Shown in pieces: positions 1 to 64,000 of a stretch of 64,000 nucleotides of DNA. This DNA comes from Bacteroidota bacterium (lineage in GTDB: Bacteria; Bacteroidota; Rhodothermia; Rhodothermales; UBA10348), in the NCBI GenBank assembly GCA_022567305.1, contig JADFHF010000017.1, positions 1 through 64,000 on the forward strand, in the 5' to 3' direction. Each line of letters begins with the position of its first letter. The first letter of the stretch is position 1. A program made the translations under genes and the position numbers. The notes beneath the pieces were generated by a model, which saw only the letters and a program-made list of their open reading frames with translations, did no database searches and had not been told where the DNA came from.

Positions 1-157
1 CCACATCGGTGGGCCAGTCCGCGTCAAGCGACCCGAAGACTGGAATTTCGGCCGTGTGTTGTGTGAGAACCCTGACTCCTCATATCGTTGGGCCGTTTAA
101 TGGTTGGTGGATCTACGTCCGCTTGACATTGGTGGCCATAAGCGTGTTATGCGCACG
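1..157. other. left-edge stretch without a supported gene
   Basis: No complete gene is visible. Just after the creatininase stop, read on the minus strand, there is a CATAAC motif resembling the start of an attC site, but I could not pair it convincingly with a second arm. A short minus-strand open frame runs off the left edge (about 26 codons, reading EIPVFGSLDADWPTDV near its end), but it has no start codon in the window. Confidence 0.4.
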
Positions 158-1183
158 TCATTTCCTCGCTTGGTGCTGTCTTTCTAACCATTCCTTCTGT
201 TGCAGCTCCCTCTTTGTGTCATGTGCACGAGAACGCTCCATGATTCCGTTGATCTCAGATATCTGGTACATGAAGTCCGCATACCGCGGGATCTCTCGCT
301 CGTCGAGACCATCGAGTATCGATAGCACCAGCTTCACGCGCGCGCTGATCGATTCTTGCAAGAGTTGCTCTCCTAGTTCAGCCGACGCGTGTCGTGGACT
401 GCCGAAATACCCCGGCCAGTCCTCTGCCTGTGCGAGGGGGACTAGCTCTAAAACGTCATGCGCCGTTACAGGTCTAGCCTCCATGATATCCGGAGGCACA
501 AGATCCGGCCGTAGATACCATACCGTGCTGTGCTCTCCAACCCCGGCATGGACCGTAAACCCATTCGCGGCGACACCTTCGTTCCCGATGGCCGCTTGTA
601 CAAGCGAATCACTCTTCGCTTCGACAAGCAGTCCCCACAGATGGACCATATGTCCGCCGTAGATGTCTCTGAAGTAGTCACCGGCCTCATCCAGTGCGCG
701 GTTGTGATCGGGACTCCCATGCGCGTGAATCACAAAGATCCATCGGAAGCCCTGCTCTCCGAATTCGGATGCCAGGTCCATGAACACGGCCCGAAGCGTC
801 GCCGGTCGCACGGCATACGTGCCGGGGAAGGCATACTTGTGCCCAATCTCATTCGCTCCCCCAGAGCCTAGTGGAATAGTGGGGAAAACCACGGCGGCCC
901 AGCCTGGACGATCCGCGATAGCCTTCGCCAGTTCATCGGTGAGGTATTCGTTATAGTAGCCATCCGCGAAAGAGGGGAGGTATGGACCATGCTCCTCTAG
1001 GATGCCGCCAGGAAGGAGCACCACCGTTCGTTCGTGGTCGAGCGCGCGGATCTGCTCGGTGTTGAGTTCGGCAAGCTGGTAAACCTGTGCGTACGTCTGG
1101 GCAGGCAGGATTACTATGAGGAGCCATAGGAGCAGGCTAGCCCACGCGTGGTACATAAACAGACGTGCAGGAGGAGTATTCAT
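158..1183 (-). CDS. exported creatininase-family amidohydrolase (likely integron cassette gene)
   Basis: Creatininase-family metal-dependent amidohydrolase of about 341 residues; the true substrate is unknown (the family includes creatininase and mycofactocin MftE-like enzymes). The sequence shows the metal-binding GGILEEHGPYLP motif about 60 residues in, a following FADG segment, an IHAHGSPDHN loop and a later HAGVGEHST motif, as in the family. An N-terminal hydrophobic stretch ending TYAQ predicts secretion or periplasmic location. I start at the internal ATG at 1183 (MNTPPARL) rather than 33 bases upstream: it has a GAGAG ribosome site and lies only 27 bases from the attC-like element at 1211-1331. 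That spacing is typical of a cassette gene. Confidence 0.8.
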   Translation of the reverse strand: MNTPPARLFMYHAWASLLLWLLIVILPAQTYAQVYQLAELNTEQIRALDHERTVVLLPGGILEEHGPYLPSFADGYYNEYLTDELAKAIADRPGWAAVVFPTIPLGSGGANEIGHKYAFPGTYAVRPATLRAVFMDLASEFGEQGFRWIFVIHAHGSPDHNRALDEAGDYFRDIYGGHMVHLWGLLVEAKSDSLVQAAIGNEGVAANGFTVHAGVGEHSTVWYLRPDLVPPDIMEARPVTAHDVLELVPLAQAEDWPGYFGSPRHASAELGEQLLQESISARVKLVLSILDGLDEREIPRYADFMYQISEINGIMERSRAHDTKRELQQKEWLERQHQARK

Positions 1184-1210
1184 GGTGACTCTCAGCGAAT
1201 ATGTTTGTGC

Positions 1211-1331
1211 GCACAACGAATAAGCTCAGCCGCCGCAAGCGGCAACAACGTTTGCAAGATGCAACAGAGACATTGAGTTTTGCAAACAGCAAGACCGTCG
1301 TGCTTGGGGTCGGCTGCAGCGGGGGTTAGGC
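1211..1331 (-). repeat. attC-like integron recombination site 1
   Basis: Imperfect inverted repeat just after the stop of the DUF1579-like gene. On the minus strand it begins with GCCTAAC, a perfect RYYYAAC box, and ends with GTTGTGC, one mismatch from GTTRRRY. The outer arms pair as GCTGCAGCCG against GCTCAGCCG, leaving a single extrahelical G, the hallmark by which integrases recognise the bottom strand. An inner GTTTGCAA/TTGCAAAC stem is also present. Length (about 121 bp) and position (25 bases after a stop codon, 27 before the next start) fit an attC site. Identification is by structure only. Confidence 0.7.
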
Positions 1332-1356
1332 GGCTACACCTTTGGTGCGCCGTAGC

Positions 1357-1923
1357 TCAGTCACGGCGACGATAAACGATCTCACGGTATTTACCTAACT
1401 CGTCACCGTTTGGACCCAGACGGTAGTTCACGTAGACGTAACCGTCCTCCGTCAGGGTTGCGACTCCTTTGAACGTGGGCTGTTGGCCCCCCGGTCCGAT
1501 CACAACCCAACGCCCCTTATCGTCAAAATTACTTTCGGCAATCGAGAACACGTTCGACTGATTACTGATGCCCATGCTCACGTAGTGCCCTTTGCTAGCA
1601 TCGAAACTATGCACCGCTCGCCAGTGGAAAGTCTGATCCTCACTCCGGTCATCAACCTCAAAGAAGCGGCCACCCATGATCATCCGCTGCTCAGAGATAA
1701 GTCTACTTTCGACAGGCTCACCGTCAGGGTCGGCCCAGATCCGAACGGTGGCGATATAGGAGCCGGCGAACTTCGCGAGGCGCTGCTGCTCTTCGCCCGG
1801 AGGCGCCCCTTTACTTACTGCTGAACCTTCCGGTGCTGTACGTGTCACTTGCGCGGCTGCTAGAGGCGACAAAAGCAAAGCGCTGAGCGCAGTGATGCAG
1901 AAAACGTAAATCCGACGTTCCAT
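1357..1923 (-). CDS. secreted DUF1579-like protein (likely integron cassette gene)
   Basis: Protein of 188 residues with a signal peptide ending in a run of alanines before QVTRTAPEG, so probably periplasmic or secreted. The mature part resembles DUF1579-type domains: a G-S-Y-I-A-T-V-R-I-W opening, MIMGGRFFEV in the middle and a closing KYREIVYRR strand. Function of the family is unknown. I start at the ATG at 1923, with GGAGAG four bases upstream, and not at the longer open frame reaching 2049, whose extra residues are Arg-rich and precede the signal peptide. It is followed by attC-like site 1 and preceded by a ~550-bp leader containing copy A of a repeated module, so it may carry its own promoter. 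Confidence 0.7.
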   Translation of the reverse strand: MERRIYVFCITALSALLLSPLAAAQVTRTAPEGSAVSKGAPPGEEQQRLAKFAGSYIATVRIWADPDGEPVESRLISEQRMIMGGRFFEVDDRSEDQTFHWRAVHSFDASKGHYVSMGISNQSNVFSIAESNFDDKGRWVVIGPGGQQPTFKGVATLTEDGYVYVNYRLGPNGDELGKYREIVYRRRD

Positions 1924-1978
1924 TTTGCTCTCCAATTTCGCTGTGTTTGTGCAGGCTGTGAACCGCCTAACATGTATT

Positions 1979-2190
1979 CTACGGACCGAGCGCAACAATG
2001 TCGCCAGGCTCCGAAAGATCCGGAATTCGTACAAGTGTAACAGCCACATACGGTTGACGCAATAAAGGAAGGCGTTAATTCGGTTCTACGTTTGGTGTCA
2101 CCAATCGGCATATTTCCCTCTTCGTATCACGCCGGTCGCATATCATGACTCAAATGATATTCAATTCAATGACCCAATAGTCGTGCTCAC
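1979..2190. repeat. dispersed non-coding repeat, copy A
   Basis: Diverged direct repeat whose partner lies at 3204-3414. Identical blocks occur in the same order and almost the same spacing: ACGGACCGA (1981), TACAAGTGTAACAGCCACA (2030-2048), ATCGGCA (2104), TTCGTATCAC (2121) and a CAATGACC-type block near the end. An AATCCCGTACGCGGTA block (2277) follows in both copies, but copy A carries about 85 extra bases before it. Both copies lie about 55-65 bases upstream of a minus-strand gene start. Confidence 0.8.
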
Positions 2191-2470
2191 ACGCAGCAAG
2201 CAATTCTTGGCCACTACGCAATGACACTCCTCTCGTGAGCGAGTTGACTAACGGAGCAGCCGCAAGCTGTGGGGTAAATCCCGTACGCGGTAGAAAGTCA
2301 AGTCATTTCTGTAATTCTTTGCCTGGCAGGGGATTACGGTGAGGGTTTTTCTTATTGTTAACACTCGTCCCAACATGCTCCCAAAAATCTTCTTTGTGAT
2401 TTCTAGAGTGGAGAAGAGCTTCAGGCCTGCGAGAAACGGACAAGCTATTGGCTGCCGATTCCTGACTGCG
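2191..2470. other. intergenic stretch, remainder of cassette leader
   Basis: No gene supported. Apart from the shared AATCCCGTACGCGGTA block at 2277-2292 I see no conserved feature. A TAACGGAGCAGCCGCAAGC segment near 2250 resembles one arm of an attC site, but no matching second arm was found. Confidence 0.4.
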
Positions 2471-2565
2471 TCTTAACGGTCAAGCTGAGCGGCGGACCGG
2501 GGCAGTGGTTCTGAAGGGACCGCCGGGGGGCCCCGAGTTCGTCCGGCTCCAGCGCTTTGTTATGA
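2471..2565 (-). repeat. attC-like integron recombination site 2
   Basis: Imperfect inverted repeat starting 12 bases after the stop of the gene at 2578. On the minus strand it opens with TCATAAC and closes with GTTAAGA. The arms align as TCATAAC..AAGCGCTGGAGC against TCTTAAC..AAGCTGAGC, so one G is extrahelical, the same asymmetry as in site 1. A GC-rich inner stem (GGGGC/GCCCC) completes it. About 95 bp, a usual attC length. Identified by structure, not by search. Confidence 0.65.
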
Positions 2566-2577
2566 GCCCCCTGTTCT

Positions 2578-3138
2578 TCACTCATCATCATCAACGTATC
2601 GCTGCCAGACATCGAGGTAAAGTTCTCTAAAAGGCACCCACGTATCTTGCTCCGATTGGGGATCATTCAGCCTAACGATATTCATCGTAATCTGTAGATT
2701 CTTCAAGGCGGTATCGAACTGGCTCTTGGTGCAGCTGAATTCTTGCATTACAGTCCTGCGGAGCGCTGTAGTATCCCACGGTTCTGCCGAAATTTTGTCA
2801 CTGATGTATTGAGCCAGTCTGTTGAGGCTTCGGACGTGTTTGTACGCTTGGGGAAAGTGAGTGTCGACCATGTAGTCCATGTCCATCAGTACTGCCAAGC
2901 CACCCTTGATCTTCCCGTAAAAGATGTCGTTTGGATATTCGGCAGGAAGCCGATTCTTCCATGTCCAGACGGCACTCATTTTCCGCCCCCAACCCGTTTC
3001 TCCCTCCTGCTTGTCGGGAAGATCAACGTTCTCCCATAAGGACGTATGCTCTACCTTCTCGCTAGGGAAAATCGTGCAAACCTTCACTTTTCTCACGAGC
3101 CGATGTGCTTGAGCAATCGTCTTTACCATGGTACTCAC
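2578..3138 (-). CDS. hypothetical protein resembling AlkZ-related winged-helix proteins
   Basis: Protein of up to 186 residues, no signal peptide. The segment FPNDIFYGK-like (residues ~65-77), the middle RLAQYI..PWDTTALRR and the end TALKNLQITMNIVRLND recall the C-terminal winged-helix part of AlkZ-related proteins; this is recalled family similarity, not a search, and the function is unproven. Two starts are possible: GTG at 3138 (GAGGG only 2-3 bases upstream) or ATG at 3129. It is followed by attC-like site 2, which suggests an integron cassette gene, and preceded by copy B of the repeated module. Confidence 0.6.
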   Translation of the reverse strand: MSTMVKTIAQAHRLVRKVKVCTIFPSEKVEHTSLWENVDLPDKQEGETGWGRKMSAVWTWKNRLPAEYPNDIFYGKIKGGLAVLMDMDYMVDTHFPQAYKHVRSLNRLAQYISDKISAEPWDTTALRRTVMQEFSCTKSQFDTALKNLQITMNIVRLNDPQSEQDTWVPFRELYLDVWQRYVDDDE

Positions 3139-3203
3139 TACCCTCGGTTCCTTAGCGGCTTTTTACGAGTCAGTCTTCAGGGTCCCTGCTCATAAGAGTT
3201 CTT

Positions 3204-3414
3204 CTACGGACCGATCGCTCTCAAATATTCGAAGCAGATGCGATCCTAAGTTGGTACAAGTGTAACAGCCACAAAGGTTTGATACAATAGAAAGCGCCGA
3301 CCATTCAGCACCAGTCTGGGTATCGCCCATCGGCAGATTACCGGTCTTCGTATCACTCCGGCCGCATATTAAAACTCAAATGAGGGACTATTCAATGACC
3401 TAATGGTCGCACTC
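3204..3414. repeat. dispersed non-coding repeat, copy B
   Basis: Partner of 1979-2190. The block ACGGACCGA starts at 3206 and TACAAGTGTAACAGCCACA at 3255, a 49-base interval identical to copy A. The next block, ATCGGCA at 3329, is 74 bases further, again as in copy A. It lies upstream of the AlkZ-related-like gene as copy A lies upstream of the DUF1579-like gene, so it may hold a shared promoter or a recombination tract. Confidence 0.8.
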
Positions 3415-3440
3415 CAATCCCGTACGCGGTACACGCACTG

Positions 3441-3644
3441 ATGAATATCTGGTCGGAAGTATTCGAATTAGACGGCTCTGTTTTAGGTAGCGGGCGAGCA
3501 AAAGTAGCTCGCCTCTTAACGCTCGGCAGGAACGGCAACATTGTGTTGCTGGATGCCGATCCGCTCGAGGACATCAAGAATAAGCAGACCGTCTGGTAAG
3601 TGCTCAAAGTCGGTTGAGTGTTCGGCCCGAAGGAGTTGCGGTAG
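3441..3644 (+). pseudogene. C-terminal remnant of an amidohydrolase
   Basis: One reading frame gives NIVLLDADPLEDIKNKQTVW, then TAA (3597), VLKVG, TGA (3615), VFGPKELR and a final TAG at 3642. The LLDADPLEDI-N pattern and a closing VLK-G-VF-P-L strand are the usual C-terminal end of imidazolonepropionase-type amidohydrolases. Two in-frame stops and the lack of the catalytic body mark it as a dead fragment. Residues upstream of about 3500 do not look family-specific. Orientation is opposite to the cassette-like genes on its left. Confidence 0.55.
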
Positions 3645-3713
3645 GAACGGAAATGATCGACGAGGCTCACGCTGTGGCCTGATGAGTGATCGCCACCGAC
3701 GCGTTAAACATCG

Positions 3714-4466
3714 GTGCCGCACGCGGCGCAAGACACAGGCGTCTTGGTCACGCAGCAGAACCGAAAATCCTTTTCCTGGACTATTCTGCCAGACGGATTT
3801 TCGACCTGCATTAGAAAAATCTCCTTCTTCGGGGAAGAAAGAGCACGTTCACTCGGTCTAAGACGCAAAGCCATCACACCCTTGAACGATTCGCTCATAG
3901 AAAGCACGATCTCGGAAATCCAGAATGGGGATTCAGATTCGTTCAGAACTTTATACGAGCATACCTCAGGATACGTGTATACGATCGCCTTGAGAATGCT
4001 TGGTCAGCGCGGTGACGCAGAGGAGGTCATGCAGGAAACTTTTATAACCGTGTTCCGCAAGATCCGGTCTTTTAGGCGAGATAGCTCCTTTCGAACATGG
4101 CTCTACCGGATTGTTATGAGAGAGTGCTTCGACCGGATCAGGCGTCGTCGACGATTATCCGAAAGCATGATGCCATGGAGCGAAAGCACGGTCGACGAAA
4201 CAGGACGACTCGCCATATCCGACGTAGCTCAACCGAATCTACTTCGCACCGAGTTAAAATCGCGTGTTGAGAAAGCCCTTCTGTCGATTCATCCCGATCT
4301 ACGATCGACGTTTGTCCTTAGAGACATCGAAGGTCTGTCTTACTCAGAGATCGGAAATGTTCTCGGATGTTCAGTCGGGACGGTGAGTTCGCGCCTCGCC
4401 AGGGCACGCAAACAGTTGGCTACTCAGTTGACAGCCGTTGGAATTGACGAAACTTACTTTGATTGA
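3714..4466 (+). CDS. ECF-type RNA polymerase sigma factor
   Basis: Sigma-70 family factor with region 2 (LYEHTSGYVYTIALRML, DAEEVMQETFITVFRKI, then RTWLYRIVMRECFDRIRRRRR) and region 4 (HPDLRSTFVLRDIEGLSYSE, then VGTVSSRLARARKQL). The annotated frame begins at 3714, but the first 56 residues are not sigma-like. The in-frame TTG at 3882 (LNDSLIESTI) gives a normal-sized ECF factor of about 194 residues and is my preferred start, though its ribosome site is weak. Three bases separate its stop from the anti-sigma gene, so the two are surely co-transcribed. Target promoters are unknown. Confidence 0.85.
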   Translation: MPHAAQDTGVLVTQQNRKSFSWTILPDGFSTCIRKISFFGEERARSLGLRRKAITPLNDSLIESTISEIQNGDSDSFRTLYEHTSGYVYTIALRMLGQRGDAEEVMQETFITVFRKIRSFRRDSSFRTWLYRIVMRECFDRIRRRRRLSESMMPWSESTVDETGRLAISDVAQPNLLRTELKSRVEKALLSIHPDLRSTFVLRDIEGLSYSEIGNVLGCSVGTVSSRLARARKQLATQLTAVGIDETYFD

Positions 4467-4469
4467 GTC

Positions 4470-5324
4470 ATGGACGAACAGCATATATCTGAAGCGGATC
4501 TGGTTGCCTTTTTTGACGGTGAGCTCGCAAGGTCTCGCAGGGAGTTCGTTGCCGAGCACGTCGCGTCGTGTAGCGCATGTCGTGACGAACTAGAAATTCA
4601 GACGCTCTCTCGCGCGGCTATTCAGTCCCTTCCCATGTCGCGTCCGTCTGACGAGGCCTGGACCATGATCGGACGTGAAGTAGAACGTATGAATCAGATG
4701 GACAATATTTCGATCTCAAGTAGATCTACGCGTCTTCGTCCGGTACGTGGTTTAAGAATGACTGTAGTAGCGGCCTCTGTTGCCCTCCTCGTTCTGAGTA
4801 TCGTCGTTTTGAATAGTCTCGTATTCAGTGGAGAAGACGTTGGGGCAGACGGTCCGCCCCTGCTCACCGCAACCACGCCCTTCGACTGGGGTCTCTTCTT
4901 AAACGATCTTGATCACCCGACCTCTGAATCCAGATTTGAAAGATCTTACTCGTTGACTCCGGTAAGTCTCGACAAGGCACTTCAAGCTACAGGTTTAGCT
5001 GCCACAGGATTCGGAGATCGTTTTCCCGCAAGTGTAAAAATTCAAAGCGCCCGGCTTGTAGAATTGCCAGGAGCGACGGCTACTCAGCTCGAATATGATT
5101 GGGACGGTGACCGTGTAATTGTTTTCTATCAGAGGAAGGAGACAGGGCTTGTTTTTAGTGGCTTTATCGCGACTCAAACTACCGTACGCGAGATACCATG
5201 CTTATCCGTTTATTGCGTCAACTATAGAGCCTTAGCTACGGAGTCGGTCGACGGCATATTTACCGTAATTGCCCGACGCGGGACGGATCTTGTAGAACAC
5301 GTTATCGAATACATCATCGACTGA
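4470..5324 (+). CDS. membrane anti-sigma factor with zinc-finger motif
   Basis: Residues 1-45 form an anti-sigma zinc-binding domain with H30-x3-C34-x2-C37 (HVASCSAC). A single transmembrane helix lies near residues 93-113, and about 170 residues follow on the outer side. This arrangement is that of ZAS-type anti-sigma factors, which hold the cognate sigma factor at the membrane until an envelope signal releases it. It starts three bases after the sigma gene stop. The outer domain is not recognised; it is rich in beta-like segments and has no evident enzymatic motif. Confidence 0.8.
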   Translation: MDEQHISEADLVAFFDGELARSRREFVAEHVASCSACRDELEIQTLSRAAIQSLPMSRPSDEAWTMIGREVERMNQMDNISISSRSTRLRPVRGLRMTVVAASVALLVLSIVVLNSLVFSGEDVGADGPPLLTATTPFDWGLFLNDLDHPTSESRFERSYSLTPVSLDKALQATGLAATGFGDRFPASVKIQSARLVELPGATATQLEYDWDGDRVIVFYQRKETGLVFSGFIATQTTVREIPCLSVYCVNYRALATESVDGIFTVIARRGTDLVEHVIEYIID

Positions 5325-5373
5325 GTTCGATCTCTGCATCCGAACTGACATCTCCCAAGCCGTACCAAGATCT

Positions 5374-6381
5374 GTGTTCAAAACCCATCGAGTCGGCAAT
5401 CACCTTGCCATGACGATCTTTACTCTCGTATGGGGGAGTAATTTTATTTTTGCGGAATTAGCCGTTCAAGAGATGACCCCTCTCGTATTCAGCGCGGCTC
5501 GATTTGCGCTGGGTGGAGCAACACTTGTAGCGCTTTACGGAATTTCGAAATGGTTCAATCAGAGAACAAAATCCACGGAAGCCAACGATATCAAATGGAC
5601 GATGAGAGACCTCGCCGTCGTCTATGTTGCAGCGATGTTGGGAGCCGTTATGGCTCCGTGGATGGGAATTGAAGGTCTTGCTCATACGAACGGAGCACGT
5701 GCGGCTCTGTGGTTAGCGTTTGCTCCACTCGTCTCCGGAATCCTCGGTCGGAGATTTAGAACCGAAAAGTTGGGAGTAGCAGGAATGGTTGGGGTTGCGT
5801 TAGGCCTCGTGGGTGGAGTCGTACTGGCTATCGATGGTATTCAGTCAAAGGCCGACTTTTGGATTGGAGATCTGCTGTTATTCGGATCCGTGCTGGCCGC
5901 TGTTGCCGAGCTACACCTGTTAAAACCCATCCTTTCGAAGCGATCTCCAATAAGAGTGATGATGCAGAGAACGGTTTTTGGAGGTCTAATTTATCTCCTT
6001 ATTGCCTTGCCAGCAGGTGTGGGTCTACCGTGGACTCAGCTGCCTGACATCGTATGGATCGCCCTCGCCTTCGGCGGAGTACTTGCTATTGGAATCGGTC
6101 ATTGGGTTCAAGGTTCGGCAATACGGACGATCGGTCCAACCCGAGTCGTGCTATACCATAACGTCGTACCCATCATAGCATTGCTCGCATCCGCATTGTT
6201 GGTCCAAGGTAGGCCGTCATTCGTGGAGTTGGTGGCCATCGTTCTCATCGTGCTGGGAATTGGAATGGTTCAGCTTACAGATACGAGACAATCTCACCAC
6301 GTTACCGAGGCTGAACGGACTGTGGTTTTATCAACATCGCAAATAATGAAACCCGAAATGGCAACCAGGCAAGCGTCATGA
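5374..6381 (+). CDS. EamA/DMT-family transporter
   Basis: Ten-helix drug/metabolite transporter-type integral membrane protein, 335 residues, with the family's opening FTLVWGSNFIFAELAV and two EamA repeats (about residues 10-150 and 165-300), each with a WG/GH-type signature. The substrate cannot be predicted. I use the GTG start at 5374, which keeps residues usually found before the first helix; ATG at 5410 is an alternative. The gene's TGA overlaps the ATG of the permease gene (ATGA at 6378-6381), so translation of the two is coupled. Confidence 0.85.
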   Translation: MFKTHRVGNHLAMTIFTLVWGSNFIFAELAVQEMTPLVFSAARFALGGATLVALYGISKWFNQRTKSTEANDIKWTMRDLAVVYVAAMLGAVMAPWMGIEGLAHTNGARAALWLAFAPLVSGILGRRFRTEKLGVAGMVGVALGLVGGVVLAIDGIQSKADFWIGDLLLFGSVLAAVAELHLLKPILSKRSPIRVMMQRTVFGGLIYLLIALPAGVGLPWTQLPDIVWIALAFGGVLAIGIGHWVQGSAIRTIGPTRVVLYHNVVPIIALLASALLVQGRPSFVELVAIVLIVLGIGMVQLTDTRQSHHVTEAERTVVLSTSQIMKPEMATRQAS

Positions 6382-8753
6382 ATCTATTAACATCCTACAT
6401 ACGAGGATCCCTTCGTCAAGCCAGGAACAGGCCCATTGAGACCATTTTGGTGCTCCTCAGTCTAGCGATGGGAATGGCTGTAACATTGCTCTTAGGAAAT
6501 TATGTCAGGTTCGAGCTCTCGTTTGACAAATATCATGTTCATGCAGATCGAATAGCGAGAGTCACGCTTGTCCGAAATGCAGGAGAAGGTGTGATCGACT
6601 GGGCCCGGACTCCTTCACCGTTAGGCCCAACGCTGGCGGAGAATTTTGGCGGTATTCAGAGCGTCGTCCGCGTCAGAAAAAACCCACGAACCGACCTGGT
6701 TCGATACGAGGATCGCGAATTTTATGAAAGCGGAGTCTATTTCGTGGATGCTTCGGTATTCGACGTATTTGATTTTCAATTAGTCCGGGGAGACGAATCT
6801 TCTGCGCTAATCGAGCCCAATAGTATTTTACTGACTCCAAAAATCGTCGACAAATATTTTGGAGCCCAAGACCCGCTCGGCAGTCAGTTAACCTTGGAAA
6901 ACAAAGTCACGTACACCGTGACAGGAATTGTCGAAGAACCACCCGCATCCTCTCACTTCCGCTTCGACTTTCTTGCTTCCTTTGAAAGCCTGCGAGCGCT
7001 TCTGGGTGAATCCCGAATCGAGAGTTGGGCCTGGGTGGATGTGCACACATATGTTCTGCTTAGTGAGAGCATGTCCCTTCAAAATGTGCGGGCGAGATCT
7101 GACGATTTTGTTCGTGATTTCACGCCGGAATCCTTCTCAACTCAAACCAAATTGAACTTTCAACCCCTGACCTCGATCCATCTACATTCGAACATAAAGG
7201 ACGAGATCTCTCAGAATAGTTCGATTAGTTATGTATATATCCTTGCGTCTCTCGCTGTTGTCATCCTATTCGTATCTACGTTCAATTTCGTTAATCTGAC
7301 AACCGCCGCATACGGTGCTCGCGCCAGAGAAATCGCCATTCGTCAGGTAGTTGGGGCCGGAAGGCGTGCCTTGGTGGGACAGGTGTTCTCTGAAATGATA
7401 TTTCAGGTGGCCGCAGCTGTCATTGCCGGTATTCTGTTGGCATTGTTCTTACTTCCCGTTATGGGCGAACTATCTGGACACACGTTTTCGATTCGAAACA
7501 GTGTGCCCACGTTCCTCTTGATCGGGTTTATCGCCATCCCGATCGTTTCGATAACGGCGGGTCTGTACCCGATTCTGCTTTTGTCGCGTCAAGACCCAGT
7601 GGTCGGTATACGTGGTACATGGAGCGCACGTTCAGGTGGAGGGCGACTACGTGGAGCATTGATCGTTGGGCAATTTGCTGTGACTGCCGTTTTTCTTATC
7701 GCCATGTCCGTTGCGTCTGATCAGGTGGAATACATGACATCAAACCGTATCGGGTTCGATGCCGAGGAAGTGATCATCATCCCTCTTCGGGATACCGAAC
7801 AAAGAAGAGCGTCAGAATCGGTAAAACAGAGACTGCTTCAAGAGGCCTTCGTGAAAAGCGTTACGACCTCATCGAGTACGCCGGGTAACGGCAATTATTT
7901 GACTCTCTCACTCAGACCAGAAGGAACGACGGAAGCCGTACCGATCGCAACGTTTCTGGTTGATTTCGATTTTCTTGACGCGTACAAACTAGAGATTCAA
8001 GAAGGCCGTGATTTCATAAAAGGAAATCCTGCGGATTCGAGCAGAGCTATCATAATAAATGAGGCAGCCGTTCGATTTTTCGCGCTCGAGGAACCTGTTG
8101 GAACGCCAGCCGAAGCTTTCGGAAGTTCGGTAACGATTGTAGGTGTCGTCAAGGACTTTCAGGCTTCGTCTCTTCACGAGGCAGTTCCTCCCGTGGTCAT
8201 CGCACCTCGTTCGTTTTATCGTTATTTGTCGGTGCGTATCGAGACTGGAAACCTTACTCAATCTTTGGCACGTTTGGAATCTGCCTGGAAGGAGATGTTT
8301 GCGGAGCGGCCTTTCGAGTACACTTTTTTGGATCAAGAATTGAACGCACGCTACACAACAGAAGTACGTCTCGGAAGCATTTTCAAAGCGCTGGGAATAC
8401 TCGTTGCGCTCATAGCCGGTCTAGGATTACTAGGATTTGTTTCTCACAGCTCTCGATTGCGTCAGCACGAAATCGGTGTCCGAAAAGTGCTTGGTGCTAC
8501 AGAATTTCAAATCCTCAGGAAAGCAGTTTCTACGAATCTGCGTCTCATCATTTGGGGGCTAGTCATAGGGATACCGCTGGCTTATGTCGCTTCTTCTATT
8601 TGGCTCGAAGAATTTGCATTCCGGACCACGGCAAATCCAATTCATGCCGTAACAACGGGAATCGTTCTTCTCGTGCTCGGGCTCATCACGGTCTCGTTCC
8701 ATTCAATACGATCAGCGAAAACCAGTCCTGCGCGGGTCCTTCGTGATGCGTGA
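6378..8753 (+). CDS. ABC-transporter-type permease with two FtsX domains
   Basis: Protein of 791 residues of the large MacB/FtsX permease type common in Bacteroidota and Acidobacteriota. It has a first helix near residues 20-42, a periplasmic domain, three helices around 285-400, then a second periplasmic domain and three helices around 680-785. Both FtsX repeats show the AIRQVVGAGR/GVRKVLGATE type loop. No ATPase gene is adjacent, so it must use one encoded elsewhere. It is translationally coupled to the EamA gene and downstream of the sigma/anti-sigma pair, possibly in the same regulon. Confidence 0.85.
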   Translation: MNLLTSYIRGSLRQARNRPIETILVLLSLAMGMAVTLLLGNYVRFELSFDKYHVHADRIARVTLVRNAGEGVIDWARTPSPLGPTLAENFGGIQSVVRVRKNPRTDLVRYEDREFYESGVYFVDASVFDVFDFQLVRGDESSALIEPNSILLTPKIVDKYFGAQDPLGSQLTLENKVTYTVTGIVEEPPASSHFRFDFLASFESLRALLGESRIESWAWVDVHTYVLLSESMSLQNVRARSDDFVRDFTPESFSTQTKLNFQPLTSIHLHSNIKDEISQNSSISYVYILASLAVVILFVSTFNFVNLTTAAYGARAREIAIRQVVGAGRRALVGQVFSEMIFQVAAAVIAGILLALFLLPVMGELSGHTFSIRNSVPTFLLIGFIAIPIVSITAGLYPILLLSRQDPVVGIRGTWSARSGGGRLRGALIVGQFAVTAVFLIAMSVASDQVEYMTSNRIGFDAEEVIIIPLRDTEQRRASESVKQRLLQEAFVKSVTTSSSTPGNGNYLTLSLRPEGTTEAVPIATFLVDFDFLDAYKLEIQEGRDFIKGNPADSSRAIIINEAAVRFFALEEPVGTPAEAFGSSVTIVGVVKDFQASSLHEAVPPVVIAPRSFYRYLSVRIETGNLTQSLARLESAWKEMFAERPFEYTFLDQELNARYTTEVRLGSIFKALGILVALIAGLGLLGFVSHSSRLRQHEIGVRKVLGATEFQILRKAVSTNLRLIIWGLVIGIPLAYVASSIWLEEFAFRTTANPIHAVTTGIVLLVLGLITVSFHSIRSAKTSPARVLRDA

Positions 8754-9250
8754 GCGCCATGCCTCTCTTTCGGTGTAGAGCAAACCAAAAATGTCATCCA
8801 GGTATTCTAACGAGTCAGGTAAGGTCATGCCGAGTTTCCACTAGGGTACCAATGAGAGGACAGCTCTGGGGAAGAGTCAAACTGCACGTTCGTACCGAGG
8901 CCTGAAATGCAGGCGATCAGCTTCGTCCGTCTGCGCTGTGTGCCTCAACGACGGAAAACTGGAAGTCTGTGGGGCTTAAGAGGCTCGTGCATGACCGACT
9001 CATCGGGGCGGCACGCCCGCCTTTCTGAGCCGCAGACAAACCTACCAAAATAGCAACCAGGACGGCGAGAGAAAAGAATCCAAATTTGCGGGAGAGGAAG
9101 GGCATCGCGAATCTTCTCGGTAGCCGCGAATGCCGTAGGGTACTTATTCGCCCCGAGATCCGTAAGGAGCGGTGAGCGATGTAAAGAAGTGTTCGTCATC
9201 TCGATTAGTCCGCCTATCGCCGATCAGCCACTCGTTAACTAAGCCGTGTC
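8754..9250. other. intergenic region without a supported gene
   Basis: About 500 bases between the permease and a TPR gene. A minus-strand frame at 8917-9105 starts with a plausible membrane segment (FFSLAVLVAILVGLSAA) but has no ribosome site and a composition unlike a conserved protein; an overlapping frame reaches 9199. I regard both as unproven. No RNA gene or repeat is seen. Confidence 0.4.
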
Positions 9251-9517
9251 CTAACGCCTAAACCGCTTGAGGAAGAAATGCCTCTCCTTCCCTTCAAGCT
9301 CCTTGGCGACCGTAAGAGCTTCCCGTGCTACGCGTTGCTCGTCTGATCTTCTTCCAAGCATCTTGTACAGTATCACAAGACGCCTATATGAGTGCGGAGT
9401 GTCGGCATGATCCGACACATTCTGCTCATAGAGTTTCACCGCCTCATCTATGTTACCGGCTTTCTCACATTTAATTGCTCGCTCTTCACGTTTCCACCAA
9501 ACTTCGGAGTCGTCCAT
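9251..9517 (-). CDS. small TPR-repeat protein
   Basis: Protein of 88 residues without signal peptide. It contains one clear tetratricopeptide-like pair of helices: AIKCEKAGNIDEAVKLYEQN followed by ADTPHSYRRLVILYKMLGR. Such small proteins usually mediate protein contacts; the partner is unknown. The gene stands alone between regions of decayed genes, so it might be a remnant of a longer TPR protein, although it is complete with its own ATG and stop. Confidence 0.6.
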   Translation of the reverse strand: MDDSEVWWKREERAIKCEKAGNIDEAVKLYEQNVSDHADTPHSYRRLVILYKMLGRRSDEQRVAREALTVAKELEGKERHFFLKRFRR

Positions 9518-9618
9518 AGTCAGACCATTGCGATTCGGTGTGGGTTGACTTAGAAGAAACGGGGTTCAGGGCGGAAGTGCAATTACCCGGCGTTCATTCA
9601 GCCGGTGTCTACGATAGC

Positions 9619-9978
9619 CTATTTGTAGGCGCTCGCTCGGCCGGCAAGTGGAAGGATCTCGAAGCGCGTAAATCCAACTTCCTCACAGCATGTACGAAAG
9701 TCGGCTCCAGGTTAGTCGAAGGCGTCGCCAAATTCCATGAGCATGTTGAGTGACATCAACAAGCCCATTTCGTTTTTTCGCCGGGCATCGTCGATCAGAT
9801 TCTCGATGGCGATAAATGCTCCTCCCTCAGAAGGCGCATCATAGGCCGCCTGAATGAGGTGTTTCTTTCTTTCAAGATTCCAGTCGTGGAGTATCGTGCT
9901 CATCGTCACTACGTCGGCTTTGGGAAGGGGTTCATTGAAGAAATCCCCGCTCGTGGCTACCCCCTGTTCGTCCAATCC
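9619..9978 (-). pseudogene. C-terminal remnant of an O-methyltransferase
   Basis: In one frame this reads GDFFNEPLPKADVV, ILHDWN, GGAFIAIENLIDD and LNMLMEFGDAFD, the SAM-binding and catalytic end of the CrtF/hydroxyneurosporene-type O-methyltransferase family. An in-frame TAA at 9712-9714 interrupts it. The frame then continues with PGADFRTCCEEVGFTRFEI and ends with the family's usual PLAGRASAYK-stop at 9619. It lacks the N-terminal dimerisation domain and the first part of the Rossmann fold. Upstream, at about 9979, it is joined in frame to a copy of part of the barrel gene found at 11833. Confidence 0.75.
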
Positions 9979-10158
9979 TTCCTCATCGAGGGCGTAAATG
10001 ATAAGTTCGTCATAGCGGTGCCGGATTGGTTTGACATTGTACGGCAGCATGAGAATTTTCCGTGTCGAATGCGAGAATGGAAAGAAGTCGTATTCATTCG
10101 CCGGGCTGAAATCCATGTGCAGCTTCGCGTTTTGGAAGCTCGATGTCGAAACGGATTA
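9979..10158 (-). pseudogene. duplicated fragment of the nearby beta-barrel gene
   Basis: About 180 bases on the minus strand encode SVSTSSFQNAKLHMDFS, NEYDFFPFSHSTRK and YDELIIYALDEE. This matches the middle of the intact outer-membrane gene at 11833-13119 (SVSTSSFQNTKLQMEFG, IEYDFFPYSQSTRK, YDELTIFALDEE) at DNA and protein level. The match stops abruptly at CTCGATGAGGAA, after which methyltransferase sequence follows in the same frame. A TAA precedes the first matching codon. It is a partial gene copy fused to a foreign fragment, not a functional gene. Confidence 0.8.
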
Positions 10159-10238
10159 AGTCGTCATTCCGGCCCATCAGCCGTGTTAGATTTCAGTACC
10201 AACGCTTTCCAGAACCGACGCGTCCGCACTTTCGGCGA

Positions 10239-10480
10239 TCAGACCGGTGCATGTATACCGAGCCACGAAAAAAAATCACCGAACAACTCCGATGGGATTT
10301 CGCCGGTCAACTCATCCACCAATTCGTGATTACTGTTTGGATAAAGTTGATGGTGATATCAAGTCCTGTTTCAACCCGAATTGCTTCGAGAACGGATAGA
10401 TCATTGGCGGCCGGATTGCTGCGATCTTTGCCGCCGTTTATCCAGAGTGATGGGATGCGCAACTTCCGGATAGACGATCG
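10239..10480 (-). pseudogene. C-terminal remnant of an alpha/beta-hydrolase, frameshifted
   Basis: The minus strand reads RKLRIPSLWINGGKDRSNPA and VLEAIRVETGLDITINF in one frame, then continues in another as YPNSNHELVDELTG and GDFFSWLGIHAPV before TGA at 10239. The PSLWINGGKD acid loop and the NSNHEL histidine loop are the usual last parts of dienelactone-hydrolase/peptidase-S9-like alpha/beta hydrolases. A frameshift near 10345 and the missing nucleophile half show it is a remnant. Confidence 0.6.
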
Positions 10481-10552
10481 ATCCTCGGCGAGCCGTCACG
10501 CAGGGGCGGTTGGCGACGCACTTTTTCGTTCACCCTCTAGTAGCCAACCACG

Positions 10553-11032
10553 TCATGGTTGACTCGAAGCGACGATGTCCGCCTTCGTCGAGTCGATGAT
10601 CTCCAAGAGCTCTTGGGTCTCCTTTGTTGGCACGTCGTACTTAGCGAGAACTTCCTTGAAAAGGATGACCATGCGGTCCCACTCCTGCTCCGTGATATAC
10701 ATATCAGCGTGAGTCTCCTTCATCCCACGGCCATGGTACTGGCAGGGCCCACCCGTGGCCTGACAAACGAGCGCCGTTACGTGATACTTCAGATAAGGCG
10801 CAGGCACACGTTTCCTCGCGGTATCGATCGCGGGATTCGCGTTGAGGACTTCATCCGGTATGAGGGCGTCGATGAAATCATTGACCACGACCGAAATCGG
10901 TGCGAGACCACCTAGCCGGTCGTACAGGGACTGCTGCTCTTCACCTTCCTGCGCGAAAGCGGTCTGGGATCCCACGAGGACGATGGCGACGATAGCAAGA
11001 GACATCCAGTGGCTGATGCTGCGTGTGGACAT
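10553..11032 (-). CDS. exported group 1 truncated hemoglobin
   Basis: Heme-binding truncated (2-on-2) hemoglobin of 159 residues, probably for O2/NO chemistry. The globin part starts at SLYDRLGG (residue ~35) and contains ALVCQATGGPCQYHGRGM followed by the proximal histidine H108 in KETHADM. A clear signal peptide (hydrophobic 11-21, ending TAFAQ) predicts export, unusual because most truncated hemoglobins are cytoplasmic. A perfect AGGAGGT ribosome site precedes the ATG. A promoter-like TTCACC-17-TATAAT and a palindrome lie upstream. Confidence 0.9.
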   Translation of the reverse strand: MSTRSISHWMSLAIVAIVLVGSQTAFAQEGEEQQSLYDRLGGLAPISVVVNDFIDALIPDEVLNANPAIDTARKRVPAPYLKYHVTALVCQATGGPCQYHGRGMKETHADMYITEQEWDRMVILFKEVLAKYDVPTKETQELLEIIDSTKADIVASSQP

Positions 11033-11082
11033 AATGACCTCCTAATCTGGTGTGATTCGGTGGGGAATAAAGCGCACTATTT

Positions 11083-11102
11083 GGTACCCAGTGGAGGGTA
11101 CC
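11083..11102. promoter_or_regulatory. palindrome upstream of the hemoglobin gene
   Basis: Perfect inverted repeat GGTACCC-AGTGGA-GGGTACC, about 50 bases before the hemoglobin start and downstream of its putative promoter. It could be an operator or a 5'-leader hairpin. No known regulator motif is recognised. Confidence 0.45.
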
Positions 11103-11131
11103 TGTGATGAATAAGGAAAAGAAATACGTGG

Positions 11132-11160
11132 ATTATAAAGCTATCATACAGTGCGGTGAA
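11132..11160 (-). promoter_or_regulatory. putative sigma-70-type promoter of the hemoglobin gene
   Basis: On the minus strand a perfect TATAAT (11137-11132) follows TTCACC (11160-11155) with a 17-base spacer. Transcription would start about 95 bases before the ATG at 11032. Identified by eye. Confidence 0.4.
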
Positions 11161-11216
11161 TCACAAACGGTCAAACGCAGCAAGACCGACAAGCCCTTCG
11201 TTGGCCGTAGGGAGGG

Positions 11217-11555
11217 TTAGCTTTTTCTGAGCACATATATATATGCATCCGTTGAGCTAGCGTCGTTCCTATGAACCTCTGCCAAAACTCTTTTATACTC
11301 CCCGCCTTCAAAATCATCAAGTTCATCCCAGTGTTTGTCGAGATGGTGCGACGAGAAAATGAATCCCTTGATATCTTCTCCTGCCCCATCTAAAACAATG
11401 CCCGGGTAGCCCATTTCAGCTCCCCAACCGTGTTGCCGTAGGTGGCCCTTCACTGTAGCAGATTCCCACATACCTCCTATGGTCTTAAGAACATGCTCAT
11501 TAGGTCGCCCCGGAGCTAAAGTGCCGTATACAAATAATCTCTGAGTCACATTCAT
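11217..11555 (-). CDS. gamma-glutamylcyclotransferase (AIG2-like) family protein
   Basis: Small AIG2/GGCT-fold protein of 112 residues. The opening RLFVYGTLAPGRPNEHVL gives the YGTL loop of the gamma-glutamylcyclotransferase superfamily, GYPGIVLDG is the second loop, and WDELDDFEGGEYKRVLAEV is the family's conserved end. Members act on gamma-glutamyl amines or glutathione-derived peptides; the substrate here is open. I start at ATG 11555 (MNVTQRLF), preceded by AGGTGA, not at the longer frame to 11645 whose extra Arg-rich residues precede the fold. Confidence 0.8.
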   Translation of the reverse strand: MNVTQRLFVYGTLAPGRPNEHVLKTIGGMWESATVKGHLRQHGWGAEMGYPGIVLDGAGEDIKGFIFSSHHLDKHWDELDDFEGGEYKRVLAEVHRNDASSTDAYIYVLRKS

Positions 11556-11832
11556 TTCACCTGGAGAGCTAACATGTAATCTCCGAACGAAAATCGGAGA
11601 ACGCCTAATGACCGTCCGAATATCGCCCCATTTGCGATTCCACACATGTAGTCACTTCAGCTCGTTAGCGCAAAAACGATGAGCGATATGAGAAGGCGGC
11701 CAGTGAGTGAAACAGGTGTGTGCGGGAAGGCTAGTCCCTATAAATACGGGCACGGTTTATCAGTCCCTAGAACACCCCCTCAGACGCCCACATTTCGTCT
11801 CTTACGAACGCATTTGAGTTGCTCTCCTTTGA

Positions 11833-13119
11833 TCAGAAAAAGAAATTTTGTCCACGACCACCGCCCATTCGCGGATTAACGACATTGTTGAAGATCGATC
11901 CGAAGCGGTACGTGAAGCCGAAATTTACGAAGTACGAATACCCCGTCGGTAGCTGAACCGACCGCAGAAGGATTTCGTTCTTCGTCGCTTCGTCACTCGG
12001 AAGGTCGAGCTGGTCGCGGATACGGTTGTACGCGGCAAAGGTATTAAACGAGAACCCGCGGAATAAGCGAACGTTGGCCGAGCCGAAGATGCCCAGATTG
12101 TAGAAATCGGTCAGACTTCGGTCGAAGTTGGTCAGCATGTGATTGAAGTTAGTCGACAACGTTAAGCTGCCCCATTTTTGCGACAGTCTGAGACTAACGC
12201 CGAGCGAATGCCGGAGAATGGTTTCCTCATCGAGTGCGAAAATGGTGAGTTCGTCGTATTGCCTTCGGGAAAGTTTGATATTGTATTGCAGCGTGAGAAA
12301 TTTTCGAGTCGACTGCGAGTAGGGGAAGAAGTCGTATTCAATCGCCGGGCCGAATTCCATCTGCAGCTTCGTGTTCTGGAAGCTCGACGTCGAAACAGAG
12401 GCGTTCGCTCCAACAGCCCATTGCCCGCCTATGGATTTGACGATCTGCGCTGAAAGTCGCTCGGAGCTGGTCTTACTTTTGATGGTCTCATCACCCGCAT
12501 CGAATTCGCTTTTCGAGTCGCTGACATTGCCATTGATCCGAACTTTGAGCTCTTCCGTTGTCCGGTTCGCTGAGAAATTGGCTCTTCGATTAGTGAACTT
12601 GGTAGTCTCCTGGCCATTCACCCGCCCGTTCCCCCCGATCGAAAACACCCAATAATTCCAGGGATCGTCTTCAATTGAACTGGTGGGCCGGTCTTGGGAG
12701 GTAGGCTTGACCGCGCTGATGACGAGTTTGTCGCTCAAACCGGCACGAGCCAGGTAACGGGAAAGACCAATGGTCAGGTGGTGCAGTAGGGCCCTTCGTC
12801 GGTCGTCCGGGGTGGCATCCGAACGGGTGGCGTAGGTAAGAGTGTCGCTCAGGGCAGCGTAATCGCGCTGCCCAAGAAACGTCAACGTGATGCGCAAGCC
12901 ACCTCCGGCCGTGTTCTGCCGGGCATGCAGGATATGTACGTCGGCCTGGGTTCTCTCGTTGAGAAAGTCAACGATCGGTAATTCTTCCTTGATGTATGGG
13001 TTGTCGCAGAAGAACCGACAATCCAGAAAGATGCGGAGTGATGGTGGGGCGCCCTCTTCTTGTGCTTTGGCAGGAACGGTGAGCGAAATGGCCATGAACA
13101 GGCCTACGAGTAGTCTCAT
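11833..13119 (-). CDS. putative outer-membrane beta-barrel protein of an uncharacterised family
   Basis: Protein of 428 residues with a signal peptide ending AKAQ. An N-terminal globular part has a cysteine pair (LDCRFFCDN) and the phrase VDFLNERTQADVHIL..RQ, which I recall from an uncharacterised family of Gram-negative proteins. From about residue 150 it alternates hydrophobic/polar strands (for example FSIGGNGRVNG, VKSIGGQWAVGANASV, YSYFVNFGFTYRFGS) and ends in an aromatic run (NFFF), as barrel proteins do. The ATG at 13119 has GGGAGGAG directly upstream; the frame's earlier TTG is rejected. Part of this gene is duplicated at 9979-10158. Confidence 0.75.
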   Translation of the reverse strand: MRLLVGLFMAISLTVPAKAQEEGAPPSLRIFLDCRFFCDNPYIKEELPIVDFLNERTQADVHILHARQNTAGGGLRITLTFLGQRDYAALSDTLTYATRSDATPDDRRRALLHHLTIGLSRYLARAGLSDKLVISAVKPTSQDRPTSSIEDDPWNYWVFSIGGNGRVNGQETTKFTNRRANFSANRTTEELKVRINGNVSDSKSEFDAGDETIKSKTSSERLSAQIVKSIGGQWAVGANASVSTSSFQNTKLQMEFGPAIEYDFFPYSQSTRKFLTLQYNIKLSRRQYDELTIFALDEETILRHSLGVSLRLSQKWGSLTLSTNFNHMLTNFDRSLTDFYNLGIFGSANVRLFRGFSFNTFAAYNRIRDQLDLPSDEATKNEILLRSVQLPTGYSYFVNFGFTYRFGSIFNNVVNPRMGGGRGQNFFF

Positions 13120-13329
13120 TCTCCTCCCTCTCAATTAAGAGCCGCCACGAATGGTGCTTAGCGGCGATGGATCGAACCTCTGACAGTGACCATGAACCAT
13201 TGCTCGTCCTACTGACGCTGGAATCTAGCAAAAGGATACCAAAATTGATTCCCGGTTGAGCAATTGTGTCCTTCTCCCCTGTTAAGAGACGTGACGATGC
13301 GTCAGATGTTGCCCCAAATAAATTAACAG

Positions 13330-13480
13330 TTACTTGTCCGCTTTGTCGGCCTGGTAGACGATTCCCATCCCGCCACGGCCCAGTTCTTCGACGATCTTGT
13401 AGCGAGATAAGGACTTGCCGAGCACGAGGAGTCCGAAGGCGTTGTCCTTCAAGAAACTGGGTTGAGGGCGGAAGTGCAAA
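13330..13480 (-). pseudogene. N-terminal remnant of a serine/threonine protein kinase
   Basis: The minus strand reads VLGKSLSRYKIVEELGRGG then MGIVYQADKADK and TAA at 13330. This is the start of a Hanks-type kinase with its glycine-rich loop GRGGMG, cut before the catalytic lysine. Directly upstream in the same frame is LHFRPQPSFLKDNAF. A nearly identical DNA stretch occurs near 9550-9585 (LHFRPEPRFF-stop), pointing to a shared parent sequence. Not functional. Confidence 0.65.
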
Positions 13481-13710
13481 ATGGAGTCCGATAACTAGAC
13501 GCAGCAGCATCATGGCATCGTGCCGCACTTTGATAGAATTGGAGACCTTCTAGGGTACTCGTTGCGTAGAGTTCGAGACCTACCTCCTTCATTTTCCGCC
13601 CCTCGAGTTTTCTGCAAGAAGGTTTACGAGGCCGTGTTGAAGGAGGCAGTGTACTCTTCACGCTCCTTTTGAACGTCCGTGGTCAGCTCCAGAAGGAGAG
13701 CTGACGCATC

Positions 13711-13983
13711 TCAGCGCTTGAAGGGGCAGGAGCTTTCGAGTAGCGGCAGAAGAAGGTATACGCGGGCAGCATACATTTTCAGCCTTAATGCTACCCTTTC
13801 AATATCATCCAAAACGTTGCCGATGTCGATAGATCATTCTCGGGCAATTCCTCATTGAGTGGATCATATTCAATGAGTTTCTCGCGCCCGTTGGTGTAAC
13901 CCATGGCCTGTGCCATAATCAGCCTTCAGTAAGTCTGGTTTTACTGAATAGACACCGGAAACCTTCACCCTGACCTTAACCAT
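13711..13983 (-). pseudogene. small hypothetical gene broken by two frameshifts
   Basis: Three consecutive minus-strand frames join into one sensible small protein: MVKVRVKVSGVYSVKPDLL from ATG 13983, then YTNGREKLIEYDPLNEELPE, then IDIGNVLDDIERVALRL and KMYAARVYLL to TGA at 13711. A TATAAT-like stretch and very AT-rich DNA (13980-14040) precede the ATG. I do not recognise the family. Two frameshifts suggest decay; sequencing error is the alternative. Confidence 0.4.
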
Positions 13984-14089
13984 CTAAATTATAAAAGCTA
14001 CTAAATCTATAATATATAATGGTTTACAATATTCTATTTGCACTCTGACGGAGAGGACAAACTCCCCGTCGAGCTGTTAATTTCGGTTC

Positions 14090-14446
14090 CTAACCCTTGC
14101 GCCACAGGCCAAACGTGATGCCGAAGGCGTCGTGTATGATCGCCATCTCGTCTCCGTCGGGCAGAATCTGTTTGGGCATCACGACAGCCGCTCCGAGATC
14201 AATCGCTTTTTGCGCGGTGACATCTATGTCGTCGACCTCTACGAACAGCTGAACGAGGGCATGCCCCTCCGGTGGACTAGGCCAGATGCCACCCGGCATG
14301 CCTTTGTCGCCGGACTGGGTGTCAACCATTCGGTAGTTGAGCCCGTTGTCGGTATCGATCTTCCATCCGAACAATTCATGATAGAAGCCTGCGGCCCCAT
14401 CGGGGTCCTTACTGATAATCTGCCAGTGCGTTACGGGGTTACCCAT
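14090..14446 (-). CDS. VOC-family (glyoxalase-like) protein
   Basis: Protein of 118 residues forming one vicinal-oxygen-chelate domain: VTHWQIISKDPDGAAGFYHE, FGWKID, GMPGGIWP, LFVEVDDIDVTAQKAIDLGA and a closing FGITFGLW. Such proteins are dioxygenases, isomerases or binding proteins; the substrate cannot be told. I start at ATG 14446, preceded by AAGGAGA. The start overlaps the end of the upstream regulator gene by eight bases, so the two form an operon. Confidence 0.85.
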   Translation of the reverse strand: MGNPVTHWQIISKDPDGAAGFYHELFGWKIDTDNGLNYRMVDTQSGDKGMPGGIWPSPPEGHALVQLFVEVDDIDVTAQKAIDLGAAVVMPKQILPDGDEMAIIHDAFGITFGLWRKG

Positions 14447-15246
14447 CGATATTCTCCTTGATTGGTTGGATTTGTGTGATTGGGAAGAGATTAATTTCAA
14501 GTCGGTAAACGTCATCCTGGGATCGGTCGCTCTGGAGCAACTCCAGCAGTTCGCTGCGAAAGCGGGCGATTTTCTCTGTGATTTCTGGTAATCGTTGTGA
14601 GTCGACGGCCAGCGTCATGGAGCTATGCTCGTGGATTCGTATTCGATCATTCAACGAGGCGAGGGCTAATTTCTGAACCTGCGACCACAGCCTATCGATG
14701 GTGGCCTGTGTAAAATCCTCCATGCAGACGACCAGCCCTCCCGAACGATCGACCCAGTGATCGCCTTCCAATGAGATTAGACCCAGATGACACAGCCGAA
14801 CGAGCGCGATGTTGACTTCGTCCACGGTTATTCCCAGTACGCGCGCGACCCACGAGGAGTTGGCCTGGAAGTGCTCCAGGCGCGTCAGCTCCAGGATCGC
14901 GTAAGTAGTACCAGTCGGCGATCATCTCGGCGGCGTCCCGGGTCAAGTGTTTCGCCTCGTTGATTCGCGAATCAGCCACGGGCCAGCGTCGATGATGAGC
15001 GACATATGAGTCAATCTCTTCCGGGCTGAGCTTCAGCGCGGATCCGAGTTTCTGGATCGTCGCCTCGGTCAGCTTTCGCTTACCGCGCAGAAATTGAGAC
15101 AGCGTGGAATGGTCGATGTCGAGATGCTGGGCGAACGATCGCTGTGAGTACTGCATGTTGGTCGCGCAACGGGCGGCCAGTTCGGTTTGGAGTCTCAACC
15201 GAAAACTGCTCAAACGTGACGTGGGATATGATTCACTGACCTTCAT
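14439..15246 (-). pseudogene. TIGR02147-type transcriptional regulator, single frameshift
   Basis: The first half (ATG 15246) has a helix-turn-helix (YSQRSFAQHLDIDHSTLSQF, LRGKRKLTEATIQKLG) and ends at ADWYY. The second half continues one frame over as YAILELTRLEHFQANSSWVA, then RVLGITVDEVNIALVRLCHL and a tail with RLPEITEKIARFRSELL and YRLEINLFPITQ. Together these are the full TIGR02147 domain. The frames join near 14903-14910 at TGGTACTACTTACGCG, where one extra base (or two missing) breaks the gene. It could be real inactivation, a base-call error or programmed frameshifting. It probably controlled the overlapping VOC gene. Confidence 0.75.
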
Positions 15247-15425
15247 CACTCGATAATACGTCCGCTTTTGGCGTTCTTCAATGTCTTGGCGAGCGAAACC
15301 GGGGCAACACGACTGCCCCGATCCTCAGTGAGTCGGATCGCTCTATGCGGATCAAATCTGGGTAATGAATATCGGTAGATCACGGGTTAATATCGTGAAG
15401 GCCGAAGCCAATAAACTACGGTTTT
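15247..15425. other. short intergenic stretch before tandem repeat
   Basis: No gene or recognised signal. It would hold the promoter of the TIGR02147-type gene on the minus strand. Confidence 0.4.
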
Positions 15426-15605
15426 CGTACTATCTGACCCGATTATGATGGTGTCCGTACTATCTGACTCGATTACGATGGCGCCCGTACTATCTGACCC
15501 GATTATGATGGTGTCCGTACTATCTGACCCGATTATGATGGTGTCCGTACTATCTGACTCGATTATGATGGCGTCCGTACTATCTGACTCGATTACGATG
15601 GCGTC
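15426..15605. repeat. 30-bp tandem repeat, six units
   Basis: Six contiguous 30-base units begin CGTACTATCTGA and differ only at three or four positions (CCC/CTC, TAT/TAC, GGT/GGC). A seventh unit breaks off after CGTA. No spacers occur. Because 30 is a multiple of three, both strands stay open: the minus strand would give a decapeptide repeat (DSTDTIIIGS and variants, frame 15387-15629). Differences on that frame change amino acids, and there is no ribosome site, so I do not call a gene. Confidence 0.9.
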
Positions 15606-15709
15606 CGTATCCATTGCCTCGGCTTCCATCCGCCGTCGAGCTGGCCGATTTTGAAGCAGCCGTCCTTCTCAAGCGAGAACGATCCACCGATCGTCCACCC
15701 TCACGCTTC

Positions 15710-16936
15710 TCACGACTTGGTCTTGGCGAGGAGGAAACTCCTCCACGCGGCCAGGACGACCACGGGTACATAGACAGGATGAAGCGATTGTGATATTAAG
15801 GGCTGCAGGAGAACCAAGACGACTAGGATCGCGCATGTGGTTGCAAAATATCTCCGCCGGGTAATCGCTGATAACTTGGACCACGCAAATGCCGGAACAA
15901 CATGAAAAGGAAGCGCCCACGCAAGATTCCAGTTCGCTGCTGCGACATGGTGAGCCGTAGCGAACCACAACAAACCAAGGAGAAATCCAACGCACCCAAG
16001 AATCCCAAATAGTATCCGGTCGAATCGAGACGATCTTGATTCCGTAGCCGGCCAAAAGGTGCCCGTCGCAATCGCCGCGAGCACGAGTATCCAAGAAACG
16101 ATGGCCAACCAGGAATAGGGATTCGCCTGCGAGAAACCGGCACCGCTCCAGAATAGAGTGTCTTGTGCGACGACCAAGTCAGATTTGGCTCCACTCTCGT
16201 CGTTATCGGTCGAGGCGTGCGCTACGAGCTCCATCAATTCAAGGGGTAGAAATGACCGCTCTTCATAGGTCGCTTTTCGATCGACCGTAGATCCTAGCGC
16301 AAGGGCGATTCCCGCATCAAAAAACGCGCGGTGATCGATGTATGGTTGCAGAAGCTCACGAAAGGTCTCCTGACCGACATGAGATGAGTCGAGTCGCAAT
16401 CCATTCGTCTCTCGTAATAGATCCAACAGAATAGTCGCACAGTTCTGAAACAGGAAATCGTATCGGTACGAACGATTCTCGGGTAGATAATTCTCTCGGA
16501 CACGTGCGTAGAGTGCGGCCTTTAAATTCGGCGCGAGTTGCAGTTCCTGCTCAACAATAGACCGCTCAACCTGACGCCACTCCGCCATCACATCCTTCAT
16601 CCAGTTCGCACTTAGCTCGTAATCCATTCTACCGTATATAAACTTCAGTAGAAACAGCGGATCGCGGTCGTCAAACGTGCCGTAATTGAACACCACGTCG
16701 ACCCCGGTGCTGTCATCACGAAATCTGATCGCACTGTGTGAAAACGCAGCGTAAATCGGCTTTCCCGGATAAATGGTTAGGAGAGAAACCTTCGCCTCAC
16801 CCGATAGGCTGGACGGGAGTTGTGCGGCAGCCATTCCCGGCAGGAATGCCAGTACGAGAATCGTGAACGCAACGGCTCGGATCCAAAGCGTTCTAAAGGA
16901 GGCGGTGTATCTTGAGGAAAGCGCCATTAATGACAT
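15710..16936 (-). CDS. DUF4105 membrane protein
   Basis: About 408 residues: signal peptide (ILVLAFLPGMAAAQ), a DUF4105 domain with YAAFSHSAIRF, FNYGTFDD, FLLKFIYGRMDY and the cysteine motif YRYDFLFQNCATILLDLL, then a C-terminal block of about five membrane helices. In this family the periplasmic histidine/cysteine part resembles papain-like lipoprotein-processing enzymes (Lnb); activity here is inferred only. I start at ATG 16936 (MSLMALSSRY); ATG 16927 is possible. The longer frame to 17065 would overlap the divergent nth gene. The gap between the two starts is about 19 bases. Confidence 0.8.
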   Translation of the reverse strand: MSLMALSSRYTASFRTLWIRAVAFTILVLAFLPGMAAAQLPSSLSGEAKVSLLTIYPGKPIYAAFSHSAIRFRDDSTGVDVVFNYGTFDDRDPLFLLKFIYGRMDYELSANWMKDVMAEWRQVERSIVEQELQLAPNLKAALYARVRENYLPENRSYRYDFLFQNCATILLDLLRETNGLRLDSSHVGQETFRELLQPYIDHRAFFDAGIALALGSTVDRKATYEERSFLPLELMELVAHASTDNDESGAKSDLVVAQDTLFWSGAGFSQANPYSWLAIVSWILVLAAIATGTFWPATESRSSRFDRILFGILGCVGFLLGLLWFATAHHVAAANWNLAWALPFHVVPAFAWSKLSAITRRRYFATTCAILVVLVLLQPLISQSLHPVYVPVVVLAAWRSFLLAKTKS

Positions 16937-16955
16937 ATTCCGGAGAAAGAACGGA

Positions 16956-17798
16956 TTGAATCGGACCCAGCGCGCAGCATGTGCGATTGATGCATTAGAC
17001 GCGGCTTCACAGAGACGATCGACCGAGCTGGTCCACGTGAATCCGTACGAACTGATAGTTGCCACGGTTCTTTCGGCTCAATGTACGGACGATCGGGTGA
17101 ATCAAATTTCGCCTTCTCTGTTCAGTGCGTACCCTACAGTTCAGAAGATGGCTCAGGCCTCACCAGAAGAAATCTTTCTCTTCATCAAGTCCGTAACGTA
17201 TCCAAACAGCAAATCGCGTCACCTTGCAGGTCTGGCGCGGATGATCGTACACGACTTTGGCGGGCGTGTACCAGGAAGCGTCAAGGAGTTGAAAAAACTT
17301 CCGGGCGTGGGTCAGAAAACAGCCCAGGTTGTCGCTGCTGAAGCCTTTGATATCCCCACATTGGCTGTAGATACCCATGTGTTCCGGGTCTCGCATAGAC
17401 TTGGTCTAGTTAACTCTACGTCGACCACGCCGGAGAAAGTCGAGCGTCAATTGAAGCGACTGGTCCCAAAGGAACAATGGAGCAATCTCCATCACATACT
17501 CATTTTCCATGGGCGCTACGTTTGTAAAGCCCGATCTCCAGAGTGCAAGGATTGCCCGGTTTCTTCGTACTGCGCGTATTATGAAAAACTCCAGCAACTT
17601 CCTGAACCCCTGTTGAATCTAGAAGCCTTCAAAGGAAAATTTTATTGCGCCACGCGGAGGCATTACTTTGGTGAAGCGGACCTTGTCACGGATCGGTATG
17701 GCGTGGAACAGGTATGTTGTCCCCGGTGCGGTTCGATGAATGTCTTCGTCTCCAAGTCTGGAGTTACAACCAAACGCATCAAGGACTTTCGAGTGTAA
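16956..17798 (+). CDS. nth: endonuclease III with C-terminal extension
   Basis: Base-excision DNA glycosylase/AP lyase for oxidised pyrimidines. With the TTG start at 16956 (GGAG upstream) the helix-hairpin-helix LPGVGQKTAQ places the catalytic lysine at 121 and the aspartate of VDTHVFR at 139, one residue off the E. coli positions 120 and 138. The [4Fe-4S] cysteines are C190-x6-C197-x2-C200-x5-C206. Usual length is about 211; here some 70 residues follow the cluster and include CCPRCGS (254-260), a half zinc-ribbon. The frame opens at 16773, but that would run into the divergent DUF4105 gene. Confidence 0.9.
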   Translation: MNRTQRAACAIDALDAASQRRSTELVHVNPYELIVATVLSAQCTDDRVNQISPSLFSAYPTVQKMAQASPEEIFLFIKSVTYPNSKSRHLAGLARMIVHDFGGRVPGSVKELKKLPGVGQKTAQVVAAEAFDIPTLAVDTHVFRVSHRLGLVNSTSTTPEKVERQLKRLVPKEQWSNLHHILIFHGRYVCKARSPECKDCPVSSYCAYYEKLQQLPEPLLNLEAFKGKFYCATRRHYFGEADLVTDRYGVEQVCCPRCGSMNVFVSKSGVTTKRIKDFRV

Positions 17799-17839
17799 AT
17801 GTCCCGGTTCCGTATGAATCTACGTTCCGAAAACACATC

Positions 17840-19375
17840 TTGAATCCGACGAACAAGCACATTCTCATCATTCTTGATGGCTACGGAATTGCGGTCGACC
17901 CGTCAGTTTCAGCCATTCATCGCGCGCGCAAACCGTTTCTGGATTCACTCTTTAAAAAATATCCGCACGCAACACTCGAGGCCTCTGGTTTGGCCGTTGG
18001 GCTGCCCGATGGGCAAATGGGAAATTCAGAAGTCGGGCACATGAATCTGGGTGCCGGGAGAATCGTCTATCAGGACATCACCCGAATCGATCGGGCGATT
18101 GAAGATGGCACATTCTTCGACAATTCAGTTCTCAGGGAAGCGTGTAATCGCGTTCGAAAAACGTCTCGAAAGATCCATTTGATTGGACTGTTTTCTGACG
18201 GAGGTGTGCACTCTCACGTTCATCATCTTCAGGCACTCCTAAAGTTTGCAAACGGCCAAGAGCTGGGATCGGACCAGGTCATTATCCATGCTTTCACCGA
18301 CGGACGGGATACCGATCCGCACGGGGGGATCGACTATTTCCAGGCTTTGCAGGAGGCCATCGCCGAGTACGCGGTCGGGCGCTTTGCTTCGATCGTCGGC
18401 CGGTACTGGGCCATGGACCGGGATCGCCGTTGGGATCGGACACAGCGTGCTTTTGATCTGCTCGTCCATGGGAAAGGGGAGGCCTTTGATTCTCCAGGAT
18501 CGGCTCTTCAGGACAGTTATAGGCACGGTGTCACCGACGAATTCGTCTCACCGAGAGCGATAGGCACGTCAGAAGAGATACAGTCGAGTCGAATCAATGG
18601 GGAGGATTCGGTGATTTTTTTCAACTTTCGCGCGGACCGGGCCCGTCAACTGACCCAGGCGTTTATTCGTTCGGAATTTGAGGAATTTGATCGCGGTTCA
18701 TTCCAGCCCCCTCACCTTTCGACGTTCACCGATTACTCTTCCGATTTCGACGTGCCCGTGGTCTTTCCCGATGTGAATCTTAAGGCCACACTCGGTGAGG
18801 TTGTATCAGAGCAAGGAGGGAATCAACTGCGCGCCGCTGAAACGGAGAAATATCCACATGTGACGTATTTCTTTAGTGGCGGCCAGGAAGAGCCGTTTCC
18901 AGGTGAAGATCGAATTCTCGTACCGTCTCCCAAGGTAGCCACGTACGATTTGCAGCCCGAGATGAGTGCGCCTGAACTCGCCAGAAAGCTTGCCGCTTCA
19001 ATCGCAGAAAGCGAATTCACGTTCGTCGTCCTCAATTTTGCAAATCCGGATATGGTGGGTCATACCGGTGTTTTCGATGCTGCCGTCGCAGCGGTCGAGG
19101 CGATAGACGACGCAACGAGAGTTGTAGTAGAAAGCGCGCTCGCGAACCGCTACACGGTCAATATCATCTCGGATCATGGCAATGCAGACTGCATGATGAA
19201 TCCAGACGGTTCTCCTTTCACCGCCCATACGACCGCTCCAGTTCCGCATCTGATCATAAAGGAAGGATTCGATGGGCCCATCCAGGACGGCAAGTTGGGA
19301 GACATCGCCCCGACGATTCTCCAACTTCTAGACCTGCCCATTCCTGACGAGATGACGGGGGACGTGCTGATTTGA
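17840..19375 (+). CDS. gpmI: 2,3-bisphosphoglycerate-independent phosphoglycerate mutase
   Basis: Interconverts 3- and 2-phosphoglycerate in glycolysis using two manganese ions. The metal motif LIILDGYGI is at residues 9-17, and the phosphorylated serine is S63 in DGQMGNSEVGHMNLGAGR. Further motifs are HAFTDGRDTDPHGG, GRYWAMDRD, FNFRADRAR, NFANPDMVGHTG and ISDHGNAD. I choose TTG 17840 because it yields 511 residues and places the serine where characterised enzymes have it (62). No ATG lies in the right place, and the frame upstream overlaps nth. Start confidence is moderate, function high. Confidence 0.95.
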   Translation: MNPTNKHILIILDGYGIAVDPSVSAIHRARKPFLDSLFKKYPHATLEASGLAVGLPDGQMGNSEVGHMNLGAGRIVYQDITRIDRAIEDGTFFDNSVLREACNRVRKTSRKIHLIGLFSDGGVHSHVHHLQALLKFANGQELGSDQVIIHAFTDGRDTDPHGGIDYFQALQEAIAEYAVGRFASIVGRYWAMDRDRRWDRTQRAFDLLVHGKGEAFDSPGSALQDSYRHGVTDEFVSPRAIGTSEEIQSSRINGEDSVIFFNFRADRARQLTQAFIRSEFEEFDRGSFQPPHLSTFTDYSSDFDVPVVFPDVNLKATLGEVVSEQGGNQLRAAETEKYPHVTYFFSGGQEEPFPGEDRILVPSPKVATYDLQPEMSAPELARKLAASIAESEFTFVVLNFANPDMVGHTGVFDAAVAAVEAIDDATRVVVESALANRYTVNIISDHGNADCMMNPDGSPFTAHTTAPVPHLIIKEGFDGPIQDGKLGDIAPTILQLLDLPIPDEMTGDVLI

Positions 19376-19410
19376 TATGTCTCTGAGAGTCCTCTACTAT
19401 TAGACGAGCC

Positions 19411-19872
19411 ATGGAGCAGGTACTTCGCTACGATATTCCGGTCATTCATCCGATTGCGGTGCATTTCCCGTTCGTGCTCGTGCTGCTCGCACTAGGATTT
19501 GGGTTAGTCTGGCTTTTCAGAGATCGCCTTCAATGGTTGGTTACCGCGAGCTATATCCAAATGCTGGGATTTGCGGGAGCCATGGTTGCCTACCTATCTG
19601 GAGACATAATGAAGGAGCAGAGCGAGGGGGTGCCAATCGTAGATGAGCTGGTTCATCTCCATGAGGATGCAGCGCTCATGGCTACATGGGCGATAGGTGT
19701 CTCGTTTGTAGCGCTATTAGGCGCCCGATACGTACATCGGATGAACACCTCCCATCCGGGCACCCGACTTTGGGTCCGACTCGTCGTTTGTTTCCTACTC
19801 TTACTCGCCGCAGTTCTGGTCGTCTGGACGGCCCATATCGGTGGAACCATGGTCTGGGGAATCATTTCGTAG
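19411..19872 (+). CDS. DUF2231-like four-helix membrane protein
   Basis: Protein of 153 residues with four predicted membrane helices. It opens with IPVIHPIAVHFPFVLVLLAL, the HP-hHF signature of DUF2231 membrane proteins, and has a later LVHLHEDAALMATW segment. Conserved histidines at helix ends suggest heme or metal binding, as proposed for related proteins; this is inference. It starts 35 bases after gpmI and may share its transcript. Confidence 0.7.
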   Translation: MEQVLRYDIPVIHPIAVHFPFVLVLLALGFGLVWLFRDRLQWLVTASYIQMLGFAGAMVAYLSGDIMKEQSEGVPIVDELVHLHEDAALMATWAIGVSFVALLGARYVHRMNTSHPGTRLWVRLVVCFLLLLAAVLVVWTAHIGGTMVWGIIS

Positions 19873-20052
19873 TGTCCACATTCGTGGACGGAAAACAGAC
19901 CGGTTCGTCACGGAATTGATCGTTTTGCGTCATTCAACGAGGAATTTCAGGGAAGACAAGGGCATTCTTCGCTGTGGCACACGATTGTCTATGTATTCGA
20001 CTGGGGTCCGGCAGAAATCTATAGAAAGCATAATCCGGACGGGAGGGAAAAC

Positions 20053-21750
20053 ATGACTTTTCAGCTACATCGATTTCGATCCACGGGACTTTTTCTCATT
20101 GTCTTCGGACTCTTGATTGCGGCAGCTCCGAGTGATGCGCTTGCACAGCGTTCAAAATCATCAAAGGGTAGCGGTTCTAAGCGTACAACACGGGTTGAGA
20201 AACGGTCTCGTCCGTCAAAGGCAATCGCTGCAAAACCTCGGACTTCCAAATCCCGGGCTTCTAAATCCCGCGCACCCAAGTCGCGCGCCTCGAAATCCAG
20301 CGCTTCGAAGCGCAATAGGAACGCTATATCCAAGCCTAATCGAACCCGCGCGAAGGCGAGCCGCCCATCGGTCGGCAAGGCTCGATCGTCGAAACGAAAA
20401 ACTCCGACAACCGAGAATTCGCGTTCACGTAAGTCGTTTTCGAGGGCGTCGGCGCCAAAAATATCTTCCCGAAGCCGGGCTACCCAAAATGCACGAGGTT
20501 CACAGCGCACGGAGTCGAAGGATCGGTCGACTCGGAAAGCAACCAGGGAAGATCGGAAATCTCCTCGAAAAGGCGCAGGAGAATCGAGCGCCAGTAGAGC
20601 AAAGGATTCAACCCGTAGAGAAGCAAAATTTGTACGCAAGCCCGATCGGAACGCGTCGACAAGGGGATCGGCCGACCGGGCCAATACGGACCGAGCATCT
20701 GCAGCAACCGAGTCGCGTGGTTCATCGCGCCATGGCCGAGATGTCGGGGATTCAGCCTCCCGAACAGGCAACCGGCAACGAAATGTAGCTTCTAGAAGAA
20801 CCCGCACTCTGGCGTCTGTTTCTTCTAGAAACCGAGTGATCAACCGTAGTTCAGGTTCCAGGCGAAGGAATCTTGATGGCCGCGGCTATTCGACTCGATC
20901 CAGGGGTTGGGAGCCTGTTCGCATGGGGATCCGCAGACACTACCACCACCGGTACATCCCCAGGCATCGAATCTTTACAAGACCGCTGCTTCGGATCTAC
21001 TGGCCACACATACATCTTCATATCTCATGGCCGTGGGTCATTAGAGCACGGAGATACTGGGCGCCCCGATATCGGTACAGACAGGTTGTGTACGTGAGAT
21101 CAGATTATGAAAACCGGACCCGAATTTCTCAGGTCGAACTCGAAACACAATATCGGCACCGGATTCTGTCGTCGAACGATCAGATGGCAGAGCTTGAGAT
21201 CAGCATCGAGGCCATTGATTTGTATTACGAAGGAAAACACCTGGGATCGATCGACTATGTGCCGGAAAACCTAGGCACCGTGCACGCCACGGTTTATGCC
21301 AATGGCGAAATACGGTTCGACAGAGAAGTTTTCATCGTGGGTGACCCGTACGAGGGCTTTGAGATGATCTCTACCCGGTATTACGACGGATACGTTTTGG
21401 ACGAGTTCAGGAGAGGTGACGGGTATCGCGCCGGGAGGCTCGATCTACAATCTGGAAGCATTTATCGCATCAACTCATCCAGACTATTCGACCCTTATGC
21501 GGCATCAGGATACATTCCTATTTCGCTTCTGCCGGAAAACGAAGGCTGGCTGTGGGATTACGGTTCTGAAGCAATGAGCGCGGGCCTGGACAATTACGAC
21601 TACTACTATGGTACGGTTGGCGTCGGAATGGCGTCGGGTTCGGCACTCCTGTCCGAGCCTCGACTTTCTTCGGATGAATATCAATTCCACACCCGCGCCG
21701 GTGCTGACGTCCTGGTTAGACGCGATACTGAAATACAGCGTATTGAATAA
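20053..21750 (+). CDS. secreted polybasic repeat-rich protein of unknown function
   Basis: Protein of 565 residues with a good GGGAGGG ribosome site and a signal peptide (FLIVFGLLIAAAPSDALAQ). Residues ~35-270 are low-complexity Arg/Ser/Lys/Ala with short repeats such as SKSRASKSRAPKSRASKS, like a histone H1 tail. A His/Arg/Tyr/Trp-rich stretch follows (about 285-350: RRHYHHRYIPRHR, HIHLHISWPWVI). The last 200 residues form an ordinary acidic domain with ELEISIEAIDLYYEGKHLGS and RLDLQSGSIYRINSSRLF. The basic part would bind negatively charged polymers (LPS, DNA or peptidoglycan) outside the inner membrane; this is inference. A strong terminator follows. Confidence 0.75.
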   Translation: MTFQLHRFRSTGLFLIVFGLLIAAAPSDALAQRSKSSKGSGSKRTTRVEKRSRPSKAIAAKPRTSKSRASKSRAPKSRASKSSASKRNRNAISKPNRTRAKASRPSVGKARSSKRKTPTTENSRSRKSFSRASAPKISSRSRATQNARGSQRTESKDRSTRKATREDRKSPRKGAGESSASRAKDSTRREAKFVRKPDRNASTRGSADRANTDRASAATESRGSSRHGRDVGDSASRTGNRQRNVASRRTRTLASVSSRNRVINRSSGSRRRNLDGRGYSTRSRGWEPVRMGIRRHYHHRYIPRHRIFTRPLLRIYWPHIHLHISWPWVIRARRYWAPRYRYRQVVYVRSDYENRTRISQVELETQYRHRILSSNDQMAELEISIEAIDLYYEGKHLGSIDYVPENLGTVHATVYANGEIRFDREVFIVGDPYEGFEMISTRYYDGYVLDEFRRGDGYRAGRLDLQSGSIYRINSSRLFDPYAASGYIPISLLPENEGWLWDYGSEAMSAGLDNYDYYYGTVGVGMASGSALLSEPRLSSDEYQFHTRAGADVLVRRDTEIQRIE

Positions 21751-21777
21751 CGGACCCTGGCAAGAAGATACGCTGTT

Positions 21778-21819
21778 GGGCGCCGTCTGTCTGTCGATGG
21801 GCGGCGCCCTCTTTTTATT
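21778..21819 (+). terminator. Rho-independent terminator after the polybasic gene
   Basis: Perfect 8-bp stem GGGCGCCG/CGGCGCCC with a 16-base loop, followed by TCTTTTTATT. It lies 28 bases after the stop and separates this gene from the hrcA operon. Confidence 0.85.
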
Positions 21820-21893
21820 GTGAATCCGCCATGTAGAATGCACCAGTATTGGAAACACGGCCGACGGCAACTGGGTTGGAGGGATCGACTTTC

Positions 21894-21925
21894 TCGTCGA
21901 GCTGCGAGCTGATCTGCGTCGACGA
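21894..21925. promoter_or_regulatory. inverted repeat upstream of hrcA
   Basis: TCGTCGA and its exact complement TCGACGA are separated by 18 bases, 45 bases before the hrcA start. It is not a CIRCE element (TTAGCACTC-N9-GAGTGCTAA), which I do not find here. It may be an operator or leader hairpin; role unknown. Confidence 0.3.
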
Positions 21926-21969
21926 ATTAACCAGAATGTGCCTGACCAGCATTATTAGAGAAGGAGAAC

Positions 21970-23070
21970 GTGGCCTCAAAGAGGAAAAATAGCTATACGA
22001 CCGAGCAATTGAACGATCGGGAGCGGATCATTCTTCGATTGGTGGTTCAAAACTTCATCGCATCGGCCGGACCGGTAGGGTCTAAATACCTCTCCGATCG
22101 GTTCGGCCTGGGGATCAGTCCCGCGTCCATTAGAAGCACAATGAACAATCTGGAGTCCAAAGGCTTCCTGGGACATCCGTACACGTCCGCTGGGCGCGTT
22201 CCGACGAACCTCGGATACCGGACGTTTGTTGATTCACTCATGGACTCGGCTATCCTGACCAGGGAAGAACGTCGCTTGATGAAAACCCAGCTTGGCAACG
22301 TCATAGATGATTCCGACGTTTTGTTTCGCGAGGGATCGAAGGTGTTGGCTCGTCTTGCCAGATTACTCGGCGTTGTCCTCAGCCCGCATATGGCTACTGG
22401 AATTCTTGAACGGCTAGAAATCGTACCCGTGGCGTCGGATCGCGTCATGTTCGTCCTGAGCGTAGAAGGCGGCCTGATACGAACGATCGTATTACATGTC
22501 TCCGTTGAGTTGAGAAGAGATCGGCTGGATCGGCTCGTTGAGATCCTCAACGAGCGACTCGCCGGATTAGAGCTCGCTGAACTCCGGAAAACCTGTGTTT
22601 CCCGGGTGATCGATCTGAAAGACGAGGATACGGGGATTGTTCAACTCATCTTGAATGAATCGTCCCATCTTTTTCGCGATGCATCCGCCGATCGAACGAT
22701 TGAAATGGAAGGGACGACGAATATTCTGTCCCAACCGGAATTCACCGATGCGCAGAGCATTCGCGATTTGATGGAGCTCATTGACGACGAATCATCGGTC
22801 GTTCGTCTGCTGGAGCGTCCAGAGGAGCAAGAGTTTGGAAGCCCAGGAGGCGCAACCGTACACATTGGACGCGAAATGTCCGCTACGGATGAAAGCACGA
22901 CTAGAACCCGAAGATTGTCGGTGGTAACGGCTCCTTACTTTCGGAGTAATATGCAGGGAACGATCGGAGTCGTTGGTCCGACCAGAATGGACTACGCTCG
23001 TGTGATTGCCCTGGTCGAAGGGGTCGCCATGATGATGAGCTGGCCAGGGCAAAAAGCGAATCGAGCCTAA
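21970..23070 (+). CDS. hrcA: heat-inducible transcription repressor HrcA
   Basis: Repressor of heat-shock genes, 366 residues. The N-terminal winged helix is clear: LNDRERIILRLVVQNFIASA, GPVGSKYLSDRFGLGISPAS, IRSTMNNLESKGFLGHPYTS then AGRVPT. The C-terminal GAF-like part ends with GTIGVVGPTRMDYARVIALV. The start is GTG 21970 with GGAG upstream. Its stop overlaps the grpE ATG by one base, and grpE overlaps dnaJ, giving a tight hrcA-grpE-dnaJ operon. No dnaK gene is in the window. Confidence 0.95.
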   Translation: MASKRKNSYTTEQLNDRERIILRLVVQNFIASAGPVGSKYLSDRFGLGISPASIRSTMNNLESKGFLGHPYTSAGRVPTNLGYRTFVDSLMDSAILTREERRLMKTQLGNVIDDSDVLFREGSKVLARLARLLGVVLSPHMATGILERLEIVPVASDRVMFVLSVEGGLIRTIVLHVSVELRRDRLDRLVEILNERLAGLELAELRKTCVSRVIDLKDEDTGIVQLILNESSHLFRDASADRTIEMEGTTNILSQPEFTDAQSIRDLMELIDDESSVVRLLERPEEQEFGSPGGATVHIGREMSATDESTTRTRRLSVVTAPYFRSNMQGTIGVVGPTRMDYARVIALVEGVAMMMSWPGQKANRA

Positions 23071-23780
23071 TGTCCGCTAACGGGCCGTCGATTCAATACG
23101 AAACACAACTATCCGATTTATACAAACGACAACGAAGCACGTTGACAGATAAGAAAACCATAGAGACACTGGACGGCGAAGATGCCCTACCGAATGAGGA
23201 AGAGGCGACGCCCGCGCAGAATTCATCTCCCGACGTTGTAGAGAAGCCTGTGGCGTCAGTGAGTGACGAATCCGAAGACCCCCAAGATTCTGAATCCTTG
23301 CAAAAGGAGTTGGAAGGGGTTACTGATCGTCTTCAGAGACAGGTAGCCGAATTCCAGAATTACCGCCGCCGGACTGAGCAGGAAAAAGGTCAGATGGTAC
23401 TCTTCGGAAAGAGCATGGTTATTCAGCAACTTCTCGATGTATTTGATGATTTTCATCGTTCGATTGAAGCTTCAAATCAAGCCCAGGAGAACTCAGACGT
23501 AGCGCCTCTCGCGGCGTATGAGTCGCTCAAGAGCGGCGTGGAATTAGCCTATCAAAAACTCATGGACGAGCTGAAAAAAATGGATGTTGTGCCCCTATCG
23601 GTAGTCGGTCAACCCTTCGACGAAGAATTACACGAGGCGGTCATGCAACAACCTGTTGGCGAAGACGGAGAAGTCGGGGTTGTGATTACTGAAATCCAGC
23701 GGGGATTTCGAATGGGAGATAAAGTGCTACGGCACGCTAAAGTCGTTGTATCAACCGGCGGAGACCTAGGCGAGGCGTGA
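23070..23780 (+). CDS. grpE: nucleotide exchange factor GrpE
   Basis: Exchange factor of DnaK, 236 residues. After an acidic disordered start (~1-75) comes a long coiled coil ([20 protein letters not shown]), a dimer helix pair with [15 protein letters not shown], and the beta-wing end ([34 protein letters not shown]). Usual length is about 190-200, so the N-terminal tail is somewhat long. Translationally coupled on both sides. Confidence 0.95.
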
Positions 23781-24937
23781 GAGATTATTACGACATACTG
23801 GGGGTGGAACGAGCCGCTTCAGATGACGACCTGAAAAAGGCCTACCGAAAACTGGCATTGAATTTTCACCCGGATCGCAATCCGGGCGACAAAGAGGCCG
23901 AAGAGAAATTCAAGGAGGCCGCCGAGGCCTACGAGGTGCTCTCCGATGGTCGTAAACGTGCCCGGTATGATCGATTCGGACACGCTGGAGTCCGCGGGAA
24001 TGGTGCTTCGGGTGGCGCAGGATTTCAGGACATCAACGACATCTTCAGTGCATTCAGCGATATTTTCGGTAGTGGTGGAAGCGTTTTTGATGACGTTTTT
24101 GGCACTCAGACGAGGAGTCGGCGTCGAAGAGGAGGGCGGTCCGGCAGCGATCTTCGTATCAAACTTCCGTTGACCCTAGAGGAGATTGCAGCGGGTACGG
24201 AGAAAAAAATCAAGGTTGGGAAGCAGTTGGCTTGTCGAACCTGTTCCGGAAAAGGCGTCGCCAACGTGGACACTGGCTATGCCATGTGTGATAGTTGCTC
24301 CGGCACGGGAGAAATTCGCCACGTGACCCATTCGGTATTCGGTCAGTTCGTCAACGTCCAGCCGTGCCCGAGATGCCGCGGTGAAGGTCGTATTATACTC
24401 CATAAGTGCGTCGATTGTAACGGCGAAGGACGGGTAAAAAGTGAGGAGACGATCACGGTTAAAGTACCCCCAGGCGTTCTCGAGGGACATTATCTAACGC
24501 TTCGTGGAGCCGGAAACGCTGGAGTCAGAGGAGGAGAATCGGGTCATCTACGTGTGGAGATTCATGAGAAACCCCACGAGGATTTTATCCGTGATGGACT
24601 GGATATTTATCATGAACTGTTTCTCTCCTTTCCAAATGCGATCCTCGGTACGGAAGTGGAAGTTCCAACGCTCAAGGGTCGCGCGCGTCTTCAAATCGAC
24701 CCGGGTGTTCAATCCGGTAAGATCCTTAGAATGCGCGACCGCGGTATTCCAGATCTAGAGACCTCTCGACGCGGCGATCAACTCATTCGTATTCATGTCT
24801 GGACGCCCAAAAAGCTCTCGGACGAAGAACGAGAAGTCATTGAGGGGATGCGAGACTCTGATTCGTTCATACCCGATCCTCCGAAGGAGCGCGATCAGCA
24901 ATCATTTTTCGATAAGGTCAAGGATGTATTCTCCTAG
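23777..24937 (+). CDS. dnaJ: chaperone protein DnaJ
   Basis: DnaK co-chaperone, 386 residues, starting at GTG 23777 inside the last codons of grpE (GTGA overlap). The J domain has the HPD triad in [21 protein letters not shown] Gly/Phe-rich linker follows, then the four zinc repeats [24 protein letters not shown] and CVDCNGEG, and the C-terminal client-binding domain with [21 protein letters not shown] full type I DnaJ with no missing element. Confidence 0.97.
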
Positions 24938-25063
24938 AGAATTGGTTCCATTCATCGACTTGAAGCTCCTGGCTCGAAGACCATACAGACGACGACCTGA
25001 AGGCAACGGCTTGGTTATTGTCCGTAATCGAGTTTTAGGTCACTAAATCCGTTTGTAATACCC

Positions 25064-25600
25064 GTGAAGAGCCAGCGAACCGAATATTTAGAAGGGCAGG
25101 GCGTTGATACCGCTCGGTTTTTAGAGGGGATGCGTCATGTACCGACGGTCGTAACTGTCGTAACCATGGCGGATGAATCTGGAGACTGGGGAATTACCAT
25201 CGGTTCGTTTGTGAGCCTGTCTCTGGATCCACCCCTGATCTGCTTTAACGTCCAAAAGTCTATCGCAATTCACGATCCGATAGTAAAGGCGGAGCACTTT
25301 GTCGTTCATGTGCTTCGGGAGGATCAAGCTGATCTCTCCGATCTTTTTGCGCGCTCGGATATTTCCAAGGAAGAGCAATTTTCAGCCATAGAGTATGACG
25401 TCAGCGAACAGGGCCCACCGGTTTTAAAGGACACCCTAACAACCTTTCACTGCATTCAGTACAATATCCTTCCTGGTGGCGACCATACTATCTTGATTGG
25501 TCTGGTAAAAGATATTTCAAATGGGAAACCCGGTCGCCCCGTCGTCTATCACCAACGCGCGTATCATGGCATCGGACAGTACATCGCCGACCATTATTGA
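25064..25600 (+). CDS. flavin reductase family protein
   Basis: FMN-binding split-barrel protein of 178 residues, which reduces free flavin or forms the reductase half of a two-component oxygenase. Evidence is GMRHVPTVVTVVTM near residue 22, the flavin motif ITIGSFVSLSLDPPLICFNV, HFVVHVLREDQADLSDLFA, and a closing Y-H-Q-R-A-Y-H-G-I-G. The start is GTG 25064 with a weak ribosome site. Its last seven bases overlap the convergent TIGR02757 gene. No partner oxygenase is adjacent. Confidence 0.85.
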   Translation: MKSQRTEYLEGQGVDTARFLEGMRHVPTVVTVVTMADESGDWGITIGSFVSLSLDPPLICFNVQKSIAIHDPIVKAEHFVVHVLREDQADLSDLFARSDISKEEQFSAIEYDVSEQGPPVLKDTLTTFHCIQYNILPGGDHTILIGLVKDISNGKPGRPVVYHQRAYHGIGQYIADHY

Positions 25601-26418
25601 GCATCATCTGGGAGGGTTAGTGTTTCCCCTGCAGCACCCGTCCCAAAGAAGGCAAAATCGTAGCGCGCCGGATCGTTAACGTTCAACTTGCGGCATGCCC
25701 GGGTCAATTCCTGAACAGCTTTCCAGTCGTTCGCATTCCTATAAAGAAGCCCGATGGCGCGCGCCTGACGACCAGAGTGAACGTCAATCGGAAGAAAGAG
25801 CCACTTTTTGTCGATTGACGGCCAGACATTCAGATCCACTGGTCCGGGCCGAACCATCCACCGCAAATACAGGCAAAGTCGCTTGCAGGCGCTCCCGGTA
25901 GAGGGCCGAGCCAGGTGTTTACTCATTCGACGGGGCATTTCAGGGTGAGCTTGAAGGAGGGTTCGACTCAAGCCTTCAAGAGCAGGACCGAGGTCTGGTG
26001 CGCCGGGGTTGATAAACGAAACGAAGAGTTTTTCTAAGGAACCGTAATGGTGAAGAACCTCGCGTAGCGCAATACAGAGCCAAATAGCGTCTTCCGAATT
26101 GAATGTCCGATGGACAAACCCGCTCAAATCGCCAGAATCTCGGTCCGCATTGAAACCGGATACGAATTCGTATGGCCGGAAGCGCATTCGTTCACAGAGC
26201 TCTCCCAGCTTACGAAGTAAGAGATCTCGTCGTCCCCAGGCGAGTAAGGCGGAGAAGAGTCCGATAATCTCACGATCCGCCGGACTGTCGAATCCATGCA
26301 GAATGGAAATTGGGTCCAAATCGATAAACTGGATCTTTTCATAGCGATCAACGATCGGATCCAAATATTCTCGAAGCACCTCGAGAGAGAACTTCGGAGA
26401 GGAAGGAGGCTGTTCCAC
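25594..26418 (-). CDS. TIGR02757 (DUF2400) family protein
   Basis: Conserved protein of 274 residues of unknown function. It matches the family by IDLDPISILHGFDSPADREI then IGLFSALLAWGRRD near the start, and by MVRPGPVDLNVWP, DKKWLFLPIDVHSGRQAR and a final DPARYDFAFFGTG. I use GTG 26418, which has GAGGG six bases upstream; the frame's first possible codon is TTG 26424 overlapping the stop of the upstream gene. Either way it is coupled to the PLP enzyme gene before it. Confidence 0.88.
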   Translation of the reverse strand: MEQPPSSPKFSLEVLREYLDPIVDRYEKIQFIDLDPISILHGFDSPADREIIGLFSALLAWGRRDLLLRKLGELCERMRFRPYEFVSGFNADRDSGDLSGFVHRTFNSEDAIWLCIALREVLHHYGSLEKLFVSFINPGAPDLGPALEGLSRTLLQAHPEMPRRMSKHLARPSTGSACKRLCLYLRWMVRPGPVDLNVWPSIDKKWLFLPIDVHSGRQARAIGLLYRNANDWKAVQELTRACRKLNVNDPARYDFAFFGTGAAGETLTLPDDAQ

Positions 26419-26420
26419 GT

Positions 26421-27428
26421 TCAACCCTCGATCGCCTCAAACAACTTTGCCGCCCGGAGTACGTCAACATTGCCGCCGCTTAGGACGACACCGATCCGGC
26501 GTCCGTCTGCCTCGATCGTGCCATCAAGTAACGCTGCGAGCGCGAGTCCGCCTGTCGGTTCCACCACCAGTTTCATTCGAGTCCAAAGGAAAAACATGGC
26601 CTTCAGGATCGACTGCTCTGAGACGGTGACCATATCATCAACGTGCTGCAGCACAAGGGGAAACGTAATTTTCCCTAGGTAAGGAGTTCGCGCACCGTCT
26701 GCGACCGTGTTCGGATTCTCAACGGTTTGAAGCTTGCCGGATCGAAATGACCGAGCTGCATCATCGGCGTTAGCCGGTTCTACACCCACTACGCGACACC
26801 CGGGATGAAGCCCCTTCGTAGCAATCGCGCTTCCTGAAAGAAGCCCACCTCCTCCACACGGTGTCATTACGAGATCCAGGTCCGGATAATCAGAAATGAG
26901 TTCAAGTGCCGCTGTTCCCTGACCGGCTACAATGTCTTCGTGATCATACGGGGGGATTATTGGGAGTCCACGTTCTTCCGATAAACGGAGCGCCAGTTCT
27001 TCTCGAGTAATCTCCTCTGGATCATAACCAACGACTTCAGAACCGTATTCTTTCGTGGCCTGAAGCTTTATTTCCGGAACGTCGTGGGGCATGATCACGG
27101 TTGTTGGGATACCCAGAATCGATCCGGAAAGGGCGATGGCCTGTGCGTGATTTCCGGAAGAAAAGGTCAAGACGCCACGCTTTTTCTGCTCCGAATCAAG
27201 CTTTGAAAGCGCGTTATAGGCGCCTCGAAATTTGAAGGCTCCTGTCCTTTGAAAGTTTTCGCACTTTAGAAAAACCTGACCCCTCGTTAGACGATCAAGC
27301 TTGCCGGAGGTCATCACGGGAGTCCGGTGAGCTATACCGAGAAGGATTTCCGACGCAAGCTGAATATCATCAAAGGTTACGACCGTATTTGCCTGCGCAA
27401 TCGACTCACTGGCATTTGCGTCTGTCAT
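26421..27428 (-). CDS. threonine dehydratase/serine racemase-like PLP enzyme
   Basis: Fold-type II PLP enzyme of 335 residues, predicted to deaminate threonine or serine (or hydroxyaspartate) or racemise serine. The PLP lysine is in TGAFKFRGAYNAL, the substrate loop is SSGNHAQ, and the phosphate-binding loop is PCGGGGLLSG. There is no C-terminal ACT domain, so it is the catabolic or short form rather than allosteric biosynthetic IlvA. Ends in overlap with the TIGR02757 gene. Confidence 0.85.
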   Translation of the reverse strand: MTDANASESIAQANTVVTFDDIQLASEILLGIAHRTPVMTSGKLDRLTRGQVFLKCENFQRTGAFKFRGAYNALSKLDSEQKKRGVLTFSSGNHAQAIALSGSILGIPTTVIMPHDVPEIKLQATKEYGSEVVGYDPEEITREELALRLSEERGLPIIPPYDHEDIVAGQGTAALELISDYPDLDLVMTPCGGGGLLSGSAIATKGLHPGCRVVGVEPANADDAARSFRSGKLQTVENPNTVADGARTPYLGKITFPLVLQHVDDMVTVSEQSILKAMFFLWTRMKLVVEPTGGLALAALLDGTIEADGRRIGVVLSGGNVDVLRAAKLFEAIEG

Positions 27429-27482
27429 AAAGAGGGGTTGATCCGTCTAAGCCTGTTTGCACGCCACCGAAAATGTAGCGGG

Positions 27483-27797
27483 CTACTCTGCCTCCGTAGA
27501 ATCCGACTCTTCAATAACTTCGACCTCCTTTTGATCGCGTTCAATAACGATTTCCACATCTGTCACGAGCGCGGCCAGTGCGCCAACGGCGGCGAGAACC
27601 GGTGTAAAGAAAATAGCGGCTGTGGCTCCACCGACGCCCACGGTTAGGGGAAATTCAAGCAACGTCCGATTGTCTTTGCGAATGCTCACGCGGCGTGCTT
27701 TTCCTTCTTCGATGACCTCTTTGATTTTATCGACAAGCTGATTGCCCTTCACCTTGATTTCCTCAAGGTTGATCTTTACGCGGTCTTTTCCAGTCAT
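27483..27797 (-). CDS. DUF4342 protein
   Basis: Protein of 104 residues. A helical start (INLEEIKVKGNQLVDKIKEV, IEEGKARRVSIRK) leads to FPLTVGVGGATAAIFFTPVL and a hydrophobic AAVGALAALVTDVEI segment, the DUF4342 pattern, then an acidic tail. The family is thought to be membrane-associated; function unknown. It is 54 bases upstream of the PLP enzyme gene on the same strand. Confidence 0.8.
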   Translation of the reverse strand: MTGKDRVKINLEEIKVKGNQLVDKIKEVIEEGKARRVSIRKDNRTLLEFPLTVGVGGATAAIFFTPVLAAVGALAALVTDVEIVIERDQKEVEVIEESDSTEAE

Positions 27798-28057
27798 TTT
27801 CGGCTCTGTTGTTTTATTCGAGTGCTTAATTATTCCGTCTTATTGTGTTTACGCCGTGCGGATGGGTGTGTTGCGCGATTATACGATTCTTGCTCGGATC
27901 GGGACATCCGCTTCAGGCCCTTCACGATATCTTAACAAATCAAAACCTTAAGTCGATCTCACAATCGTCGATATCCCACAAAGATCGGTTTACTTCGAAA
28001 GTCGTGCGTCAATAATCGCGTACGTCATATTGCTAATTAGACCAAAGAGGTTAACCA
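27798..28057. other. divergent promoter region between DUF4342 and pilin genes
   Basis: About 260 AT-richer bases with divergent genes on both sides, so it should hold both promoters. I could not fix a convincing -35/-10 pair. The ribosome site AGAGG precedes the first pilin-like gene. Confidence 0.4.
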
Positions 28058-28504
28058 ATGGGTCAACAGCAACTTCTTCTCCTGGTGCTCGGTATCGTTA
28101 TCGTCGGTCTTGCCGTCGTTGTTGGTATTCAGGCATTTAGTGAGAATCAGAAAAAGGCTAATGCCGATGCAGTCGTTAACGATGCCATCCGCATCTCGAG
28201 TGACGCACAGGCATGGAAGCTGAAGCCAGCCGCATTCGGCGGTGGCGCCAGTGCCGTTGAGTGGACAGGACTTACGTTTAATCAAATGGGTTACGAAACC
28301 GGTGATCAGCCGTACAGCTCTGCTACTGCGACAGCTACTGAGTATGAGAACTTGAACGCGATTTATGCGCTTTCAAATCAGGTCGCTGGTCCTTTGACCA
28401 TCACGGCCACCAGTTACGAAACGGACGGATCAACGGTACTCAATTTGATTGTCGTCACCGTAGCCGGTACTCAACCTAGTGACATTTCGACTACGGTCAA
28501 CTAA
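28058..28504 (+). CDS. pilin-like protein 1 with minimal leader
   Basis: Protein of 148 residues opening MGQQQLLLLVLGIVIVGLAV, one long hydrophobic helix running into a polar amphipathic stretch (QAFSENQKKANADAVVNDAI), then a small globular domain of Gly/Ala/Thr-rich strands. That is the build of a type IV pilin, and it sits beside pilC and pilB. There is no ordinary prepilin leader and no E5. If the leader is processed, MG before QQQ would be the shortest possible, similar in style to archaeal G-Q class III signals. A strong terminator follows, consistent with high expression. Probably the major subunit; inferred. Confidence 0.75.
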   Translation: MGQQQLLLLVLGIVIVGLAVVVGIQAFSENQKKANADAVVNDAIRISSDAQAWKLKPAAFGGGASAVEWTGLTFNQMGYETGDQPYSSATATATEYENLNAIYALSNQVAGPLTITATSYETDGSTVLNLIVVTVAGTQPSDISTTVN

Positions 28505-28555
28505 GTCACCGGGATGAACATTGCGTAATCCACCCTCACCGGTGGATTCGTGAAG

Positions 28556-28593
28556 GAGGCGGCTTCGCTAACGCGAGGCTGCCTCTTTTTTTT
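28556..28593 (+). terminator. strong Rho-independent terminator after pilin-like gene 1
   Basis: A 13-bp stem GAGGCGGCTTCGC/GCGAGGCTGCCTC (two G-U pairs), three-base loop TAA, then eight T. It would cut most transcripts before the rest of the pilus genes. Confidence 0.9.
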
Positions 28594-28692
28594 GTGTCGT
28601 ATTAAGAGATCGCGCGTTTCGTCGATACTGAGCGTAGTCAATATGCCCTGTTTCAGGGTCATATTAGCTAGGTAGCCAAGGACTTAGAAACC

Positions 28693-29109
28693 ATGGGACA
28701 ACAACAACTTTTATTGCTGGTGATGGGAATTATCATCGTGGGAGTAGCCGTGATGGCCGGACTCTTTGCGGTTCAGGACCAGCTAAAGAAGAGCCAGGCT
28801 GATAATATCGTAAGCAGGAATCTCGAAATCGCAAGCTCCGCGGTTATGTGGAAAACCAAGCGTGATCCGTACTCCGGCGGGAATCAGAGTTACTCCGGGC
28901 TGAATACGAACGGCTTCGCTGAACTCTTCATGGATTCCGAGACAGACGATGCATATTACGCTCTGAACAGCCCCTCGACACTCGAATTGGAGATCACCGG
29001 TGTCGCGAAGCGCTATCCGAATATAGGTGCGCGCACCTACGTGAATGACTACGATGTCCTTTTGACCGACGTGAAGTACAACGGTACGTACACGATCCCG
29101 ACTCCTTAA
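28693..29109 (+). CDS. pilin-like protein 2 with minimal leader
   Basis: Protein of 138 residues, paralogue of the previous one: MGQQQLLLLVMGIIIVGVAV then LFAVQDQLKKSQADNIVSRN. The N-terminal ~60 residues are clearly related, while the globular domain differs (YYALNSPSTLELEITGVAKR). It lies after the terminator and 43 bases before pilC, so it is likely made at lower level with the assembly proteins, as a minor pilin would be. Function inferred from position and helix only. Confidence 0.75.
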   Translation: MGQQQLLLLVMGIIIVGVAVMAGLFAVQDQLKKSQADNIVSRNLEIASSAVMWKTKRDPYSGGNQSYSGLNTNGFAELFMDSETDDAYYALNSPSTLELEITGVAKRYPNIGARTYVNDYDVLLTDVKYNGTYTIPTP

Positions 29110-29152
29110 CCATTCTCAAATTCCCTCACGTTCTCGGGGCCTGGTATAAACA

Positions 29153-30508
29153 ATGGCAGTAAAGGAATACAAATTTACAGGTGTCAGTCCTGACGGACAG
29201 CCGGTTCAGGGGTCTGTCTTTGCCGGAACCAAGAAAGCCGCCCAGAAGAAAGTAGACGACCTGGCGGAACGACACACGTTCCGCTCAAGGACACTTGAGC
29301 CTCGCGAGATCTATCTGTATCGCGTACGACACGCGAACGGGAAGATCATGAATGGGGAGCAAAAGGCCTTCTCCGCTGAAGAGATTGAGAACGCACTGGA
29401 GAAGATGGGCCTTGAAGTACTCAAGGTCAATCGAAAGCTATTCTCCTACCAAAGAAAGCCGCCGAAAACGGATATGATTATGTTCGTGCGGCTTTCCGCA
29501 AACTTGCTCCGTGAAAAACTTCCTTTCGACGAGGTACTCAACCTCCTCGTCAACGATGTGTCCTCTTCGAGTCTCAAACAGGTTATTCGTGACCTGAATG
29601 CCGACCTAAAGGGTGGAATGGAGGCTCAGCAGGCTTTTATGAAGCACCAGCACATGTTGGGCAAGTTTACTGCCTATATGCTTGGTATCGCGTCCCAGAC
29701 AGGAAACATGGCAGAGATCTACGAAGCAACGGCCAGATTCCTCGAGCGTCAAAACGAATTCAAGAAGAGTATTAAAAGCTCCATGGTGACGCCTGCAATT
29801 ACCATGCTCGTGCTGATCGCCGTTTTTATCTGGTACGTCTGGGTCATTTTCCCGGAAACCGCAGGATTATTTGAAGGATTTGATATTACGCTCCCCCCAA
29901 TGACTCGGAAAACGCTCGCGTTTTCGCACTGGATGGATACCAATTATGGATGGGTGTTACTCGTATGTACGATTGTTACGGGCTCGATCATTGCCTTTGT
30001 CAAGTCCAAGCGAGGTCTCTTCCTCATTCATAAGCACTTGATTCGTCTCCCGCTCATTGGAGGTCTTCTTCACAAGCTGAATATCGAAATTTTCTGTCGC
30101 GTCTTCGCCGTTCTTTATTCCGGAAGCGGAGATAACATTCCGGTTATTCGCATAGCAGCGGAAGCCTGCGGCAACAAGTACATGGAATACCAGATCAAGA
30201 CCGTCACGATTCCGATGATGGTGGCACAGGGTGCGGAACTGGTTAAGTCTATGGAAGCATCTGGCGTCTTTACATCGATGGTACTCGCGCGGTTTCGAAG
30301 TGGGGCAGAAACGGGTAACGTGCGCGACAGCGCGCGTCAAATGGCCGATTATTACGAAAGGGAAACGTCGCTGAAACTGGCATCAACGATCGAGGTGATT
30401 CAGACACTCGTTGCGGTGGTCATTACGATCGCGATTATGGGGTTGACGATCATTTCATCTGAAATCGCTCTGATTAGTCCATCGAGCGAGGACTTCATGA
30501 ACTACTAG
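29153..30508 (+). CDS. pilC: type IV pilus/type II secretion inner-membrane platform protein
   Basis: PilC/GspF family, 451 residues. Two T2SSF domains lie at about residues 105-230 and 305-440, with three membrane helices (LVLIAVFIWYVWVIF near 220, VLLVCTIVTGSIIAFV near 267, VVITIAIMGLTIIS near 425). The N-terminal 100 residues hold two small beta-alpha units (YKFTGVSPDGQPVQGSVF and YLYRVRHANGKIMNGEQKAF) that look like internal repeats; ordinary PilC has only one. It anchors the extension ATPase encoded just downstream (26-base gap). Confidence 0.92.
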   Translation: MAVKEYKFTGVSPDGQPVQGSVFAGTKKAAQKKVDDLAERHTFRSRTLEPREIYLYRVRHANGKIMNGEQKAFSAEEIENALEKMGLEVLKVNRKLFSYQRKPPKTDMIMFVRLSANLLREKLPFDEVLNLLVNDVSSSSLKQVIRDLNADLKGGMEAQQAFMKHQHMLGKFTAYMLGIASQTGNMAEIYEATARFLERQNEFKKSIKSSMVTPAITMLVLIAVFIWYVWVIFPETAGLFEGFDITLPPMTRKTLAFSHWMDTNYGWVLLVCTIVTGSIIAFVKSKRGLFLIHKHLIRLPLIGGLLHKLNIEIFCRVFAVLYSGSGDNIPVIRIAAEACGNKYMEYQIKTVTIPMMVAQGAELVKSMEASGVFTSMVLARFRSGAETGNVRDSARQMADYYERETSLKLASTIEVIQTLVAVVITIAIMGLTIISSEIALISPSSEDFMNY

Positions 30509-30534
30509 AAGACCGAGAAAAACAGTAACGAACG

Positions 30535-33432
30535 ATGTCATCAAAAACGTCTCGAAAACCACGCATTAAGCGCGACTCGAAGAAATCTCCAAAGAAATCA
30601 TCGACTCCGAACCGTCAGCATGAAGTGAAAGCCGATGTGCTCGAGAAAGCACTCAGCGAGCTGATGGACATGTCGGACGATGAACTTACGGAAACCCTTT
30701 CTTCGATGTCGCTGGATCAACCCCCTAACTCGAAGCAAACGGTAAGGGCTGCTCCAGAAAACAAGCCAGAGGCAGCCGAAAAAGAGAGTGCGGACGGAGT
30801 CAACGAGACCGCCGAAGACAGGTCGGAAATGGTAGAGGATCCAACGACGTTGTCACTGGTTCAGACCGGCATTGTCAATATTGCCCAGGTTTCTGAGGCG
30901 CTCAAAGAGAAGGAAGGGGATGGAGAGTTGTGGAGGACGCTAGCGAAGGTGGACGGTGTGAACGGCGAGGCTGTATTTGCAGCGGTCGCCAAAGCATCGG
31001 GTGTTTCTTTCTATACCTATTTGGATGCGGCCCCAACCCGGGAGCTGGTCAATGAATTGATTTCATTCCTCACCGCGGAAAAGCTCGAGGACCTACTGAA
31101 TCACGGGCTGTTACCTGTGGATCTCGAACCCTCTTCGGACGAGTCTACCAACAAGCTCTTGTTGGTAACACACGATCCGACTAATGCGTCCATCTCCGAT
31201 TATCTCAAGTCGAATGAGATTGAAGGCGGTTGTCTGTTTGCTCCACTGAGCCAGGTCGCCGAGCGTATCGGCATCGTCAGGGGATGGCTGACATCGAGTT
31301 CACCATTTGGTTTGGGCTCGGCGCTCGGGTCCGGTGTCGACGAAAAATCCGACGATGGGTCTTGGGATGATATCCATGTGGGTGAATTTGACGCCAAAGC
31401 AACGGATTCTCAAGAATCCGGTTCGGACTCGAACAACGGAATGGAATCTGAAGATGAGCAGGAAGAAACTCTACAAACGACTCCTGAATCCGAGGATTTC
31501 CTTACAGACTATCTCATCGAAGGCGATGGCATACCGCTGTACATTGATGACAGCCATGACGCCAGCGGTGATCACGATCCGGCCGATATCGTGACGATCC
31601 CATCCAATGGCGACGAAGGAGAACCGCCTTCATTACTTACTCCGGCTTCCCACGATAGAGTGATACGCTCGCTCTTGGGAAGTGGGCACGTCAGTGAAAA
31701 ACAAGTTCAGCAAGCGATTGCAGACTGGCAGGCGGGTAACGGTCGCGAGGCTCTTTGGCGCATTTTGGGTGATCAGCCAGAGGTCAACAAGGAGGCGGTG
31801 TATGAAGAAGCCGCCCGTGTTTATGCATTCAAACAGGAGCAAATTGGGAACGGGCGACCGGACTTCGATTTTGTTCTCCTGACGATGCAAACGGTAGCGG
31901 AAGATCAGAGAGAAGAACTACTCGACCTGCTCCTTCTTCCGTTCGAGCACGTCGTGGATTATGAAACAGGTGTAGGACGAATGATTTTCGTCACTCCCGA
32001 TCCAACCCACCCGGAAGTAAGCCGGCTGTTACACGAACTGGATCTTGGCCGCTTCGAACTTAAGTATGCTCCAGAGTCCGAAATCAGAGCTCTTCTGGAA
32101 GAGTTATTTCCTCGAAAAAATGAGTACCTCGAACGGATTTCAACGGAAGACACAGCCTTCGATTTCGGGACCAGTTACGAAGATTCGGCCGACCTCGTTG
32201 ACGAAGAAGCGCTTGACGCTGAAATCAAGCGGTCGAAACTGATCAATCTCTTCGAGGCGACTTTGGTCGAAGCAACCCGAATGGGAGCATCCGACATCCA
32301 TATTTATCCGAATCCTAAGAGGCAGGTAGAAATCCATTTCCGCCTTGACGGACGTTTGAAACACTGGCATACGGAGAAAGGGATTGCACCAGAAGCATTT
32401 CTATCCGTCGTAAAGGACAATTCGACAAACGTCGATCGCTTTGAGCGAGACGCGGCACAGGATGGCTATATACAGCGCCGCATCGACGATGCCCTGATTC
32501 GCTTTCGTGTATCGATCCTCCCGATCGCCACTGCGAATCAGGAATTACGAGCAGAGAGCATCGTTATCCGAATTTTGGACGATAGGAAGGTGCTTACCGA
32601 ACTCGATCAATTGGGAATGCTCGACGTTGCGCTTGAAAGATTTGACAAGGCAATTCGTCAGCCCCACGGGATGGTCATCCTGACCGGTCCAACGGGATCT
32701 GGCAAGAGTACTACACTGGTTGCTGCCCTGTACCAGGTGGTAACATCTGAAGTCAACGTCCTCTCGGTTGAGGACCCGGTAGAGTACATCATTAACGGCG
32801 TTCGACAGATAAAGCTAAGCCATAAGCTGAACCTCGAGAGCGCCTTGCGCTCGATCCTGCGGCATGACCCTGACATCGTCATGGTGGGTGAGATGAGAGA
32901 TCACGAGACCGCTGAACTCGCCATCAAACTTGCCAACACGGGTCACCTGACGTTTTCCACGCTTCATACGAATGATGCACCAGCCGCCGTGAGTCGACTG
33001 TACAAGATGGGCGTTGAGCCTTTCCTGATCGCGTATGCGATCAATCTGGTTGTGGCGCAGAGACTGATTCGTACGGTCTGTCCGACGTGCAAGGCCGAAG
33101 ACAAGAGTCCGGACAAGGTCCTGATGAAGTCTCTCGGTTGGACCGACAAGGAAATTGAAGAGACGACTGTCTACAAGGCGATGCGAGGCGGGAACTGTGC
33201 TACGTGTTCGGGTATCGGGTACAAGGGTCGACGCGCCATTTGCGAAACGCTTTACTTCTCCGATAAAATACGTCATATTATTGCTGAAGCAGGCACCGAC
33301 ATCGACGAAGGCGCGATTCGCAAAATAGGCATCGAGGAAGGAATGCTTACGCTCATGGAGTCGGCCAAACGGTTGGTCGAGATGGGTGAAACGACCCTCG
33401 ACGAAATGCTTCGCACGACGGGGGCTGAGTAG
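30535..33432 (+). CDS. pilB: GspE/PilB-type assembly ATPase with duplicated N-terminal domain
   Basis: Hexameric ATPase for pilus assembly, 965 residues against the usual ~570. The core has Walker A GPTGSGKST (K724), Walker B region DIVMVGEMRDHETAELAIKL, the histidine loop STLHTNDAPAAVSRL, and a zinc site CPTC (about 848-851) with CATC (about 888-891). The extra length comes from a disordered acidic start, a first MshEN-like domain (~104-245), a ~120-residue acidic linker and a second MshEN-like domain (~374-530). MshEN domains bind cyclic-di-GMP in other proteins; whether these do is untested. Confidence 0.92.
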   Translation: MSSKTSRKPRIKRDSKKSPKKSSTPNRQHEVKADVLEKALSELMDMSDDELTETLSSMSLDQPPNSKQTVRAAPENKPEAAEKESADGVNETAEDRSEMVEDPTTLSLVQTGIVNIAQVSEALKEKEGDGELWRTLAKVDGVNGEAVFAAVAKASGVSFYTYLDAAPTRELVNELISFLTAEKLEDLLNHGLLPVDLEPSSDESTNKLLLVTHDPTNASISDYLKSNEIEGGCLFAPLSQVAERIGIVRGWLTSSSPFGLGSALGSGVDEKSDDGSWDDIHVGEFDAKATDSQESGSDSNNGMESEDEQEETLQTTPESEDFLTDYLIEGDGIPLYIDDSHDASGDHDPADIVTIPSNGDEGEPPSLLTPASHDRVIRSLLGSGHVSEKQVQQAIADWQAGNGREALWRILGDQPEVNKEAVYEEAARVYAFKQEQIGNGRPDFDFVLLTMQTVAEDQREELLDLLLLPFEHVVDYETGVGRMIFVTPDPTHPEVSRLLHELDLGRFELKYAPESEIRALLEELFPRKNEYLERISTEDTAFDFGTSYEDSADLVDEEALDAEIKRSKLINLFEATLVEATRMGASDIHIYPNPKRQVEIHFRLDGRLKHWHTEKGIAPEAFLSVVKDNSTNVDRFERDAAQDGYIQRRIDDALIRFRVSILPIATANQELRAESIVIRILDDRKVLTELDQLGMLDVALERFDKAIRQPHGMVILTGPTGSGKSTTLVAALYQVVTSEVNVLSVEDPVEYIINGVRQIKLSHKLNLESALRSILRHDPDIVMVGEMRDHETAELAIKLANTGHLTFSTLHTNDAPAAVSRLYKMGVEPFLIAYAINLVVAQRLIRTVCPTCKAEDKSPDKVLMKSLGWTDKEIEETTVYKAMRGGNCATCSGIGYKGRRAICETLYFSDKIRHIIAEAGTDIDEGAIRKIGIEEGMLTLMESAKRLVEMGETTLDEMLRTTGAE

Positions 33433-33453
33433 AATCGCCCCGCGAATTCCAGA

Positions 33454-34479
33454 CTACGTAAGGTCGACGCGGATTCCTTCGTTTTGCAGTGATTCGCGGG
33501 CTGCTTCAAGAACGCGAACAACAGCGAGGCCATTTCGCCCATCGGTTCGTGGTATCTCATCCGCCTGTATACACTCAATGAAGTGCCTGCACTCTTCTGC
33601 CAGCGGCTCGCTCATATCGATTTTTGGAATGCGAATATCACCTGACCGGAGCGTCATGGCATTCGAATAGTCGACGAACGTTGCTTCCGTCGGAGCAACG
33701 TCAACTCCCTTGTCGTATAGGCGAACTTTCTCCGTTCCCTTCACATCGTCAATGACCGCCATCTGTCGGCTGCCGACCACGGTGATGCGCCGAACTTTGT
33801 GAGGGTCGAGCCAGCTCGTGTGGAGGTGTGCGATTTTTCCGTCCTCAAAATGTATGAGGGCAAAAGCCACATCTTCGATTCCCGGTTGCAGGTAGGACTG
33901 TCCTTGAGCCGAGACGGCGATCGGCTTGGCCTGCATGTATTCAAGAGCAAGAGAGATATCATGTGGAGCAAGACTCTCGAACGCATTCTCCTTTTGTCGC
34001 ACGATCCCAAGATTGACTCGCACGCAGTAGATATAATAAATTTGGCCGAGTTCGCCCTTATGGATGAGATCTCGTACATGCAGGAATGCCGGGTGATAGA
34101 GCAGAAGATGCCCGACCATCAACTTTCTGTCCTGTTTCGCAGCTTCTTCGACCAGCATCCGTGCCTCGTCTGAGGTCTGGGCCATGGGTTTCTCTACGAA
34201 AACATGCTTTCCCGCTCGTAACGCCTTCATCGCAAGCGAGAAATGCGTTGGAGTCTCTGTAGCGATGACGATGGCGTCCAGATCGTTCGCTGTTATGAGA
34301 TTCTCAAACTGTGCCGAAAAACTGGTATCCGGATAGGCGTGTTTTAAGGCGCCGAGAATGGACTCATCTTGATCGCACCCATGAGTTACGCGGCATCCGT
34401 CGATCCCTGAAAATACGCGTAGCAGGTTCTTCCCCCAGTAACCCAGTCCAATCTGACCAATTCGAATGTCATTTCCCAT
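33454..34479 (-). CDS. Gfo/Idh/MocA-family NAD(P)-dependent dehydrogenase
   Basis: Sugar dehydrogenase of 341 residues with the Rossmann motif GLGYWGKNLLRVF and the family's HVFVEKPMA signature. Next to an aminotransferase and a hexapeptide acyltransferase it fits the WbpB/WlbA step, oxidation of a UDP-N-acetylglucosaminuronic acid at C3, but this substrate is inferred. It is the last gene of a minus-strand trio, 26 bases after the aminotransferase gene. Confidence 0.88.
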   Translation of the reverse strand: MGNDIRIGQIGLGYWGKNLLRVFSGIDGCRVTHGCDQDESILGALKHAYPDTSFSAQFENLITANDLDAIVIATETPTHFSLAMKALRAGKHVFVEKPMAQTSDEARMLVEEAAKQDRKLMVGHLLLYHPAFLHVRDLIHKGELGQIYYIYCVRVNLGIVRQKENAFESLAPHDISLALEYMQAKPIAVSAQGQSYLQPGIEDVAFALIHFEDGKIAHLHTSWLDPHKVRRITVVGSRQMAVIDDVKGTEKVRLYDKGVDVAPTEATFVDYSNAMTLRSGDIRIPKIDMSEPLAEECRHFIECIQADEIPRTDGRNGLAVVRVLEAARESLQNEGIRVDLT

Positions 34480-34505
34480 TTAAACCAATACTCTTGTGCG
34501 TCGTG

Positions 34506-35660
34506 TTACACCGGAACCATTTCGAAATTCTCTAAAAACCGGATCACTTGTTCCGCAATGTATTCTATTTGATCCATTGTAAGTTCGGTGTGCATCGGGA
34601 GAGAGATAACCTGTTCAGAGGCTACGTTGGTGTGTGTCATGTCGCCGGCACGACTGGGATGTGTTCCGTTCAGATTTACGGGCAACGCATGAACTGGAAT
34701 AGGATAATAGACGGCATGCGGAATGTGCTCGTTACGAAGATAGGCTGCAAGAGCGTCGCGGGCGCCGGCACGTTCGGGAGTTATACGAACGGTGTACTGA
34801 TGGAAGACGTGAGTGCAGCCTGATGCTCTTGGAGGAGATACGACCCATCGACAATCCGAGAACAGGGCATCGTAACGATCCGCAGCCTCGATTCGAGATT
34901 CGATATACGAATCGAGATGTCGCAGCTTTACCGAGAGAATAGCTGCCTGGATACCGTCGAGCCTGCTGTTCACGCCCACCACTTCATTGTAATACTTTTT
35001 CACCGATCCATGATTGGCAATCAGACGGGCGGAGCTCGCTAGTTCGGCGTCATTGGTCGTAATCGCACCTCCGTCTCCAAAACAACCCAGGTTTTTTGAC
35101 GGGAAGAATGAAAGTGTGCCGAAATCGCCAATCGTCCCGCTGAACCGATCTTGATAAAGCGATCCCACGCTCTGAGCATTATCCTCGACGACGCATAGCT
35201 GGTGCTTTTCCGCGATCGACATGATCGCGTCCATTGCACAAGGTTGTCCGAATAAATGGACGGGTACGATGGCTTTGGTTCGCTCGGAAATGAGAGACTC
35301 GATACAGTTCGGATCAAGATTAAACGAGTCCGGGTCGATATCTGCGAATACGGGTACCGCACCAAGAAGAGATGCAGCTTCCGATGTGGCTACAAAGGTA
35401 AAGGACGGTGCAATGACCTCGTCTCCCGGGCCGACTCCGAGAGCCATCAGTGCGATCTGCAGCGCATCGGTTCCATTTCCAACGGCAACCACGTGGGCGA
35501 CGTTCAGATAAGACGCCATCTGCTCTTCAAACTCAGATACGAATCGCCCCTTTATAAACGAAGAGCTGTCGATAACGGCAGCGATGGCATCATCGATCTC
35601 ATTCTTGATAGAGAGGTATTGTCCTCTCAGGTCAACCATTTGTAGGTCGGGTTGGTGCAT
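34506..35660 (-). CDS. DegT/DnrJ/EryC1-family sugar aminotransferase
   Basis: PLP-dependent aminotransferase of 384 residues. The family shows in MVDLRGQYLSIKNEID, the AVGNGTDALQIALMALGVGP loop, EDNAQSVGS, the PLP lysine in FFPSKNLGCFGDGGA, and GVNSRLDGIQAAIL. It would aminate a keto sugar nucleotide (WbpE-like). The start at 35660 has AGGAGG rather far upstream; ATG 35639 is an alternative. It is flanked by its likely pathway partners. Confidence 0.92.
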   Translation of the reverse strand: MHQPDLQMVDLRGQYLSIKNEIDDAIAAVIDSSSFIKGRFVSEFEEQMASYLNVAHVVAVGNGTDALQIALMALGVGPGDEVIAPSFTFVATSEAASLLGAVPVFADIDPDSFNLDPNCIESLISERTKAIVPVHLFGQPCAMDAIMSIAEKHQLCVVEDNAQSVGSLYQDRFSGTIGDFGTLSFFPSKNLGCFGDGGAITTNDAELASSARLIANHGSVKKYYNEVVGVNSRLDGIQAAILSVKLRHLDSYIESRIEAADRYDALFSDCRWVVSPPRASGCTHVFHQYTVRITPERAGARDALAAYLRNEHIPHAVYYPIPVHALPVNLNGTHPSRAGDMTHTNVASEQVISLPMHTELTMDQIEYIAEQVIRFLENFEMVPV

Positions 35661-35704
35661 TCGGGCGGCTTTTCCGGCCTCCTAATTCATGAATGGAAGA
35701 GATT

Positions 35705-36457
35705 TCAATCAAACCAATTCTGGCGCTCCAGAAGTTGTTCCTCCAGAACATCCCCAAAATAGCGAGCAGGTGTGCCTGCTACAATTTGACGTGACTCCGT
35801 GTCTTTCGTGACCACCGATCCTCCTGCTACAACGCTATCAGAGCCGATTTCTCGACCCGGTAGAATTACGGAACCGACACCTAATCGCCCACCGCGGCGG
35901 ACGGTTACTCCCTTGAAGTGCTTAAACCGTTCTTCCGTTCGACCCATGAAGTTGTCGTTGCTCGTCAGGACACCCGGCGCCAGGAACACGTAGTCTTCAA
36001 TCAGAGAATAGGCCGTGATGTACGCGTTCGTTTCGAGCTTGCAGTAGCGACCGATCCGACACTTATTTTCTATGGCAACGCCGCGACCAACGATCGTTTG
36101 TTCACCAATCTGTACGTCTTCGCGAACGGTTGCCAGATCAGCAACCAATACACTCTCTTCGATGCTTGAGCCGGCATAAATAACGACGCCGGTTCCGATC
36201 AAACACCGGTCCCCGATGGTCGCTGGAGAGAGGTCGGTCTCGGAGGTGACGGCTGAATTCGCGGCTTTCATTGGGCGTTTTCCGATGACCGTGTGATCAT
36301 CGATCCGTACACCGTTTCCGATGATCGAACCATCGTGAATGATGACATGGTTTCCAATGACGGTGTCACTTCCGATGGTTACGGATTCGCCCAGCACGCA
36401 AAATGCGCCGAGTATCGTGTTTTCTCCTATTTGCGCAGTTGCAGCTATTTGGCTCAT
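35705..36457 (-). CDS. left-handed beta-helix acyltransferase
   Basis: Protein of 250 residues built mostly of hexapeptide repeats (IGENTILGAFCVLGESVTIG, SDTVIGNHVIIHDGSIIGNG). The closing active-site region is VLTSNDNFMGR..FKGVTVRRGGRLG, then VVTKDTESRQIVAGTPARYF. It belongs to the WbpD/WlbB/FdtC type that N-acetylates amino sugars. I use ATG 36457 (MSQIAATAQIG); the longer frame to 36547 adds a non-conserved Cys/Phe-rich stretch. It is longer than WbpD (about 190), owing to extra N-terminal helix turns. Confidence 0.85.
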   Translation of the reverse strand: MSQIAATAQIGENTILGAFCVLGESVTIGSDTVIGNHVIIHDGSIIGNGVRIDDHTVIGKRPMKAANSAVTSETDLSPATIGDRCLIGTGVVIYAGSSIEESVLVADLATVREDVQIGEQTIVGRGVAIENKCRIGRYCKLETNAYITAYSLIEDYVFLAPGVLTSNDNFMGRTEERFKHFKGVTVRRGGRLGVGSVILPGREIGSDSVVAGGSVVTKDTESRQIVAGTPARYFGDVLEEQLLERQNWFD

Positions 36458-36526
36458 AACTCTGGTCCAGTTCGTGAAATGGGTGAAGACAGTCGATGGT
36501 TCACACCGCAAGAATAACGACGAACC

Positions 36527-36561
36527 ACAAAAAAGCCCACGACTCATTAGACCCGTGGGCT
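36527..36561 (-). terminator. Rho-independent terminator after the TPR gene
   Basis: On the minus strand AGCCCACG/CGTGGGCT (8 bp) with a 12-base loop is followed by TTTTTTG. It lies between the TPR gene and the sugar trio, so the trio needs its own promoter or readthrough. Confidence 0.8.
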
Positions 36562-36582
36562 ATAGAAGAAAAAGTTACGCTC

Positions 36583-37440
36583 TTATTCCGTTCCCAGCGT
36601 TTCTAGAAAATGCTCAGCAGATTGCTTGTATGAACCGTAGGCGGCGTTTTGGAAAGCACTCTTCGCATCGGAGTTGTTTCCCAGGCTCATGAGCGCCTCG
36701 CCCTTCACATAATAGATTTTCGCTTTGTCCGTACGACTTCCGCGGTGGATATCCAATGCCTGATCGGCCATAGAAACGGCATCCTGAAACTCGCCTTTTA
36801 TTTTGTGGACTTCTGCCAGATAGTAAAACACGTCGGAATCTGCGTCTACGACTGCCAGCAGCGTCTCGAGGTGTGTAAGCGCCTCATCCGCGTCAGCACT
36901 TGATGTTCGAACGCCGTTTCTGCTCAGAGCGCTAGACGCGAGATAGATATAGTGCTGTCGAATCGCTTTTTCAGCTGAGTTAGCCGTTTTGGTATCGCTT
37001 GCAGCAAGGGCGACTCCGATTGTTTGCACAAAACCAGCCATGGCCGCGTCGACCTCTCCCTTCTTCTTTAGCGCGCTAGCCCTTGCCAGAAAGTTTTTCG
37101 GATACGTCGAATACTGGTTGATCCCATTTTCGAAATGTGAAATCGCCTCGTCGTATTTCTCGGAGTTAATGAGTCCGATTCCGACACTGTACTCGATTCT
37201 GGCTATAAATTCCCTCGAACGACGTTCTACTTCTGCATCGCCCTCAGCTTCGGCCGCATCCGCTGCGTCGGCAAAATGCTCGAGAGCGGCTGGAAGATCT
37301 TTGGCTCTGGCGGCTTCGAGGCCCGCATTAAATGTTTCTTTGTACTCCTGTGCGTATGCGGGTTCAATTCCTGCGAATGCGACGATCGTGGCAAGCGCCA
37401 CGATCAGGATACCGAGGCGGTGATTACGACTGGCTGTCAT
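36583..37440 (-). CDS. periplasmic TPR-repeat protein
   Basis: Protein of 285 residues with a signal peptide (ILIVALATIVAFAGIEPAYA before QEYKETF) and about five tetratricopeptide-type helix pairs, such as FNAGLEAARAKDLPAALEHF, IGLINSEKYDEAISHFENGI and ALMSLGNNSDAKSAFQNAA. It probably scaffolds an envelope complex. A terminator follows at once, and a ~490-base gap lies upstream, so it is likely a single-gene unit. Confidence 0.85.
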   Translation of the reverse strand: MTASRNHRLGILIVALATIVAFAGIEPAYAQEYKETFNAGLEAARAKDLPAALEHFADAADAAEAEGDAEVERRSREFIARIEYSVGIGLINSEKYDEAISHFENGINQYSTYPKNFLARASALKKKGEVDAAMAGFVQTIGVALAASDTKTANSAEKAIRQHYIYLASSALSRNGVRTSSADADEALTHLETLLAVVDADSDVFYYLAEVHKIKGEFQDAVSMADQALDIHRGSRTDKAKIYYVKGEALMSLGNNSDAKSAFQNAAYGSYKQSAEHFLETLGTE

Positions 37441-37933
37441 CTTTCATCTATGGTTTCTTGGTTCATTTCCTGACGTAGCTGCCGGCGTCTACCGACAGTT
37501 GATTTCAAGATCCAATCTTGTTCCAATCTATGAGAGCGCACCGAGAATACACCTGACATTTGGGTAAGGCGTATGGTAAGCTCAGATGGAACGAGGTTCT
37601 TGAAATCCTGAAAAGCCCGTTTGGGGCCTAATTCTGGGTTCGGGCATCAAATATAAGAACTACTCAGACTATCAAAGTTGCGCAAACGCCATTGATTTTA
37701 AAGATGTTTCCTGAGAAAATCACCTTTTCGAAGTGCATAAATAAGTGTACAGATCTGTCTGAGATTCTGATCGATGGAATTCTAGAATGATTAACTCATT
37801 GAGTGACATGCGCTTCATGACCGGTAAAGAGATAGAAAGATGGTATCTTCCACCCGAGAGTGGTCAGTCAACGAATACGGTTTGTCACCGGGTCTTCTAG
37901 CTTCATTACTACAAAAATTCACTTACGTGCTTC
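37441..37933. other. long divergent intergenic region
   Basis: Nearly 500 bases between divergent genes, so promoters for the TPR gene and the nucleotidyltransferase gene should be here. A GCCCG/CGGGC inverted pair occurs near 37614-37644 without a T run. No gene, tRNA or riboswitch was recognised. Confidence 0.4.
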
Positions 37934-38953
37934 ATGAAATTAATTGTCCCAATGGCCGGTCGCGGGACACGGGTCAGGCCACACTCACATGTGACACCCA
38001 AGCCGTTAATCAACGTCTGTGGGAAGAGCATGGTAGAGCGAATCGTGGATACGTTCATGGAAGTACTGCCTCGACCGCTGGATGAAGGTGTCTTTATTCT
38101 GGGTCCGGATTTTGGACCGGAAGTTCAGCAGGCCCTGGCACAGATTTGTGCCCGGCATGATATGTCGCCTCATTTTGCCGTTCAGGATGTAGCCAAGGGA
38201 ACGGCGCATGCCGTGTCATTCGCTAGTGATCACCTGGAGGGAGAAGGAATCGTCGTTTTCGCGGACACCCTCTTCTATATGGAACCGGGAATTGATCTTT
38301 CTGAAGCAGACGTTGTGGCCTGGGTAAAATCAGTCGAAGATCCCAGCCGATTTGGCGTCGCCGTTCGGGAAGGCGACCGAATCGTAGCTCTGGTCGAGAA
38401 ACCAAAGGAATTGATTTCAAACGAAGCACTCATTGGCATCTATTACGTAAAAGATCTTTCCCGCCTTCGCGATGCAATTCAATATCTATTCGATGAAGAG
38501 TTAACCGGCGTTGGCGACGAATATCAGCTTACCGATGCGTTCGATCATATGCTCAAGCAGGGTGCGATATTCAAAACTGCGGGCGTCACGGCTTGGTTGG
38601 ATTGCGGAACCATTCAGGCCCTCTACGAGACCACGATGGAAATCGTAACGAGAGAGAATACTCCGATTCCTGAGTCGGCTGTCATTCAGTCCGTTGTTAT
38701 CGAGCCGGCGTTTATTGCAGAAGGCGCCCGAATCGAACGATCCGTGGTTGGCCCCAATGTTTCGATTGAATCCGGGGCGGTGATCAAAGAGTCAGTGATC
38801 AGAGACAGTATCGTATTTTCTGAAGCTTCGATCGATAACGCCCATCTGGAGGGCTCGTTGATTGGGGCCTCCGCAGAGGTAAGCGGTACGCCGGCGGCAA
38901 TCAATATCGGAGATCACAGCAGTATCTCGTTTAGCGCGCGCAAGGCAGAGTGA
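37934..38953 (+). CDS. sugar-phosphate nucleotidyltransferase
   Basis: Protein of 339 residues. The N-terminal nucleotidyltransferase fold has the signature LIVPMAGRGTRVRPHSHVTP then KPLINVCG, and FADTLFYMEPGID, VEKPKELISNEALIGIYY and GDEYQLTDAFDHML. A C-terminal left-handed beta-helix follows (VIQSVVIEPAFIAEGARIER). It makes an NDP-sugar from a sugar 1-phosphate; RmlA/GlmU-like, exact sugar unknown. Only one base separates its stop from the mutS2 start codon, so the two are co-expressed. Confidence 0.88.
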   Translation: MKLIVPMAGRGTRVRPHSHVTPKPLINVCGKSMVERIVDTFMEVLPRPLDEGVFILGPDFGPEVQQALAQICARHDMSPHFAVQDVAKGTAHAVSFASDHLEGEGIVVFADTLFYMEPGIDLSEADVVAWVKSVEDPSRFGVAVREGDRIVALVEKPKELISNEALIGIYYVKDLSRLRDAIQYLFDEELTGVGDEYQLTDAFDHMLKQGAIFKTAGVTAWLDCGTIQALYETTMEIVTRENTPIPESAVIQSVVIEPAFIAEGARIERSVVGPNVSIESGAVIKESVIRDSIVFSEASIDNAHLEGSLIGASAEVSGTPAAINIGDHSSISFSARKAE

Positions 38954-38954
38954 A

Positions 38955-41393
38955 ATGATTCTCTCACCCGACGGTGCGGCCGACAAAATCGGACTCAGCC
39001 GGGTTCGAGCCAGACTCGTGGCCTTGACAGAGAGCGAACCGGCCAAACTCAGGGCCGAACGTCTCGCAATCAGTTCAGACTCCAGGAAAATCGAGCGGAA
39101 CCTGAAGGTCGTCGCTGAGCTGCAGGGTTGTTTGGCATTTGATGATCCGATTCCTTTCACCCCAAACGCTGATTTGTCTCCGATACTGGATCTGGCTCAG
39201 CCCGAAGGGGCGACGCTGAATGCGGAGTTGATCCTGGAGGTATACAAAGCAGAAAAGACGTCTCGACTGCTCCACTCATTTCTTGGCTCCCGGTCCGAAA
39301 AATATCCGTCCGTCGCAGAAAGATGGTCCTCTCTGGAAGCTGACAAGGGCTTCGAATCGTCCATTCGGAGAGTATTCGATGACGACGGCGAGATTCGGGA
39401 CGATGCTTCGCCCGAGCTGCGGCGAATTCGAAAGGAACAGAAGAATACACGTCAAAACCTTAGAAGTCGTATTGCGTCCGCGCTATCCCGTGCGGCGGCG
39501 GATGGATCTGCAGCGGATGAACAAGCCACGATTCGGTCGGGCCGTATGGTCATCCCGGTTTTAGTCAGCGCGAAGAACCGGGTCGCGGGTTTTGTGCATG
39601 ATGTGTCGTCTACCGGACAGACGGTCTATATCGAACCTCAGGAATGTCTCGATCTGAACAATCAGATCCGGGAACTCGAAGCCGCCGAAACGCGCGAAAT
39701 CGACGAGATTCGAAAATCATTAACGAATCTGATTCGGGAACGATCGGGTCCGATTTCTGCCAATGGAGAACTGCTGATTCAGTTTGACCTCTCTCTTGCC
39801 ATCGCAAGGTTGGGTAATGAGCTGCATGCCACCGTACCGAAAATCAATGACTCGGGAGTTGTTCGGATCATAGAAGGACGCAATCCGGAACTCCTATTGG
39901 TTTACCAAGCTCAGAACCGAGTGGAATCGGTGGTTCCCCTGAATCTCGAGATCGGCGATTCATACCACACGCTCGTCATCTCCGGCCCAAACGCAGGCGG
40001 CAAATCTGTGGCCATGAAATCCATTGGCCTGATGACCGCGATGTTGGGCTTGGGGATCCCGGTTCCCGTAAACCCGGAATCGACGTTTTGTCTGTTCGAT
40101 GACATCCTGGTCGATATCGGCGACGCACAATCTGTTGATGACGATCTGTCGACCTATTCATCACACCTTGAAAATCTAAAGGTCATGTTGAAGGATGCGG
40201 GGGAGAATACACTGGTTCTGATCGACGAAGCCGGAACCGGGACCGATCCGGATGAAGGCGCTGCGCTTGCTCGTGCCGTTCTTGAGAGCTTGACCGAGCG
40301 AAATGCCCGTACCGTCGTCACTACCCATCACGGGAGTCTTAAAGTTTTTGCCAACGACTCCGAAGGTGTGGCGAACGGTTCCATGTCTTTCGATGTGAAT
40401 ACACTCAAACCGACGTTTGAATTTCGACCACACATCCCGGGCGCGTCGTACGCCACTGAAATTGCAACCAGGGTTGGGCTACCGCACGACGTCATACAGC
40501 GGGCGCGTGAGCTCGTGGGAACCGAGCGCGTTCAGCTCGAAGCCCTCATTTCGTCTTTGGAGGAGTCGAATCGCATTCTTGACGTCCGGATTGTAGAAAC
40601 TGAGGCCACGCTCCGCCAGGCTGATAAGGACCGAGAACAATGGACAGCACGGCTCCAGTCGCTGCAGGAAGGGAGGGACGAGATCCGAAAACGAGCGACT
40701 GAAGAGGCCGAAAAAATCATCCGGGACGCGAATCGTGTCGTAGAAAGAGTGGTCAGGGAGATTCGTGAATCACAGGCTGAATCGAATCGAACGCGCGAAG
40801 CGCGGGCCCATCTGGAAAAAGCACGGTACCAGGTCGAGAAAGAATCAGAGCGCCTGGATCGCCGGACGCGAGGCCGAGAGACCGCAAAGCGCGATGCCAA
40901 GATCCCGGGATCTTCGATCAAACAACTGGAGGATGGTCCGCTGAAGCAAGGAGACCAGGTTCTTCTGGATCAAGGCGAGGCGGTTGGAGAGATACTCTCA
41001 ATCAAGCGAGATGAAGCGACGATCGCCTTTGGTGACCTTCAAACGCGTGTTTCGATATCCCGGCTCACCAAAGTGGGGGAGGCCACAGAACAACGGGTCG
41101 TTTTTCGCCATACTACCGATTCAGGACCCAGCCTGCCATTCACGACTCTGACTCGCCGTATTGACGTGCGCGGCCTTCGTGTGGATGAGGCCATCTCTCG
41201 CGTAGTAGTCCACGTTGACAATGCTTCGATGGCATCTCTGGACCGTGTTGAGATTTTGCACGGAAAAGGAACAGGCGCGCTTCGTGAGGCCATTCAAGAC
41301 TTTCTGCCGTCGTTGGACGCCGTTTCCAGAATCGAACAGGCTCCCTGGAACGAAGGGGGCGCAGGCGTCACGATCGTCTTTCTGAATGCGTGA
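38955..41393 (+). CDS. mutS2: endonuclease MutS2
   Basis: MutS2 of 812 residues; in other bacteria it restrains recombination and rescues collided ribosomes. The core has Walker A SGPNAGGKSVAMK, Walker B LVLIDEAGTGTDPDEGAAL and VVTTHHGSLK. A long coiled coil (about 520-640) follows, then a KOW-like segment (GDQVLLDQGEAVGEILS) and a C-terminal Smr nuclease domain with IDVRGLRVDEA and LHGKGTGALR. No mismatch-binding domain I is present, as expected. Confidence 0.95.
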   Translation: MILSPDGAADKIGLSRVRARLVALTESEPAKLRAERLAISSDSRKIERNLKVVAELQGCLAFDDPIPFTPNADLSPILDLAQPEGATLNAELILEVYKAEKTSRLLHSFLGSRSEKYPSVAERWSSLEADKGFESSIRRVFDDDGEIRDDASPELRRIRKEQKNTRQNLRSRIASALSRAAADGSAADEQATIRSGRMVIPVLVSAKNRVAGFVHDVSSTGQTVYIEPQECLDLNNQIRELEAAETREIDEIRKSLTNLIRERSGPISANGELLIQFDLSLAIARLGNELHATVPKINDSGVVRIIEGRNPELLLVYQAQNRVESVVPLNLEIGDSYHTLVISGPNAGGKSVAMKSIGLMTAMLGLGIPVPVNPESTFCLFDDILVDIGDAQSVDDDLSTYSSHLENLKVMLKDAGENTLVLIDEAGTGTDPDEGAALARAVLESLTERNARTVVTTHHGSLKVFANDSEGVANGSMSFDVNTLKPTFEFRPHIPGASYATEIATRVGLPHDVIQRARELVGTERVQLEALISSLEESNRILDVRIVETEATLRQADKDREQWTARLQSLQEGRDEIRKRATEEAEKIIRDANRVVERVVREIRESQAESNRTREARAHLEKARYQVEKESERLDRRTRGRETAKRDAKIPGSSIKQLEDGPLKQGDQVLLDQGEAVGEILSIKRDEATIAFGDLQTRVSISRLTKVGEATEQRVVFRHTTDSGPSLPFTTLTRRIDVRGLRVDEAISRVVVHVDNASMASLDRVEILHGKGTGALREAIQDFLPSLDAVSRIEQAPWNEGGAGVTIVFLNA

Positions 41394-41456
41394 GCAGACG
41401 CTAGCCGACCGATTTCGTCCTGGATATCATACATTAATGCCACCGAAGGGCGATTC

Positions 41457-42035
41457 ATGATTCTTTTCAGGCCCTGGATCGTTTCTTGCACCGTGAAATC
41501 AATGAAATTCAATCCGAAACCCATCGGTTCACGAAGGTTCGGCATGCATTTATTTAGAAAAACCCCGTACCCTTCGTCAGATAGTCCGCAGGGGGGATCA
41601 GGCCACAGAACCATTCGATCCGTTCGGTTCGTCCAATTAGTTTGGGTCCTTACGATGCTCTCGGTTTTCTGCGTTTGTCAGGCCTGGTCGCAGGATTACG
41701 TGGACGAATTGCAGACCATACGAAAGGCCGTCGCCGAAGGAGACGCGCGTCAACTTATGGCCGTCTCCACCGAATCAATTGAGCTGGCACTCTTCGCGGC
41801 GAGTCAACAGTATACTCGATCACAGGCAACCCTCGTGCTCAAGCAATTCTTTAAGCAGAACACCCCAACGTCATTTGAGCTAGTCGATTCAACCCGTTCA
41901 AATCGAAGTCTATTCGTAGAGGGAAGAATGCGTACGTCCAATTATGAGGTACCGCTTCGGACGTACTTTCGTTTAAAAAAGTCGGCCGACGGTTGGAAGC
42001 TGCGTGAGTTTTTAATTGAAAGTCCCGACCGCTAA
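41457..42035 (+). CDS. exported DUF4783 protein
   Basis: The mature ~115 residues match DUF4783: VDELQTIRKAVAEGDARQLM, TRSQATLVLKQFFKQNTPTS, EGRMRTSNYEVPLRTYFRLK and KLREFLI. A hydrophobic export segment (FVQLVWVLTMLSVFCVCQAW before SQ) precedes it. The ATG at 41457 has GAAGGG upstream but leaves a long N-terminal stretch before the export segment; ATG 41544 (also with GAAGG) shortens it. An NTF2-like small fold of unknown role, found mainly in Bacteroidota. Confidence 0.8.
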   Translation: MILFRPWIVSCTVKSMKFNPKPIGSRRFGMHLFRKTPYPSSDSPQGGSGHRTIRSVRFVQLVWVLTMLSVFCVCQAWSQDYVDELQTIRKAVAEGDARQLMAVSTESIELALFAASQQYTRSQATLVLKQFFKQNTPTSFELVDSTRSNRSLFVEGRMRTSNYEVPLRTYFRLKKSADGWKLREFLIESPDR

Positions 42036-42050
42036 ATAATCCTTCAGCGG

Positions 42051-45000
42051 ATGCAAGATTCCGACGGGCAACATACCCACCATTCCTCACCGGGGCCGCT
42101 ACCCGGGCCCAATCCGGGGCAGATTTCCGAGTCCATAACCCGGCCGATTCGCCTGACTCTCCTCGGATTGGTTCTCCTTTCCGCTATTACCTGGGGGATA
42201 GGGCAGCTCGGCCGAGCCCGCCTGGCGGATGACCTGACAAACGCGCGGCGGGTGGCGGTGCAAAATGCCCTCGATCAGGTCGAGGACGAATTTCAGAAAA
42301 TTCAAGCATCCATGATGGATGAAGCGAGCGCACTGGCCAGTAATCCTCGTTTGATCCGGGCGCTCCGAATTGCGCGTACAGGCAATCGGGACGGTGAGGA
42401 GGCCATCGTTCGGATGATGGCTGCCTACGAACTGCGCGATCAGGGAGCGATCGAGATCTATGATCAACAGCCCCGTTTGATGGGTTGGGCAGGGGCGTCG
42501 ATTCCGATGGATTCTGCGCCGAGCGAAACGAATTTTCTCGATTCCTATCAGTCAGCTCTGGCCTTTGACGGGGATCGACATTCAGCCCTCGTTATCTGGT
42601 GGCCTATTAGAGACGGAATTGAGACGGTCGGTGCAGTCCGCGTCCTAAGGATGATCGTTCAACATGTGCCGGTGCGAAACGAGTTTCTTCGAGACTATAC
42701 GCTGGACGAAGAATGGTCTCGGATGACGACGTATCCAGTCAGTGTCGAACTGATGCCCGAACCCGGATTTGATCCTAGCGAATCCAGATTTTCCAGGACA
42801 CTGCAAGGTGCCGATGGACGAACGCTTATTCGTGTTCACGTCGCTCCGCCATCAGACCACCGACTCGTTTCCCAACAGAAAACCCAAAACCTGAATCTCG
42901 TCTATCTCTGGGTGACGATGGCACTCGTGGTTGTCCTTTTCGGTGCAGCCCGGTGGACGCTTCGCCCGGGATCGAATGAGGAATCCGCGATGAAACCGGT
43001 CGGGCGGTTTCTCATTTTTTTACCCGCAATCGCAAGTATTCGATACGCATTTCTCGCCCTCGAAGTACCCGCCAGATGGCAAACCGGAAAAGCATCTCTG
43101 GCGCCTCTCTTCGACCCTCAGCATCTGGCCTCCGAGTACGGTCATGGACTCATGCAAACGAGCGGCGACCTGTTGCTTTCAGCGCTCATGACGGTGGTCA
43201 TCGCTGTGCTATTTGTGCGGGTGACCGAGCGCGTGCGAACGACGGCACGGTCTGGCTTCCAGTTCAGCTCGGACCAGCGAGGCCATGAACCGTGGGGCGT
43301 TGGCGACATCCGATTGCTTTCGGCGCTTGCAGTTCACATGACTCTGGTTCTAGGCCTGGTTTCTGTTTTTGGCCTCGTTTCGCAGCGGGCTGTCCTTGAT
43401 AGTACGCTCAACTTTTTCGAGCATTCGGGCCTTTTACCCGATCAATTGGTTCTGGTTGTTTTTGCATCCCTCATAATGATCACTTTTTCGGTCGTCTTTC
43501 TGTGTTCGCGTTTGCTCTGGGTGTGTCTCGAATGGTTCAAGTCGGATTCCTGGCAATCGATATCGCGCGGACGACTGGTATTTCAGGCTTTACTGGCGGT
43601 CTCCGTTCTACTCGGCATCGCGTTTCTGACGACAGATATAGCGAGTGTGCTGAGCCTGCAGGCAACGGGGGTCTTCATTCTGGTCGTCTACGCCATCGCC
43701 TTATTCAGCCCCATGCGTTCAGAGCGGGGGGCTGAGTGGCTTCATCTCCGATCCGTAGTCCCGTCGGTTGTGCTGGTCTCCATGATTTTGTATCCAGTCC
43801 TCGAACAAGCGATGACCGTGGATAGGCGGATGGATATCGAGCACGCAGCCGATTCGTTCGAAGAGGATATGGACTCCAGAGTCGTTTTTGCGATCGGTCA
43901 GCTGCTGAATCGAGCCGATGAGATCGAATTGGTAGATTTTGAATCTATCGTCGAGCTCCATGAATACTATGATGCCCTTGCGCGATCGTTGACGCATGGC
44001 GAGCTCATTTCGGCTTTGGGGACTCATGATATCTCGGTCGTGGTTTTCTCAAACGAAGGCGAACCGCTGGGTCGATACCAGGAATCACCTTCGCGAGGGA
44101 GCCGCCGATCTATGGACGCCGCCGATACTCAGGAATTCAGTCTGATTCGTGCAATGTATGCCGATCAAGGGGACTCGGGTCCGCTGATAGAGAAGATGAC
44201 CGGCACTCGTGAACGCGAACGATTCGTTTACGCTGGATTCATGTCATTTGGCGAAAAGCCTGATCGACTTGGTTGGTTGCTTGTCCGTGCGCAGCCGCAC
44301 GAAATCGCCAGAGAAGGAGCTCAAGCGTTCCCCCGCGTGCTCGTACCCACCGGATATTATGGAGACCACTATGCCAACATGTCTCTCGCTGAATTTCAGG
44401 ACGGGGTCATGGTCCGAAACTACGGTCGAACGTTTGGCCGCTACAATTTGGACGCGGAGATAGACGAGCAGTTACGTGTTGAACCCATTATATGGAGGGC
44501 AGAGCAAATTCGCGAGGAGAAATATCTGACTCTCTATCGTCGGCTGGAACCCGACACCGAATTCGAATTTTCACCCACGCTCGGACGTAGCGTCCGAACC
44601 ATTGCTGTTCGCATTCGCGAGATCAGCTTGTTCGACCATCTTTACTATCTGCTACGAGTCACCATAGCAGGGCTTTTTCTCGGAGTTCCGCTTTATCTCA
44701 TCGGAATCGGCTGGAGAATCAGAAAGGGGTTGTTGCCGGCGAAGAAGATTCAGTTTCAGGACAAAGTTCTCAACGCCTTCTTCGCAGTCGGACTCATTAC
44801 CGTGACCGTAACAGGTTGGGTGGGGCTCAAGGTGGTGACGGGCGAGAATGAGCGAGCAATCGAAAGCTGGCTTCGTCAACATTTGCTTCGCGTCGAGGAT
44901 GCGCTCTCGGAAGACGCCGGGAGTGAGGAGCTGCCCTATCGTGTGCTGGAGAGGACCAATCTGGATTCACTCGCACGCCGCGTGGGATTGGACTTGAATG

Positions 45001-46223
45001 TATATCGTGCGGCAGAATTGGAGGGCTCCTCTCGACCACAACTCGTTCGGGAGAGACTCGTGGATACACGACTCCCGGTCCAGGCATATGAAGCGCTGTT
45101 CTTCGATGGATTCCGGTTTGTAAGCGTCAATCAATCGCTTGGGACATTCATGTATACGGCAGGATTCCGGGCACTCACTGACGAACGCGGAGATGCGCGA
45201 TATGTGATTTCCCTGCCCACCCTTCCGGAACAGGAGCGCATAGAAGAAGAGCGGGCCCGTACGGTCGCATATCTGTTCGGAGCGCTACTCCTCCTCGTCC
45301 TCGTGGTGATGGTCACGGCGGCCTTGCTCGCAAATGCCCTAGCTCGACCGATCGGAAAGCTGCGAGAGGGATTGGAGTCTGTCTCAGAGGGTCGATTCGA
45401 AAGCATTGGCCCGGTCGGTTCTCGAGACGAAATCAGCGATCTCGTGGACAGTTTCAATACGATGCAGAGTCAACTGTCAGAAAGTCGTGATCTACTGGCT
45501 AAGCAAGAACGACAACTGGCCTGGAGAGAAATGGCACGACAGGTAGCGCACGAAATAAAGAACCCTTTGACGCCCATGAAGCTGTCCATTCAACACCTGC
45601 GAACGGCGTTCTCGAAAATGCAGTCCTCCACCGGCGGAGATGGAGATTCGGACGGCTTCGAAACCAAATTCAATCGTACGACAACGACGCTGATCGAACA
45701 GATCGACGCTCTTGCACGGATCGCGGATGGATTTTCCAGTTTTGGATCCATGCCTCAAAACGTGAGACTGCCCCTGGACCTAAATGAGGTGGTGAAAGCC
45801 GCTGTTGACCTCATGAGAAATGAGACGGACACTACCATCGAGACGACCCTGGTGCCGGGCGCTCTAACCATGGAGGGAGACGAAGAGGCACTCCGCCGGC
45901 TATTTATCAACTTGATCAAGAACGCGATCCAGGCCATTCCAGAGGAACGCGATGGGCTCATCACGCTCACAACAAGTGTCGTCACTTCTGACAAGGATTC
46001 TCGCTTTGTAGAGACGACCGTCACTGATAACGGATCCGGTATTGAGAAAGAGTTGTGGGACAAAATATTTGTACCCAGTTTTTCCACGAAGACAAGCGGC
46101 ACCGGACTCGGACTGGCCATCGTGCAGAAAACGGTTGAGGATCTTGAGGGGGACATCTCCTTCGAAACGGAGTCTGGTGTTGGTTCGACATTTCGGGTAC
46201 GTTTACCGTTTGACGGTGATTGA
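42051..46223 (+). CDS. very large NtrY-like sensor histidine kinase
   Basis: Protein of 1390 residues. A membrane helix (~35-52) is followed by an extracytoplasmic domain, then some eight helices (~285-580), a second outer domain (~590-865), two helices (~875-930), a third outer domain and a last helix (~1075-1100). Then come HAMP, the phospho-acceptor H1167 in VAHEIKNPLTPMKLSIQHLR, and an ATPase domain with NLIKNAIQAIP, DNGSGIEKE and GTGLGLAIVQKTV. The catalytic part is NtrY-like; the outer parts are not recognised. No response regulator is adjacent. It follows the DUF4783 gene by 15 bases. Confidence 0.88.
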   Translation: MQDSDGQHTHHSSPGPLPGPNPGQISESITRPIRLTLLGLVLLSAITWGIGQLGRARLADDLTNARRVAVQNALDQVEDEFQKIQASMMDEASALASNPRLIRALRIARTGNRDGEEAIVRMMAAYELRDQGAIEIYDQQPRLMGWAGASIPMDSAPSETNFLDSYQSALAFDGDRHSALVIWWPIRDGIETVGAVRVLRMIVQHVPVRNEFLRDYTLDEEWSRMTTYPVSVELMPEPGFDPSESRFSRTLQGADGRTLIRVHVAPPSDHRLVSQQKTQNLNLVYLWVTMALVVVLFGAARWTLRPGSNEESAMKPVGRFLIFLPAIASIRYAFLALEVPARWQTGKASLAPLFDPQHLASEYGHGLMQTSGDLLLSALMTVVIAVLFVRVTERVRTTARSGFQFSSDQRGHEPWGVGDIRLLSALAVHMTLVLGLVSVFGLVSQRAVLDSTLNFFEHSGLLPDQLVLVVFASLIMITFSVVFLCSRLLWVCLEWFKSDSWQSISRGRLVFQALLAVSVLLGIAFLTTDIASVLSLQATGVFILVVYAIALFSPMRSERGAEWLHLRSVVPSVVLVSMILYPVLEQAMTVDRRMDIEHAADSFEEDMDSRVVFAIGQLLNRADEIELVDFESIVELHEYYDALARSLTHGELISALGTHDISVVVFSNEGEPLGRYQESPSRGSRRSMDAADTQEFSLIRAMYADQGDSGPLIEKMTGTRERERFVYAGFMSFGEKPDRLGWLLVRAQPHEIAREGAQAFPRVLVPTGYYGDHYANMSLAEFQDGVMVRNYGRTFGRYNLDAEIDEQLRVEPIIWRAEQIREEKYLTLYRRLEPDTEFEFSPTLGRSVRTIAVRIREISLFDHLYYLLRVTIAGLFLGVPLYLIGIGWRIRKGLLPAKKIQFQDKVLNAFFAVGLITVTVTGWVGLKVVTGENERAIESWLRQHLLRVEDALSEDAGSEELPYRVLERTNLDSLARRVGLDLNVYRAAELEGSSRPQLVRERLVDTRLPVQAYEALFFDGFRFVSVNQSLGTFMYTAGFRALTDERGDARYVISLPTLPEQERIEEERARTVAYLFGALLLLVLVVMVTAALLANALARPIGKLREGLESVSEGRFESIGPVGSRDEISDLVDSFNTMQSQLSESRDLLAKQERQLAWREMARQVAHEIKNPLTPMKLSIQHLRTAFSKMQSSTGGDGDSDGFETKFNRTTTTLIEQIDALARIADGFSSFGSMPQNVRLPLDLNEVVKAAVDLMRNETDTTIETTLVPGALTMEGDEEALRRLFINLIKNAIQAIPEERDGLITLTTSVVTSDKDSRFVETTVTDNGSGIEKELWDKIFVPSFSTKTSGTGLGLAIVQKTVEDLEGDISFETESGVGSTFRVRLPFDGD

Positions 46224-46327
46224 ATCCGGTAAACGTCAGGAGTATCTTCGGGCGCGTAATTTCGGGAGCGAATACGTTACTGAAACCCGTTACTGCAACC
46301 CATTGCGGGCTTTTCAATCGTCCATGC

Positions 46328-46381
46328 CTACATGATTTTCGTTACATAATCGTCTCTACATGTTTGTCGTTACATGATCGC
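46328..46381. repeat. imperfect 28-base direct repeat over the tenA start
   Basis: CTACATGATTTTCGTTACAT (46328) recurs as CTACATGTTTGTCGTTACAT (46356). The second copy contains the presumed tenA start codon, and no ribosome site lies before it. Confidence 0.6.
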
Positions 46382-47147
46382 ATCTAACGAATCGTCGCGG
46401 GCATCTGATACGGATGCCTCATTCGAAGTCCCTCCATTCGCCGCGCTTTGTCTGGAGGCCGCTGTCGAAGACTGGAGAGCTTCGTTCGAACACCCGTTTC
46501 TTCTGGGGCTTCTCGATGGAACGCTGGACGAGGAGAAATTTCGATACTATCAGATGCAGGATGCGCGGTATTTGCAGACGTATGCCGATGTCTGCAGCAT
46601 GATCTCAGTGAGATTCAAAGACGCCGGGAGGAAACTGTGGTTTATCGAGGGTGCGCGACTTGCTCTCGTCGTTGAAAGGGAACTCCATGAGGAATACGGG
46701 CGGAAACTTGGCTATACCGGTGAAGACATCGCGAACCTAGTACTTTCCCCGGACAACCGCGCCTATCAGAATCATCTGCTGACTTCGGCTCGGAGCGACT
46801 CACTGCTGACGGCCGTCGCTGCTCTGGCCCCGTGTCCTTGGCTGTACGCTGATATCGGCCAACAGGTGATTCATCGATTTACGGAGTTACCTGAAGACCA
46901 TCCGTATGCTGACTGGCTTGCGACCTATGCGGATCCCACGTTTGTCGTGTACACCAACGAACTTTTGGCACATCTACAATACGTGGCTGATCGATTTCCG
47001 GATCCAGATCATCAGAGTGATGCCATTGAAGCCTTTGTTCTGAGCGCGAAGTACGAAGTCAAGTTTTGGGAACAGGCCTGGACCCTTCAGGGATGGGGCG
47101 ACGAACAAGCCGCGCTCAGCCTCATCGACCCGGAGGAAACGGCATGA
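46374..47147 (+). CDS. tenA: TenA-family thiaminase II/aminopyrimidine hydrolase
   Basis: Protein of 257 residues of the TenA fold, which salvages degraded thiamine pyrimidine. Motifs are FEHPFLLGLLDGTLDEEKFR, YYQMQDARYLQTYADVCS, ELHEEYGRKLG, LAPCPWLYADIGQQV and a closing YEVKFWEQAWTLQGW. The thiaminase cysteine is not at the usual YD-C position (Y-A-D-V-C here, offset by one), so activity is uncertain. There is no TPP riboswitch upstream. Its stop overlaps the trkA ATG (ATGA), an unexpected coupling with potassium uptake. Confidence 0.85.
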   Translation: MIASNESSRASDTDASFEVPPFAALCLEAAVEDWRASFEHPFLLGLLDGTLDEEKFRYYQMQDARYLQTYADVCSMISVRFKDAGRKLWFIEGARLALVVERELHEEYGRKLGYTGEDIANLVLSPDNRAYQNHLLTSARSDSLLTAVAALAPCPWLYADIGQQVIHRFTELPEDHPYADWLATYADPTFVVYTNELLAHLQYVADRFPDPDHQSDAIEAFVLSAKYEVKFWEQAWTLQGWGDEQAALSLIDPEETA

Positions 47148-48496
47148 GAGCGATCGTGATCGGTGCTGGAGAAGTCGGCTTTGACGTCGCCAAGTTGTTG
47201 GCGAAGGCGAATCACGATGTTGTTGTGATTGACGTGGATGAGGATGCGCTTGACCACGTGTCGGAAAAACTCGACGTGATGGTGCTCGAGGGAAGCGGTA
47301 CATCGACCAAGCTGCTGGAGGAAGCGGGCATCGAGAATGCGAAAATTCTGGTGGCTGTTACCGCTGTCGACGAGGTCAACATCATAGCCTGTATGTTGGC
47401 CGGTCGACTCGGAGTCGAGACGACGGTAGCCCGAATTCGTTCAACGGAGTTGTCGAACTCCGACTCCGCCACGCATGTATCTGAGTTCGGGATCACGGTG
47501 GCGATTCACCCGGAAGAAAGTGCCGCCGCGGAGGTGTGTCGACTGGTCAGGCGCGCGAGCGCCACGGACGTTTTACCGCTTGCTGACGGTAGGCTGCATC
47601 TGTTGGGATTGAGGCTGGATCGAAATTCGCCCGTTGTCGGCAGAAAGATCAAGGATGTTATGGCTGATCATCCAGATCTTCATTTCAGGGTCATGGCCAT
47701 CGCGAGGGGAATACGTACGATTTTGCCCAGCGGAAACGAAGAGTTTGTTCGAAATGATCAGCTCTTTGTCATCGCGCGTCCTAAGACCATACCTCCCATG
47801 CTGGCGGTGATGGGAATATCGGACCAGAAGATCCACGACGTGATGGTTCTTGGAGGGACAGACATTGGGGCCATGGTCGCTCGCGAGTTAAGCGAGGACA
47901 ACAACATTCACGTGAAGCTCGTCGAACCCGATTCAGAACGAGCGGAAGATTTGGCCGAAGAGCTGAGTAAGGTACTCGTAATCCACGGCGAGACTACGGA
48001 TATCGATCTGTTGATCACGGAGGGGTTGAGTGACATGGACGCGTTTGTTGCCGTAACGGACGATGAGGAATCAAACCTGGTCACGTGTCTACTTGCGAAA
48101 CATCTTCAGATCAGAAAGACCGTCGCACTGCTCTCGAAACCTGCATATATCCCGATTTCTCAGTCAATTGGATTGGATGCCGCGGTCAACAAAAAGTTGG
48201 CGGTTTCGCGTGAAATCATGCGCTACTTTAGAGAAAAGCACGTACTGAGTGTAGCGACCGTGCCTGGAATGGATGCAGAGATCCTTGAGATCGAAGCGGC
48301 CCCGCGTTCACCCATCACGTGCGATTCCCTCATGAATCTGGATCTACCGGACGGAATGCTTTTGGCCGCCGTCATGTACGGAAAACATGTGGATATCGCG
48401 ACGGGTACGACAGAGATAGAACCCGGACAGCGTGCCTACGTATTCGTTCTGTCTCATCTTATCGATGAGGTTGAACGACTCTTCCGGAGTCCTTGA
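47144..48496 (+). CDS. trkA: Trk potassium transport regulator TrkA
   Basis: Cytoplasmic regulatory subunit of Trk, 450 residues, with two RCK units. NAD-binding loops are VIGAGEVGFDVAKLLAK then VVVIDVDEDAL in the first, and VMVLGGTDIGAMVARELSED in the second, each followed by a TrkA-C domain. I start at ATG 47144, preceded by GGAGG, instead of the frame opening at 47066 within tenA. The trkH gene follows, so the pair makes a complete uptake system. Confidence 0.95.
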   Translation: MRAIVIGAGEVGFDVAKLLAKANHDVVVIDVDEDALDHVSEKLDVMVLEGSGTSTKLLEEAGIENAKILVAVTAVDEVNIIACMLAGRLGVETTVARIRSTELSNSDSATHVSEFGITVAIHPEESAAAEVCRLVRRASATDVLPLADGRLHLLGLRLDRNSPVVGRKIKDVMADHPDLHFRVMAIARGIRTILPSGNEEFVRNDQLFVIARPKTIPPMLAVMGISDQKIHDVMVLGGTDIGAMVARELSEDNNIHVKLVEPDSERAEDLAEELSKVLVIHGETTDIDLLITEGLSDMDAFVAVTDDEESNLVTCLLAKHLQIRKTVALLSKPAYIPISQSIGLDAAVNKKLAVSREIMRYFREKHVLSVATVPGMDAEILEIEAAPRSPITCDSLMNLDLPDGMLLAAVMYGKHVDIATGTTEIEPGQRAYVFVLSHLIDEVERLFRSP

Positions 48497-48545
48497 CCAG
48501 CGACTTAAAAACCCGCCCGCTCCCCGCCCCACGCCCCATCGCAAA

Positions 48546-50054
48546 ATGGTCCTGAATTATAGAGCCGTTCTTGGAACCCTCGGCGTTCTGGTTTTCTTTC
48601 TTGGGCTCGCCCTTCTTCTGCCTGCTGCGGTTGGTCTGATCTATGGGGAATCCTCGTGGGTCCATTTTCTTGTTACGGCCATCGGGTCGGCGACGGTTGG
48701 ACTTTTGGCCTGGCGATTTCTTTCAGCCGAAGATCAGGAACTGAGGATTCGCGAAGGATTTGCAATAGTGGCCCTTGCCTGGGTCGTTTTGTCGATCGTC
48801 GGCGCCATTCCCTTCCTGACGACAGGCGTCTTTGAGACCTATACGGATGCCTTTTTTGAAACCATCAGTGGATTTACGACCACCGGGGCAACTGTGCTTG
48901 GTGGAGGAGGAAATCCGGACATTGAGGATCTGGATAAGGGACTTCTTTTCTGGCGTAGTCTGACCCAATGGTTGGGCGGGATGGGAATTATCGTGTTGAC
49001 GCTTGCCATTCTGCCTCTATTAGGAGTAGGAGGGATGCAGCTTTACAAAGCTGAGGTGCCAGGACCGGCAACGGACAAACTGACACCGCGCGTCCAGGAA
49101 ACGGCAAAGAGGCTGTGGCTCATCTATGTCGGATTTACGGCGGCAGAGGTGCTGTTGTTGTTACCTGCCATGGGTTTGTTCGACGCCGTGAATCATGCGT
49201 TCGCGACGATGGCCACGGGTGGCTTCTCAACCAAAAACAGTTCGGTCGCTGGTTTTGGATCAAGCTACGTAGAATGGGTGATCACGGTTTTCATGTTGCT
49301 TGCAGGCGTCAACTTCGCGCTTCATTACCGGTTGCTGCGGGGTAAAACCATTACGGTTTTTCGAGACACGGAACTCCGTGTGTATGTGGGGTTTTTCCTC
49401 GTTGCTACCGTGCTGATTACGATCGGATTGTGGCAACCGCTCCGAGGCGTCGTGATCTTCCTGGGAACTCCGGATGGTTATGCCGGATACGAGGCGATCG
49501 GAGATGCGTTACGGACAGGGGCGTTTCAGGCGGCTGCTATTATCACGACGACCGGATTTGCAACGGCTGACTACGAACTGTGGTCTCCGTTGGCGTTGGC
49601 GATCATATTCCTCTGTTTTTACGTGGGTGGAATGGGTGGATCGACGGGCGGAGGGGTCAAGGTGATTCGGCATGTCCTCATGTTCAAGAACTCATTCAAA
49701 GAAGTCAGGCAACTGATCCATCCGCAGGCTGTTATCCCTATTCGACTGAATGACCGTGTTGTGCCGCAGGAAGTCATGCGCAATGTATTGTCATTCATCG
49801 TGCTGTACCTGGGATTGATTGGAATCGGGACACTCGCCATGTCCGTTTTCGGTCTGGATTTGACGACGGCATTCGGTGCAGCTCTTTCCAGTGTCGGAAA
49901 TATTGGTCCGGCGTTCGGATCGCTGGGACCCACTGATAATTATGCCCAGATTCCCATGATGGGGAAGTGGGTTCTGTCTCTTCTCATGCTGGCGGGTCGT
50001 CTGGAAATCTTTACCGTGATCATCCTCTTCGTACCGGCTTTCTGGCGCCGATAA
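48546..50054 (+). CDS. trkH: Trk potassium channel subunit TrkH
   Basis: Membrane pore subunit, 502 residues, about ten helices and four selectivity loops: ISGFTTTGATVLGG, FATMATGGFSTKNSS, AAIITTTGFATADYELW and LSSVGNIGPAFGSLGPTDNY. The MGGSTGGGVKVIRH segment is typical. The ATG at 48546 (MVLNYRAVLG) gives the usual N-terminus; the frame starting at 48432 overlaps trkA and is rejected, although no strong ribosome site precedes 48546. Confidence 0.93.
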   Translation: MVLNYRAVLGTLGVLVFFLGLALLLPAAVGLIYGESSWVHFLVTAIGSATVGLLAWRFLSAEDQELRIREGFAIVALAWVVLSIVGAIPFLTTGVFETYTDAFFETISGFTTTGATVLGGGGNPDIEDLDKGLLFWRSLTQWLGGMGIIVLTLAILPLLGVGGMQLYKAEVPGPATDKLTPRVQETAKRLWLIYVGFTAAEVLLLLPAMGLFDAVNHAFATMATGGFSTKNSSVAGFGSSYVEWVITVFMLLAGVNFALHYRLLRGKTITVFRDTELRVYVGFFLVATVLITIGLWQPLRGVVIFLGTPDGYAGYEAIGDALRTGAFQAAAIITTTGFATADYELWSPLALAIIFLCFYVGGMGGSTGGGVKVIRHVLMFKNSFKEVRQLIHPQAVIPIRLNDRVVPQEVMRNVLSFIVLYLGLIGIGTLAMSVFGLDLTTAFGAALSSVGNIGPAFGSLGPTDNYAQIPMMGKWVLSLLMLAGRLEIFTVIILFVPAFWRR

Positions 50055-50170
50055 TTTCATCAGCAGACGCCTTTTTTTGGGCCGAGCGTGAAGGCATTTT
50101 ATCCGTTTCTGCGGTAAAATTTTCTGCCCGGGCACCCCTTCCTTTCCGCCATAGATCGTCTTCTTAGCCC

Positions 50171-50539
50171 ATGGTGGGCGATTTTCGACCTTTCATGCCC
50201 GTTGAGGGCCTCGGCATGTGCTTTGCAATTCCATTCGGCATGCAAGAGATACTCTCAACATTCTATCGACGAAATGGCATGGATGTAACCGAATACATGA
50301 AAAAGTACATGCGTCCGGTACCAGGTGGTGCAATCGCTTGGAGACGTAGTGTATTTTCAAATCCCGAACCCTGGGAAGCAAGAGAATTGATCGACGTCGC
50401 CGTCGACATCGCATGGGAATCGCTGTGTTCCGATGCTACGCCGGAAGGACCAACCCTGGAAATCCGTAAGAGCGGAAGCTATCTCGTATTCAGTCTGAAT
50501 TCAGATACGGCTCAGGATATACTGGAACGCGCAGCATAG
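50171..50539 (+). CDS. hypothetical protein
   Basis: Protein of 122 residues that I do not recognise. It has no signal peptide or membrane helix. It contains FGMQEILSTFYRRNGMDVTE then YMKKYMRPVPGGAIAWRRS and a beta-like end LEIRKSGSYLVFSLNSDTAQ. Composition and a well-defined end suggest a real gene; the start could be ATG 50171 or 50216 (MCFAIPFG). It stands alone between trkH and a convergent gene. Confidence 0.55.
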   Translation: MVGDFRPFMPVEGLGMCFAIPFGMQEILSTFYRRNGMDVTEYMKKYMRPVPGGAIAWRRSVFSNPEPWEARELIDVAVDIAWESLCSDATPEGPTLEIRKSGSYLVFSLNSDTAQDILERAA

Positions 50540-50555
50540 GAATCGCTGATACGGG

Positions 50556-51080
50556 TTATTCGTCGCCGAAGTCGCGATGACCGAAGTAGTGAAGCACGAA
50601 CTTCATCTTGTACGATTTCTGAGGCCCGAATCCCGGAAGCGCCTTCACCCGTTTCTGGATCTCGGAAAAGTCCGATCCATCGTTCCACATGTTTGACGCA
50701 TCTCCGTTGTACTCATCTGAAATGATTTTTGCGACCGCACGCGTCATGTCCGCCATCTTATTCGTAAACCGGTGAACAGCCGGCTTTTCGGCAAACTTCT
50801 CTCTCAGTTTTTCGCCGTCCATCTTCGCGATCCGATTCATATCCAGATGACCGAGTCTGTCCCTTAGTCTGACCGTCCCGATAAACGCATATTCCGCCCG
50901 AATCCGTTGATCAAATAGCATTCCGAGTAACGCGGCATTTCCATTCGATTTAACAAAATCATCTGCCTCGCTGTCGCCTGTCATGCTTCCTTCGTCCCGA
51001 AATCGATTCATCATTCGAGTAAGCCCGCCTTCGAGCGTTCCGTAGTCGAGGAGTTTGATGGGATTCTGTTTTTCTGGCAT
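50556..51080 (-). CDS. HhH-GPD-type base-excision repair protein
   Basis: Protein of 174 residues of the small HhH-GPD family. It has LLGMLFDQRIRAEYAFIGTV, RLGHLDMNRIAKMDGEKL, FAEKPAVHRF and the helix-hairpin-helix VKALPGFGPQKSYKMKFVLH. There is no iron-sulphur cluster. A DNA glycosylase-like fold is expected; the lesion is unknown. It lies 14 bases downstream of cysS on the same strand. Confidence 0.82.
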   Translation of the reverse strand: MPEKQNPIKLLDYGTLEGGLTRMMNRFRDEGSMTGDSEADDFVKSNGNAALLGMLFDQRIRAEYAFIGTVRLRDRLGHLDMNRIAKMDGEKLREKFAEKPAVHRFTNKMADMTRAVAKIISDEYNGDASNMWNDGSDFSEIQKRVKALPGFGPQKSYKMKFVLHYFGHRDFGDE

Positions 51081-51094
51081 TTATCCGTTCAGAT

Positions 51095-52594
51095 TTAAGA
51101 AAGTGTTGAGCGACGTTTCCACTTGGGTCCATCTGGTGTGTCCATGACTTCCACACCCAGGGAGGTCAGTTCATCTCGGAGTTCGTCGGCACGGGTAAAA
51201 TCGTCTGCTTCACGTGCTTGAGTACGGGCGGCCACCAATGCATCGACCTCTGCGGCAAAGGATTCGTCGCCCGATTCCGTTTTCAGCGGAGCGTGGGGAT
51301 AGACGATGCCGAGGAGATCATTCGTGTTGTCCAGCCACCGTATTACGGACGCGGCGGAGTCTTTTGAAAGATGTTCATGCTTGAGAACCAGTTTCGTCGC
51401 CTCAAACGTGGCGGCGAGTGCTTCAGGGGTATTCAGGTCGTCGAGCATGGCACTGAGCGTTCGCTCGAAAAGTGCTGTAAGCGAGCCCGAGAGTTCATTC
51501 TGTCCGTTCTCGCCGTTTTCCAGTCCGCTTTCGGCGAGCGCGACTACGTCGTCAAAACGCTGCCGGTGCCGCACGTTGGTCTTGAGGGTTTCGAACGTAA
51601 AATTGAATGGCTTACGATAGTGGCCCGACAAGAGCGTCATCCGTACGGCGAGAGGATCGATTCCACGTCCGCCCTCTGATTCCGGGAGAACAAGATCCCG
51701 AACCGTATAAAAATTGCCCGCGCTCTTGGACATTTTCTTGCCTTCGACCTGGAGGAAGCGAGTGTGTACCCATTTTCGGGCAAAGGTTTTACCAGTAAGG
51801 CACTCTGTCTGTGCAATCTCGCACTCATGATGCGGAAAGATGAGGTCTTCTCCACCGGCGTGAATATCAATTTCGTCGCCCAAGTAAGTCTGTGCCATGA
51901 CTGAGCATTCCAGATGCCAGCCGGGAAATCCCCATCCCCACGGACTGTGCCACTGCATCAGGTGTGAATCATCTTTCTTCCACAAGGCGAAGTCCCTCGG
52001 ATCCTGTTTTTCAGGGTCGTGAACGACGTCTCGAACTCCCTGCTCCAGATCTTCTGCAGCTTCATTGCCGGATAGTCGACCGTAGGCCGGAAAGCTGGGG
52101 ACTGAAAAGTAAATCGTGTTGGATGTTTCGTAGGCGTGCCCAGATTTCAGCAATTGCTCGATGGCTTTGATCTGCTCGCGCATATGCTCGCTCGCGCGCG
52201 GCCTGACCGTCGGTTCCAGCAAGTTGAGACTCCGCCAATCCTCCTGGAGCACCAGCGTGTAGTATCGAGCCAGATCCCAGATGTTGGCAAAACGCTCGCC
52301 TTCTTTGGACTGAAGGGCCTGGACCATTCGGTCTTCGCCGGTCGTACCTGTAAGATCGTCGTCCGTCAGGTGCCCCACATCCGTGATGTTCGTGGCGTAG
52401 GTGACTTCCCATCCGATCGATTTAGCGGTTCTGAATATCAGATCAGCCGTGAGGAATGATCGGAAATTACCAATGTGCGCATATGAGTAGACCGTAGGAC
52501 CGCACGAATAGAACTGGAGATGGCCGTCATGGAGGGGCTCAACGGTCTCGGTCTCGCGAGATAACGAGTTATATAAATGGAATTGGCGGGCCAC
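51095..52594 (-). CDS. cysS: cysteine-tRNA ligase
   Basis: Class I aminoacyl-tRNA synthetase of 499 residues. The HIGH-type motif is YSCGPTVYSYAHIGNFR with the first zinc cysteine. Further zinc ligands are in HLECSVMAQ and FPHHECEIAQ, and KMSKSAGNF is the KMSKS loop. The end (TRADELRDELTSLGVEVMDT) is the anticodon-binding tail. It starts at GTG 52594. Just upstream the DNA has three near-identical 12-base units (TATTGATATTTC, TGTTGATGTTTC, TGTTGATACGGC). Confidence 0.96.
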   Translation of the reverse strand: MARQFHLYNSLSRETETVEPLHDGHLQFYSCGPTVYSYAHIGNFRSFLTADLIFRTAKSIGWEVTYATNITDVGHLTDDDLTGTTGEDRMVQALQSKEGERFANIWDLARYYTLVLQEDWRSLNLLEPTVRPRASEHMREQIKAIEQLLKSGHAYETSNTIYFSVPSFPAYGRLSGNEAAEDLEQGVRDVVHDPEKQDPRDFALWKKDDSHLMQWHSPWGWGFPGWHLECSVMAQTYLGDEIDIHAGGEDLIFPHHECEIAQTECLTGKTFARKWVHTRFLQVEGKKMSKSAGNFYTVRDLVLPESEGGRGIDPLAVRMTLLSGHYRKPFNFTFETLKTNVRHRQRFDDVVALAESGLENGENGQNELSGSLTALFERTLSAMLDDLNTPEALAATFEATKLVLKHEHLSKDSAASVIRWLDNTNDLLGIVYPHAPLKTESGDESFAAEVDALVAARTQAREADDFTRADELRDELTSLGVEVMDTPDGPKWKRRSTLS

Positions 52595-52741
52595 GTAAGA
52601 CGTCTATTGATATTTCTGTTGATGTTTCTGTTGATACGGCTGCTCTCGGTCATCCAATCGGTTGGGAACCGACGAGCGAACGTACGTTTGGACACCCGGT
52701 TCTAATGAGTAGAGGGATTGGATCGGAAAATCTGACCAAAT

Positions 52742-52766
52742 GGAATGGTCTGCAACCTGATCCGTC
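52742..52766 (+). promoter_or_regulatory. possible ECF-sigma promoter
   Basis: GGAAT and CGTC are separated by 16 bases, 48 bases before the first gene of the sigma/efflux operon. This is the general layout of ECF-dependent promoters and would allow autoregulation. Found by eye, so weak. Confidence 0.3.
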
Positions 52767-52813
52767 AAAGAATTAGCCAAACTGACAAGGTTTTTAGAGA
52801 TAAAGTGATCAAC

Positions 52814-53206
52814 ATGACGAAATTTGCTTACATCGCCGTTATTTCGATTATTGTGCTGTCGGCCGGAGTTGCTCAGGCGCAGCGTAGGGAGTTTTCTCCT
52901 GAGCAAATGCGCGAACGCCAGCAGGAGGCGAATGAAGAATTGATGGCGCAGCTGGAACTCTCCGACGAACAGGCTCCGAAGGTTGCCGAGATTCTTTCAG
53001 CCGCCCTCGACGTGCGAATCGAAATGATCGAAGAGATCCGAAGTGGTGAAGGACGACGACAGGGGATGCGAGAGAAGATGGCAGAGATCAATGACGAGAC
53101 GGAGGCCTCACTGGCCGATGTGTTATCTGAAAATCAGATGGAAAAATACAACAAAATTCTAGCCGAACGTCCACGTAGAGGCCGTAGGAACGGACCGTCG
53201 AATTAG
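52814..53206 (+). CDS. Spy/CpxP-like periplasmic protein
   Basis: Protein of 130 residues: signal peptide (VISIIVLSAGVAQAQ), then helical Glu/Arg/Met-rich sequence with FSPEQMRERQQEANEELMAQ and LSENQMEKYNKILAE, the two LTxxQ-like hairpins of the Spy/CpxP type. Such proteins act as periplasmic chaperones or stress sensors. I start at ATG 52814; the frame opens at 52745 without a signal-like start. It is the first gene of the sigma/efflux operon, 15 bases before the sigma gene. Confidence 0.78.
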   Translation: MTKFAYIAVISIIVLSAGVAQAQRREFSPEQMRERQQEANEELMAQLELSDEQAPKVAEILSAALDVRIEMIEEIRSGEGRRQGMREKMAEINDETEASLADVLSENQMEKYNKILAERPRRGRRNGPSN

Positions 53207-53221
53207 CGTCCACGTTTCCGA

Positions 53222-53938
53222 ATGATATCTGCACCCGCATATAAAGTCAGTCTCTGGCTGGAAGTGCCCGTTGGTAGCCTCGCGATGCCTGCTGAGCAGG
53301 CTCAAGAAGCTCGCCCGGCGATCGATGCCGGCTCAGTGGATGCGACCCTGGTCGACGGAGCATTGGGTGGTAACGAGCGCGCGTTTAGATACCTGGTAGA
53401 ACGCTATCAGGCACATATTGTGAGAACGGTTACCGGCATGCTCGGGCAATCGTCGGACATCGACGACACCGTACAGGAGGTTTTTGTCCGATTTCATACG
53501 GCTCTAGCATCATTCCGGGGGGATTCTTCGATAAAGACATTTTTGACCCGGATAGCCATCAATCGAAGTCTCGACGTTCTTCGAAGTCGCAAGCGTCGGT
53601 TTTTCGCGCCTTGGGACGCCGAACAGGCCGAAAAGGTCGAATCAGGTTCTCCGACGCCCGAAACGCTCGCCATTCGATCGGATGAAAGGGTACGACTCCG
53701 TTCGGCCATTAACACGTTGTCGCCTCGTCACAAGGCGGTTGTCGTGCTACGATTGATCGATGGGTTGTCAACGCGGGAAACGGCCGACGTATTGCGGATA
53801 CCCTTCGGAACCGTGCTGTCCAGGCTGAAGCGCGCTTTAGTCGGACTGAGAGAGACGATCGGTGACTCGTCGCGTATGGGTTCACGGCGAATAGCAGTCG
53901 AAGACGCAATGAACGTAGCAACGGACGACAGGGCTTGA
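53222..53938 (+). CDS. ECF-type RNA polymerase sigma factor
   Basis: Up to 238 residues. Region 2 is RAFRYLVERYQAHIVRTVTG, then DIDDTVQEVFVRFHTALASF and TFLTRIAINRSLDVLRSRKR. Region 4 is LSPRHKAVVVLRLIDGLSTR, then IPFGTVLSRLKRALVGL. The first ~45 residues are not conserved; ATG 53285 may be the real start. It lies between a Spy-like gene and a small membrane-protein gene, 15 bases each side, so it probably controls this operon. Confidence 0.9.
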   Translation: MISAPAYKVSLWLEVPVGSLAMPAEQAQEARPAIDAGSVDATLVDGALGGNERAFRYLVERYQAHIVRTVTGMLGQSSDIDDTVQEVFVRFHTALASFRGDSSIKTFLTRIAINRSLDVLRSRKRRFFAPWDAEQAEKVESGSPTPETLAIRSDERVRLRSAINTLSPRHKAVVVLRLIDGLSTRETADVLRIPFGTVLSRLKRALVGLRETIGDSSRMGSRRIAVEDAMNVATDDRA

Positions 53939-53953
53939 ACCTGTTTGAATACT

Positions 53954-54373
53954 ATGAAGAATCGTAAAGACCAAAATATCGATCGGAGTGTCGAAAGTCG
54001 GGGCATCGATCTAGAGGGGGAGGCGGATTGGCAACCGTTCCAAGAACCACTTCATGAATCGCTTCGGGCCATGGTGGCTGATGAGAGCGAGCACGTCCGA
54101 GAGGAATTCCTGACAGATAATATCCTCCGTGCGGTGCGCGTGTCGAGTAACCAGCGGAGCTGGTTTGACGAACTCTGGACCGATGTAATCAGATCGCAGC
54201 TGCGACAGCTGGTTGTTGCCGGAATCCTTCTGGTCTTTCTTCTTGCCGCCTATAATGCCCAACAGGTGAGTTCGGACCTGGTCGACCGTTCGATTACGGA
54301 GCGCGTCTTTGGCTTACATCCTTTTACTGTTGCGTCTGCCTATGATCTCGACCTGGAATCGATCACGAGGTAA
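53954..54373 (+). CDS. small membrane protein, probable anti-sigma factor
   Basis: Protein of 139 residues with a cytoplasmic acidic N-terminus (~80 residues), one membrane helix (LRQLVVAGILLVFLLAAYNA) and a short outer tail. Position right after an ECF sigma gene and this topology suggest an anti-sigma factor, but no HxxxCxxC zinc motif is present and I recognise no family. ATG 53954 is preferred over the TTG at 53945. Confidence 0.6.
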   Translation: MKNRKDQNIDRSVESRGIDLEGEADWQPFQEPLHESLRAMVADESEHVREEFLTDNILRAVRVSSNQRSWFDELWTDVIRSQLRQLVVAGILLVFLLAAYNAQQVSSDLVDRSITERVFGLHPFTVASAYDLDLESITR

Positions 54374-54379
54374 CACACC

Positions 54380-54823
54380 ATGAATACGAAATCGAAATTA
54401 GCTTTTGTTCTCCTTGGAATATTGATCCTCGGGCTCGTGCTCGGTCTCATGCTCCAGACGACGATTCATAACAAACAGATGGAGAGGACTCGATCGTTGC
54501 GCGATCGTGGTGCGCTCTCGGAAATGATCGAAGATGTTGTTAAACCACACGATGAAGCCCAGGCTCAAGCCGTTCGGGAAATCGTCACACATTATGAAGA
54601 AATGCTGGTAGAACTGATGCGAGAGTCTCGGAGAATCCGATCTGCCGTATTTGACTCGATGCATCAAGAGCTCATACGCAATGTGCTGTCGGCTGACCAG
54701 GTTCAGGCTCTGGATGACTGGCGAGATAGAAATCGCCACGGAAACAGGTCCGGCAGAGCGTCAAGGAACGGGTCGAGACCAGGCTTGGACTCTGGAAAAG
54801 GGGAACGCCCGCCTTCCAACTAA
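54380..54823 (+). CDS. membrane-anchored CpxP/heavy-metal-sensor-like protein
   Basis: Protein of 147 residues with an N-terminal anchor (LAFVLLGILILGLVLGLML) and a periplasmic helical hairpin: LSEMIEDVVKPHDEAQAQAV, REIVTHYEEMLVELMRESRR, NVLSADQVQALDDWRDR. This resembles periplasmic heavy-metal sensors and CpxP-like proteins. The tail is Arg/Gly/Ser-rich and disordered. It is six bases after the putative anti-sigma gene and may sense envelope state together with it. Confidence 0.65.
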   Translation: MNTKSKLAFVLLGILILGLVLGLMLQTTIHNKQMERTRSLRDRGALSEMIEDVVKPHDEAQAQAVREIVTHYEEMLVELMRESRRIRSAVFDSMHQELIRNVLSADQVQALDDWRDRNRHGNRSGRASRNGSRPGLDSGKGERPPSN

Positions 54824-54856
54824 CTCAAAATTCTATTTCTTAAGGATTCTAGACTG

Positions 54857-56146
54857 ATGAAAAAAATTATTGCCGTTGCCCTTGTTGTCGTCATCGGGTC
54901 GGGATTTATATGGTTGTCGACGAGAGGAGATGGACCGAAGGGCACGTCGTACCGGTTCGTTCAGGTTGAACAAGGGGACCTGGAGTCGATTGTTGCCAGC
55001 ACGGGAAATCTGAGGCCTGTTACGATGGTCAAGGTTGGAACGCAGGTCTCAGGAATCGTAAATCGGTTGTACGTCGATTTCAACGATGAAGTGAGGCGCG
55101 GACAACTCATTGCAAAGATTGATACGACGCTCTTGGTGACGGCTATTCACGAGTCAGAAACGTCTCTTCTGCGGAATCGGGCCCAGTTGAATTTTGCCCA
55201 GCGTGAACATGACCGGATCAAGGGATTGCATGAAAAGAGTTTTGCCACGGACGTCGAGCTGAATAAGGCCGTTTACGATCTGCAGATTGCGGAGGCTACG
55301 TTAAAGTCGGGTGAGCTCAATCTTCAGAGGGCCGAGCGTAATCTTTCGTACGCGAACATTTACTCGCCGGTTGACGGGGTCGTCATTGAGCGAAATGTAG
55401 ACGAGGGTCAAACCGTTGCGGCCAGCATGTCGGCACCGCAGCTCTATTTGATCGCAGAAGATCTCAGCAAACTGCAAATTCTTACGTCCGTGGACGAGAG
55501 CGACATCGGCCAAATTCAGGAGGGTCAAACAGCGCGGTTTACCGTTCAGGCATACGACGATCTCGTCTTTGAGGGCAGGGTGAAGCGAGTAAGGCTTCAA
55601 TCCTCCGTTCAGGAAAACGTCGTGACCTATACGGTGGTGGTGGATGTAAACAACGACGACGGTCAGCTATTACCTGGCATGACGGCGACCGTGGAATTTC
55701 TTGTAGAAACCGTCTCGGATGTTTTGAAAGTGCCAAACGCCGGTCTTCGATTCCGTCCGACCGAAGAAATGATGGCCGAATTAATGGCCCGGATGACCGC
55801 ACAGCGAGAAGCGCGAGGAGACTCTACTCGTGCGGGCGGGCGAAACTTTGGCGGACGAGAAGGAAGGCAGGGCGGGGGTCCTTCAGGATTTCAAGGTAGC
55901 GGATTCGGCCGTGGTCAGGGCCGGCCCAACATGGCTCAGCTATGGTATATAGATGACGAGGGAAATCTCATGGTGGCTAGAGTTCGGACGGGTATCACAG
56001 ATGGTCAGTCAACAGAAGTCATGGGACGCAATGTCGAATCGGGCATGAACGTGATTGCAGGGATCACTCGGGGATCTGTGGCTGCAACCAACTCGAATCC
56101 GTTTCAGCAGCAACAGCAGAGTCGCAGACGACCGGGAAGTTTTTAG
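54857..56146 (+). CDS. MacA/HlyD-like periplasmic adaptor of an efflux pump
   Basis: Membrane-fusion protein, 429 residues. An N-terminal anchor (IAVALVVVIGSGFIWLS) is followed by a lipoyl/barrel-sandwich half (VASTGNLRPVTMVKVGTQVS), a coiled coil (~85-150), the second lipoyl half (ANIYSPVDGVVIERNVDEGQ) and beta-barrel strands (GMTATVEFLVETVSDVLKVP). An unusual Gly/Arg/Gln-rich insertion lies around 310-355. It connects the ABC permease downstream with an outer-membrane channel not encoded here. Confidence 0.9.
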   Translation: MKKIIAVALVVVIGSGFIWLSTRGDGPKGTSYRFVQVEQGDLESIVASTGNLRPVTMVKVGTQVSGIVNRLYVDFNDEVRRGQLIAKIDTTLLVTAIHESETSLLRNRAQLNFAQREHDRIKGLHEKSFATDVELNKAVYDLQIAEATLKSGELNLQRAERNLSYANIYSPVDGVVIERNVDEGQTVAASMSAPQLYLIAEDLSKLQILTSVDESDIGQIQEGQTARFTVQAYDDLVFEGRVKRVRLQSSVQENVVTYTVVVDVNNDDGQLLPGMTATVEFLVETVSDVLKVPNAGLRFRPTEEMMAELMARMTAQREARGDSTRAGGRNFGGREGRQGGGPSGFQGSGFGRGQGRPNMAQLWYIDDEGNLMVARVRTGITDGQSTEVMGRNVESGMNVIAGITRGSVAATNSNPFQQQQQSRRRPGSF

Positions 56147-56199
56147 AGCATTTCCTGGCTGAATATCTCCTCTCAAAAAACTGAGCTCCGTCACACCGC

Positions 56200-57096
56200 A
56201 TGCAGAAAGAGAAGAAAACCGTAATCGAAACCAGCGGCATCACAAAGATCTATTCGATGGGTGGTACTGAGGTGCATGCGCTCGCAGGTGTCGACTTCCA
56301 GGTCGATGATGGAGAGTTCGTCGCCATTATAGGGGCCTCCGGTTCCGGAAAATCGACGCTGATGAACATCGTGGGTTGTCTCGATTATCCGTCAAAGGGT
56401 ACATATATACTTGATGGAGTCGAGGTTAATAAATTAGAGCGCAACGCATTAGCCGATATTAGAAATCAAAAAATTGGCTTTATTTTTCAGGGATTCAATC
56501 TGTTGGCTCGAACCTCTGCACTTGAAAATGTAGAATTGCCCCTTCTCTATGACCGTTCAGGGAACAAGTACAATCTGAAGAAGCGGGCGCGTGAGGCACT
56601 GGAAATCGTGGGTCTAGGGGATCGCGCCGACCACCATCCGAATGAACTATCCGGGGGGCAGCAGCAGCGTGTCGCCATTGCTCGCGCGCTCGTTACCGAT
56701 CCCTCACTTCTTCTTGCCGACGAGCCCACGGGCAACCTGGACAGCAAAACGTCGGTCGAAGTTTTCGGCTTGTTTCAGGAACTCAATGCGAAAGGCATTA
56801 CCATCGTCGTCGTTACGCACGAACGCGATGTCATCCACTATGTAAAGCGGGTCGTCGAATTGAAAGATGGTCTGCTTATTCGTGATGAGCTCCAGACTCC
56901 ACGCTCCGCGGCAGAGGATTTGGAAAGAATTATTGCTGCTGAAATTGATGCTGAGAATGCTGCTGAGAATACGGTCGTAGGCGCTGACGAAAGCGCCGAA
57001 AATCTAGCTGAGGATGTTGATGAGGACGTCACGGTCGAAATTGTCAAAGAAACGCCCGGAGGCTCCACTCAGGACATAAACGAATTGGCTGTGTAG
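56200..57096 (+). CDS. MacB/LolD-type ABC transporter ATPase
   Basis: ATP-binding subunit with Walker [11 protein letters not shown]-loop [20 protein letters not shown], signature [20 protein letters not shown], Walker [14 protein letters not shown] and H-loop VVVTHERDV, all in the first ~235 residues. A further ~60-residue tail, rich in Glu, Asp, Ala and Asn ([19 protein letters not shown] and similar), is unusual for the family. It is 35 bases before the permease gene, so pump energising and transport are on separate chains, unlike fused MacB. Confidence 0.93.
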
Positions 57097-57131
57097 CCAA
57101 CTACTCGAGGACCCATAATCAAATAAACACC

Positions 57132-58349
57132 ATGACTGCATCACGACTGTTAGTAGTAGCCACTAAGAGCATTCTGAAAAACAAGATGCGCACGCTGCTT
57201 ACGATGCTTGGAATTATCATCGGAGTGGGAGCGGTCATCATCATGGTTGCCATTGGACAGGGAGCTCAGTCGAGGATCGCGGAACAGATTCAGAATCTGG
57301 GAACCAACATGATTGTGATCACGGCCGGTACGAGCTCGAGTGGTGGGGTCAGTCGTGGCTCGGGGAGTTACAATCGCTTGAGGGTCAGGGATGCGGAATT
57401 GATCGCACAGGAGAGCATTCTTCTCTCGGGTGTCACTCCGGTCGTGACCACGTTCACTCAAGCCGTAGGGGGTACCGGGAATTGGAGAACACTGATCAAC
57501 GGAGTCGGAGTGGATTACGAATACATTCGGGCGCTGACGATGTTCGACGGATCCTTTTTTAATCAAAGGGACGTTCGACAGATGAAGAAGGTGGCCGTCC
57601 TGGGTTGGACCGTTGCAGAAAATCTCTTTCCGGACGGTGATGGTGTCGGTCAGCAGATCCGATTGAGAAATGTGCCATTTACGATCATCGGTGTACTCAA
57701 TCCGAAGGGTCAAACCGCCTCAGGAACGGACCAGGATGACCAAATTCTTGCCCCGTATACCACTGTCCAGACAAGATTACGGGGTCGAAGCTTCATTTCC
57801 CAGATTCTCGTCAATACGTCGAATCCAAACGATATTCCCGCTGCTGAAGAGGAAATCGCCGTTCTAATGCGGGAATCACACGGTTTGGCAGCGTGGGAAG
57901 AGGATGATTTCACCGTCAGGAACCAGACCGAGCTGGCCGAGGCGGCTCAGGGTACGACCGAAGTAATGACCCTTCTGCTGGCCGCGATCGCCTCTATATC
58001 GCTCCTCGTGGGCGGTATCGGTATCATGAACATCATGCTCGTGTCGGTCACCGAACGAACGAAAGAAATCGGAATCCGAATGGCCGTCGGCGCCAGGGGC
58101 TCGGACGTGTTGACTCAATTTCTGATCGAGAGTATCGTAATGAGTGTCTTCGGTGGGGCACTGGGTGTACTGCTAGGATTCGGGGGGTCGACACTCTTAT
58201 CCCGGTTTATGGGATGGGGGACTGAAGTCGCTCCAGATATCGTCGCCATAGCGATCATTTTCTCGGCCGCAGTGGGCATCTTCTTTGGATTTTATCCGGC
58301 TCGCAAGGCCGCGGCACTCAACCCGATCGACGCACTCCGATACGAGTAA
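57132..58349 (+). CDS. MacB-like ABC transporter permease
   Basis: Protein of 405 residues with the MacB architecture: helix near 20-40 (MLGIIIGVGAVIIMVAIGQG), a periplasmic core (GTNMIVITAGTSSSGGVSRG onwards, AENLFPDGDGVGQQIRLRNV), then three helices of an FtsX domain (LLAAIASISLLVGGIGIMNI, MAVGARGSDVLTQFLIESIV). With the ATPase and adaptor it forms a MacAB-type tripartite pump. Substrate unknown; the context suggests an envelope-stress-linked compound, lipid or peptide. Confidence 0.93.
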   Translation: MTASRLLVVATKSILKNKMRTLLTMLGIIIGVGAVIIMVAIGQGAQSRIAEQIQNLGTNMIVITAGTSSSGGVSRGSGSYNRLRVRDAELIAQESILLSGVTPVVTTFTQAVGGTGNWRTLINGVGVDYEYIRALTMFDGSFFNQRDVRQMKKVAVLGWTVAENLFPDGDGVGQQIRLRNVPFTIIGVLNPKGQTASGTDQDDQILAPYTTVQTRLRGRSFISQILVNTSNPNDIPAAEEEIAVLMRESHGLAAWEEDDFTVRNQTELAEAAQGTTEVMTLLLAAIASISLLVGGIGIMNIMLVSVTERTKEIGIRMAVGARGSDVLTQFLIESIVMSVFGGALGVLLGFGGSTLLSRFMGWGTEVAPDIVAIAIIFSAAVGIFFGFYPARKAAALNPIDALRYE

Positions 58350-58360
58350 CTTCTCTAGAC

Positions 58361-58867
58361 CTAGTGCTCTCGGATTTCCCAGACCAGGTGGCGTAGATCC
58401 GGGGCGATCAGTTTATCCATCGCGAGGCGTACGGCGCCCGTTGATCCGGGCATGGAAAAGACGAGTGTGTCTCCAATGGAGCCGGCTACGGCCCGAGAAA
58501 GAATCGAAGCCGCCCCGATTTCATCGTAGGAAAGCATCCGGAAAATTTCACCGAAGCCCGGAAGTGTCTTTTCCAGCATGGCTACCACCACGTCGTAGGT
58601 CGTGTCGCGCCGTGCGATTCCCGTGCCGCCGTTGATCATGACGGCATCGATTCCGTTGTCCACGTGAGCATTGAGCATTCCCCGTATTTGCTCGGGTTCA
58701 TCCTTTACCAGTTCGTACGCGGCGATCTCATAACCTTTTTCTTCAAGCACGGTCCGGATATATGCGCCGCTCGTATCCGTGTCCGTTGTGCGCGTGTCGC
58801 TACACGTGATGATTGCACACCGTACGGTCAGATCTGCTGCGCTCTGTTGATGACTCCGCGTACCCAT
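58361..58867 (-). CDS. moaB: molybdenum cofactor biosynthesis protein MoaB
   Basis: MoaB/MogA-type protein of 168 residues which adenylylates or binds molybdopterin. Motifs are AIITCSDTRTTDTDTSGAYI, the MPT-binding loop MINGGTGIARRDTT, and VFSMPGSTGAVRLAMDKLI near the end. It is convergent with the permease gene, 11 bases apart. No other moa gene is in the window. Confidence 0.92.
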   Translation of the reverse strand: MGTRSHQQSAADLTVRCAIITCSDTRTTDTDTSGAYIRTVLEEKGYEIAAYELVKDEPEQIRGMLNAHVDNGIDAVMINGGTGIARRDTTYDVVVAMLEKTLPGFGEIFRMLSYDEIGAASILSRAVAGSIGDTLVFSMPGSTGAVRLAMDKLIAPDLRHLVWEIREH

Positions 58868-58888
58868 TCGTGCCTACTTATGACTGGT

Positions 58889-59176
58889 TCAGGACTGTTC
58901 AGAATTCATGGGCGGGATGGTCTCGACGTCCGGTTCGCTGAACCAGCGCGGAGGATCATATCCGTGACCTCCCCAGGGATGACACCGGCCAATTCGGTGG
59001 ATCGAAAGGATCAGCCCCTTTATCGCGCCGTAGCGGGTAAACGCTTGCGTTGCGTACTCCGAACACGTTGGAGTAAAACGACAGGACGACGCAAAATGGG
59101 GAGAAAACACGGCCTGATAAATCTTGATCAGGCCAATGAAAAACATTCTGGGAATGCGGACCAGGGTGCGAATCAT
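58889..59176 (-). CDS. yidD: membrane protein insertion efficiency factor YidD
   Basis: Small protein of 95 residues with the diagnostic IKIYQAVFSPHFASSCRFTP then TCSEYATQAFTRYGAIKG and RIGRCHPWGGHGYDPP. It assists YidC-dependent membrane insertion. I start at ATG 59176 (MIRTLVRIPR); the frame opens at a GTG at 59221 with extra residues that look non-conserved. The usual neighbours rnpA and rpmH are absent here. Confidence 0.92.
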   Translation of the reverse strand: MIRTLVRIPRMFFIGLIKIYQAVFSPHFASSCRFTPTCSEYATQAFTRYGAIKGLILSIHRIGRCHPWGGHGYDPPRWFSEPDVETIPPMNSEQS

Positions 59177-59235
59177 CGAGGAATTACGGAATGATGGCAG
59201 CTCAGCTTGAAACGGTGACACGCGCTCAGGTTTCC

Positions 59236-60606
59236 CTAGATATCAAGTAGCCATCCGGTTTGACCGGAATCTGTAGTCACACGCAGATAGTCACCGAAGC
59301 GACTTCGAATCAGAATCGATTTACCGGGCGGCTCAATGCCCATCGCGCCAGCGGTCTCACTTGGGATGCTCTGGATGGGCGTCGAGGAGGCTAAAACGAA
59401 TTCCTCGATCGGCTCGGTCTCCGGCTCAATCTGGTTTCCGCGGATATATCCCGTTGTTCCATCCGGCAATTGAACGCGGTAGTAAGAAGCCGCAGCGGCC
59501 AGAACATGAACGCTGGTATACCGCTCGAGAAGCTGAATCGGTCCACTTTGTCGAGTTGGGCCGGCATAGATACCTGAATCGTCGATACGCGTTCGCATCC
59601 AGGAACCGCTCGTGACGGCCTCGACAGCGATTCTCGGCATCGGTTGATCAGGCTCATAAATATAGGGGTGCGGATCGACCGGTCCGTTGCGATAGATTCC
59701 AAAATGGAGATGGGGAGACGTTGTTCGAGCATTCCCCGAATTACCGACCAGACCGAGGGTGTCGCCTGCGGCGACCCGAGTTCCCCTATCGACAAGCTGC
59801 TCCTGTAAGTGTGCGTAGTAAATACTTGCACCCGTCTCCGCGGATCTGAGCCAGATGGTCTTTCCTCCCAACCCGCCGACGCGCGTGCTGGAGATAAATC
59901 CGCTTGTAGCGGCGATGACCGGCGTACCTCGGGGGGCAAAAATGTCGACACCATGATGGCTTCGCCGCCCCCCATCTCTGGAATCTCCGAATACACTCTG
60001 AATGGCGCCGCTGTCAAAACCCGACACGGGGAAGATGACCGATGCAGCTGTTCTGACCGTCAGTTCATATCGGCCCCCAGCCAACAGCTCGGGCTGAAGC
60101 CTGAGTATATAGGTCCCCGTACGATCCACATCGAACTGTATGGACTGTGTCGAGTCGGCGGAGGCAACTTGGCGTGTACCGAGGCCAAGCCGGTCCATTT
60201 TCCGAAAAAGATCGAGAAAAATACTTCCTGAGTCCGGTGCCGAAAACGAAACACTCGCGAGAAATCGCTGCCCTCGAGTCAGCCGGATCCGGAATGCCGC
60301 GGCGTGGGGTCTTGCAGGATCAACGTAGCCGATCTCGCGATAAGGAACGGTGGGTGAAACGGGTTCCAGAAGGGCCTGATCACCGGCTTCGAACCAGGCG
60401 ATTCCCAAAGCGCTTTGCCGCAAACCGCTCGTTTTCAGACCGAATTCGTAGGCCGCTCGTGGACTTTGCGGGGCGTAACGCTCCCTGAGTTCGTCGATTT
60501 TTACGCACCCGGCTAAGAGTATGACGAGGATCAGTAGAAGCACGCTCGCGATGAACGCGTTCCCAATACCCCGAACCGACTCACTAAAGACTGTTATGCT
60601 GGCCAT
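59236..60606 (-). CDS. M23-family peptidase lipoprotein with SH3-like repeats
   Basis: Protein of 456 residues. The lipobox LLAGC sits at the end of a hydrophobic segment, so it is a lipoprotein. The LytM/M23 zinc site is RSHHGVDIFAPRGTPV (about 215-220) and SPHLHFGIYR; the peptidase would cut peptidoglycan cross-links. An N-terminal ~170-residue beta domain precedes it, and two SH3-like units follow (SSGIY-type after 340; GYIRGNQIEPE and GDYLRVTTDSGQTGWL). It may shape or remodel the cell wall; it is 15 bases upstream of the yidD region. Confidence 0.88.
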   Translation of the reverse strand: MASITVFSESVRGIGNAFIASVLLLILVILLAGCVKIDELRERYAPQSPRAAYEFGLKTSGLRQSALGIAWFEAGDQALLEPVSPTVPYREIGYVDPARPHAAAFRIRLTRGQRFLASVSFSAPDSGSIFLDLFRKMDRLGLGTRQVASADSTQSIQFDVDRTGTYILRLQPELLAGGRYELTVRTAASVIFPVSGFDSGAIQSVFGDSRDGGRRSHHGVDIFAPRGTPVIAATSGFISSTRVGGLGGKTIWLRSAETGASIYYAHLQEQLVDRGTRVAAGDTLGLVGNSGNARTTSPHLHFGIYRNGPVDPHPYIYEPDQPMPRIAVEAVTSGSWMRTRIDDSGIYAGPTRQSGPIQLLERYTSVHVLAAAASYYRVQLPDGTTGYIRGNQIEPETEPIEEFVLASSTPIQSIPSETAGAMGIEPPGKSILIRSRFGDYLRVTTDSGQTGWLLDI

Positions 60607-60749
60607 GAATCCTGGCTACGACCCGGAAAAGACTAAGCCGAAGAAATTGGAATTCTCTCGCTACGAGTTTGCTACGCTCGTGTTTCGAACAGAATCCTAG
60701 AAATGAGGTCAAACCGCGTCCGTGAGAATCAGAGTACGGGCAGCGTTAC

Positions 60750-63700
60750 TTACCCTTCTCCTTCAACAACGACAGCATGTCTACCGAAGAGTCGCGAGAG
60801 GCCCTGCATCACTTCCGTGGTTGGGTCGACGACAGCCGACCGGCTCAGGAGCCGCACGGGCTGCGCTGAATCTCGAGAGATCAGGTCGAAATAAAGCTTG
60901 CAGGATCCCTTGTTAGACGCGAAAAGCTCTTCCATTTCATTGACCTGCGTCTCCGTCAACGCATCAGCGTCCACGCGAACAATCAAGGATTTTATGTATT
61001 GGCTTCTGACTTTCCACATGGGGATGACGTCGTTCGCGAGGACCTTGGCGCTTCCTCCTCGCATGTCGACGCTTCCACGAATGAGTACGATTTCATCCAC
61101 CTCCAGATATCGTTGCACTCGATCGTACGTGTTAGAAAAGCAGACCAGTTCAGCCTGACCTGAGAAATCCTCAAACGTAACAAAAGCATAAGGTCTCCCG
61201 GATTTGTTGGTCCGGTGCTTAACCTCGGTGATGATACCACAGAAGGAGTGTTGAGGCCGATTCTTTCGATATCCGCCTTCTTCATTGCCGTTCTCCTCAG
61301 CCAATGATTCGGCATCAGCAACTTGTGCCGACGCAAACGCGCGAATTTCAGGTAGGAAGGCTTCGAGAGGATGGCCCGAAACGTAAAAGCCAACCGATTC
61401 ACGTTCTTCCTTCAAGAGACGACCACGAGGCCATGGCTCGACAACAGGTAAGTCGGGCTCCATGGTGGCGGCGCCGTCGCCACTTACGCCGAACAACGAA
61501 TTCTGACCGGCGGCTCGATCCGCCTGAACCTTATGTGCATACCTCATGGCTGCGTCGACGGCTTGCATCAACTGAGCTCGGTGTCCATCCAAGTCATCTA
61601 AGGCACCCGCTTTGGCCAAACATTCGATCGCTTTTTTATTCACGGACCGGGCGTCCAGAAGTTTGGTCAGAGAGAAGATGGAGCTGAACGGGCCTTCACT
61701 TTCCCGAGCTTCCAGAATGTTCTCGATGGCTCCGCGTCCTACGCCCTTCACGGCCCCGAGCCCGAATCGGATTTTTCCATTTTCTACCGTAAAATCCGTC
61801 TGGCTTTTGTTGATGGACGGAGGTAAGAGGTCAATTCCGAGGTGCCTGGATTCCTCGAGAATAATCGACAATTTCTTCGTGTCGCCCATATCATTCGTCA
61901 TGGCCGCTGCGAGGAATTCCGCGGGATAATGGGCCTTCAGGTAGGCCGTCTGATAAGCAATAATGGAATAAGCCGCGGCGTGTGACTTGTTGAACCCGTA
62001 ACCGGCAAACTTCGCCATCAGGTCGAACACTTTGTTGGCCTTTTCTTCGGCGATTCCTCTCTTGGAGGCACCGGCTATGAATATCTCGCGCTGCTTGGAC
62101 ATCTCTGATCGCTTTTTCTTACCCATCGCACGACGCAGGATGTCGGCACCACCGAGCGTATATCCTGCCATTTCCTGAGCCATCTGCATCACCTGCTCCT
62201 GATAAACGGGAATCCCGTATGTGGACTCAAGGATGGGAATCAAGCATTCATGCGGGTATTCAACGGCTTCTTCACCATGTTTTCTGGCGATGTAAACTGG
62301 AATATTGTCCATGGGGCCCGGGCGATACAGGGCGTTCATCGCGATGAGATCGTCGATCGACGTCGGCCTCAATTTTCGGAGCCACTCCCGCATGCCGCTG
62401 GATTCAAATTGGAAAATGGCTACCGTATCAGCACGTTGAAACAGCTCCATCGTCGCTGAATCATCCAGCGGAATCTCGTCGATGTCGAGTTCGATATTGC
62501 GGTTTTCCTTGAGGAGTCGAATCGTATCGTCGAGGACGGAAAGCGTCTTCAGACCAAGGAAGTCCATTTTCAAGAGTCCGAAAGACTCCACCCATTTTCC
62601 GTCGTACTGGGTGATCATCACGTCGTCGCCGCCTGATTTGCCTTTGGCAATGGAGACCGGGACGTAGTCGCTTACTTTTCCAGGCGCTATGATCACCCCG
62701 GCGGCGTGGACACCCGTGTGCCGAGCCGAGCCCTCGAGAACCTTCGCGTAAAGCATGAGGTTGCGGATCTGCTCGTTGGGGTCCTTGGTCAACTTGCGAA
62801 AGGCAGGGACGTCCTCCATGGCAGACGCCAGCGTTACACCCGGGCCTTCCGGGATCATCTTTGCAATACGGTCTGCCTCGGAGAGTGGAATGCTCAGAAC
62901 CCGCGCTACGTCTCGGATGACCGAACGGGCGCCCATCGTTCCGAATGTGATGATCTGGCAGACATTTTCTCTTCCGTATTTTTCTACCACGTAATCGATG
63001 ACCTTGGCGCGTCCACGGTCGTCAAAATCAATGTCAATGTCCGGCATGGAGATGCGCTCGGGGTTCAAGAACCGCTCAAAGAGAAGATTGTACGTCAGCG
63101 GATTTACGTTCGTTATTCCAAGGCAGTAGGCAACGAGACTTCCCGCTGTGGATCCCCTACCCGGACCAACGCTGACCCCGAGTTCCCTGGCTGCCGTCGT
63201 AAAGTCCTGAACGATGAGTATATAACCGGCATACCCCATATCGCCAATGATGCCCAATTCGTGATCAATCCGGGTCTGGATCTCCAACGAGATCTCCGGG
63301 AAACGACGGGCCGCCCGCTCATAGACTAAATGACGGAGGTACCCATCCACGTCGTTCTCAAATTCGGCCGGGATCGGGAAGTGCGGCATGAGAAGCTGCC
63401 CCATCGGCAACTCGAACTTACATTTTTCGGCGACTTCGTTGGTCGTGACCAGGGCCTGCTGACCCAGCGCCGGGTCCAGATCCCTGAGAATCCATTCCAT
63501 CTCCGAGGACGATTTTAGAAAAAACTGATCGTTCTCAAATCGCATTCGGTTGGGATCCGTCAGGTCCTTGCCCGTCTGCAGGCAGAGAAGAACGTCCTGC
63601 GCAGCAGCGTCTTCTTGTTCGACATAGTGAACATCGTTCGTGGCGATCACTTTTACGTTATACTCGGTCGCCCAACGCAAAAGGACCTCGTTGCATCGAT

Positions 63701-64000
63701 GCTGATCGGGGATATTGTGGTTCTGGAATTCGACGTAGTAATCTTCTCCAAATATGTCCAGATAGGCCTCGAAGATTTTCCTTGCTTCGTCTTCCCCGTT
63801 TTTCAGAATGCTCTGTAGAACTTCCCCCTGCAGGCAACATGTGGTTGCTACGAGGCCTTCACTATGATTTCTGAGAATCTCGTGGTCGATGCGAGGTTTG
63901 TAGTAGTACCCCTCGATAAAGGACTGCGAAGAGAGCCGAATGAGATTTTGATATCCGATCTCGTTCTTGGCCAGAAGCACCTGGTGGTACCGCTTTCGGT
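60750..64000 (-). CDS. dnaE: DNA polymerase III alpha subunit, 5' part beyond window
   Basis: Replicative polymerase; at least 1082 residues are visible and the N-terminal PHP start lies off the right edge. The catalytic aspartates are in PDIDIDFDDRGR and the later MDFLGLKTLS region. GPGRGSTAGSLVAYCLGI, NALYRPGPMDNIP and GYGFNKSHAAAYSIIAYQTA are the palm and finger motifs. A tandem HhH with GVGRGAIENIL and an OB domain (FCGIITEVKHRTNKSGRPYA) follow. It is DnaE-type, not PolC. Confidence 0.97.
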   Translation of the reverse strand, partial: RKRYHQVLLAKNEIGYQNLIRLSSQSFIEGYYYKPRIDHEILRNHSEGLVATTCCLQGEVLQSILKNGEDEARKIFEAYLDIFGEDYYVEFQNHNIPDQHRCNEVLLRWATEYNVKVIATNDVHYVEQEDAAAQDVLLCLQTGKDLTDPNRMRFENDQFFLKSSSEMEWILRDLDPALGQQALVTTNEVAEKCKFELPMGQLLMPHFPIPAEFENDVDGYLRHLVYERAARRFPEISLEIQTRIDHELGIIGDMGYAGYILIVQDFTTAARELGVSVGPGRGSTAGSLVAYCLGITNVNPLTYNLLFERFLNPERISMPDIDIDFDDRGRAKVIDYVVEKYGRENVCQIITFGTMGARSVIRDVARVLSIPLSEADRIAKMIPEGPGVTLASAMEDVPAFRKLTKDPNEQIRNLMLYAKVLEGSARHTGVHAAGVIIAPGKVSDYVPVSIAKGKSGGDDVMITQYDGKWVESFGLLKMDFLGLKTLSVLDDTIRLLKENRNIELDIDEIPLDDSATMELFQRADTVAIFQFESSGMREWLRKLRPTSIDDLIAMNALYRPGPMDNIPVYIARKHGEEAVEYPHECLIPILESTYGIPVYQEQVMQMAQEMAGYTLGGADILRRAMGKKKRSEMSKQREIFIAGASKRGIAEEKANKVFDLMAKFAGYGFNKSHAAAYSIIAYQTAYLKAHYPAEFLAAAMTNDMGDTKKLSIILEESRHLGIDLLPPSINKSQTDFTVENGKIRFGLGAVKGVGRGAIENILEARESEGPFSSIFSLTKLLDARSVNKKAIECLAKAGALDDLDGHRAQLMQAVDAAMRYAHKVQADRAAGQNSLFGVSGDGAATMEPDLPVVEPWPRGRLLKEERESVGFYVSGHPLEAFLPEIRAFASAQVADAESLAEENGNEEGGYRKNRPQHSFCGIITEVKHRTNKSGRPYAFVTFEDFSGQAELVCFSNTYDRVQRYLEVDEIVLIRGSVDMRGGSAKVLANDVIPMWKVRSQYIKSLIVRVDADALTETQVNEMEELFASNKGSCKLYFDLISRDSAQPVRLLSRSAVVDPTTEVMQGLSRLFGRHAVVVEGEG

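Follow-up and report, generated by a model that had tools for sequence, protein, structure and literature searches.

How could a type IV pilus be built from subunits that are made without a leader peptide? Canonical prepilins undergo SRP/Sec targeting, with the leader held inside, and are then cut by prepilin peptidase (PMC4471445), and reviews count leader cleavage by a dedicated peptidase among the conserved core features of such filaments (PMC4471445; PMC6668835). The question is raised by a locus in the window, i.e., the whole stretch of 64,000 nucleotides that was analysed, where two small open reading frames (ORFs) both open with MGQQQLLLL and are followed on the same strand by pilC and pilB. 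The first gene, pilA1-like (28058..28504, + strand), codes for a putative leaderless major pilin of 148 aa with the N-terminus MGQQQLLLLVLGIVIVGLAVVVGI, and the second, pilA2-like (28693..29109, +), for a leaderless pilin of 138 aa that is 37% identical to it. An intrinsic terminator (28552..28597, +), consisting of a 17-pair stem and a U-run (-32.1 kcal/mol, z -5.4), lies between the two. The downstream genes code for a PilC-type inner-membrane platform protein of 451 aa (29153..30508, +; T2SSF PF00482, E 2.9e-28) and a PilB-type assembly ATPase of 965 aa (30535..33432, +; T2SSE PF00437, E 4.4e-98), whose N-terminal enlargement resembles MshEN (PF05157, E 9.5e-6). The original prediction of two paralogous MGQQQLLLL proteins directly upstream of pilC and an enlarged pilB was thus borne out. 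With a probability of roughly 0.83, the window harbors the major subunits, the platform and the extension motor of a type IVa-like pilus whose remaining parts are encoded on other contigs, whose pilins are leaderless and whose prepilin peptidase has been lost.

Both the PilB assembly ATPase and the PilC platform expected of a type IVa pilus are found among the window genes. The window PilC matched GspF/PilC models with E-values of 1.9e-44 to 6e-40, under the equivalog cut-offs, and PilB matched TIGR02533 (1.5e-116) and TIGR02538 (2.1e-114, the latter under its equivalog cut-off). Searches of the pilins against Pfam and NCBIfam profiles yielded nothing informative, and N_methyl (PF07963) matched neither the window pilins nor any other protein of their own genome. 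The pattern of Met, any residue coded by RRN, QQQ and Leu occurs at only two places in this 3.76-Mb genome, which are the two window pilin genes, while the MGQQQ family is present in 101 of the 297 genomes of the phylum that were sampled. T2SSF was found in all 101; among the 297, T2SSF is present in 142, A24 in 38 and N_methyl prepilins in 26, and as the sampled genomes are related, these counts do not represent independent trials. From 448 relatives among GTDB genomes 80 were kept, mostly Rhodothermales/Rhodothermia, Balneolaceae, Melioribacteraceae/Ignavibacteriae and KSB1. Sixty of their loci extend more than 4 kb downstream, and pilC was identified in 52 and both pilC and pilB in 50 of these, in agreement with constant linkage, so that a lack of conserved linkage, named beforehand as evidence to the contrary, was not observed. 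The median gap between pilin gene and pilC is 87 bp in the GTDB loci, and the usual order in distant genomes is pilin-pilin-pilC-pilB-pilT-pilMN-pilO-pilQ-response regulator. The confinement of the motif to two sites in its own genome, the spread of the family and the pilC/pilB linkage lead to the conclusion that the MGQQQ pair is not a product of chance. In a PilC tree, a branch with a support of 100/100 divides 46 MGQQQ-linked rows from seven canonical PilCs found in this phylum, and the window PilC falls within the clade of other MGQQQ-linked PilCs. No match was obtained in sequenced phages (tblastn of INPHARED with a window pilin) or in plasmids (tblastn with a 91-aa consensus-like family query).

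In-frame stop codons are located two (pilA1) and eight (pilA2) codons 5' of the ATG with no start codon in between. When 41 homologues are included, giving 43 genes, the distance from the start back to the nearest stop in frame is 1-13 codons in every case, again without an alternative start. Hidden upstream start codons were thereby ruled out, and the leader is truly absent. Among 174 distinct homologues, 169 start exactly at the motif and none carries a standard leader. Position 2 is Gly in 168 of the 169 and is followed by Gln in nearly all homologues, although five read MGTQQ instead of MGQQQ. No charged residue is found within the first 24 aa in 167 of the 169, and an acidic residue at +5 (E5) does not occur in the major pilins. 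Part of the loci was gathered by the motif itself, which biases this sample towards MGQQQ; a profile search in which the motif was not required gained MGTQQ variants and no leadered homologues. The claim that charged leader, cleavage site and E5 are missing therefore stood, and homologues with a standard leader, named in advance as evidence to the contrary, did not appear.

The locus had also been described as a stripped-down fibre system that fits no named class, without a peptidase, PilM-Q or a retraction ATPase nearby. This holds for the window itself, but PilT, a 621-aa PilM-N fusion, a PilO-like protein and a 453-aa secretin PilQ are encoded on another contig of the same genome (C85, L058). 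PilT (L058:9690-11084) matched TIGR01420 with an E-value of 6.3e-93 and 311.7 bits versus a cut-off of 319.1, which the PilT of a relative (L047) exceeds. Within the family of the 621-aa protein, the C-terminal half matched PilN (3jc8; 1.1e-13), whereas the N-terminal half is PilM-like by position and by a weak match to the PilM-like Amuc_1101 (E 0.063), making the putative PilM half the weakest assignment among the machine parts. The family of the 333-aa protein matched solved PilO (5e-6), and PilQ contains a secretin domain (1.7e-28) and matched TIGR02515 (3.8e-26, under its cut-off). Among the conserved neighbours of the operon, no gene was recognised as a likely PilP.

In addition, two cassettes of leaderless minor pilins were identified in this genome, on contigs C57 (L207 7962-10656) and C7 (L208 ~5871-9685), with minor-pilin-like genes in an order corresponding to GspI-J-K/PilV-W-X. 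In a family relative, the genes p16, p10 and p15 are located, in this order, just ahead of pilT-pilMN-pilO-pilQ, with two other ORFs in between. Like the major pilins, these proteins begin at the hydrophobic helix, and a class III signal peptide (a 6-26 aa leader ending in Gly) is not present on major or minor pilins. Based on its predicted structure, p10 is a J-type minor pilin: the AF2 model shows a helix (2-57) and a sheet domain (pLDDT 84.9), and the most probable Foldseek match was the XcpV/XcpW minor pseudopilin complex (probability 0.97, E 0.2). In 37 of the 44 distinct p10 sequences, codon 6 encodes the first acidic residue, a position equivalent to +5 if the start Met is counted as -1 in place of Gly-1. 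PDB profiles were uninformative for the K-type proteins. The N-termini differ, with mostly MG, often MGK or MGR, in p15 (K-type), often MP, MN, MQ or MG in p16 (I-type), and mostly MQ, MN, MI or MH in p10. As PilT, PilMN, PilO, PilQ and minor pilins are all encoded in the same genome, the system is better described as a type IVa-like machine whose genes are divided among separate loci than as a stripped-down one, and the prepilin peptidase appears, by homology search, to be the only part missing genome-wide.

A search with PF01478 recovered no A24 peptidase in this genome, and Pfam A24 is missing from 90 of the 101 MGQQQ genomes. All 79 genomes in which this machine is the only PilC-type system, judged by a number of T2SSF domains that fits one PilC, are negative for both Pfam A24 and N_methyl. 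Each of the 11 A24-positive MGQQQ genomes has more T2SSF domains, with a second PilC-type gene, as well as N_methyl genes. In the one that was inspected (G065), canonical minor prepilins adjoin PilC, the major prepilin adjoins A24 about 20 kb off, and the MGQQQ genes are distant from the canonical prepilins, PilC and A24. Applied at E 1e-3, PF01478 overlooked divergent mini-A24s (about 160 aa) in genomes of the phylum that carry a canonical pilus, and therefore a phylum-tuned A24 profile was built from 17 sequences, which recovered the mini-A24s that had been missed. Among the MGQQQ genomes this profile added just two marginal partial matches (E 2e-4), which cover profile positions 50-125, fall short of the GxGD site and each lie inside a 1054-aa ORF; they are probably spurious, and an overlooked divergent A24 was discarded as an explanation. 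Eleven single-contig MGQQQ genomes are also devoid of A24 according to both profiles, so that assembly gaps are not the reason for its absence.

The absence of a detectable enzyme bears directly on the two fates that had been offered for the MGQQQ proteins, namely a cut after MG in the manner of archaeal G|Q signals or insertion without processing. Archaeal-style cutting would be in keeping with the nearly invariant Gly2 and the Gln next to it, and archaeal pilins often lack E5 as well (PMC4471445). However, the 90 genomes without Pfam A24 and the two marginal matches of the tuned profile leave no candidate enzyme, known leaders are hydrophilic and 6-26 aa long (PMC4471445) as opposed to MG alone, and neither the five MGTQQ homologues nor the minor pilins, which share no common G|Q site, conform to such a signal. 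This reading is consequently quite improbable, and direct insertion, at most with removal of Met, is the likelier of the two, since insertion without proteolytic maturation fits these data better.

Whether the MGQQQ proteins are the fibre subunits at all has to be weighed against the view that they are membrane-bound accessory proteins of the PilB/PilC machine and that the real pilins are encoded elsewhere. Their similarity to solved pilins is weak and the fibre role is inferred from genes: Foldseek searches with the major pilin model returned PilA, PilV and PAK pilin among the top PDB matches, yet with E-values of at least 0.44, and the top matches of its profile in the PDB were Geobacter geopilin fragments (E 0.18). 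This likeness is suggestive. The AF2 model, calculated with 43 homologues, predicts a helix (2-55) and five strands (pLDDT 81.7, pTM 0.74), and hence the long N-terminal helix followed by an antiparallel beta-sheet head that is characteristic of pilins. For the pilin assignment, the main argument is genomic and the predicted structure supports it. An accessory role is very improbable, as no N_methyl prepilin that could provide the fibre was found in the 79 genomes with the MGQQQ machine, the predicted fold is pilin-like, the minor pilins of MGQQQ genomes are leaderless as well and pilA1 has its own strong terminator. The latter sets pilA1 apart from pilA2-pilC-pilB and probably permits synthesis of pilA1 in excess. 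Of 62 pairs of pilin genes, 27 are separated by a hairpin with a T-run, an arrangement that a surplus of the first pilin would predict.

Processing of the MGQQQ pilins by an unrelated, so far unrecognised peptidase, the kind of enzyme that homology searches can miss, has only a slim chance of being correct, because there is almost nothing ahead of the helix to cut off and the genes that MGQQQ loci consistently share include no further peptidase-like one. A decaying type IV pilus remnant that has lost processing and function, for which the disappearance of leader, E5 and peptidase and the split operon in the window's genome might be cited, is barely plausible, given open genes that are strongly conserved across Rhodothermota, Balneolota, Ignavibacteriota and KSB1 and the retention of motors, secretin and alignment proteins.

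The favored reading is therefore a peptidase-free pilus, and we think it likely that an entire lineage of type IV filament machines within the range of Rhodothermota, Balneolota, Ignavibacteriota and KSB1 uses major and minor pilins that are born mature, with PilB, PilC and PilT mediating assembly and retraction without proteolytic maturation. In this model, the pilins would be translated from the start of the mature helix, so that there is no leader to remove. The hydrophobic N-terminal helix would serve as its own membrane-targeting signal, and the N-terminus would stay cytoplasmic, with the N-terminal amine as the sole positive charge ahead of the helix. The net charge of residues 25-45 is zero or negative in 157 of 169 homologues, and this neutral or acidic stretch after the helix fits such an N-in topology. 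Methionine aminopeptidase takes off Met before Gly, and the mature pilin would then begin with Gly-Gln-Gln-Gln; this enzyme would probably trim only Met, a step that we regard, taken by itself, as somewhat favored. As a general rule for all subunits, Met trimming was dismissed, because in most p10 proteins Met is followed by Q, N, I or H, and methionine aminopeptidase would not be expected to remove it from these. PilB and PilC would subsequently lift the subunits into a helical fibre through PilQ, which PilT could retract. Owing to the strong terminator behind its gene, pilA1 would be the abundant subunit. A prepilin peptidase would be unneeded and would have been lost.

A processing step considered universal in textbooks appears to have been dropped in the MGQQQ lineages. 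If this machine works, it would show that extraction and polymerisation do not inherently require cleavage, N-methylation or the E5 of the major pilin, and it would provide a natural experiment on the function of the leader. A possible reason would also be at hand for why pili in these phyla are overlooked by leader- or motif-based annotation. In the genome of Melioribacter roseus, which belongs to this range, pilT, pilQ, pilB and pilC were found, whereas pilA and pilD were not (PMC3534657), and a leaderless family would offer an explanation for both missing genes. Searches of the open-access literature for leaderless pilins, MGQQQ or a missing prepilin peptidase brought up no earlier description of leaderless type IV pilins; the exceptions that reviews mention, with no peptidase detected or linked, are Nanoarchaeota and MSH loci (PMC4471445; PMC6668835).

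One of the closest known systems is the type IVa pilus, with which the MGQQQ machine shares the encoded assembly ATPase, platform, retraction-type ATPase, PilM-N-O, secretin, major pilin and I/J/K-type minor pilins. It differs in the lack of class III signal peptides, of E5 in the major pilin and of a prepilin peptidase, and in that PilM and PilN appear fused and PilQ is short (453 aa). The canonical pilus of the same phylum with a mini-A24 (e.g., in G065 and G226) is built on the same core PilB/PilC machine and co-occurs with the MGQQQ system in some genomes such as G065, but its prepilins have charged leaders and E at +5, its loci carry an A24 of about 160-215 aa and its PilC lies outside the MGQQQ PilC group. 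Archaeal type IV pilins resemble the MGQQQ major pilins in that E5 is often missing, yet they keep leaders that are cut by an A24-type peptidase, both of which are absent here. MSH pili and the Nanoarchaeota systems are likewise cases where the locus or the genome yielded no prepilin peptidase. However, the peptidase of a different system is present in MSH genomes (PMC6668835), whereas none was found in the genome of the window, where the substrates themselves are leaderless.

Flanking the pilin, pilC and pilB genes of the window, a gene for a DUF4342 protein (27483-27797, minus strand; 2.3e-26) lies in divergent orientation relative to the pilin genes, and a TPR protein that appears to be secreted, and might conceivably act like PilF, is encoded 3 kb downstream of pilB (36583-37440, minus strand).

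Elsewhere in the same genome, leaderless minor pilins of the I/J/K type (GspI-J-K/PilV-W-X kind) are found in two separate cassettes, located on contigs C57 (L207:7962-10656) and C7 (L208:5871-9685), one of which carries two K-type genes. A second PilB-type ATPase of 651 aa (T2SSE, 6e-97) is encoded on contig C32 (L057:9765-11720), where no pilus gene was recognisable among its neighbours.

In genomes of the same phylum with canonical pili, A24 prepilin peptidases of small size, about 145-200 aa, were identified at six loci (L157, L158, L159, L160, L161 and L162), several of which are overlooked by PF01478 at an E-value of 1e-3.

Two genes for leaderless MGQQQ pilins, together with a third whose product is pilin-like and likewise lacks a leader, were also detected (L140:1087-2768) on the 21 kb contig IMGVR_UViG_3300004481_000163, which additionally carries a gene for a phage terminase large subunit (1.7e-56). 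These pilins are possibly phage-borne and, if so, might perhaps modify the pilus of the host.
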